Assembly: GCA_003565715.1 (NCBI GenBank)
Contig: PXAV01000084.1
Coordinates: forward strand, 1 to 32,708
Length of the DNA stretch: 32,708 nt
Source: Methanosarcinaceae archaeon
GTDB lineage: Archaea > Halobacteriota > Methanosarcinia > Methanosarcinales > Methanosarcinaceae
Direction of reading: 5' to 3'
Under the pieces are notes generated by a model. The model was not told the origin of the DNA, did no database searches, and worked only from the letters and a program-made list of their open reading frames with translations. The translations under genes and the position numbers were made by a program. This document shows positions 1 to 32,708 of this stretch, piece by piece (within the stretch, counting starts at the first letter, position 1; every line of letters starts with the position of its first letter).

Positions 1-426
1 ATATTAAGTGATGAACAGGTGGATTATCTTCGCAGGCTTCCAATGAACCTTGGAATTGAAGAGAACGGGAAAAGGCTTTATTTTACACATGGTAGCCCAG
101 TGTCCTTCTATGATTATATAAGACCAGATACTCCTGAAGCAACAATAGGAGAGTTCATAAAAGGCGTTGATGCTGATTTCATATTCGTTGGACATTCCCA
201 TATTCCATTTGTGCGGAGGGTGAATGATGTGATTTTAATAAATCCCGGATCAGTGGGTCAGCCCAGGGATGGTGATGTTCGTGCAAGCTGTGCTGTTTTC
301 GATACGGAAACTTCTCAAACCGAGATGATCCGTGTTGAATATGATATGGAGACCGCTTTTGAGAAAATCGACAAAAACATGCCGCATTCTGCTGAACTGA
401 CGTCAATATTAAAAAGAGGAAAGTAA
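1..426 (+). CDS. YfcE/MJ0936-type metallophosphoesterase, C-terminal part
   Basis: The reading frame is open at the left edge, so only the last 141 codons are present. Visible motifs are FTHGSP, the metal-binding GHSHIPF (the GHTH/GHSH motif of calcineurin-like phosphoesterases) and the following NPGSVGQPRDG, which is typical of the small YfcE/MJ0936 family of metal-dependent phosphodiesterases. The N-terminal DxH and GDxxD motifs lie outside the window. The in-frame GTG at 19 is internal, not a start. The protein should be cytosolic; the physiological substrate of this family in archaea is not settled. A 58-base AT-rich gap separates it from the next gene, which has its own SD. Confidence 0.85.
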   Translation: MLSDEQVDYLRRLPMNLGIEENGKRLYFTHGSPVSFYDYIRPDTPEATIGEFIKGVDADFIFVGHSHIPFVRRVNDVILINPGSVGQPRDGDVRASCAVFDTETSQTEMIRVEYDMETAFEKIDKNMPHSAELTSILKRGK

Positions 427-446
427 AATAGAACTACATTATATTC

Positions 447-458
447 AAGTATATACTT
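447..458. promoter_or_regulatory. 12-bp palindrome upstream of the thioredoxin-like gene
   Basis: AAGTATATACTT is a perfect palindrome in the short gap before the gene at 485, followed by a further ATACTT at 460-465. It overlaps a TATA-like stretch, so it may be promoter, operator or both. The gene also has a good SD (AAGGTGAT, 474-481). Assignment as an operator is inference. Confidence 0.3.
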
Positions 459-484
459 TATACTTAAAACAAAAAGGTGATAAG

Positions 485-715
485 ATGAAAATAGAAATTC
501 TTGGAAGCGGTTGTGCAAAATGTAAGAAAACAAAAGAAATAGTTGAGCAGGCAGTTAGTGAGCTTGGAACAGATGCAGAAGTAGTGAAGGTTGAGGACAT
601 GAATGCTGCAATTGATTATGGGGTAATGATAACCCCAGCTGTTGTTGTGGACGGTGAGGTGAAGATAGCAGGTAAGATACCGACTGTGGAAAAGGTCAAG
701 GAATGGCTACAGTAG
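485..715 (+). CDS. Thioredoxin-like small redox protein (MTH895/redox-active disulfide type)
   Basis: A 76-residue protein with an N-terminal beta strand leading into the dithiol motif GCAKC (Cys10 and Cys13), followed by a helix and the cis-proline segment TPAVVVDGE. This is the compact thioredoxin/glutaredoxin fold of the archaeal 'redox-active disulfide protein 2' family, about 75-80 residues and lacking the usual thioredoxin N-terminal extension. It should be cytosolic and act as a disulfide reductant. The start ATG has AAGGTGAT four bases upstream. The end overlaps the next gene by 13 bases, which suggests translational coupling and a shared redox role. Which reductase recharges it cannot be told from this window. 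Confidence 0.85.
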   Translation: MKIEILGSGCAKCKKTKEIVEQAVSELGTDAEVVKVEDMNAAIDYGVMITPAVVVDGEVKIAGKIPTVEKVKEWLQ

Positions 716-1503
716 ATCCATCTGCAAACATAAAACTGGTTAACAGTGCTATTTCAAACACTACAAGAAGAAAGATCATAAACCTCCTAAAAGACGGAGG
801 AAGATCAAAGGAAGAAATTGCCAATTTCACTGGTCATACAATGCTGGAGTATCATTTACAGCATCTTAAGCAAGCAGGACTGGTAACTAATATTGATGGT
901 TTACCGGAGTTGACAGATTTTGGCAGGAATTTCCTGGAAGTTAAAGCTGAAAAAGTACATTCCGCAAATGATCTTTTTGGAACCAGACCCGTGGATGTAA
1001 TAGAGATAAGACAATTTATTCCATGTATAGCTGATAATAGCAAGCTTCGTATAATAGCCCGCATGGAACCTCCACTTGAAGCGGCACTTAGGTTAATGGA
1101 ACCTCTTTTTCCAAGAGCCCGATATTCAGAGAAACTAGGTATATTGATGATTCAGAAACGGACCACAATGATAACTGTATATTCCACAGGCAATGTGACC
1201 ATGACAATGGTATCAGACACTGACGAGGCAAAATGGATACTTGATGATCTTAGACGGATTATCAATGATGCTATCGAGAAAGGAATAACACCAAACCAAA
1301 GGGAGAGAATTGAGGTTGAACACAATGACATCTATAAGTATCTCCCAAAAACCAACTGTCGTACTTGTGGCGAACAAAGCTGTTATTCATTTTCCATCCG
1401 ATTGATTGCAAAAGAGACAACAATGGATAGATGTACACCATTATTTGAGAAAGAACATGCAATCAATCTTGAACATCTGCGGGTTCTTATGGAATATCTG
1501 TGA
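703..1503 (+). CDS. Winged-helix regulator with C-terminal Fe-S cluster domain
   Basis: 266 residues. Residues about 10-85 form an ArsR-like winged helix (TRRKIINLLKDGG, then EEIANFTGHT and LEYHLQHLKQAGLV as the recognition region). The middle is an alpha/beta domain without a family I can name. The C-terminus carries Cys219, Cys222, Cys227 and Cys244 in a CxxCGxxxC...C arrangement like the small 4Fe-4S domain of RnfB and CO dehydrogenase-related proteins. The architecture suggests a transcription factor that senses redox state or oxygen through its cluster; that role is inference. The start at 703 lies inside the preceding thioredoxin-like gene, so the two are probably one operon. Confidence 0.75.
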   Translation: MATVDPSANIKLVNSAISNTTRRKIINLLKDGGRSKEEIANFTGHTMLEYHLQHLKQAGLVTNIDGLPELTDFGRNFLEVKAEKVHSANDLFGTRPVDVIEIRQFIPCIADNSKLRIIARMEPPLEAALRLMEPLFPRARYSEKLGILMIQKRTTMITVYSTGNVTMTMVSDTDEAKWILDDLRRIINDAIEKGITPNQRERIEVEHNDIYKYLPKTNCRTCGEQSCYSFSIRLIAKETTMDRCTPLFEKEHAINLEHLRVLMEYL

Positions 1504-1583
1504 AAGAACATAAATATTTCCAAGATAAATATAATTATAGAAATAAAAGATGTTATTTGACCTGATCAAGAGGAACAGTCCTT

Positions 1584-1931
1584 TTATTTTTGTTTAACAT
1601 CATGCGTATTGTCTAGAACCATACGTATTTCAGGATCCAATCGATAATAGGTATACCGTGAACTCTTGTAAGACCCAACTGCACCATTTTGTTTCATGAT
1701 TGAAAGATGGTGCGAAACAAGATTTTGTTTTTCCCTTAGTGAGTGAACCAGGGCCTCAACGCAATAATCCTGTTTTAAAAGGTGATATGCTATCCTTAGC
1801 CTTATTGGATTACTCAATACTTTGAAAACATTGCACATCCTGTCAATTTCATTTTCACCTATTGTCACTTCATGCTCCAGGCTTTCCTTCCACTCTTTTT
1901 TTATGTTTTCATCAACAGGACAACATTTCAT
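1584..1931 (-). CDS. ArsR/SmtB-family metalloregulator
   Basis: 115 residues with the classic ArsR winged-helix core: FKVLSNPIRLRIAYHL, then VEALVHSL and the recognition helix LVSHHLSIMKQNGAV, and a wing ending in YYRLD. Cysteines at positions 3, 4, 33 and 57 could form a thiolate metalloid or soft-metal site similar to the N-terminal-plus-alpha3 site of CadC (family knowledge; the ligand is not proven here). No SD precedes the ATG. A TATA-like TTATATACTC at 1960-1951 sits about 25 bases upstream, so the mRNA may be leaderless. An inverted repeat lies just beyond it. Nearby remnants of an ACR3 permease suggest this was the regulator of an arsenic resistance locus, now alone. Confidence 0.88.
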   Translation of the reverse strand: MKCCPVDENIKKEWKESLEHEVTIGENEIDRMCNVFKVLSNPIRLRIAYHLLKQDYCVEALVHSLREKQNLVSHHLSIMKQNGAVGSYKSSRYTYYRLDPEIRMVLDNTHDVKQK

Positions 1932-1950
1932 AGCATTAAGAGGGTAGACA

Positions 1951-1988
1951 GAGTATATAATGGTATCATATCAACTAATCCTGATATG
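1951..1988 (-). promoter_or_regulatory. Promoter and candidate operator of the ArsR-family gene
   Basis: Reading on the minus strand, a TATA-like TTATATACTC (1960-1951) is preceded by a perfect 7-base inverted repeat with an 8-base spacer: CATATCA at 1967-1973 and TGATATG at 1982-1988. An interrupted dyad beside the TATA box is where an autoregulating ArsR dimer would bind. The dyad is seen directly; its use is inference. Confidence 0.5.
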
Positions 1989-2019
1989 AAATATTATAAT
2001 AGTATCCATATGTCATCGA

Positions 2020-2178
2020 TTAAGCCCACCATTCATCTCTAAATCGTTGTCTATTGACATGTGGATCAAGTGCTTGACTCGAATACACCTCCATAAACAT
2101 CTCAAGTAACATTTCGATTCCACAATCTTTTAATATTGATCGAAGTTGCTCACTAGGTGAGCGGTTTGCCGTAGCCAA
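2020..2178 (-). pseudogene. Unidentified coding remnant (C-terminal-like fragment)
   Basis: A 52-codon open stretch ends in RFRDEWWA and a TAA. Its composition (SPSEQLRSILKDCG, EMFMEVYSSQ, DPHVNRQRF) looks like real protein rather than random AT-rich translation, but a TGA at 2181-2179 cuts it off upstream and no SD precedes the only possible start (TTG at 2178). I do not recognise the family. It may be the tail of a lost gene, possibly from a mobile element. Confidence 0.35.
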
Positions 2179-2233
2179 TCAGGAGAGAAAATACTACAAA
2201 GGTTTTTCTCAATTATTTATGGATCGTTTGCCA

Positions 2234-2281
2234 TTATTGTCCCTTCAGACAATAAAATAAATGTAATAGAGTATATAAATA
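2234..2281 (+). promoter_or_regulatory. Orphan promoter-like element: inverted repeat plus TATA box
   Basis: TTATTGTC and GACAATAA form a perfect 8-base inverted repeat with a 6-base loop (2234-2255), followed by a strong TATA-like AGTATATAAATAC at 2269-2281. No intact gene follows on the plus strand; the next coding signal is the decayed ACR3 fragment. It may be the surviving promoter of that lost gene (inference). Confidence 0.35.
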
Positions 2282-2522
2282 CATAAGTTATGGACAGAAA
2301 TCCAGTCAGAATCGGCGATAATAGAAAAACAGCATCATGAAAATTGTTTTACTTCTTAACCGATGACACATGTAATAATATCTACAGAATTACTTTGGTT
2401 ATAGATAAAGTATCAAGATACATGGACCAGGTTTAAAAGGTAAACACTGGCACATCTGCAAAAAGCAGATGCTATCTGTGACAGTAAACTATTATTTATG
2501 AAAATGAATGATAAATGATAAA

Positions 2523-2552
2523 TATACATATATATATGTGTGTGTGTGTGTA
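2523..2552. repeat. Simple-sequence tract of alternating AT then GT
   Basis: An alternating purine-pyrimidine tract, ATs followed by seven or so GT units, lies in the decayed region between the ArsR-family gene and the ACR3 remnant. It is a slippage-prone microsatellite with no coding role visible. Confidence 0.7.
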
Positions 2553-2639
2553 CATAAGTTGAAGAGAATCTGGTCCAAACCATGTTTGTATCAAAATATT
2601 TCACTATTGAAATTGAGGACCTTCTATCCTGTGTAGGCG

Positions 2640-2855
2640 AGATGAAGAATGCAGGACTGAAGAAGCTGCTCCCACCACATTCATTGCCCAAGTAATTTCT
2701 TTGAACTTGCAGTAGCTAGCAAATTGATACTGTTTGGTGCAACATCAGGTTCAACACTTACAACTGTTGTAGAGGTAGAAGTACCTGTGATGCGGTCCCT
2801 TGTAAATATAATGAATAAAAACAAGGAAAGGTTTGAATTCATAAATGGGACATGA
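2640..2855 (+). pseudogene. ACR3-type arsenite permease, C-terminal remnant
   Basis: Two frames together spell the end of an ACR3/ArsB-type arsenite efflux permease. Frame 1 (from about 2656) gives [10 protein letters not shown]; after a frameshift near 2688-2691, frame 3 gives [26 protein letters not shown] and [13 protein letters not shown], ending in TGA at 2853. In intact family members this reads roughly as ..A(S)NFFELAIAVAI.FG..SGAA.ATVVG.L.EVPVM..LV, the last two membrane segments (family knowledge). The rest of the gene is missing, the VVG.L loop is shortened and there is no start. It is a decayed gene that probably once belonged with the ArsR-family regulator at 1584. Confidence 0.7.
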
Positions 2856-2909
2856 GTTGCCATGGGTTAAAATCTGGTAAATGAAGAGTAAGATCCCAGA
2901 GGCTATTTT

Positions 2910-3818
2910 TCACCTTCTCCTTAGATTTATAGCCCTTTCAGTTGATTCTATATGTAATATCTCTTTACCATCCATATATATATGTATAACACCGCCAGAT
3001 TCAGAAACAGTTATTGCTATAGCCTCTGTGTCCCTGGTAATTGCAGCTGCAGACACATGCCTTCCCCCAAGACCTTTTTCAACTGATATGTCCCTTGCAT
3101 CAACATCGAGATACCTGCCAGCAGCTTCAACTTTTCCTTTATCGGATATTATAAAGACACCATCAAGCTGGGCAAATTCCTTAATTGATTCCCAATTCTT
3201 TCTATCCATTATAGCCTTGTCCTCATCCGCCTGACCTGCGTATGGATTCAGGATCATCTGATGGGACCTGTTCATGACCTCTTCAATATCACCGATAATA
3301 AACGCTGTACCTACTTGTTTGCCCTCACGCCCTGTATTGGATATATCAAAAGCAAGTTTCAGTACAGCACGGAGTATATCAGACATAATCCTTTGTTCAC
3401 ATTCTTTAAGTATCCTGGAGATATAGTTATCAGCTAGATTGTGCACTACTATTGCATATGACTTCTTGCTTTCTATAATACCAATAACGGTACCTTCTCC
3501 GATCTCCTCCATCATAAATTCGATAGCTGCAATATGCTCCAGGTGCTCTGTTTTTCCCGTAGCAAGATGACTGACCTTATCAAGTATTTCCTTTGACCTT
3601 TCTTCCTTTGTTTTGCTGCCAGCCACCAGGTGATCTATTATATTACTTTGTTTGCGGCTTGCAAAATAAACAGGGATTGATGTATCTATTTCCTTAAGAA
3701 TAATATCATCCCCTGATATTATTATAGCCTTAGATCCCATTTTTTCTGCAAGCTCGATGGCAGCATTGACAACCAGCTCTGTATTGTCCAAATAATCCCC
3801 TCTATAACTTATAAACAA
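2910..3818 (-). CDS. dacZ: Diadenylate cyclase DacZ (c-di-AMP synthase)
   Basis: 302 residues. An N-terminal alpha/beta domain of about 140 residues, as in archaeal DacZ, is followed by a DisA_N (DAC) domain. In it QLDGVFII (Asp219-Gly220) corresponds to the DGA motif and GGRHVSAAAIT (Arg253-His254) to the RHR region that binds ATP. The protein condenses two ATP into c-di-AMP, the osmotic and potassium signal shown in euryarchaea. It is soluble, with no membrane segment. The best in-frame start is TTG at 3818; the ATG at 3832-3830 is out of frame. No clear SD is visible. A TTTATAAAATA box lies about 40 bases upstream, so the leader is short. It is divergent from thpR. Confidence 0.9.
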   Translation of the reverse strand: MFISYRGDYLDNTELVVNAAIELAEKMGSKAIIISGDDIILKEIDTSIPVYFASRKQSNIIDHLVAGSKTKEERSKEILDKVSHLATGKTEHLEHIAAIEFMMEEIGEGTVIGIIESKKSYAIVVHNLADNYISRILKECEQRIMSDILRAVLKLAFDISNTGREGKQVGTAFIIGDIEEVMNRSHQMILNPYAGQADEDKAIMDRKNWESIKEFAQLDGVFIISDKGKVEAAGRYLDVDARDISVEKGLGGRHVSAAAITRDTEAIAITVSESGGVIHIYMDGKEILHIESTERAINLRRR

Positions 3819-3922
3819 AATGCTTGAACATTATATATTATATTCATTCTTATTTTATAAATAACACTGTTCATTAGCGATATTAATTTATGTAACGAAT
3901 ATAAATCTTAATTGGTGATATT

Positions 3923-4468
3923 TTGGTTAGAGCTTTTGTTGCAGTTGACCTCCCAGAAGATTTACATGACAAAATTGCCGAAATACAGTCAATATTCAGC
4001 GATTTTAAATTCAAGTTTGTAAACCCTGAGATTGTCCACATTACTATGAAGTTCTTAGGAGATGTCCCGGATTATATGATCGGCGAAATATCAACAGCAT
4101 TGGATTCAGTTCAATGTAAACCATTCGAGGCTCACATAAAAGGTTTAGGTGTCTTTCCAAAACCAAGGTTCGCTAAGGTCATATGGCTTGGATGTGAGGG
4201 GAATTTTGAAAGCCTTTATAGTCTGATCAATGCTTCTCTATACTCCTTTGAATCAGAGAAGGACCTGCATCAATTCAGTGCACATGCTACTCTTGCAAGG
4301 ATCAAGTATCTGCCGAAAAAGAAAAAAGCGGATTTTCTTCAAAGGATAGAAGAATTAAAAGATATTGACCTTGGGACCTTTGAAGTAAGTTCTCTGAAAT
4401 TGAAAATGAGCACGCTGACCCCCCAGGGTCCTGTATATGAGGACCTGCATGAGGTCAGCCTGGAATGA
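3923..4468 (+). CDS. thpR: RNA 2',3'-cyclic phosphodiesterase (LigT/ThpR)
   Basis: 181 residues, the normal length for the 2H phosphoesterase family. Both catalytic HxT motifs are present: His39-Ile-Thr41 in VHITMKFLGD and His121-Ala-Thr123 in SAHATLARIK. The enzyme opens 2',3'-cyclic phosphates on RNA ends and was first described as a 2'-5' RNA ligase; it is cytosolic. The start is TTG at 3923, with GGTGAT at 3914-3919, giving MVRAFVAVDLP, which matches the usual family N-terminus. It converges with apbE, the two stops lying only four bases apart. Confidence 0.9.
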   Translation: MVRAFVAVDLPEDLHDKIAEIQSIFSDFKFKFVNPEIVHITMKFLGDVPDYMIGEISTALDSVQCKPFEAHIKGLGVFPKPRFAKVIWLGCEGNFESLYSLINASLYSFESEKDLHQFSAHATLARIKYLPKKKKADFLQRIEELKDIDLGTFEVSSLKLKMSTLTPQGPVYEDLHEVSLE

Positions 4469-4472
4469 TTAT

Positions 4473-5501
4473 CTAATTTATCTCATAAATATGGAAGCCA
4501 CTTGAGCGAAGAATCCTTTTATCCTCAGTTATTATAAGGCATTCAACTCCAGGAAGCACTTCTATCATTTCCATACCATCCGTTTCCCCAAGTACAAAAA
4601 CAGCTGTTGAAAATGCATCCGCGTCCATAGCATTATTTGCTAGCACTGTAGCACTAATAAGGGTCTGTGAAGGATAACCGGTCCTTGGGTCTGCTATATG
4701 GGATATTCTTGCGCTTTCATTGAAATAACGCTCATAATTACCGCTTGTGGCAACTGCCATATCCCTGACATCCATCATTACCACATGATCACTGCTTTTC
4801 TCAGGGTCCTGCAGCCCTACAGTCCAGTAAGTACCGTCTGGTTTAATACCAAAATACCTGCCATCACCGCCGGCATTCACAAACCCGGAGTTTATACCAT
4901 CGGATACTAGAGACTCAACTGCTTTATCAACCGCATATCCCTTTGCTACACCTCCCAGGGTAAGACCCATTCCATCATCAAGTCTAATATCATTGCCTTG
5001 TATATCTATATAACTGTAATTTACAAGCATTAATGATTCATTGATCTCCTCTGTAGTAGGATCTGTATAAGGCCCTCCTGGACTGTATTTACTTGCCCAG
5101 AGATCGAGAAGGGGTTTTATGGAAATATCAAAGGCACCGCCACTTTGCTCATAATGATAGCCTGATCTTTGTATCACATAAACAAGTTCCGGGTCAGCAT
5201 CATATAAATCACCCTTGCTATTAAGCAGACTTATCTCACTATTCTCATCGTGTATATTCATCATATCATTTATATGATACATTTTCTCAAAAGCCCTGTC
5301 TATTGATTCGGACGCATCAGTCTCATTAGAACTTACCACAGATATTGTGACAATTGTATCCATAAGACTGCGTGTCTTGGAATGAAGGGTTTTTTCAGAA
5401 GATACATCATTATCTACATAGGCCAGGTAAGATGCAAAATGTACCAGTAACAACACTGCAAATATAACAAACAGTACAATGGCAACAGTTTTATACCTCA
5501 T
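4473..5501 (-). CDS. apbE: FAD:protein FMN transferase (ApbE)
   Basis: 342 residues. An N-terminal membrane anchor (about residues 5-28) places the catalytic domain outside the membrane, where ApbE modifies its targets. ApbE signatures are TLGGVAKGYAVDKA (181-194), NAGGDGR (209-215), the DPRTGYP segment (271-277) and the metal-binding DADAFSTA (293-300). The enzyme transfers FMN from FAD to a threonine in S/T-G-A-T-type motifs. RnfG, encoded divergently about 4.4 kb away, carries one (TGATVS), so it is the obvious substrate, with RnfD as second. No SD precedes the ATG, and an AT-rich ATTTAACATTAATT box about 25 bases upstream suggests a leaderless transcript. A short dyad overlaps the start codon. 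Confidence 0.93.
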   Translation of the reverse strand: MRYKTVAIVLFVIFAVLLLVHFASYLAYVDNDVSSEKTLHSKTRSLMDTIVTISVVSSNETDASESIDRAFEKMYHINDMMNIHDENSEISLLNSKGDLYDADPELVYVIQRSGYHYEQSGGAFDISIKPLLDLWASKYSPGGPYTDPTTEEINESLMLVNYSYIDIQGNDIRLDDGMGLTLGGVAKGYAVDKAVESLVSDGINSGFVNAGGDGRYFGIKPDGTYWTVGLQDPEKSSDHVVMMDVRDMAVATSGNYERYFNESARISHIADPRTGYPSQTLISATVLANNAMDADAFSTAVFVLGETDGMEMIEVLPGVECLIITEDKRILRSSGFHIYEIN

Positions 5502-5510
5502 GTGACATGA
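5498..5510. promoter_or_regulatory. Dyad TCATGT-G-ACATGA over the apbE start
   Basis: A perfect 6-base inverted repeat with one central base covers the apbE start codon. If apbE is transcribed leaderless, this would sit on the transcription start and could act as an operator. An almost identical 11-base core (CATGCGACATG) occurs at 17810-17820, next to another TATA box. Function is inference. Confidence 0.3.
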
Positions 5511-5617
5511 AAAGAGGTTAATTAATGTTAAATCTATGTGTCAAGTAAACAGAGGAAGAAATGTACCTCTTTTTTAATTATCATATTGATCTGAAGGTAG
5601 TCTGAAGGAGTAGTAGA
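5511..5617 (+). promoter_or_regulatory. Intergenic control region between apbE and the Rnf operon
   Basis: The 107 bases between the divergent genes hold AT-rich TATA candidates for both directions (TTAATTAATGTTAAAT near 5519-5534, mainly for apbE, and TTTTTTAATTAT near 5569-5580 for the Rnf operon). Near the operon there is a short direct repeat CTGAAGG (5591 and 5602), the second copy of which contributes the SD GAAGGAG seven bases before the ATG at 5618. Confidence 0.4.
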
Positions 5618-6031
5618 ATGATTAATCCCAGCACAGGTACAGGGACAAGTTCAAGCAAAGACAAATATCTTATAGTCGCCCTTCATCAGTTAATGGAAGA
5701 ATACGGATGTAAAGGCATAGAGAAGCATTTTGGTTCCGTGAAGCATCATGTAATTTACACAAAACCGGATTCATCTCTTGACAAAATCGAACTAAAGGCC
5801 AATGTAAGCGGTCATCATATGGATGTGGACTTTTTAGGTTACACACCTGAAAAAAGTCTTCTTGATAAAGTCTTTGATTTTAATGTACGAGTAATACGCA
5901 AGTCTTTCGAGATAGATAAGTACGTTTCTAATGATCTGAAAATAATGAATGAACAAAATTTAAGGAACACCATCATTATTGTCATCAAGAATCTCGAAGA
6001 AGTGACGGAAAAGAACACTAAAGAGAGTTGA
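5618..6031 (+). CDS. Unknown protein, first gene of the Rnf operon
   Basis: 137 residues with no membrane segment, signal peptide or cysteine cluster; a single Cys sits near residue 31. The start is an alternative-free ATG with GGAG seven bases upstream. The N-terminal dozen residues are Ser/Thr/Gly-rich, followed by a predicted alpha/beta domain (LIVALHQLMEEYG, then HHVIYTKPDS and strands with GHHMDVDFLGY) and a long C-terminal helical part. I do not recognise the family. It ends two bases before the mmcA ATG, so it is almost certainly co-transcribed and translationally coupled with mmcA and the rnf genes. A regulatory or assembly role for Rnf/MmcA is possible, but only from position. Confidence 0.75.
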   Translation: MINPSTGTGTSSSKDKYLIVALHQLMEEYGCKGIEKHFGSVKHHVIYTKPDSSLDKIELKANVSGHHMDVDFLGYTPEKSLLDKVFDFNVRVIRKSFEIDKYVSNDLKIMNEQNLRNTIIIVIKNLEEVTEKNTKES

Positions 6032-6033
6032 GC

Positions 6034-7548
6034 ATGGCCAGAATGAATATTATACTTATAGGAATACTTGTTGTGATGTTCACAAGTGCAGCTGTATATG
6101 CCTATGTCGGGTACAGCGGCAATAGTGACCTGTCTGCTCATTATATGACAGAGCAGAAGTGGTCAGACAGCACCTGCGGAGGATGTCATATAGGAGTATA
6201 CAGTGATGTTGAACTATCATCACATGTAGAACAGGACCTGAAAAAATGGGCCCCTTTTATGGAATTTGGAGTCGACATTGATAGTCTCGATGATGAGACA
6301 AGAGTCATAACGTACGGGCAGGTCCATCCCGGTGGTGGTTACATGGCAGACCATGGAGTAAGCGTTGATTGTATGATATGCCATGATCAGGTAAGTGGAT
6401 ATGATTTCCAGGCCCGTTCTGAGAAGATAGCCACCGGTAATTTTGCAGACGCAAATGAGGCAGCAATAGAAGAGCAAAGAGAAAAATTACAACAGCATCC
6501 AATATATGTAGCAAGTTACGCACTGGACGTCCTAACTCCTCTGCCAGTAGTAATGGAAGTTCATGATCATATATTCGGTTCTCCTAAAAGGGAAATGTGC
6601 GGTACCAGCTGTCACGTAAATGATATAGCAACCACTGCAGTCACATGGGCTTCTGCAGATGAGGCAGCCTATGATGTGCATGCTTCCCTTAAGTGCCAGG
6701 ATTGTCACACAACTACTGACCACAATATAGGCGGAACTACGGTCCTGTCTTCTGAGGGGCATGTTATGACCCAGAGTGGTGTAAAAGACTGTGCTTCTTC
6801 TGGGTGCCACGAGGGGATATCCCACGGACCAATGGTCGATGCCCACCTAACATCCGTAAGCTGTGAAGCATGCCACATACCTGCATTACCAGGAAGTGAC
6901 ATAACAGGATATCCTGTAGTTGAGGAATTCAGCTGGGATAGTGGTGTAAGGGAAGACATAATACATGAGACAGAGTTCAAACCAACGATTGCATGGTCAA
7001 GAGGTACATACCAGGATATGCTTCCAACTGTACAGGAGCGTAAGGATGATTCTGTGCTAAAGCCATTTAACGTAATAACAGGAACATGGTGGGATAAGGG
7101 ATTAGATCCGCAGGTTGTTGCTGATCCGGACAATAGTTCTGCAATAGGCGACCCGATACCACCAGCGTACGTGTTAAAGGCTGACGCTGATGGAGATGGA
7201 GTAGTGACCAGGGAAGAGATGCGCGCACTTGACCTGAATATGGATGGCACTTCTGATTATCCAAATGCTGTACTTCGAAATGTGACAATGTATTATCAGG
7301 TCAGCCATAATGTAGCCAGCACCAGTACAGGCCTTGGTGAACCTCTTGAGTGTGCTGATTGTCATGGTTCAACTGCAACAGCAATTGACTGGGTAGCACT
7401 GGGATATGGAAAAGATCCTGCAGAGACTGACCCTCCAACAGATTTCACAACTATGAGAACGGATGTGACAAGGAAGGGTGAAAGACCAACTGAGGTCGAA
7501 AGGGAACCAGCATTTAGAGGAATATTGAGCAATATCCTCGGGAGGTGA
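6034..7548 (+). CDS. mmcA: Multiheme c-type cytochrome MmcA
   Basis: 504 residues with an N-terminal signal/anchor (about 5-25) and an extracytoplasmic body. Heme motifs are five CxxCH (Cys48, 113, 221, 277, 440), one CxxxCH (Cys189-His194) and one CxxxxCH (Cys253-His259), seven in all, the pattern reported for M. acetivorans MmcA. MmcA takes electrons from Rnf and passes them to methanophenazine or to extracellular acceptors (established for M. acetivorans). I chose ATG 6034 over the upstream TTG at 6028, because it follows the stop of the previous gene directly. Residues 384-395 form a canonical EF-hand loop (DADGDGVVTREE), followed by a second Asp/Asn-rich stretch from Asp400. The gene's stop overlaps the rnfC SD. 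Confidence 0.92.
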   Translation: MARMNIILIGILVVMFTSAAVYAYVGYSGNSDLSAHYMTEQKWSDSTCGGCHIGVYSDVELSSHVEQDLKKWAPFMEFGVDIDSLDDETRVITYGQVHPGGGYMADHGVSVDCMICHDQVSGYDFQARSEKIATGNFADANEAAIEEQREKLQQHPIYVASYALDVLTPLPVVMEVHDHIFGSPKREMCGTSCHVNDIATTAVTWASADEAAYDVHASLKCQDCHTTTDHNIGGTTVLSSEGHVMTQSGVKDCASSGCHEGISHGPMVDAHLTSVSCEACHIPALPGSDITGYPVVEEFSWDSGVREDIIHETEFKPTIAWSRGTYQDMLPTVQERKDDSVLKPFNVITGTWWDKGLDPQVVADPDNSSAIGDPIPPAYVLKADADGDGVVTREEMRALDLNMDGTSDYPNAVLRNVTMYYQVSHNVASTSTGLGEPLECADCHGSTATAIDWVALGYGKDPAETDPPTDFTTMRTDVTRKGERPTEVEREPAFRGILSNILGR

Positions 7549-7552
7549 AGAA

Positions 7553-8902
7553 ATGGAGATCAAAACATTGGATATATTACCTGAGAAGATGGTCATTCCG
7601 CTAAAGCAACATCATGGAGCTGTATGTGAACCGCTTGTAAAGAAAGGTGAAAGAGTACTTATAGGTCAGAAAATAGGTGATAGCAGAGAATATTTCGCAT
7701 CTGCGGTGCACTCCAGTGTGTGTGGAGAGGTAATCGCCGTTGAGAATTTTCCTCATCCTGGTGGAAATAAAGTATTGAGTGTTGTTATCAAGCCAGAAGA
7801 GTCTGATGAATGTGTCGATCTTAAACCTTTTAAAGACCTTTCATCTGAAGAGCTTGCCGATATGATAAAGGATTCGGGAATAGTCGAGCATCATGGAGCT
7901 CCAACTCACACTGTTTTAAGACCGGTGGGAAAACAAATTGACACCGTACTTATAAATTCCACATCATCTGAATGGATAGGTGGAAAATACAAGACCCCAG
8001 AAGAATATGCATACCAGATGATTGATGCCCTAAAGCTTCTTATGGAAACTGCCGGAGCATCAAAGGGTGCAATAGTCCTTCGTACAGATGATAAAGATTC
8101 TATAGAGGCCTTTGAAGGGATTGAAGTTGACAATAGGAAGCTATTGGTAGCCCCGCTTATAGGTGGACGTAAGATAGATTATTATTTCAAAGAGCAGGAA
8201 TCTGACATTGTAGTAGTGTCCCAGAAGCGCATATACGGAAAGAATATCCTTAACTTCTTTACATACAATGTAACAGGAAAAAGAGTGGGGCCGGGATGTA
8301 ACCCCACAGATGTGGGAGTTGCTGTCTGCGGAGTAAAGTCTGCAAAGGCCCTTTATGATGCAGCTCACGAAGGTAAGCCATATTTAGATACAGTAATATC
8401 CCTAGAAGGCTTTTCAAAGGACATGGACCATATCAAGGTAAAGATAGGTACCCTTTTCAAAGACATAATAGAAGGATATGGTTATAGTGGTGAGATAGGC
8501 AAGATAATTACCAATGGTGTCAGAACAGGAGTGGCACAGTATACTGATCAAGTACCTGTGACAAAAGGGACCACAAGGATAACTCTACAAAAACCTGAAG
8601 AAGTGATGAAAGAAGAGTTCATTGATTGTATACATTGTGCACGTTGTGTGGATGTATGTCCCGTGGAGGTCCTTCCAAGCAGGCTTGCAATAATGGCAGA
8701 TATGGGTAAATTTGACGAGTGCAGAAAACTGCATATCGAAAATTGCATAGAATGTGGAGACTGTTCGGCTGTATGTCCTTCTAAGATACATATACTCCAG
8801 CTTATAAGATATGCGAAGAATTCAATAGGTCTGGCCTATGGAGGAATATCTTTGGGATCATCTGAAAAATCAAATGGAAGCAGCACTAGCGGAGGTGAGT
8901 AG
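7553..8902 (+). CDS. rnfC: Rnf electron transport complex subunit RnfC
   Basis: 449 residues. The N-terminal region is the RnfC barrel-sandwich/SLBB type. The C-terminal region binds two 4Fe-4S clusters through Cys359-x2-362-x2-365-x3-369 (CIHCARCVDVCP) and Cys398-x2-401-x2-404-x3-408 (CIECGDCSAVCP). It is shorter than many bacterial RnfC, as expected for the archaeal form. The G-rich nucleotide-binding loop of NADH-oxidising bacterial homologues is not evident near residues 60-130, which fits a ferredoxin-to-cytochrome complex rather than an NADH one (inference). It lies on the cytoplasmic face. A strong SD, GGAGGTGA (7541-7548), lies within the end of mmcA. Confidence 0.92.
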   Translation: MEIKTLDILPEKMVIPLKQHHGAVCEPLVKKGERVLIGQKIGDSREYFASAVHSSVCGEVIAVENFPHPGGNKVLSVVIKPEESDECVDLKPFKDLSSEELADMIKDSGIVEHHGAPTHTVLRPVGKQIDTVLINSTSSEWIGGKYKTPEEYAYQMIDALKLLMETAGASKGAIVLRTDDKDSIEAFEGIEVDNRKLLVAPLIGGRKIDYYFKEQESDIVVVSQKRIYGKNILNFFTYNVTGKRVGPGCNPTDVGVAVCGVKSAKALYDAAHEGKPYLDTVISLEGFSKDMDHIKVKIGTLFKDIIEGYGYSGEIGKIITNGVRTGVAQYTDQVPVTKGTTRITLQKPEEVMKEEFIDCIHCARCVDVCPVEVLPSRLAIMADMGKFDECRKLHIENCIECGDCSAVCPSKIHILQLIRYAKNSIGLAYGGISLGSSEKSNGSSTSGGE

Positions 8903-8903
8903 T

Positions 8904-9914
8904 ATGACATACATCATCTCAGCTCCACCTCACAAAAAAACAAGTACTTATTTTAGAACTTTGAACCTGAGCAAAATAATAGCTTTGATCCCCATATGTC
9001 TTGTAGCTATCTACTTCTTTGGCGTTCCAGCAGTTCAGATAATACTAGCAAGTGTTCTTGCTGCTGTCCTTACAGAACTGGCCATACAGAAAGCTTTCAA
9101 ACATAAGGTGACCATAAAAGATGGTCATGCGGTTTTGGTAGGTCTGATGCTTGCATTGCTGATACCTCCGGAAGCCCCTGTATGGATACCTGTCTTTGGT
9201 GGTTTCTTTGCCATAGCTTTTGGAAAATTTGTGTTTGGTGGGGTCGGTTCCTATATATTCAGCCCTGTTCTTGTATCATGGATATTCATGAGGAGTGCAT
9301 GGTCCAACCATATGACACCCTTATCGATCCCTAATGTAGGTCAGTTATCTGATTTTATGCTTGAGAATGGTGCAGGCCTGCTGATAGATGTTTCTCCAAT
9401 TGCACTGATCGGAGGTTTGTACCTTATATATAGAAAATATATAGACTGGAGAATACCGCTTGCATTCTTTGCAACAATGATCCTTATCCCTCAAACACTA
9501 TTGTTCCTTGCCGGGGTTTTTGATCTTATACAGCACGGAGTGCTCAACCCTCTGATGTACCTCTCACAGTTATTTGCTTTCCTTAGCATCAGCCCTGAGC
9601 TGCCCTATGCAATGGTAGGTATACTCTTCTTTGGCATTATATTCCTTGCAACTGACACACCAACAACACCGGTTACAAAGACAGGACGCCTTATATATGG
9701 AGTCCTTTGCGGAGTCCTTGTATTCATATACGGATACTTTGGTAACTATGTTGACGGAACACTGTATGGTATATTCCTTGCAAGCTGTGCTGCGTCCTTC
9801 ATTGAAATGAATACACGACCCGCTCCTTATGGCAAGGATTCACTGCCCGAAAAGGTCTATAAGCGTATAATGGAAAAGATACCTGAACCCCTAAGGTTTG
9901 AGGTGATCAAATGA
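8904..9914 (+). CDS. rnfD: Rnf complex membrane subunit RnfD
   Basis: 336 residues with about nine or ten membrane segments. Near residue 250 the sequence ATDTPTTPVTKTG corresponds to the family's ATDPVTSP.T..G segment, where bacterial RnfD carries a covalently bound FMN on a threonine (family knowledge). Charged loops such as FKHKVTIKDGHAVLVG also match the family. The start is the ATG at 8904 with GGAGGTGA at 8891-8898, not the in-frame GTG/ATG candidates further upstream, which lie inside rnfC. Its last codon overlaps the rnfG start (ATGA). The subunit forms part of the sodium-translocating membrane core. Confidence 0.92.
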   Translation: MTYIISAPPHKKTSTYFRTLNLSKIIALIPICLVAIYFFGVPAVQIILASVLAAVLTELAIQKAFKHKVTIKDGHAVLVGLMLALLIPPEAPVWIPVFGGFFAIAFGKFVFGGVGSYIFSPVLVSWIFMRSAWSNHMTPLSIPNVGQLSDFMLENGAGLLIDVSPIALIGGLYLIYRKYIDWRIPLAFFATMILIPQTLLFLAGVFDLIQHGVLNPLMYLSQLFAFLSISPELPYAMVGILFFGIIFLATDTPTTPVTKTGRLIYGVLCGVLVFIYGYFGNYVDGTLYGIFLASCAASFIEMNTRPAPYGKDSLPEKVYKRIMEKIPEPLRFEVIK

Positions 9915-10486
9915 GTGTGTCAAATAAAGAAACAATGATAATCATCGGCAAACTTATAGTTGTGGCTGTTGTCGCTGCACTGCTGCTGGGCATTACTTAC
10001 GTCCCCACATCTGCACAAATAAAGCTCAATGAGGAATTAGCCAAGCAGGAAGTATTGAGGGATATATTCCCCCAGGATGATATCACCTTTGAAGCTGTAG
10101 AAGGGGATGCAGTTGATGAAGAGGGTGAACGTGAAATCCTTTACTATCGCGTAAAGGACGAAACTGGAAACATAGTAGGTTATGCGTTCTTCCAGCGGCA
10201 GCCTGGATATGAAGGAACTATGCTGGTAGCTGGTGGCGTTGATTCCACATTCTCAAATGTTAAGGGTATGGATGTAGTGAGCCATCAGGAAACACCAGGT
10301 CTGGGTTCGCTGATCACTGAGCCACGTTTCAGAGACCAGTTCTTTGGTCTACCTGTGAATTCACTTGACCTTAAAGCCGATGGTGGAGATGTTGATGCGA
10401 TCACAGGTGCAACCGTGTCCTCAAGGGCTGTTGTAGATGCTCTCAACGTCAAGATAAATGAGATCAAACAGAAAGAGGGGCAGTGA
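9911..10486 (+). CDS. rnfG: Rnf complex flavin subunit RnfG
   Basis: 191 residues with one N-terminal membrane helix (about 10-30) and an outward-facing FMN-binding domain. The flavinylation motif is DAITGATVSS; Thr168 (the last residue of TGAT) is the expected covalent FMN site, filled by ApbE. HQETPGLGS (125-133) is also conserved in RnfG/NqrC. RnfG on the outer face is the likely hand-over point to MmcA. The start overlaps the rnfD stop by four bases. Confidence 0.93.
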   Translation: MSVSNKETMIIIGKLIVVAVVAALLLGITYVPTSAQIKLNEELAKQEVLRDIFPQDDITFEAVEGDAVDEEGEREILYYRVKDETGNIVGYAFFQRQPGYEGTMLVAGGVDSTFSNVKGMDVVSHQETPGLGSLITEPRFRDQFFGLPVNSLDLKADGGDVDAITGATVSSRAVVDALNVKINEIKQKEGQ

Positions 10487-10491
10487 TATAA

Positions 10492-11106
10492 ATGGACCCA
10501 TTAAGTGAATATATGCGTGGTATAACAAGAGAGAACCCTATCTTTGCACTTGCCCTGGGACTCTGTCCGGCGCTGGCAGTGACCACCTCACTAGAAAATG
10601 CAATAGGAATGTCTGCAGCAACTGCATTTGTACTGATCTGTTCAAATGTGATCGTCTCATCCCTGAGAAAGCAGATACCTGCAACTGTAAGGCTTCCAAT
10701 GTTCATCATTATAATAGCCACATTTGTAACAATCGTTAACATGGTAATGCAGGCATACTTCCCCCCCATGCATGCAGCACTGGGTGTTTTCATTCCGCTA
10801 ATCGTCGTCAACTGTATGATAATAGGCCGTGCGGAGGCTTATGCCAATAGGAACAATGTGCCCTATTCACTAATAGATGCACTTGGTATCGCTACAGGTT
10901 TCCTGATAGCCTTATCAATGATCGGAGGCGTAAGGGAGCTATTTGGTACAGGACAGATAGTGACATTTGGTTATACATTGATTACTATGCCTGTGGACCC
11001 TTCAATAACAACAATGATATTGCCACCAGGAGCTTTCCTGACAATTGGCATCCTAATGGCTATAGTTAATTACCAGAAGGAAAGGAAGAGGGCGAGAGGT
11101 GGTTGA
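10492..11106 (+). CDS. rnfE: Rnf complex membrane subunit RnfE
   Basis: 204 residues with six membrane segments in the RnfA/RnfE (NqrD/NqrE) fold. The duplicated half-site motifs LGLCPALAVTTS (Cys25) and PLIVVNC (Cys108) hold the cysteines that, together with those of RnfA, bind an intramembrane 2Fe-2S cluster in structurally studied Rnf/NQR complexes. FGTGQIV and the FLTIGILMA tail are also family-typical. GAGGGG about ten bases upstream is the likely SD. The pair RnfA/RnfE is inverted in the membrane. Confidence 0.92.
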   Translation: MDPLSEYMRGITRENPIFALALGLCPALAVTTSLENAIGMSAATAFVLICSNVIVSSLRKQIPATVRLPMFIIIIATFVTIVNMVMQAYFPPMHAALGVFIPLIVVNCMIIGRAEAYANRNNVPYSLIDALGIATGFLIALSMIGGVRELFGTGQIVTFGYTLITMPVDPSITTMILPPGAFLTIGILMAIVNYQKERKRARGG

Positions 11107-11108
11107 AC

Positions 11109-11696
11109 ATGGTTGAAAAAGAATTGTTTTCTATCTTCATGGATGGTGTATTCATAAAGAACTTCATAGTCATCCAGTTCCTGGGACTTTGTCCGTTCAT
11201 AGGCGTAACAAAAGATGTAAAGAGTGCAGCAGGAATATCTGCAGCTGTTATATTTGTTATGACAATGGCATCGATGGCAACTTATGCAATATACACATAT
11301 GTACTGATACCCGCAGAAATGGAATTCCTGAATGTTATAACATTTATTGTTGTTATAGCATCACTTGTGCAGCTTGTCGAATTTATAGTCAGGAAGAAGC
11401 TTCCTGCACTTTATCGGTCGCTTGGTATATTCCTCCCACTGATCACAACCAACTGTGCTGTACTGGGTGTAGTACTTCTTAGCAGAAACTCAGCCTATGA
11501 CTTCACACAGTCAGTTGTTTTTGGAATTGCAGCAGGCATCGGATTTATGATAATAATGCTGCTTATGTCTGCTATGAGAGAAAAAACAGACTTTATGAGA
11601 GTGCCTTCATCTATCAGAGGACTTCCAATGGCTTTCTTTTTGGCAACGATGCTCTCTCTTGCCTTTGTTAACTACTTCTGGGTGATTCCAATATGA
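11109..11696 (+). CDS. rnfA: Rnf complex membrane subunit RnfA
   Basis: 195 residues and six membrane segments, homologous to RnfE with inverted topology. Cys28 in LGLCPFIGVTKDV and Cys116 in PLITTNCAVLG supply this subunit's half of the intramembrane 2Fe-2S site (family knowledge). I prefer ATG 11109 over the TTG at 11103, because GAGAGGTGG (11094-11102) is then six bases away. The RnfE stop lies just before it. The end overlaps the rnfB start (ATGA). Confidence 0.92.
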   Translation: MVEKELFSIFMDGVFIKNFIVIQFLGLCPFIGVTKDVKSAAGISAAVIFVMTMASMATYAIYTYVLIPAEMEFLNVITFIVVIASLVQLVEFIVRKKLPALYRSLGIFLPLITTNCAVLGVVLLSRNSAYDFTQSVVFGIAAGIGFMIIMLLMSAMREKTDFMRVPSSIRGLPMAFFLATMLSLAFVNYFWVIPI

Positions 11697-12493
11697 GCGA
11701 GTACAGTACTATATTGATACAGGCTGTAGCGATCCTGGGAGGTCTGGGATTGGCCGTTGGTATTATGCTTGTTGTAGCGTCAAAGAAGTTCAAGGTGGAA
11801 ACTGATCCCCTTGTTGAAGAGATAATAGATATACTGCCAGGAGCAAACTGTGGTGCATGCGGCTACGCAGGATGCGCCACGTTTGCAGAGAGTGTGGTCA
11901 GTGAGGATGCTCCTATCGATGGTTGTCCTGTTGGAGGCTTCGAACTTGCAAAAAACATAGGAAGCAAACTTGGACAGGAGGTCTCAGAGGATGAGAAAGA
12001 GTATCCATTCATACTTTGCAATGGTGGCGTGAACTGTGTTGACCGCTTTGATTATGTAGGTTTTGAGGATTGCAAGGCCGTAATGATGCTTTCTGATGGA
12101 GAAAAAGGATGTAACTACGGGTGCATGGGCAGAGGTACTTGTGTACGTGCCTGTCCTTTCGACGCATTGGTAATTGGAGAGGACAAACTTCCTTATGTTA
12201 ACAAGAACCTATGTACCAGTTGTGGCCTGTGCATAACCTCATGTCCCAATGACATCATTGTATTTGCAAAGGAATCAGAGAGAGTACATGTACTTTGTAT
12301 GTCCCATGATAAAGGAAAAGCTGTAAAGGAAGCATGTACTGTTGGTTGTATCGGATGCAAGATATGTGCAAAGAACTGTCCGGAGGATGCCATAACAGTA
12401 ACCAGTTTCCTTGCAGACATTGACCAGCAGAAATGTACATCCTGTGGAATATGCGTTGAAAAATGCCCACAGAACACAATTGCCATCAGGTGA
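11693..12493 (+). CDS. rnfB: Rnf complex ferredoxin-like subunit RnfB
   Basis: 266 residues. One N-terminal membrane helix (about 8-29) is followed by a soluble cytoplasmic domain rich in clusters. Cys53, 56, 61 and 78 (NCGACGYAGC...GCP) form the Fe-S domain shared with related proteins. Further groups are Cys140/144/150/154, Cys174/177/180/184, Cys219/222/225/229 and Cys248/251/254/258, plus extra cysteines at 109, 115, 127 and 215, so five or six 4Fe-4S clusters are possible; six is the number described for the M. acetivorans protein. RnfB receives electrons from reduced ferredoxin and is the entry point of the complex. Confidence 0.93.
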   Translation: MSEYSTILIQAVAILGGLGLAVGIMLVVASKKFKVETDPLVEEIIDILPGANCGACGYAGCATFAESVVSEDAPIDGCPVGGFELAKNIGSKLGQEVSEDEKEYPFILCNGGVNCVDRFDYVGFEDCKAVMMLSDGEKGCNYGCMGRGTCVRACPFDALVIGEDKLPYVNKNLCTSCGLCITSCPNDIIVFAKESERVHVLCMSHDKGKAVKEACTVGCIGCKICAKNCPEDAITVTSFLADIDQQKCTSCGICVEKCPQNTIAIR

Positions 12494-12497
12494 TCAT

Positions 12498-12830
12498 ATG
12501 ACATATAAAACAAAACTGGGCCTTAATGAGAATATTGTGGCAGCTTTAAGCTATATAGGTTTCTGGATAACAGGAATAATCATTCTGTTGATTGAGCCGC
12601 AGAACAAGTTTGTGAGATTCCATGCAATGCAGTCGCTACTGATATTCCTTCCTTTTTCACTACTGGTCTTTGCAGTTGCATGGATACCCTATGTTGGCTG
12701 GATACTTGCTGACTTCATAGGTTTCTTTGCACTTTTTTTGGTGCCTGTATTTGCTTTTATAGCATACAGAGGTATCCTTCTTAAGATACCAGTACTTGGA
12801 ACCTACGCTTACAGGATAATATATCAATGA
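12498..12830 (+). CDS. Small membrane protein at the end of the Rnf operon (DUF4870-like)
   Basis: 110 residues with three or four membrane helices and the FVRFHAMQSLLIFL motif characteristic of the DUF4870/Tic20-like small membrane proteins. M. acetivorans has a comparable small membrane protein at the same place after rnfB, and the gene is co-transcribed there. The role is unknown. The start is ATG 12498 with GGTGAT at 12489-12494; longer in-frame alternatives lie inside rnfB. A terminator hairpin follows five bases after the stop, so this is the last gene of the operon. Confidence 0.88.
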   Translation: MTYKTKLGLNENIVAALSYIGFWITGIIILLIEPQNKFVRFHAMQSLLIFLPFSLLVFAVAWIPYVGWILADFIGFFALFLVPVFAFIAYRGILLKIPVLGTYAYRIIYQ

Positions 12831-12834
12831 ATCG

Positions 12835-12875
12835 GGAAAATGCCTTTCAAGGTATTTTCCAGAAAGATTTTTTTT
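12835..12875 (+). terminator. Hairpin plus T-tract terminator of the Rnf operon
   Basis: GGAAAATGCC and GGTATTTTCC (12835-12844 and 12851-12860) pair over ten bases, one of them a G-U pair, around a 6-base loop. Eight Ts follow at 12868-12875. It immediately follows the last operon gene. This is the clearest terminator in the window. Confidence 0.8.
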
Positions 12876-12880
12876 ACGAA

Positions 12881-12938
12881 AGCTTAAAAAACCACATCTT
12901 CCTATTAGTTAAGTTAATCCGCACTTTATGTTGGAGGG
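12881..12938 (+). promoter_or_regulatory. Promoter and SD of rfcS
   Basis: AGCTTAAAAAACC at 12881-12893 is a BRE/TATA-like element right after the Rnf terminator. A strong SD, GGAGGG, lies at 12933-12938. It is followed, six bases on, by ATT at 12945 in the rfcS frame; no ATG, GTG or TTG occurs in that frame upstream of residue 125. The SD therefore decides the start. Confidence 0.6.
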
Positions 12939-12944
12939 TTTAAG

Positions 12945-13907
12945 ATTAAAGAAGAGATATGGATTGAGAAATATAGGCCCTTTAAGTTAGATGATGTTAT
13001 CGGCCAGAAGGAGACCGTAGAAAGGCTGCAGTCATATATAAGAACAAGAAACCTTCCTCATCTTCTTTTCTCAGGGCCACCGGGTGTTGGAAAAACAGCT
13101 ACTTCTGTATCAATTGCGCGTGAGCTCTTTGGAGAGTCATGGCGCGAGAACTTCACAGAGCTTAATGCTTCCGATGAAAGGGGTATAGATGTTGTTAGAA
13201 CAAAGATAAAGAACTTTGCAAAAACAAGTCCCATTGGCGGTGCAGATTTTAAAATAATATTCCTTGATGAAGCTGATGCACTGACATCCGATGCTCAGTC
13301 AGCACTCAGACGCACAATGGAACGTTATACAAATAATTGCCGCTTCATACTTTCATGCAACTATTCTTCCAAGATAATCGAACCTATACAATCCAGGTGT
13401 GCGGTTTACAGGTTCCGCCCGCTTTCAGATAATGCGGTTGCTGAGCGTGTTCTCTTTGTTGCGCGCAATGAGGAGCTGGATATAGCAGAAGATGGTGTAG
13501 AAGCTATCCTCTATGTGGCACAGGGAGATATGAGAAAAGCAATAAATGCATTGCAGGCTGCAGCTTTAGTAGCTGAGACCATACACAAGGATGCAATATA
13601 TAAAATAACAGCTACCGCCCGCCCGGAACAGATCCATGAGCTCATAGAAACGGCTCTTGAAGGTAATTTCAGTGCCTCAAGAAAGCATCTTGAAAGACTT
13701 CTGCTTGAGCAGGGACTTTCGGGAGAGGATATAGTAGGGCAGATATACAGGGCAATGTTTGAAATAGATATTCCAGAAAAGGAAATGGTCAAACTTATAG
13801 ATGTTATAGGTGAGATCGATTTCAGGCTAACAGAAGGAGCCAATGAAAGAATACAGCTGGAATCGTTACTGGCACACTTTGCACTATCAGGCAAGGAATC
13901 AAATTGA
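12945..13907 (+). CDS. rfcS: Replication factor C small subunit, start at AUU
   Basis: 320 residues, full length for archaeal RFC small subunits. The N-terminus after the start codon reads KEEIWIEKYRP, the usual opening of the family. Walker A is GPPGVGKT (44-51), Walker B DEAD (108-111), the sensor/arginine-finger segment QSRC ends at 152, and the C-terminal collar helices follow. The frame is closed by a TAA at 12915-12917 and contains no canonical start before Met125, which lies beyond the ATPase motifs, so initiation must be at ATT 12945 behind a perfect SD (GGAGGG, spacing six). RFC loads PCNA onto DNA. The stop overlaps the next gene's start. Confidence 0.9.
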   Translation: MKEEIWIEKYRPFKLDDVIGQKETVERLQSYIRTRNLPHLLFSGPPGVGKTATSVSIARELFGESWRENFTELNASDERGIDVVRTKIKNFAKTSPIGGADFKIIFLDEADALTSDAQSALRRTMERYTNNCRFILSCNYSSKIIEPIQSRCAVYRFRPLSDNAVAERVLFVARNEELDIAEDGVEAILYVAQGDMRKAINALQAAALVAETIHKDAIYKITATARPEQIHELIETALEGNFSASRKHLERLLLEQGLSGEDIVGQIYRAMFEIDIPEKEMVKLIDVIGEIDFRLTEGANERIQLESLLAHFALSGKESN

Positions 13908-14422
13908 ACCTAGATGCAATAGTACTGGAAATGCTGTCCTCTTTTCCCCATTGGATTGCAACTGTGATGATAGGCGCAACTCCTGTATTTGAGCTAAGGG
14001 GAGCAATACCCATTGCGCTGGGGATATATGGTATGGACCCTGCAGCTGCATATTTCTTTGCTGTGCTGGGTAACATGCTTCCTGTGATTCCTTTACTACT
14101 GTTCCTTGAGCCTGTATCCAGGTTTTTGCGACGCTACAGGATATTTGATATCTTCTTTACCTGGCTCTTTGGAAGGACACGTCGCAACCACTCAGAGAGA
14201 TTTGAGAGATATGGTACTCTCGCATTGGTACTTTTTGTAGCTATCCCACTGCCTGTAACTGGAGCATGGACAGGATGTGCTGCAGCATTTGTATTTGGAA
14301 TAAGGTTCATACATGCATTTTCTGCCATACTACTGGGTGTGCTTATAGCAGGATTGATAGTAAGTGCTGTTACAATAACCGGCATCAACACAATTGATAT
14401 AATAAGACTCTATTATCTATGA
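13904..14422 (+). CDS. Small membrane protein of the COG2426 'small multidrug export' family
   Basis: 172 residues with about four membrane segments. The N-terminal GATPVFELRGAIP motif and the VAIPLPVTGAWTGC motif are characteristic of this family (PF06695). The transport function implied by the name is weakly supported in general. The start TTG at 13904 overlaps the rfcS stop, and ATG 13931 is a less likely alternative because it would remove the conserved N-terminal residues. It is translationally coupled to rfcS, although no functional link is evident. Confidence 0.8.
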   Translation: MNLDAIVLEMLSSFPHWIATVMIGATPVFELRGAIPIALGIYGMDPAAAYFFAVLGNMLPVIPLLLFLEPVSRFLRRYRIFDIFFTWLFGRTRRNHSERFERYGTLALVLFVAIPLPVTGAWTGCAAAFVFGIRFIHAFSAILLGVLIAGLIVSAVTITGINTIDIIRLYYL

Positions 14423-14495
14423 TCAGTATACTCAAAAGATGCATTTTGTGTATCTAATTGGCAATTTTTATAGGTTATTTTTGTAAGAGATCTGT

Positions 14496-14513
14496 AAAAA
14501 ATGTAAAAAAAAA
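14496..14513 (-). terminator. Oligo-T terminator of the histone gene
   Basis: On the minus strand, runs of nine and six Ts (14513-14505 and 14501-14496) follow the histone stop by about 28 bases without a preceding hairpin. Runs of this kind are the normal intrinsic terminator of archaeal RNA polymerase. Confidence 0.55.
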
Positions 14514-14540
14514 CAAATTGGTCTTATATCAATAGGAGAG

Positions 14541-14753
14541 TTACTTGTTAAGCATCTCCTTTGCAAGGTTAATATCCTCTGCCTTCACAGTCTTTCTCCC
14601 GGCATGTTCTGCCAACTTGATGGCCTCTCTTGATATTTCCAGACCATATTCCTCAAGGATCTCTGTCAGCGCCATTCCTGCAGATTCACTTACCCTTTGT
14701 GCTCCTGCATTCCTTATAACCCTTTCAATTGGTGCAAATGGTATTATTGTCAT
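14541..14753 (-). CDS. Archaeal histone
   Basis: 70 residues from MTIIPFAPIERVIR to the end, the size of a single histone fold. The sequence has the family marks PIERVIRNAGAQRVS (alpha1 to loop 1), the long central helix ALTEILEEYGLEISREAI and the loop 2/alpha3 segment RKTVKAEDINLA. It binds and wraps DNA as a dimer or longer polymer. The in-frame upstream extension (to 14807) is rejected, because histones start at this Met and the extension has no SD. TATA-like elements are at about 14790-14800 and 14822-14831. The gene stands alone, with an oligo-T terminator. Confidence 0.95.
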   Translation of the reverse strand: MTIIPFAPIERVIRNAGAQRVSESAGMALTEILEEYGLEISREAIKLAEHAGRKTVKAEDINLAKEMLNK

Positions 14754-14924
14754 AAATATCCTCATATATGTCTTATATTCTCGATCGGATTGTATATTAA
14801 CTATCAATTAGCAAAATAACCTATATATAGTTTTTTAATACATATCCAACATACTAAATATCCTATTTAAAAAAGATTGATTTAGAAAATGAAGTTTTTA
14901 GGCCGAATGACTTTGAATGTGAAT

Positions 14925-15365
14925 TTATTGATGTTTCTTTTTAATCTTCAATGCTATATCTTTTCCAAGCCTGATGCATTCTGCAAGATCCTTATCAGTT
15001 GGTATATATTGTATCCTAAGCACTGGATCTATGACATCAACACCTGCATTCCTTAATTTTTCCGCGATCTGTATAGGTGCCTCACCACTCCATCCATATG
15101 AACCAAATGCTGCACCAGTCTTCCCAGAAATACCTATTTCAATCAACCTGTCCATGAATTTTGCTATTGGTTCAAGCATGGTATAATAGAAAGTAGATGA
15201 ACCGATGCAAATGGCATCATACCGGGCCACATCAGCAGGATCCCATTCATAGAAATTGTTTATTTCAACATCTATATGTTTTTCACTAGCACCTTGCGCA
15301 ATGGCCTCAGCCATCATCTTTGTGCTTCCCTGTGTACTCAGATATACGATTGCAAGTTTTGGCAT
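14925..15365 (-). CDS. Short flavodoxin-domain protein
   Basis: 146 residues, a single flavodoxin fold. The FMN phosphate loop is STQGSTK after the first strand (LAIVYLST), a second FMN-facing loop is GSSTFYYTML, and the third is FGSYGWSGEAP. This last is typical of the flavodoxin domain of A-type flavoproteins (FprA), here without the diiron domain. It probably acts as a cytosolic electron carrier. The start at 15365 is set by AAGGAG about eight bases upstream; the longer frame to 15419 is unsupported. Monocistronic. Confidence 0.88.
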   Translation of the reverse strand: MPKLAIVYLSTQGSTKMMAEAIAQGASEKHIDVEINNFYEWDPADVARYDAICIGSSTFYYTMLEPIAKFMDRLIEIGISGKTGAAFGSYGWSGEAPIQIAEKLRNAGVDVIDPVLRIQYIPTDKDLAECIRLGKDIALKIKKKHQ

Positions 15366-15584
15366 ATTATCCAGCTCCTTTATTGATACAAAGCCTGGTA
15401 GACCTAAATAAAAATTCATGGCACTGCCAGTAACATAATAGAATATGTTTTTTGGTTATTCATAAACATTTCTAATTATTGCAAAGTAGAAATTGAAGAA
15501 CAAGTTTTATCCCTACACAAGAAGGTTATCTTTATTGCTAATCAGCAAATACAATAAACCCACATCAGATAACGGAGATATTGC

Positions 15585-16889
15585 ATGGACAAGAAGATGA
15601 TTGCGCCACATATTGATGAGTTAAACATGGCGCTTGATGATGTAAGCAGAGAAAAGATATGTATAGAACTTGAAAGGTTGCTTGAGTATCGTGTACCTCT
15701 TAAAGAGGCGAAAAAAACACTCATAAACAAATACTCATCTTCTGGTTACATAAAAGTAAAGGACCTTTCTGCAGGGTTGAACGGAATTGAGATCAAAGGA
15801 CGTATCATTGATATTGACAAAAAGAGCGTTTCAGTACAGGGAGAAAATAAGAACATCTTTTCAGGTACCTTTGGCGATGGTACAGGTATATGCTCTTTTA
15901 CATGCTGGGATGATTTGTCACTCAAGCCCGGAGATGCAATAAATATAAAAAATGCCTACACACGTCTGTGGAACAATCGTCCTGAACTTTATTTTGGGAA
16001 AAGGGCAAAAATAACATTCCTAAAAGATGCTGAAATCCCAAACACTGATAAGATAGCACATACCAATTTTAAAAAACTTGAGGAAATTGTTCCGGCTGAT
16101 GTACTTGTAAGTTCAGTTGTAATCATAGAAGAGATGTACCACCGGGAACTGATTATAAAAGATCAGGAGCTTGTTGTTATTGAAGGAGTTATAGCCGATG
16201 AGACGGCAAAGCTGCCTTTTACATCGTGGATTGGCCTTGGGACACTTGACATAGGTGATTACATGAGCATAAAAGGTGCAGCAGTTAAGATGTTCAGGGG
16301 TCTTCCATCGATAAATATTAACGAAAGGACTACCGTAGAAAGTATTGAAAATACAGAATCCATCCCTTTTACAATGGAAAGTGTAAAAAAGGCAGGTTCT
16401 CCTGTATCAATTGAGAAAGTGCTTGAAAAGGATGGCATCTTCGACGTTACGGTCAAAGGTAACATAATATCTGTAAGATCTGGATCCGGGATCATAGAAA
16501 GATGCCCGGTGTGCAATCGTGTAACACAAAAGTCTTTGTGCCGCTCTCATGGAGAGGTTGAATGTCTGATGGATATGCGTATAAAAGCAATTCTTGATGA
16601 TGGTACAGGTGCTGTACATTTGATGTTGAATCGTGAGCTGTCCGAGGCAATATACGGAAAAAGCATGCATGATGCAGAGAAAATTGCAAAGGAATCAATT
16701 TCCAATAATGTTGTCTTTGATGATATGAGAAAAAAACTTACGGGAAAATATCTTGCAGCCCGTGGTAATTCCTCAAGGAACGAGTTTGGCGTGTCGGTTG
16801 TTGCAAGATCTGTATGGATACCAGAAGATGATATTCTTGAAAATATCGATAGACTACTTGATACTTTTGAAACAGGATGTGATGAATAA
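15585..16889 (+). CDS. Replication protein A (single-stranded DNA-binding), OB-fold plus zinc finger
   Basis: 434 residues with successive OB-fold modules (around residues 60-160 and 170-270), both with GDGTG/LGTLDIGDY-type turns. A zinc finger Cys307-x2-Cys310-x8-Cys319-x2-His322 lies within the C-terminal OB domain. This CxxC-x8-CxxH finger is known from Methanosarcina RPA2/RPA3 and related euryarchaeal RPAs. The protein coats single-stranded DNA in replication and repair. ATG 15585 has GGAG seven bases upstream. It overlaps the next gene through TAATG. Confidence 0.9.
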   Translation: MDKKMIAPHIDELNMALDDVSREKICIELERLLEYRVPLKEAKKTLINKYSSSGYIKVKDLSAGLNGIEIKGRIIDIDKKSVSVQGENKNIFSGTFGDGTGICSFTCWDDLSLKPGDAINIKNAYTRLWNNRPELYFGKRAKITFLKDAEIPNTDKIAHTNFKKLEEIVPADVLVSSVVIIEEMYHRELIIKDQELVVIEGVIADETAKLPFTSWIGLGTLDIGDYMSIKGAAVKMFRGLPSININERTTVESIENTESIPFTMESVKKAGSPVSIEKVLEKDGIFDVTVKGNIISVRSGSGIIERCPVCNRVTQKSLCRSHGEVECLMDMRIKAILDDGTGAVHLMLNRELSEAIYGKSMHDAEKIAKESISNNVVFDDMRKKLTGKYLAARGNSSRNEFGVSVVARSVWIPEDDILENIDRLLDTFETGCDE

Positions 16890-17770
16890 TGGTTGAAAGG
16901 GAAGTAGCACACAGGATATTTGCACAGGAATTCAATGATTCACGGTTCCAGATATATTCCTCCAAAAAGGCAATACCTGACGAGCAGGAGATCTATTCAC
17001 CAAATTTTCTTATAACGCCTACAGGGCTAAAAGTGAACAGGTTGTTCATTGTTGGTGTTGTTACTGAGGTTGAAAGACTAACTGATCAGAGATCTGATGA
17101 GAAAGAACTCTGGAGAGCACGTGTTTCTGACCCTACCGGGACTTTTAATATATATGCTGGAAGTTACCAACCAGAAGCTGCTGTTTTCCTTTCTGCTGTA
17201 AATGTCCCTTCTTACATAATGGTCCTTGGAAAGGTCCGTTCATATGAACCAGGGGATGGTTCTGTTTATGTTTCCCTGCGCCCTGAAGAGATGAACTATG
17301 TTGATGAGACAATACGCGACCGGTGGATAGTAGATACCGCAGAAATGACCCTTAACCGTCTTAAAGATTTTGAAAAATACTTCCAGCTGGAAAACAGGGA
17401 CGAAAATATACCCCAAAGTATATCGTCCTGTGATATAGCTGAAGAACTTGAAGATCGCATGGCTCTGTCGCTTGAATACTATAAAAAGGACAAAGATTAT
17501 TACGCATCTTTAAAGGCATATACAAAAAGAGCACTTTGTTCAATAAGACCTTCCAACAGGCACATTACAGAGGAAAAGGATTATGAAAACTCCATAATGG
17601 CCTTGCTTGAGGAGATGGGGTCCGGAAACGCTTTTTCTTATAAAGAATACACAAAACAAACAAGCTCCATGGGAATACCTGATGAACTTGCTGAACAGAT
17701 ATTGAGATCATTATTGTCAAAAGGTCACATCTATGAACCAAGATCAGGTTATTTTAAGCTTATCAGCTAG
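16889..17770 (+). CDS. RPA-associated protein (COG3390 type)
   Basis: 293 residues. The N-terminal portion contains an OB-fold-like domain (RLFIVGVVTEVE through VMVLG-like VRSYEPGDGSVYVSLRPE), and the C-terminal part is a helical/winged-helix region ending in LLSKGHIYEPRSGYF, reminiscent of the RPA32 C-terminus. In Haloferax and Methanosarcina the gene beside an RPA gene encodes such a partner, which binds its RPA specifically (family knowledge). The start codon overlaps the RPA stop by one base, so translation is coupled. Confidence 0.85.
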   Translation: MVEREVAHRIFAQEFNDSRFQIYSSKKAIPDEQEIYSPNFLITPTGLKVNRLFIVGVVTEVERLTDQRSDEKELWRARVSDPTGTFNIYAGSYQPEAAVFLSAVNVPSYIMVLGKVRSYEPGDGSVYVSLRPEEMNYVDETIRDRWIVDTAEMTLNRLKDFEKYFQLENRDENIPQSISSCDIAEELEDRMALSLEYYKKDKDYYASLKAYTKRALCSIRPSNRHITEEKDYENSIMALLEEMGSGNAFSYKEYTKQTSSMGIPDELAEQILRSLLSKGHIYEPRSGYFKLIS

Positions 17771-17809
17771 AACAAAATATATTATGTGCAATTCAAAATG
17801 ATCCGTACA

Positions 17810-17897
17810 CATGCGACATGCTTAAATATGGAAGGATATTACACCTCAAATACTATGTAGATTCAATTATCAAAGAACAAAATCAATCATCAAAGAA
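17810..17897 (+). promoter_or_regulatory. Promoter and 5' leader with a 15-base direct repeat
   Basis: A TATA-like CTTAAATAT at 17821-17829 is preceded by CATGCGACATG (17810-17820). The leader carries two near-identical 15-mers 20 bases apart, TCAATTATCAAAGAA (17863-17877) and TCAATCATCAAAGAA (17883-17897), which differ at one base. The second runs into the SD AAGGGG at 17896-17901. Protein or RNA control at this repeat is possible but unproven. Confidence 0.4.
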
Positions 17898-17906
17898 GGG
17901 GTTCCC

Positions 17907-18494
17907 ATGGAGCAGAATAAAACTATAGAGGATGTAAAAAAGAGTATCATGGAAATAAAGGGTGTTGGAAAAACACTCTTAATCGATGATAATGACAGAG
18001 ACATTATAAGAGAGCTTGAGAAAAAAGCCGATGAAATGACATTGATGGGACTTGGTAGGGGAGATAATAAAGGTGTTAAAAAGGTCCTTGAAAAAGACGT
18101 CATATTTGCCTTTATGACAGATATGGAGTACCGGTGGCCAGAAGGACCAAATGTCATACTGATGCATGATGGTTGTGTTGTTGGTGAGGATCTGGATGAT
18201 GAAGAGAAGCTTGAAGAGATGAGAACATGCAAGGATAAGCTTGTTATTGGTAACATCGTAATATATGACACCGATGTCCTTAAGAAAATGGACAAGAAGA
18301 CAAACCCTCTGGTAGTTGTATTACCACCAAAACCCTGCAATGAAGTGGAGTGTGTTGAAAATGTCTGTAACGCAGTGCTTGCATCTCCTTCCCCACCAAG
18401 TGATGAGTTCCTCAAGGGAAAAATGGGACTTGATAACCTGCATGGAACAGGTACTTTCCTTCTGGGTTTTGATTTTGATAGTTCCTGCGAGTGA
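17907..18494 (+). CDS. Unknown soluble protein, methanogen-type
   Basis: 195 residues, acidic, no membrane segment. Segments such as VGKTLLIDDND, IFAFMTDMEYRWPEGPN and LMHDGCVVGEDLDDEE point to an alpha/beta fold. Cysteines occur at HDGC, RTC, PPKPC, EVEC and NVC, several of them grouped in the second half (PCNEVECVENVC), which could bind a metal or cluster, although the spacing fits no standard motif. I do not recognise the family. ATG 17907 has AAGGGG five bases upstream. It has its own promoter and a strong hairpin at the end, so it is a monocistronic gene convergent with the aldolase-like gene. Confidence 0.75.
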   Translation: MEQNKTIEDVKKSIMEIKGVGKTLLIDDNDRDIIRELEKKADEMTLMGLGRGDNKGVKKVLEKDVIFAFMTDMEYRWPEGPNVILMHDGCVVGEDLDDEEKLEEMRTCKDKLVIGNIVIYDTDVLKKMDKKTNPLVVVLPPKPCNEVECVENVCNAVLASPSPPSDEFLKGKMGLDNLHGTGTFLLGFDFDSSCE

Positions 18495-18496
18495 TA

Positions 18497-18538
18497 GGAA
18501 TTGGATGTTTGTCCTTACAAACATCTGATTCCCCTTTT
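18497..18538 (+). terminator. Hairpin terminator after the 17907 gene
   Basis: GATGTTTGT and ACAAACATC (18504-18512, 18517-18525) form a perfect 9-base stem with a 4-base loop. It is extended by GGAAT/ATTCC (18497-18501, 18528-18532) across a small TG/TG internal loop and followed by CCTTTT. It starts two bases after the stop codon. Confidence 0.7.
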
Positions 18539-18574
18539 AGATAATATGTTAGCCTGTCACATAAGTTGAAGGAA

Positions 18575-18594
18575 GGTATGTTGGATACCATACC
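18575..18594. terminator. Short hairpin between convergent genes
   Basis: GGTATG and CATACC pair over six bases with an 8-base loop, about ten bases past the stop of the minus-strand aldolase-like gene. On that strand it is followed by a pyrimidine-rich TTCCTTC. It is a weak terminator candidate. Confidence 0.35.
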
Positions 18595-18604
18595 AAAAGG
18601 AATA

Positions 18605-19528
18605 TCATTCTCCTTTATATATTTTCAAAGCTTCTTCAACTGATGCATCCTCAACCGTGATGGCATAGATGGCATTGCACATTCTAACAGCCTCATCTAA
18701 TGGCTTTTGATGTATGTTCCTTCCAGTTGCATTGCCATGTGCACCACTTACGTGGATTTGCGCATATAGTTTATTCATGAAAGAATCCGGATCGTCACTG
18801 GAACCACCTGCACATACAACCTTTGTTCTTCCTGCTGCAAGCACAGCTTCTTTGAAGACTTCTTCTGAACCCATTACTTCTCCCTTTGGATAGTTAACCT
18901 TGACAAAGTCAGAGTTCAGACAGGCCCCTACTCCGGTAGCACCTGCTATAAGGTGTGGGTCCTTTTCATTTTCCACAGCTATTCCCCTTGGATATATCCA
19001 GAGTACTGTTATCATTCCATACTGATGTGCCTCATATATCAGTTGTGCAGCCTGATAGAGCATCTCTGCCTCATATTTACTGCCAAGATATATTGTATAT
19101 CCAATACCAAGTATCCTAAGTCCACTGTTCTCACGAAAATGAGCAATTTGCTCCATATCATACCACTGGTTGCTAAAAGGATCATCCTGTTTTGTTTTAA
19201 CAAGATGGGACTTTGAATTTACCTTCACAAGATAAGGTATATCCGGATAGTCCATCCCATATCGGGCAATCAGACCCAGCTGGGTTGCAAATACCCCAAT
19301 TCTTGATTTTGCAGCTATCCTGAAAAGATGCTCGGGGTCATTGTCATCTTCTGGTACCCCTTCACCGAAGAAATCATCATTCAGATGTTCTACCTTCTGA
19401 TCACCTGCAAAGAGCATCAATCTGCCACTGCCATTTGTAATATCAATGTAGTTCTGAAGGTACTTTTCACGGGCATGCTGCGGTACATCCAGGGGAACTT
19501 TAACGTCTGCTTCTTTAATTTGAACCAT
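18605..19528 (-). CDS. Class I (DhnA/DeoC-type) aldolase-like protein
   Basis: 307 residues, a TIM-barrel aldolase. LMLFAGDQKVEH (37-48) matches the DQGVEH-type first catalytic strand with Asp43. TVLWIYPRG (174-182) precedes SDFVKVNYPKG, whose Lys210 is the expected Schiff-base lysine, and VVCAGGSS plus HVSGAHGNATGRN supply the phosphate-binding loops. The family includes archaeal class I fructose-1,6-bisphosphate aldolases and ADH/LacD-like aldolases, so the exact substrate is open; a sugar-phosphate aldol reaction in gluconeogenesis is the likeliest. I chose ATG 19528, with GAGTGA six bases upstream, over the GTG at 19537. Confidence 0.82.
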   Translation of the reverse strand: MVQIKEADVKVPLDVPQHAREKYLQNYIDITNGSGRLMLFAGDQKVEHLNDDFFGEGVPEDDNDPEHLFRIAAKSRIGVFATQLGLIARYGMDYPDIPYLVKVNSKSHLVKTKQDDPFSNQWYDMEQIAHFRENSGLRILGIGYTIYLGSKYEAEMLYQAAQLIYEAHQYGMITVLWIYPRGIAVENEKDPHLIAGATGVGACLNSDFVKVNYPKGEVMGSEEVFKEAVLAAGRTKVVCAGGSSDDPDSFMNKLYAQIHVSGAHGNATGRNIHQKPLDEAVRMCNAIYAITVEDASVEEALKIYKGE

Positions 19529-19900
19529 ATGAATCACTCGATCATTGGAATGTATATGTATATTTTATCTTTATTGATTATACTACTGTATACTTAACGA
19601 TTTTTTCTATATTAAACATTGTGAGAGCAAAAGTAAATACATTTAAACAAATATGCAGATAACATTAAAGCTCATCTAGAATATGAAGTCCAATGTCCAA
19701 TAAGCTTGTTATAAGACCATCAATAGTGCCTTTTTTATACTATTTGAACAATGTATCCAAAACTTATAACTGGATAGACATATGCACCTTATAGATTCAA
19801 ATGCCATCCATGTAAGAAAAACAATATGATAAAATATTAAAACATCTCACAATAATCCTGATATTTATATATATATGCCTTCTACATATTGAGGAATCTA
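19529..19900. other. Divergent promoter region
   Basis: 372 bases without a gene lie between the aldolase-like gene and the permease. The permease side ends in a TATA-rich stretch, ATATTTATATATATATG at 19861-19877, only about 25-40 bases before the ATG, so the leader is short and the SD GAGG lies near the expected transcript start. The aldolase side is AT-rich near 19550-19620 without one clear box. No repeat, RNA gene or coding remnant was recognised in the centre. Confidence 0.5.
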
Positions 19901-22114
19901 ATGGGTATCATCAAAACCGAAGAGAGTCTTGGACGCAGCCTGGGCTTCTTCCAGACATTTGCCATAGGAACAGGAACAATGATAGGGGCTGGTATATTCA
20001 TACTCCCCGGTATAGCAATATCTACTGCCGGACCGGCTGCAATACTTGCTTTTCTGATCGGGGGGATTATATCAATGGCAACGGCCCTGAGTATGGCAGA
20101 GCTGGCAACTGGAATGCCTAAAGCCGGAGGAAGCTATTACTTTATCAGCCGGGCCATGGGAGCTGCTTTTGGTGCTGTTATTGGGCTGGGTGCCTGGCTT
20201 GCATTGGTATTCAAAGGGTCCTTTGCACTAATTGGCCTTGGAGATTATATATTTGTGTTGATACCCATACCCATAATTGTCACAGCCATAGGTGCTGGAC
20301 TTATACTTCTCTTCATAAATTATCGTGGAGCACAGAGTAGTGGCTCATTACAGAACTACATTGTAATTTTTCTCATGATCATTCTGGCAGCTTTCATAAT
20401 AAAAGGCATGTTCTTATTCGAGGCAGATAAATTCACTCCTTTTATGCCATTTGGATACAGTTCTGTATTTGCTACAACAGGCCTTATATTCATATCCTAC
20501 CTTGGAATAACACAACTTGCTGCGATATCCGAAGAAGTAAAAGATCCATCTAAGAACCTTCCTCGTGCTCTTATTGCATCTGTAGGAGTTGTTACTCTCA
20601 TCTACGTGGGAGTAATGATAGTTGTAAGTGGTAATTTGACAATGGAACAGTCTCTAAACACATATACACCTCTTGTAGACGTTTCAGTCATGATGGCAGG
20701 GGATATTGGCAAAATAATGATAATAATAGCAGGATTACTTGCTACATTATCTACTGCTAATGCAGCAATACTTTCATCTTCAAGATTTCCTTTTGCAATG
20801 GGAAGAGATGCATTGGTACCTAAATGGTTTGTAAGCATTCATAAAAAATATGACACGCCAAATAATGCCATTATAACAACAGGCTTTATAATGATAATTT
20901 TGCTGCTTATTTTCAATGTGGAGCAGCTGGCAAAGCTTGGGAGTACATTTAATATATTAATTTTTGTTTTGATAAATTCATCTGTGATAATTCTCAGAAA
21001 AAGAGAACTTGAAGAATATAAGCCAACTTTCCGTACTCCTTTTTTTCCCTACACACAAATAATAGGAATAGTATTCAGTCTTGCTTTGCTTCCAAGTATG
21101 GGTATGTTACCACTGGTATTTGCAGTAGCTGTCATAATAACAGGCACACTGTGGTATAAATTTTATGGAAAAGGAAAAGCATTTCCTAAATATGATATAT
21201 TTGATGTTCTTGAGAATAATATCCATCCTGTAAGCATAAAGGACAGTTCAACGATCAAGATACTTGTACCCCTGGCAAACCCAAAGCATGAAAGCGACCT
21301 GTTGTATCTTGCAGATCATCTGGGAAATGACATCGTCGGGCTTAATGTAATAAAGGTTCCAAGACAAACAAGCTTAACAGCTGCAATTGAAGCCTTCCAT
21401 GAAGAGAGACTTGTCGTTGATGATTTACTGAAAGATAAGTTCGAGCAGTTCCCAACTATTGTAGGGCATAAACGAAAATATATAATAGCTTTTGACCACA
21501 GCATCATAAATTCCATAAATGAGCAGGCAGAAGAAGAAAATGTTGACTTTGTAATAATAGGCTGGCACGAAATTAGTCGTTTTCATCCATCTCTTGGAAC
21601 AGTTGCAAACCGAGTGCTTTCAACTTCAAACAAAAACATCGTTGTACTGAATGGATATCTGCCAGAGAAAATAAAACGCATTGTTGTAGCCTACAATGGA
21701 AAAGATAACTCCGGTTATGGGTTGCAGCTGGCAAAGAGGTTGTCAAAAAATACAGGTACTCCGCTACATATAATAAGGGTGATTAAACCTACATTGGAAG
21801 AAAACAAGAAGAATTCAATTGTTAATGATATGGAAGAAGTGACAAGTGGCAACACATCCTTAAAGATAGAGTCTCATCTGATAGAGCATGTTTCTCCAGA
21901 GAGTGTTATCCTTAAATTCCTTGATAAAGGAGACATACTGATAGTTGGTGATTCCAGCAAGAGGTTCAAATTCTCCTTTATTGGCAACCTTCCCTACGTG
22001 CTTGCCAGAAGATACAGTGGCCCGGTATTGATAATCAAGAAACATAAGCCTTTTTCATCAGAAGGTGTAAATAATGTATTCCTGAAGCATCTTAAGAAGT
22101 TCAAACGTAAATAA
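19901..22114 (+). CDS. APC-family amino acid permease fused to two UspA domains
   Basis: 737 residues. The first 425 or so form an APC/LeuT-type permease with about 12 membrane helices; GTMIGAGIFILPG in helix 1 is the conserved substrate-binding break, and EEVKDPSKNLPRAL the signature after helix 6. After a short linker, two UspA-like domains follow: one from about residue 453 (IKILVPLANPKHESD), one from about 591 (IKRIVVAYNGKDNSGYG), the second ending near ILIVGDSSKR and GPVLIIKKH. The C-terminal domains are cytoplasmic and probably regulate transport, perhaps through nucleotide binding. The substrate is not determinable. I chose ATG 19901 with GAGG at 19891-19894 over the TTG at 19889. Monocistronic. 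Confidence 0.88.
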   Translation: MGIIKTEESLGRSLGFFQTFAIGTGTMIGAGIFILPGIAISTAGPAAILAFLIGGIISMATALSMAELATGMPKAGGSYYFISRAMGAAFGAVIGLGAWLALVFKGSFALIGLGDYIFVLIPIPIIVTAIGAGLILLFINYRGAQSSGSLQNYIVIFLMIILAAFIIKGMFLFEADKFTPFMPFGYSSVFATTGLIFISYLGITQLAAISEEVKDPSKNLPRALIASVGVVTLIYVGVMIVVSGNLTMEQSLNTYTPLVDVSVMMAGDIGKIMIIIAGLLATLSTANAAILSSSRFPFAMGRDALVPKWFVSIHKKYDTPNNAIITTGFIMIILLLIFNVEQLAKLGSTFNILIFVLINSSVIILRKRELEEYKPTFRTPFFPYTQIIGIVFSLALLPSMGMLPLVFAVAVIITGTLWYKFYGKGKAFPKYDIFDVLENNIHPVSIKDSSTIKILVPLANPKHESDLLYLADHLGNDIVGLNVIKVPRQTSLTAAIEAFHEERLVVDDLLKDKFEQFPTIVGHKRKYIIAFDHSIINSINEQAEEENVDFVIIGWHEISRFHPSLGTVANRVLSTSNKNIVVLNGYLPEKIKRIVVAYNGKDNSGYGLQLAKRLSKNTGTPLHIIRVIKPTLEENKKNSIVNDMEEVTSGNTSLKIESHLIEHVSPESVILKFLDKGDILIVGDSSKRFKFSFIGNLPYVLARRYSGPVLIIKKHKPFSSEGVNNVFLKHLKKFKRK

Positions 22115-22275
22115 AAATGGGGAAAATAAAGAGTTTAATTAGCTGCGCCAGGATGTTGGGGTTTCCCTGTTAGAAGTCATAGATATTAGATATGACAAAG
22201 GCCAAATGAAACAGAGAGTGATTTAACTTTTATAAAAATATAATTTGTTCATAACTTTATTATTGAGGTATCAAT

Positions 22276-23032
22276 ATAAGATTCAAAAATGATGAGCTGG
22301 CAGGAAAGATCGGGAAGATAATAGAATTGCCAATGATAATACTGGCCTTGGCTGTGCTGCCACTTTTATTGATAGGAAAATAAGTTGTCAAAACTGATTT
22401 GATATCCCCCAAGCAGCAATGCTGCTGGATGATATTATATGGTTTATCTTTTTGATGGAATATATTGTAATGGTATCATTGAACTCAAACAAAAAAATAT
22501 TTTAAAGATGATTTGCTCCTGTTCTTAACAATCATATTAACACCCCAATAATAGTGCCTGCTACTCAATATGCTTCCAGGGCTTTGAGAGTAGCAAGGGT
22601 CTTGAAATTACTCTTTTTAGTTGAAAAAGGAGTGAAAACCTTTTTGAGATTCTTTAAAAAAAATTCACTTAACTACATATTGATCTATTCAATAACTCTT
22701 GTGGCAATATCCGGGATTGTATTCAGTAGTATAGAACATATCGATATGACTGATGGTGTCTGGTGGTCTTTGGTCACAGTAACAACAGTTGGATTGGGGA
22801 CCTTTATCCACAAAGCGATGCTGGAAGATTGATTGCTTTTATGGTGATGCTGGTGGGGATTGGCTTTGTATCTATGTTAAATACTGCTATTGATGCTCAT
22901 TTTGTAGAGAATGATCAGGAAGATTCCAATCTGGATATTATAGACGGTATCGATGAACTGAACGAGAAGACAAACACCCTCTCAATGCAAATAGAAGATT
23001 TGCAAAATGAATTACAAAAATGTAAAAAATAA
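22276..23032 (+). pseudogene. Voltage-gated K+ channel, decayed
   Basis: The channel can be read across at least four frame changes. Segments are KIGKIIELPMIILALAVLP (S1, ends in TAA 22381), LLDDIIWFIFLMEYIVMVS (S2, from about 22422, ends in TAA about 22500), KDDLLLFLTIILTP (S3, ends in TAA 22549), then the S4 voltage sensor RALRVARVLKLLF with its basic residue at every third position, S5, and the pore helix WWSLVTVTTVG. At about 22794 a one-base loss destroys the Tyr codon of the GYG(D) selectivity filter; the next frame continues GDLYPQSD, S6 and a C-terminal coiled coil (ELNEKTNTLSMQIEDL). With several independent lesions and no intact start, this is a pseudogene rather than one sequencing error. 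Confidence 0.85.
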
Positions 23033-23154
23033 AAAAATAATATTTTTATATTTATGTGTTTACTTTAGTTAATGGACTATCAATAACAAGTAAGCCACAG
23101 GAGTGTAATAGGCGTCAACAACAGAATTTGGACTGGTCAGGGAATATGAGCAAT

Positions 23155-24132
23155 TCAAAGGTCTATGTGTGGATTTATATCACATCCAGTGCATGGAAGA
23201 CACATGGTCTCAAAAGTATCTGCACGTAATCCATATTCATCCAGTTTCTGCCTAAGATAGTGGTTCAGATGCAACAGTCTTTGTGCGGATGGTCTTTCGA
23301 TTATAACCTCACCCTCGCGAAGTGGATGCTTTGCAGCTGCCCTCAGAATAGGAACAACGCCAATGGATACAAGTTCTTCTATGCCCCTTTCTGCAGACCG
23401 GTCTGTTTCCCCAAGACCTATGATGAAATTAGAGCAGACCGTATTCTTCCCAAATATCTCAACGCCCTCTTTTAACGCATTCAGCACGTGTTCAAGCTTC
23501 TGGTCCGGACACACTCTTAAATGTATCTCCCGATCCATGGTCTCAACATTATATTTAAGTTCATCAGCACCAGCTACCTTAAGCCTTCGGCTGGAATCCT
23601 CTGTGGGATATACAGAGACACCAATAGGAACATTGTATCTTTCTCTGAGCATGTAGATCAGCTCCTCAGCCCGCGTTACCTCATGTTCCGGTGACTCCTC
23701 GACACCTGATGTAATGGATATTGCTTTCATTTTTCCGCTAAGATGAGCATCTGAGATCATTTTAAGCATCTGTTCCATGGATTTAACCTTGCCTGAAAGC
23801 TTAGGAACAGGGCAGAATGTGCAGTCAAATATGCATTTCTCACACATTGTAACAAAAGCCTGATCCGGGCAGTGGATGAGCTCATCTTCAATGCCTCCTC
23901 TTGCTATCTCAATATCTTCTTTTCTTATGACAAGTTCCCCGTTTTCCATTTCAGCAAGCAGAGGAGATCCACTTTTCACAGCAAGGCGAACCCGGTGTCC
24001 ACCAGAGTTAAAAAAGAAAGCTAGATTCCCTGCCCCTGGTCCTGCTGTGGGTATAGTCAGCCTGTGTATGAGAGAGGGGTCCATATTAACTGAACCTATG
24101 GAGATGAGTTGTGCTTTTGTTTCTGCGTTCAT
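23155..24132 (-). CDS. Radical SAM protein, function unknown
   Basis: 325 residues. The radical SAM cluster motif is Cys100-x3-Cys104-x2-Cys107 (CIFDCTFC), preceded by Cys97. The barrel includes ISITSGVEESP and VSVYPTED, in the manner of biotin-synthase-like members, and FIIGLGETD is the conserved strand 5/6 region. The C-terminus carries an additional cysteine-rich tail, CLPCTGC, close to the end, which may bind a second cluster. The reaction cannot be named; I found no features specific to BioB, PylB, HmdB or Mmp10. ATG 24132 has GGAGAA upstream. Its TATA box is AATATAAAAAGC near 24197-24186. It is monocistronic and lies on the minus strand upstream of the methyltransferase without a tight link. 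Confidence 0.82.
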   Translation of the reverse strand: MNAETKAQLISIGSVNMDPSLIHRLTIPTAGPGAGNLAFFFNSGGHRVRLAVKSGSPLLAEMENGELVIRKEDIEIARGGIEDELIHCPDQAFVTMCEKCIFDCTFCPVPKLSGKVKSMEQMLKMISDAHLSGKMKAISITSGVEESPEHEVTRAEELIYMLRERYNVPIGVSVYPTEDSSRRLKVAGADELKYNVETMDREIHLRVCPDQKLEHVLNALKEGVEIFGKNTVCSNFIIGLGETDRSAERGIEELVSIGVVPILRAAAKHPLREGEVIIERPSAQRLLHLNHYLRQKLDEYGLRADTFETMCLPCTGCDINPHIDL

Positions 24133-24413
24133 GAATTCTCCGATACCAGAAAACTGATCATTATCATATATTGGGTAACTGATGCTTTTTATATTTTATT
24201 TCGGCAGAAGATACTTTAAAGTTTTCCCCGGGGAAAATTCATTCCAGAACCTTCTATAAAACCATTCAGAGAATATACAGGACAAGTCAATTAGGCAGTA
24301 GAAAACGGATATTTTTAGTAGTGATTATTCCAAAAAAAGATTCCATGTTAAAGTAATGACCAATTATATCCTTATCCATATTAGTTCCATATATTCAAAA
24401 GCTATTCATGATC
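24133..24413. other. Intergenic region with a 16-base perfect palindrome
   Basis: 281 bases between the radical SAM gene and the methyltransferase. It contains the radical SAM promoter (AATATAAAAAGC about 55 bases before the ATG) and, about 30 bases further upstream, a perfect palindrome TTTTCCCCGGGGAAAA at 24222-24237. Its position upstream of the TATA box suits a regulator site. No coding remnant was seen. Confidence 0.45.
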
Positions 24414-25091
24414 TTACAATTTCCTCCCCACAATCACAAAACCATTGATACGATTCCCTGTCCTCGTTACAAAGATATCCCGCTTAAAAAATTCCACCGT
24501 AAACCCATTATCTATCAGTAAAAACACCAGTTCCCTCTCTGTAAAGTGATGAGCAACATAGGCAAACTCGCCGGTCTTCTCATCATATACCAGAAATGAG
24601 CCCTCCTCATGTGTAACTGGCAGGTCATTGATGTAGCGTTCACGATAGATCCCGGAGTGCCAGGTCTGGCCAAAATCAGCAATGTAGATGTGACCATTCG
24701 GTCCAAGGATACGGAAAACTTCTCTGATAATCCTGGCACGGTCTTCTTTTAATTCGACTACGGTGAGGAAAGCCTGCATAACAGCAACATTAAAACTTCC
24801 ATCAGTGAATGGAAGGAAAATTGCAGTCCCTCTCACCAATGAAGGTATGAAAGGGCAATTGTGAGAATGTGCAGATGCACGGGTCATTTTCAGAGCATCT
24901 GTATTCACGTCAAAGCCTGTGACTTCAAAACCGTGGCCTGCAAGGCAGGCACTTACCCTTCCGGTTGCTGAGCCGATGTCAAGGATGCGGACACCAGGAG
25001 GAATATACTGATAGATAACAGGATCAAGCTCAATGGTTTCAGGAATCTTTTTTCCTTCAACATCAAACCAGGGATTTCTATTCTCACTCAT
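24414..25091 (-). CDS. SAM-dependent class I methyltransferase
   Basis: 225 residues. Motif I is ILDIGSATGRV (36-46), followed by the acidic strand end VTGFDVN (Asp61) and the motif FTDGSFNVAVMQAFLTVVE, and later RIIREVFRILGPNGHIYIADFG, all standard for the UbiE/COQ5-like Methyltransf_11 group. The substrate is unknown. The first residues (SENRNPWFDVEGKKIPE) are also seen in small-molecule or tRNA-type members and are not diagnostic. AGGAG lies about 12 bases before the ATG, longer than ideal. It is followed by the unknown gene at 25190 on the same strand, 98 bases away, so the two may not form an operon. Confidence 0.85.
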   Translation of the reverse strand: MSENRNPWFDVEGKKIPETIELDPVIYQYIPPGVRILDIGSATGRVSACLAGHGFEVTGFDVNTDALKMTRASAHSHNCPFIPSLVRGTAIFLPFTDGSFNVAVMQAFLTVVELKEDRARIIREVFRILGPNGHIYIADFGQTWHSGIYRERYINDLPVTHEEGSFLVYDEKTGEFAYVAHHFTERELVFLLIDNGFTVEFFKRDIFVTRTGNRINGFVIVGRKL

Positions 25092-25189
25092 CTTTATCAG
25101 GTACTCCTGTAAAATTCTGTGTACTTATCCTGCATATAAGTATGTTTCCAAAAGTCAATAAGCTCTGTAAGGATTAACGATATTTAAAC

Positions 25190-26305
25190 TCATATCACAA
25201 AGCCAGAAGTGTCTTCCACCATACCCAGACCGTTTCCTGTTTCATCCAGTGTTATGATCTTATCCTCAGTCTCTATCCTCAGGTCAGCCACGTCCACAAG
25301 GTTCTCTATATATTTGAAATTGAAATTCTTCGTGAAGCTGAAGGATTCTCTGCAATAACTTTTTGTGACCACGAAAACACGGAAGTCCTCTGTAGTGATG
25401 ACCCATCTCTTATCACCTTTTTCACAAGGGTATTCATGAACCATGGCCTTTTTGAAATTATGCATTTGCTTTGTAGTTGCATCGTAAAAGCTCATGAAAT
25501 TCCGTATCTCATATTCCAGTCCTATGACCCCTATGTTTGATGTGTAGTAGGTCAGAACAGACCCGTTGGCAAAAATTATCCGTGACCATTTCCAGGGAAG
25601 CAAAGGACCGACCACGATCACTTTCTGCACATAACACTTCCCGGAGAACTCCTTACCGAAAAGCATACCATTGAAATCAAAATAAAGGTTGGCCACCCTG
25701 TAGCCGAAAAGACCTTTGAAGTTCTCCATCAGTTCCGTATTGTATAGATCCTCTTTAGGCTCATCGATATCAAGAGAACAGATACTTTTGTCAGCGTCAG
25801 AAATCTCCAGTTTGTAAGTAGGGAAAGAACCGTGGAAACTTGCCTGGATATCCCTATTCGAACAGGCAACTTTATTATTTTTGACCTCAATTGTCCCTAG
25901 ATCATCTGTGACCTTTCTGTAAACTTCATCGTATGCCCAGGAAACACAATATCCATCTATTCTATCATCCACTATTTGACTACCACCTATGTACCTGCCA
26001 TTAACCTCAATATCCCCGGTGCTTCTGCCGAACATGAAGAAGAACTGACGTCTTGAGCCATCATTAGAAGTGAATTTCAGGAACCAGTATTCTTTTCCAA
26101 AAAGAGGAAGGTCCTCAAAAGAAAAAAGGAGATCATCAATTCCTTTGCTGGGATCCTGTTTCAGTAATAGTTTTTCGAGCTTATCCTTGCGTTCCTTAAT
26201 TTTCTTGATTGATGCAACAAATGCTTTTTTTTCAGCAGCTGGTAAGTCTGTAATGTAGTCATTCCTTTCCTTTATGAAATTTAGAAGTCTTCCTTTTTTT
26301 ATTAT
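25190..26305 (-). CDS. Unknown AttH/CrtC-like beta protein with no canonical start codon
   Basis: 371 codons open from ATA 26305; the first in-frame ATG (26035) is residue 91 and lies inside continuous coding sequence. The N-terminal part is helical and Lys-rich (KKIKERKDKLEKLLLKQD); the rest is strand-rich. GKCYVQKVIVVGPLLPWKW followed by SRIIFANGSVLTYYTS resembles the lipocalin-like fold of AttH/CrtC hydratase-type proteins, a weak similarity from memory. No membrane segment. SD-like GAGGGGG (26317-26311) lies five bases before ATA 26305. An ATG at 26319-26317 is one frame off: one more G in the G5 run would put it in frame. So this is either a non-AUG start or a homopolymer frameshift. Confidence 0.65.
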   Translation of the reverse strand: MIKKGRLLNFIKERNDYITDLPAAEKKAFVASIKKIKERKDKLEKLLLKQDPSKGIDDLLFSFEDLPLFGKEYWFLKFTSNDGSRRQFFFMFGRSTGDIEVNGRYIGGSQIVDDRIDGYCVSWAYDEVYRKVTDDLGTIEVKNNKVACSNRDIQASFHGSFPTYKLEISDADKSICSLDIDEPKEDLYNTELMENFKGLFGYRVANLYFDFNGMLFGKEFSGKCYVQKVIVVGPLLPWKWSRIIFANGSVLTYYTSNIGVIGLEYEIRNFMSFYDATTKQMHNFKKAMVHEYPCEKGDKRWVITTEDFRVFVVTKSYCRESFSFTKNFNFKYIENLVDVADLRIETEDKIITLDETGNGLGMVEDTSGFVI

Positions 26306-26894
26306 AAGAACCCCCTCATGAAATGTGTTTTAAGTTTGTTTGCTATGGATTGCTCTTCTATTTAATCCAATGTGTCATCTGTTAATTCCAGCTAAATTTA
26401 TAAATGTCCTGATATCTGTGATTGTGAAATATACTATAAAATGAATTGTATTAATAATGTATTATGAAATATGAATACAGAAATTGACAAGACCAATTAT
26501 AAGTCTTACACTTCTAAAATGATATTTGCCTTGCTCTTACAGTCCAACGTTCGCCCAGCCTCATGCCTGCACTGATCAATTATATGTTTAATGATGCTTT
26601 TTGTGACAAAACACAATTTTTGGAGGAGGTACTACCACTTAGTATCAATTATATACAATATACACCAGAATCAGAATTAAAGAGCTAATTCAGGGCTATC
26701 CTGAAGCTTAAACTCCCAATTAACTAAAAAAGGGACGATAAAACAGAGTACTACATAGAAGGGACTATTACAGAGTTATTAAATTTTAAACTATAGGATA
26801 CATTTTTTCTTAACCAACATTTTTAATATAATCGTCTGCTTTTCTAACACTTAAATATACTAATATTACCTATTTCAAATCCGAGGAACTTACG
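26306..26894. other. Long AT-rich intergenic region upstream of gatC
   Basis: 589 bases with no gene that I can support. It includes the SD and ATG remnant of the minus-strand unknown gene at its left end and the gatC promoter at its right end (ACTTAAATATACT near 26850, about 25 bases before the probable transcript start). The centre (26520-26640) is slightly richer in GC and has a 41-codon open frame on the minus strand without SD or recognisable motif. No RNA gene is evident. Confidence 0.5.
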
Positions 26895-27176
26895 ATGATC
26901 ACTAAAGAAGAAGTAGAACACGTAGGCTGGCTCGCACGTATCGATATCAGTGACGATGAATCGTATGCGTATGCGCAAAAGCTTAACTCTGTGCTGGACT
27001 ATTTCGGACAGCTTGACGAAGTTGATACCGAAGATGTACCACCCACATATCATGTAGCGGACATTGTTAACGTATTCAGAGAAGACAAGGTTCAGGACTC
27101 TATGCCACAGGAAGAAGTTCTTGCAAACACTGAACATAAACATGATGGGAACTTCAAAGCCCCTAGGATAATATGA
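26895..27176 (+). CDS. gatC: Asp-tRNA(Asn)/Glu-tRNA(Gln) amidotransferase subunit C
   Basis: 93 residues, the usual GatC length. The N-terminal helices (EEVEHVGWLARIDISDDE, then LNSVLDYFGQLDEVD) and the extended belt that runs round GatA (FREDKVQDSM) are family-typical. GatC stabilises GatA and its interface with GatB. GAGG lies nine bases before the ATG. It is the first gene of gatCAB; nine bases separate it from gatA. In archaea the GatCAB enzyme serves Asn-tRNA formation, while GatDE handles Gln. Confidence 0.95.
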   Translation: MITKEEVEHVGWLARIDISDDESYAYAQKLNSVLDYFGQLDEVDTEDVPPTYHVADIVNVFREDKVQDSMPQEEVLANTEHKHDGNFKAPRII

Positions 27177-27185
27177 GGGATTTAA

Positions 27186-28613
27186 ATGGCAGCATGGACA
27201 GACATTTCAGGAATAAGGCAGAAAATAGCTGACTCTTCAGCCGAAGAGGTTACCGCCTCTTACATTGATATTATAGGCAAGAGCAAGATCAACGGATTCA
27301 CAACGCTCTGGGATGAAGCTATCAACGTAGCCCGTGATATCGATGCAAATAGTCACGATGGACCTCTGGCAGGCGTTCCCATAGCTATCAAGGAAAACAT
27401 TTCCACAAAAGGAATTTCCACAACCTGCTCATCAAAGATACTTCAGGGATATGTTCCACCCTATGATGCACACGTTATCGAGAGGCTGAAGGAAGCAGGT
27501 GCTGTAATCCTTGGAAAGACGAACATGGATGAATTCGCAATGGGCACATCAACAGAATCCAGTTACTATGGACCCACGCTCAATCCATGGGACCCTAGTA
27601 GAGTGCCTGGCGGGTCTTCTGGCGGCAGCGCTGCAGTGGTTGCGGCAGGCGAGGCACCTGTATCCCTTGGATCTGATACCGGTGGATCAGTGAGGTGTCC
27701 TGCGGCATTTTGTGGAACAGTGGGGCTTAAACCAACCTACGGCTGCATCTCAAGGTATGGGCTGATCTCCTATGCAAACTCACTGGAACAGATAGGTCCC
27801 CTGGCAACCAACGTGGCAGACATAGCAGCGATCATGGAGGTGGTTGCAGGGCATGATCCCAGGGACAGTACATCCATCAACAAAGAGAACACATACATTG
27901 ATGCTCTTGCAGAAGGAGTTGAGGGAATGAGGATAGGTGTACCTGAGGAGTATTTATCGCATGGCATTGATGAGAAGGTAGAGAAGCTTGTATGGGACTC
28001 TATACATACGTTTGAGGACTTAGGTGCCAGCTATGAAAATGTATCCCTGCCACATACGAGATATGCACTTGCTGCTTATTATATCATAGCCATGAGTGAA
28101 GCATCATCCAACCTTGCACGTTTTGATGGTACAAGATACGGCTTTTGTGCAGAGGGTGATAACTGGCATTTAATGGCATCAAAGACCCGTGCAGAGGGTT
28201 TTGGGGCTGAGGTGAAGCGCAGGATACTACTTGGAACCTATGCTCTTTCTGCAGGTTACCAGGACAAGTATTATTTAAAGGCACTAAAGGTAAGGACCCT
28301 TGTAAAACAGGACTTTGAAAGGGCACTTGCAAATGTTGACGTGCTTATGGGACCAACAATGCCCACACCAGCTTTTAGAATCGGAGAGAAGATAGGAGAC
28401 CCTCTTTCTCTCTATATGAGCGATGTGAACACTGTACCTATCAATCTTGCAGGTGTACCATCTATTTCAGTCCCCTGTGGTTTTGCAGATAATATGCCTG
28501 TGGGACTTCAGATAACAGGCACGCACTTTGATGAAAAAACAATTATGAAGGCAGCCTATAACTTTGAGCAGAACACAGAACACCACAAAAAAAGACCCCC
28601 GGAGGTGGCATAA
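27186..28613 (+). CDS. gatA: Aspartyl/glutamyl-tRNA amidotransferase subunit A (amidase)
   Basis: 475 residues, full length. The amidase-signature triad is Lys69 (AIKENIS), the cis-Ser Ser144 in PGGSSGGS and the nucleophile Ser168 in DTGGS. GatA hydrolyses glutamine and channels ammonia to GatB. The TGAGGGAT SD overlaps the gatC stop. The last base of its stop is the first base of the gatB start (TAATG), so translation is coupled. Nothing is truncated. Confidence 0.97.
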   Translation: MAAWTDISGIRQKIADSSAEEVTASYIDIIGKSKINGFTTLWDEAINVARDIDANSHDGPLAGVPIAIKENISTKGISTTCSSKILQGYVPPYDAHVIERLKEAGAVILGKTNMDEFAMGTSTESSYYGPTLNPWDPSRVPGGSSGGSAAVVAAGEAPVSLGSDTGGSVRCPAAFCGTVGLKPTYGCISRYGLISYANSLEQIGPLATNVADIAAIMEVVAGHDPRDSTSINKENTYIDALAEGVEGMRIGVPEEYLSHGIDEKVEKLVWDSIHTFEDLGASYENVSLPHTRYALAAYYIIAMSEASSNLARFDGTRYGFCAEGDNWHLMASKTRAEGFGAEVKRRILLGTYALSAGYQDKYYLKALKVRTLVKQDFERALANVDVLMGPTMPTPAFRIGEKIGDPLSLYMSDVNTVPINLAGVPSISVPCGFADNMPVGLQITGTHFDEKTIMKAAYNFEQNTEHHKKRPPEVA

Positions 28614-30034
28614 TGGTCTATGATAATCCTGACGATGTGAAGATTGGGCTGGAGGTTCATGTCCAGCTGAATAAGCTGAAGACAAAATTATTCTGTGGCT
28701 GTTCTACAGATTACCACAACTCTGACCCAAACAGCCATGTATGTCCGGTATGTCTGGGACTTCCAGGTTCCTTGCCGGTCATAAATGAGAGGGCAGTGGA
28801 GTTTGCCATAAAGATAGGGCTTGCACTCAACTGCAGTATTGTGGAGCAGACACAGTTCCACAGGAAGAACTACTACTATCCTGATCTACCAAAGGGCTTC
28901 CAGACAACTCAGTATGATTACCCCATAGCAGGTAATGGAAAGATAGTGATTGAGGGAGAGGATGGAGAGCGTGTGATCAGGATCACTCGTGCGCATATGG
29001 AGGAAGACCCCGGAAGGCTCCAACATATAGGAAACATCGAGAGGTCAAAAGGTACACTCATCAACTATAATCGTTCAGGGATGGCACTTATAGAGATAGT
29101 AAGTGAGCCTGACATGAGAAGTCCAAAGGAGGCAAGGCGTTATCTGGACAAGCTCAGGAGCATACTTGACTATCTTGATGTGTTTAATGGTGATCTTGAA
29201 GGGGCTATGAGGGTTGATGCAAACGTTTCTGTCTTTAACGGACAGCGTGTTGAGGTCAAGAACATATCATCCTTCAAGGGAGCAGAAAGAGCCCTTCTCT
29301 ACGAGATCATGAGGCAAAAGAACCATATTAGACGTGGTGGCACCATAACTATGGAGACCAGGCACTTTGATGAGGCAAGAGGCGTGACCCTTTCCATGCG
29401 TACAAAGGAAGAGGAACATGACTACCGCTACTTCCCCGAGCCTGATCTGGTACCTTTAAGGGTTGCTGACAGGGTACCTGAGGTAATTAAGACACTTCCG
29501 GAACTTCCTGATGCAAAGAAGGAACGTTTCATGAAGGAGTATAATATTGCCGACATGCACGCAAGGGCACTGACCATAGAGATCAAGGTGGCCAATTTCT
29601 ATGAAGAAGTAGTGTCAAAGGTAGACCCAAAGGTAGCAGCAGTATGGGTTGCTGATATTCTCAAGGGGGAGCTCAACTATCGTGATCTTACAATCGATGC
29701 TTTTAGAGTGGAAGATATAGTCGATGTCATGGAACTTGTAATAGCTAACAGTATAACTGAACAGAGTGGCGTTGAGATCATCCGCACAGTACTTGACCAT
29801 GGTGGCAAGCCTCAGGATATTATCAATAAGAAAGGCCTGCTCAAGGTCGAGGACAACATAGTGGCAAAAGCAGTTGAAGAAGCAATTGCACAAAATCCGG
29901 AAGCTGTTGCAGACTACCGTGCAGGCAAGGAAAAGTCCCTGAACTTTATCGTAGGCAAGGTGATGCAGAAGACCAAAGGACGAGCTGATGCCAGAGAGGC
30001 AAGGGAAAGGCTCATTGAGAAATTAAAAGAATGA
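28613..30034 (+). CDS. gatB: Aspartyl/glutamyl-tRNA amidotransferase subunit B
   Basis: 473 residues. IGLEVHVQL opens the kinase-like cradle domain. The structural zinc site is formed by FCGC and HVCPVC near residues 26-45. HRKNYYYPDLPKG, then MRVDANVS and DYRYFPEPDL, are the ATP and Mg-binding signature regions. The C-terminal helical and YqeY tail domains (from about residue 300 to KVMQKTKGRADA) bind the tRNA. It phosphorylates and amidates the misacylated tRNA. A weak inverted repeat (GGGATC at 30046, GATCCC at 30068) and T-rich DNA follow the stop. Confidence 0.97.
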   Translation: MVYDNPDDVKIGLEVHVQLNKLKTKLFCGCSTDYHNSDPNSHVCPVCLGLPGSLPVINERAVEFAIKIGLALNCSIVEQTQFHRKNYYYPDLPKGFQTTQYDYPIAGNGKIVIEGEDGERVIRITRAHMEEDPGRLQHIGNIERSKGTLINYNRSGMALIEIVSEPDMRSPKEARRYLDKLRSILDYLDVFNGDLEGAMRVDANVSVFNGQRVEVKNISSFKGAERALLYEIMRQKNHIRRGGTITMETRHFDEARGVTLSMRTKEEEHDYRYFPEPDLVPLRVADRVPEVIKTLPELPDAKKERFMKEYNIADMHARALTIEIKVANFYEEVVSKVDPKVAAVWVADILKGELNYRDLTIDAFRVEDIVDVMELVIANSITEQSGVEIIRTVLDHGGKPQDIINKKGLLKVEDNIVAKAVEEAIAQNPEAVADYRAGKEKSLNFIVGKVMQKTKGRADAREARERLIEKLKE

Positions 30035-30170
30035 AATCAGAAACAGGGATCTAATGGGGCTATCTTGGATCCCACTTATTATCTATAACTCAATGCCTGT
30101 CTGATAGTTTTTCCTTTAGCACATTTCATGATCCCTTAACCAGGTTATTTTAACCATGGTTATTTCTTTA

Positions 30171-30512
30171 TCACAGATGCTTTGGTTCTACATTCACCAG
30201 GAATGCTTCGCCCCTTGGAGTTATACTATATATTGAATCATCCTCTTTTTCTATATACAGGGTATCTTCAAGCATACCAAGGTGCAGTTTTGCCTGCATA
30301 TCGTTGAGCTTGAACTCGGCTTTGATATCATCAAAGCTCATCTTGCTTTCACCCAGGCTCTTTAGAATGTTTCTACGAACTGGATTCTGCATTGTCCTCA
30401 AGCCTGCTTTGTGATCCTCTGTTGGGTTCTCTTTCAGTCTCCCTTCCTGTTTTGCTTTTTCAAACCATTCCTGGTCCTTTTTCATCACTTCATCATCTGT
30501 CATATCGATCAT
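30171..30512 (-). CDS. Winged-helix transcriptional regulator (ArsR-like)
   Basis: 113 residues. An acidic/lysine-rich N-terminal helix (about 5-30) precedes a winged-helix domain: MQNPVRRNILKSLGESKMS, then FDDIKAEFKLND and the recognition helix MQAKLHLGMLEDTLYI, with a wing ending SITPRGEAFL. No ligand-binding cysteines. The target is unknown. The start is ATG 30512 or, three codons later, 30503; neither has an SD, and AT-rich TATA-like DNA about 15-30 bases upstream suggests a leaderless transcript. It is divergent from rpl40e, with 200 bases between. Confidence 0.82.
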   Translation of the reverse strand: MIDMTDDEVMKKDQEWFEKAKQEGRLKENPTEDHKAGLRTMQNPVRRNILKSLGESKMSFDDIKAEFKLNDMQAKLHLGMLEDTLYIEKEDDSIYSITPRGEAFLVNVEPKHL

Positions 30513-30712
30513 TAATAATCGATGATAATATTAATTAAATAGTTTATCCTGATCAACATGCAGCAAAATATATACGCTAAAAGATCATGAAGGGAATATC
30601 CTCAGTGTAAGGATACAGAAGTTGTCGCCAAAACAATTATATGTTTTGAACATAATGTAAGCAGCCTATCATTCTAATATAGTACTTATTTCAATCATTA
30701 AGGTGAAAGATA

Positions 30713-30862
30713 ATGGCAAGATTCCCAGAAGCTGAAAACAGAATACTGATAAAGAAGATATGTATGGACTGTAATGCGCGCAATGCAGTACGTTCTACAA
30801 GATGCAGGAAATGCGGCGGTAAGAGCCTGCGTATGAAATCAAAGGAATCAAAGGGTGGCTGA
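30713..30862 (+). CDS. rpl40e: Large-subunit ribosomal protein L40e
   Basis: 49 residues, the usual size of archaeal L40e. The zinc ribbon is Cys17-x2-Cys20-x10-Cys31-x2-Cys34 ([10 protein letters not shown], then RCRKCGG), and the C-terminus is strongly basic ([13 protein letters not shown]). It is a component of the 50S ribosome. AGGTGA at 30701-30706 is the SD, six bases before the ATG. It is followed after eight bases by the GGGP synthase gene, so the two are co-transcribed. Confidence 0.95.
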
Positions 30863-30870
30863 TCCGATAC

Positions 30871-31617
30871 ATGCAAGTGGAAGAGTACCTCAACAGGATT
30901 GCAGAAAGTGAAGGTACCGTTCACTTGACACTTATAGATCCGGCATCCCAGAGCCCTGATGAGGCTGCCCAAATAGCGTATGCTGCATCCCTTGGAGGCA
31001 CTGATGCTATAATGGTCGGCGGGTCTACCGGAGCCGGAGGAGCTATTCTTGAAGAGACACTTCTGAAGATAAAGGAAAAGACAGATAAACCCACTATACT
31101 TTTCCCTGGAAACGCAGCTGGGGTTAGCAGACACGCAGATGCTATTTTTTTTATGAGTCTGCTGAATTCCCGTGATATCAATTTCGTTACAACTAACCAG
31201 GCAATGGGAGCCCCTTTTGTCTATAAGGAAGGCATTGAGCCCATATCAATGGCCTATCTGATAGTTGAGCCAGGAGGAACGGTCGGTTGGGTCGGTGATG
31301 CAAGACTGATACCAAAGAACAAGCCAGAACTTGCTGTTGCCTATGCACTTGCAGGAAAGTACCTGGGAATGCATTATACATACCTGGAAGCAGGCTCAGG
31401 TGCCAATGCACCCGTGACACCAGAAATGATAGGAGCAGTAAAACATGTCATTGGAAACAATATGCTTGTAGTTGGTGGAGGAATACGTGATGGTGAAGCT
31501 GCAAAGACATGTGCTCTTGCAGGTGCCGACATGATAGTCACGGGTACAGTACTGGAAGATAGTTCTGAAGTCACTGAAAAGATAAAAGAGCTTGTTTACG
31601 CAATCAAGAAACGCTAA
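30871..31617 (+). CDS. Geranylgeranylglyceryl phosphate synthase
   Basis: 248 residues, a TIM barrel of the PcrB/GGGPS family. LTLIDPASQ marks the first strand with the catalytic Asp, AIMVGGSTGA is the second phosphate-loop region, YLEAGSGANAPV the isoprenoid-site loop (the Y-E-GSGA signature) and VVGGGIRDGEAA with IVTGTVLED the C-terminal phosphate-binding loops. It joins geranylgeranyl diphosphate to sn-glycerol-1-phosphate, the first committed step of archaeal ether lipid synthesis; it is cytosolic or membrane-associated. ATG 30871 lies eight bases after the rpl40e stop, and the GGTG (30854-30857) is a rather distant SD, so coupling is likely. Confidence 0.95.
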   Translation: MQVEEYLNRIAESEGTVHLTLIDPASQSPDEAAQIAYAASLGGTDAIMVGGSTGAGGAILEETLLKIKEKTDKPTILFPGNAAGVSRHADAIFFMSLLNSRDINFVTTNQAMGAPFVYKEGIEPISMAYLIVEPGGTVGWVGDARLIPKNKPELAVAYALAGKYLGMHYTYLEAGSGANAPVTPEMIGAVKHVIGNNMLVVGGGIRDGEAAKTCALAGADMIVTGTVLEDSSEVTEKIKELVYAIKKR

Positions 31618-31636
31618 GTTAGCAAAATATCTTACC

Positions 31637-31648
31637 CCATCTTTTTTA
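31637..31648 (+). terminator. T-rich stretch after the GGGP synthase gene
   Basis: A CATCTTTTTTAA run lies about 20 bases after the stop, without a hairpin. It could end the rpl40e-GGGPS transcript. The next gene has its own strong SD, so read-through is also possible. Confidence 0.35.
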
Positions 31649-31685
31649 AATTACTCATATCATAACCTTTCAAGGAGGTTTAATG

Positions 31686-32708
31686 ATGCTTGAAGTATGT
31701 AATATCGTAAAAGAATACGAACTCAACGGCCAAAGAAATAGAATTCTGGATGATATCAGTTTCAATATCCAGGATGGGGAAATACTTGGTTTCACGGGAA
31801 AAAGCGGCAGTGGAAAAACCACAATATTGAAAATACTAAGAGGTATGGAGGATTTTGATTCCGGACATTTTCTGCTTGATGGAAAAAGGATCGATCCTTG
31901 TTCCAGAAAGGATAAACAAAGATATCTTGCACATAATAGTGCAATAAGTATGCAGCGCAATTTTGGTCTTTGGAACGGACCTGCTATCGATAATATAATA
32001 AGAAGGTTAAATTACTTTAAAGAGGGCCATGAGGGACTCCCAGAGCCTGATGCGCACAACTACAAAGAGCTCTACGAAGAAGCCATGAAATATTTAAGTC
32101 TTGTCAGGCTTGACCATAAATCACTTCATTCTTCCAACTTGTTGAGCGGTGGAGAGAAACAAAGACTGATACTCGCCCGCCAGATAGCATCCAGACCAAG
32201 ACTTTTGATGCTTGATGAGCCAGTTACAATGACAGACCCAGGTACAAAACAGGAAATGCTTGATGTTATCAGGGACATCCGGAATCAAATGAATATTCCT
32301 ATAATCATTGTTTCACATCTACCGGAGATACATCTTTACCTTGCAGACAGAGTGGCATATCTTGAAGATGGAAAGATACTGGATATCGGGGAAAGTGAAG
32401 ATGTTATCAGAAAGTTCCTAAGCAACATAAAGGAAGAGATAGCACTATCAGATACATATGTTCATGAACCCATAATAAAGATAAGAGGGGTATCAAACCG
32501 GTTTTTCCTACTTAGGGTAGGAGAAGTGCTCAAATTTGATGATCTTTCCCTTGATATAAACAGAGGCGAGATCACTGCACTGGTGGGACCCTCAGGTTCT
32601 GGAAAGACAACACTTCTCAAAATATTGAGTGGACTCCGGATCCCAAAAGAAGGTAGTATCAGTTATAATCATAGTGGAAAGTGGCTCAACATAGCTGATT
32701 TTACAGCA
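31686..32708 (+). CDS. atwA: Methyl-coenzyme M reductase component A2-type ABC protein, N-terminal part
   Basis: The first 341 codons are present; the frame is open at the right edge. Two ABC ATPase domains lie in tandem with no membrane segment. The first has Walker A GKSGSGKTT (38-46), the signature LLSGGEKQRLILAR and Walker B LLMLDEP; the second begins near residue 260 with Walker A GPSGSGKTT. A soluble twin-ATPase of this kind in a methanogen is typical of component A2 (AtwA), which helps activate methyl-coenzyme M reductase to its Ni(I) state using ATP. Methanogens carry A2 paralogues, so the exact member is uncertain. SD AAGGAGGT (31672-31679); ATG 31686 gives seven-base spacing, ATG 31683 four. 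Confidence 0.78.
   Translation, partial: MLEVCNIVKEYELNGQRNRILDDISFNIQDGEILGFTGKSGSGKTTILKILRGMEDFDSGHFLLDGKRIDPCSRKDKQRYLAHNSAISMQRNFGLWNGPAIDNIIRRLNYFKEGHEGLPEPDAHNYKELYEEAMKYLSLVRLDHKSLHSSNLLSGGEKQRLILARQIASRPRLLMLDEPVTMTDPGTKQEMLDVIRDIRNQMNIPIIIVSHLPEIHLYLADRVAYLEDGKILDIGESEDVIRKFLSNIKEEIALSDTYVHEPIIKIRGVSNRFFLLRVGEVLKFDDLSLDINRGEITALVGPSGSGKTTLLKILSGLRIPKEGSISYNHSGKWLNIADFTA

Follow-up and report, generated by a model that had tools for sequence, protein, structure and literature searches.

Among the multiheme cytochromes of methanogens, MmcA has received much study; it carries internal as well as extracellular electron transfer. In the window (the whole stretch of 32,708 nucleotides that was analysed, contig PXAV01000084.1 of a Methanosarcinaceae archaeon), the mmcA gene heads an Rnf operon, the rnfC open reading frame (ORF) starting 4 bases past the mmcA stop (Table 1). 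A TTG is also in frame, 6 bases upstream of the mmcA ATG. The product scores 661.4 bits against the NCBIfam model TIGR04314 (methano7heme, cut-off 250), which places it in this family. Its seven CX2-4CH heme motifs are CGTSCH (189), CASSGCH (253) and five CXXCH, in agreement with the composition described for MmcA, including one CXXXCH and one CXXXXCH (PMC11024163). The M. acetivorans MmcA (MA0658, TIGR04314) resembles the window protein in score, heme motifs, operon position and the loop pair described below, which it has at the same place, and we found no essential difference between the two. The Rnf genes were recognized by Pfam matches (RnfC_N, FMN_bind, Rnf-Nqr twice and FeS/Fer4) and by ORF order, rnfD being assigned from its position between rnfC and rnfG, a place kept in relatives. 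The location of mmcA within the Rnf operon has been reported (PMC11024163) and was also found in the cases checked here.

Table 1. Features of the mmcA locus and of the loop module (window positions; residues are those of MmcA)
Feature	Positions	Strand	Description
ApbE flavin transferase gene	4473..5501	-	upstream of mmcA, opposite strand
137-aa ORF	5618..6031	+	directly upstream of mmcA
mmcA	6034..7548	+	seven-heme c-type cytochrome, 504 aa, ATG start
Heme 6 motif CEACH	6862..6876	+	residues 277-281, from translation
Beta strand before module	7054..7095	+	residues 341-354; DSSP; aligns with OTR IYPFKVHTGKQ
Entering helix of loop 1	7162..7182	+	residues 377-383; DSSP on AlphaFold2 full-length and fragment models
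Loop pair	7183..7266	+	residues 384-411, translation DADGDGVVTREEMRALDLNMDGTSDYPN
Calcium-type loop 1	7183..7218	+	DADGDGVVTREE, residues 384-395, canonical 12-residue EF-hand loop
Exit helix of loop 1, leading into loop 2	7210..7227	+	residues 393-398; DSSP, AlphaFold2 models
Calcium-type loop 2	7231..7266	+	DLNMDGTSDYPN, residues 400-411, EF-like/DxDxDGxxD-type, no Glu at position 12
Beta strand after module	7270..7299	+	residues 413-422; DSSP; aligns with 1SP3 TEMWWRINH; leads to H425
H425	7306..7308	+	invariant in MmcA and the two OTR rows of the alignment; probable distal heme ligand
Heme 7 motif CADCH	7351..7365	+	residues 440-444, from translation
C-terminal insert point	about 7366-7390		site of the eighth heme motif in other MmcA
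rnfC, rnfD, rnfG, two Rnf-Nqr membrane subunits, rnfB	7553..12493	+	directly 3' of mmcA
139-aa ORF	12411..12830	+	overlaps rnfB end

Three further ORFs border this gene group. The 137-aa ORF gave no Pfam or NCBIfam match; in each of the 39 loci whose flank was examined, it is present upstream of mmcA, at an identity of 47-82%. Its product is a possible unrecognized partner in the Rnf operon. The 139-aa ORF has only a weak match to DUF4870 (E 0.04) and is possibly a small last gene of the operon. The presence of an ApbE gene near the Rnf operon fits flavinylation of Rnf subunits.

The two calcium-type loops lie between hemes 6 and 7, where the preliminary description had placed them. That description had read residues 384-395 as a canonical EF-hand loop of 12 residues, a reading that our searches support. 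Together with the next residue (M), loop 1 satisfies the full PROSITE EF-hand pattern PS00018, and it is the sole match to this pattern in all six frames of the window; among composition-preserving shuffles of MmcA, 0.5% contained a match. When the whole 2.06-Mb genome was searched in six frames with Pfam EF-hand_5, MmcA ranked first (20.8 bits, E 9e-4), and this protein gave another, weak match at loop 2 (9.4 bits). Taken together, the two loops reach 28.1 bits, above the Pfam cut-off, and no other place in the genome lies above it. In an hmmscan of MmcA alone, the EF-hand model gave 19.9 bits vs a curated cut-off of 25.9; with models this short, single hands often stay below the cut-off. Since it is the best such site of the whole genome, the match in MmcA is not a chance one. 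Loop 2 is present at residue 400 as described, and it is longer than the DLNMDGTSD then given, its conserved unit having 12 positions (D-x-[DN]-x-D-G-x-[PA]-D-Y-P-[ND]). Position 7 of an EF-hand loop ligates via the backbone, and the sequence gives no judgement on it. Dockerins were considered as another source of such loops, and no Pfam dockerin match was found in MmcA at E<=1.

About 100 homologues were gathered and aligned, and the loops were counted in 89 distinct MmcA, a loop being scored as intact by stated ligand rules. The possibility that loop 1 is unconserved, raised in the preliminary description, does not apply, as it is intact in 84 of the 89 proteins. Loop 2 is intact in 81, a few of its 'losses' being single substitutions (L059, L080). 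Both loops are found in 76 proteins, loop 1 only in eight and loop 2 only in five. It had also been asked whether the pair occurs in the well-studied M. acetivorans protein. It does: L041, which we take to be the MmcA of M. acetivorans strain C2A, reads DANGDGEVTVEEMQAYDADGDGEADYPN. The ligand columns of both loops have a mean entropy of 0.73 bits vs 2.42 bits in the intervening columns (nine columns of each kind, 49 representatives; exact rank test, p 8e-5). Conservation is confined to the ligand positions, where substitutions are almost all among D, N and S, to Gly6, to hydrophobic position 8 and to Glu12, and the intervening positions vary freely. Both PS00018 and this column conservation thus find in loop 1 the ligand positions, Gly6 and hydrophobic position 8 of an EF-hand loop. 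At fixed loop positions, synonymous codons replace one another for Asp, Glu and Val, which indicates that the residues are held at the protein level.

These data bear on whether the Asp-rich stretch could be a relic, or an acidic surface loop of the halophile type, that binds no metal. Many of the genera are marine or halophilic, with Asp common in their surface proteins, and single loops do decay. However, the selective retention of the ligand positions, Gly6, position 8 and Glu12 makes this reading highly improbable, as does the fact that Methanosarcina shows the pattern just as well preserved and that none of the 89 proteins is without both loops. Halophile acidity alone fails to explain conservation restricted to the ligands.

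Losses were placed on a maximum-likelihood tree from which the loop columns had been left out. It shows one loss of loop 1, in a branch of a second family of the order (f2, probably an ANME-2 group), and three losses of loop 2. Each loop has thus been singly lost in some lineages, and neither is strictly essential. The mmcA genes tested in the loop-variant lineages still lie directly before rnfC and rnfD, which excludes a confusion with paralogues. We also rejected the idea that the pair was inserted recently, or solely in the lineage of this genome, as it occurs across the aligned genera with MmcA. In a separate variation, the number of heme motifs rises to nine in part of the f2 MmcA, the additional CXXCH lying near residues 98, 122 and 150 (L082, L085, L086, L090-L093 and L095).

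By profile comparison, the octaheme tetrathionate reductases (OTR) are the nearest relatives of MmcA (MmcA profile against 1SP3, E 4e-54). The window protein itself does not belong to OTR, since it has seven motifs and reaches 63 bits against TIGR04315, whose cut-off is 375. In OTR (TIGR04315, PDB 1SP3), the two flanking strands, the following His and the last CXXCH align with those of MmcA. Unlike MmcA, OTR has eight hemes, the second of which is absent from MmcA, and no calcium loops. Both loops are missing from Shewanella 1SP3 and from the OTR and OTR-like loci of related archaea examined, in which other sequence joins the two strands; in OTR (TIGR04315, 1SP3) a segment FDWN...YSGEY stands there. 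The loop pair therefore marks the MmcA clade. The term 'insert', used in the preliminary description, holds relative to the OTR relatives; within MmcA, the pair belongs to the family, and TIGR04314 covers it.

An AlphaFold2 model of MmcA, computed without hemes or metal, has a mean pLDDT of 72.9, and residues 381-420 (90-95) are its best part. The order of elements in this model is helix 377-383, loop, helix 393-398, loop and strand 413-422, so that loop 1 is predicted to have a helix on either side. A 90-residue fragment (residues 338-427, a stretch free of heme motifs) folded alone gave the same elements, with a pLDDT of 92-96 over its residues 11-80. Foldseek searches with the full-length model returned OTR 1SP3 as the only significant match. 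With the fragment, four structures were found at E<=10, all of them EF-hand calcium proteins; their E-values (2-10) are not significant alone. Two of these, one of them a strontium complex, superpose on the fragment at an rmsd of 1.5-1.7 A over 22-23 residues, values that were obtained with EhCaBP1. Because of these E-values and since Foldseek scores both shape and sequence, this result is consistent with a formed ion site and is no proof of one. By sequence, the fragment profile finds EhCaBP1 with an E-value of about 2e-8; calmodulins and other calcium-binding proteins make up the rest of the matches listed. The structure prediction proposed earlier thus yields, without metal, a confident helix-loop-helix that superposes on solved EF-hands.

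With its canonical loop and predicted helices on both sides, loop 1 resembles the EF-hand proteins EhCaBP1 and calmodulin (PF13202/PF00036). The pair as a whole differs from a classical EF-hand pair in that the two loop starts are 16 residues apart, the distance in calmodulin being about 36 residues. Moreover, loop 2 is unlike an EF-hand in that it has no Glu12 and is followed by a strand where a hand would have a helix. Calcium is also known in or beside other multiheme electron-transfer proteins, namely the nitrite reductase NrfA and MtrB in MtrCAB, where it is proposed to order the heme surroundings. These sites belong to other folds and are not known to be EF-hand loops, and in NrfA the ion is near the active-site heme.

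Calcium binding and EF-hands are absent from the main texts of the MmcA papers PMC11024163, PMC9084895, PMC6703419 and PMC8546582, the last of which names CaCl2 solely as a medium component. In the review PMC12369344, the word 'calcium' occurs once, in a reference title, and a search of the open literature, covering a few spellings, returned no multiheme cytochromes with EF-hands. The loop pair is thus a family property of MmcA that is undescribed in the main texts of the MmcA papers cited. A conserved predicted metal-binding module would affect the purification, crystallization and measurement of MmcA; it would be cheap to test on already purified protein, and it marks the split between MmcA and OTR.

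The sequence, its conservation, its confinement to the MmcA clade and the predicted fold are results of the analysis; calcium binding, a structural role and any effect on the hemes are what we infer from them. We consider it likely that the two loops bind Ca2+ constitutively, as a structural staple between two beta strands. The exit helix (393-398) of the canonical EF-hand, which begins with helix 377-383 and loop 384-395, would feed directly into loop 2 (400-411), the module lying between two strands whose sequence the OTR relatives also have. One Ca2+ would be permanently held in each loop, and the ions would fix the loop and the strand leading to the invariant H425, and thereby the packing of the last hemes. 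Constitutive binding is suggested because MmcA faces a millimolar-calcium exterior and because loop 1 has the calcium-selecting Glu12; at such external concentrations, a permanently loaded structural site would be likelier than a switch. As an example of external calcium, a published cell-suspension buffer contains 2 mM CaCl2. That calcium can order a chain of hemes has a precedent, at a different site, in simulations of MtrCAB (PMC12076491). The purification and voltammetry buffers of PMC11024163, as quoted, name no added calcium, and MmcA was still redox active; no mention of EDTA was found in that paper. Both a tightly bound and a dispensable ion are possible on these grounds.

The identity of the ion has to be considered as well, as EF-hands can take other ions and the loops might hold Mg2+, Mn2+, Fe2+/3+ or a lanthanide in the cell. 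MmcA passes electrons to soluble Fe(III) (PMC11024163), and the missing Glu12 of loop 2 could also speak for another cation. However, this is decidedly unlikely, since Glu is present at position 12 of loop 1 in 47 of the 49 representatives, the usual feature that favours calcium over magnesium. Loops of the lanmodulin type, which typically carry Pro at position 2, were rejected, as Pro never occupies that position in the MmcA loops.

A regulatory or adhesive function, by which calcium would tune electron transfer or bridge MmcA to an Rnf subunit, the S-layer, another MmcA or an extracellular acceptor, is compatible with the presence of the module in MmcA and its absence from OTR, and with the Rnf operon setting noted above (PMC11024163). 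It would also agree with the shortening of heme-heme distances by porin-bound calcium in the MtrCAB simulations (PMC12076491) and with the S-layer as the anchor of MmcA suggested in the review PMC12369344. We nevertheless regard it as unlikely, because calcium outside the cell stays at a steady millimolar level, which better suits a structural site, and because one-loop lineages still have the operon; moreover, no link was found between the loops and any partner. Beyond the structural staple that we prefer, it seems rather improbable that Ca2+ at the module makes electron flow respond to ionic conditions, either by setting the potential or geometry of the last hemes or through partner docking. 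If it did, the extracellular electron transfer of methanogens and their methane-oxidizing relatives would be calcium-dependent, and one-loop lineages would differ.

Finally, we noted variation in heme number at the C-terminal end of MmcA. An eighth heme motif (CXXCH) lies in a short C-terminal insert in 30 of 87 MmcA (including L008-L016, L026, L040, L061, L067, L070-L081, L083, L096 and others). Its distribution is patchy, the motif having been gained or lost about ten times on the tree. All 17 genomes of the set with a full-scoring OTR have an MmcA with the eighth motif, vs none with OTR among the 57 genomes whose MmcA has no such motif. In independent pairs, the eighth heme and OTR agree by 5-6 to 0 (p about 0.03-0.06), which makes the link suggestive after correction for kinship. 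The extra C-terminal heme may therefore serve electron transfer to OTR, as a docking heme.
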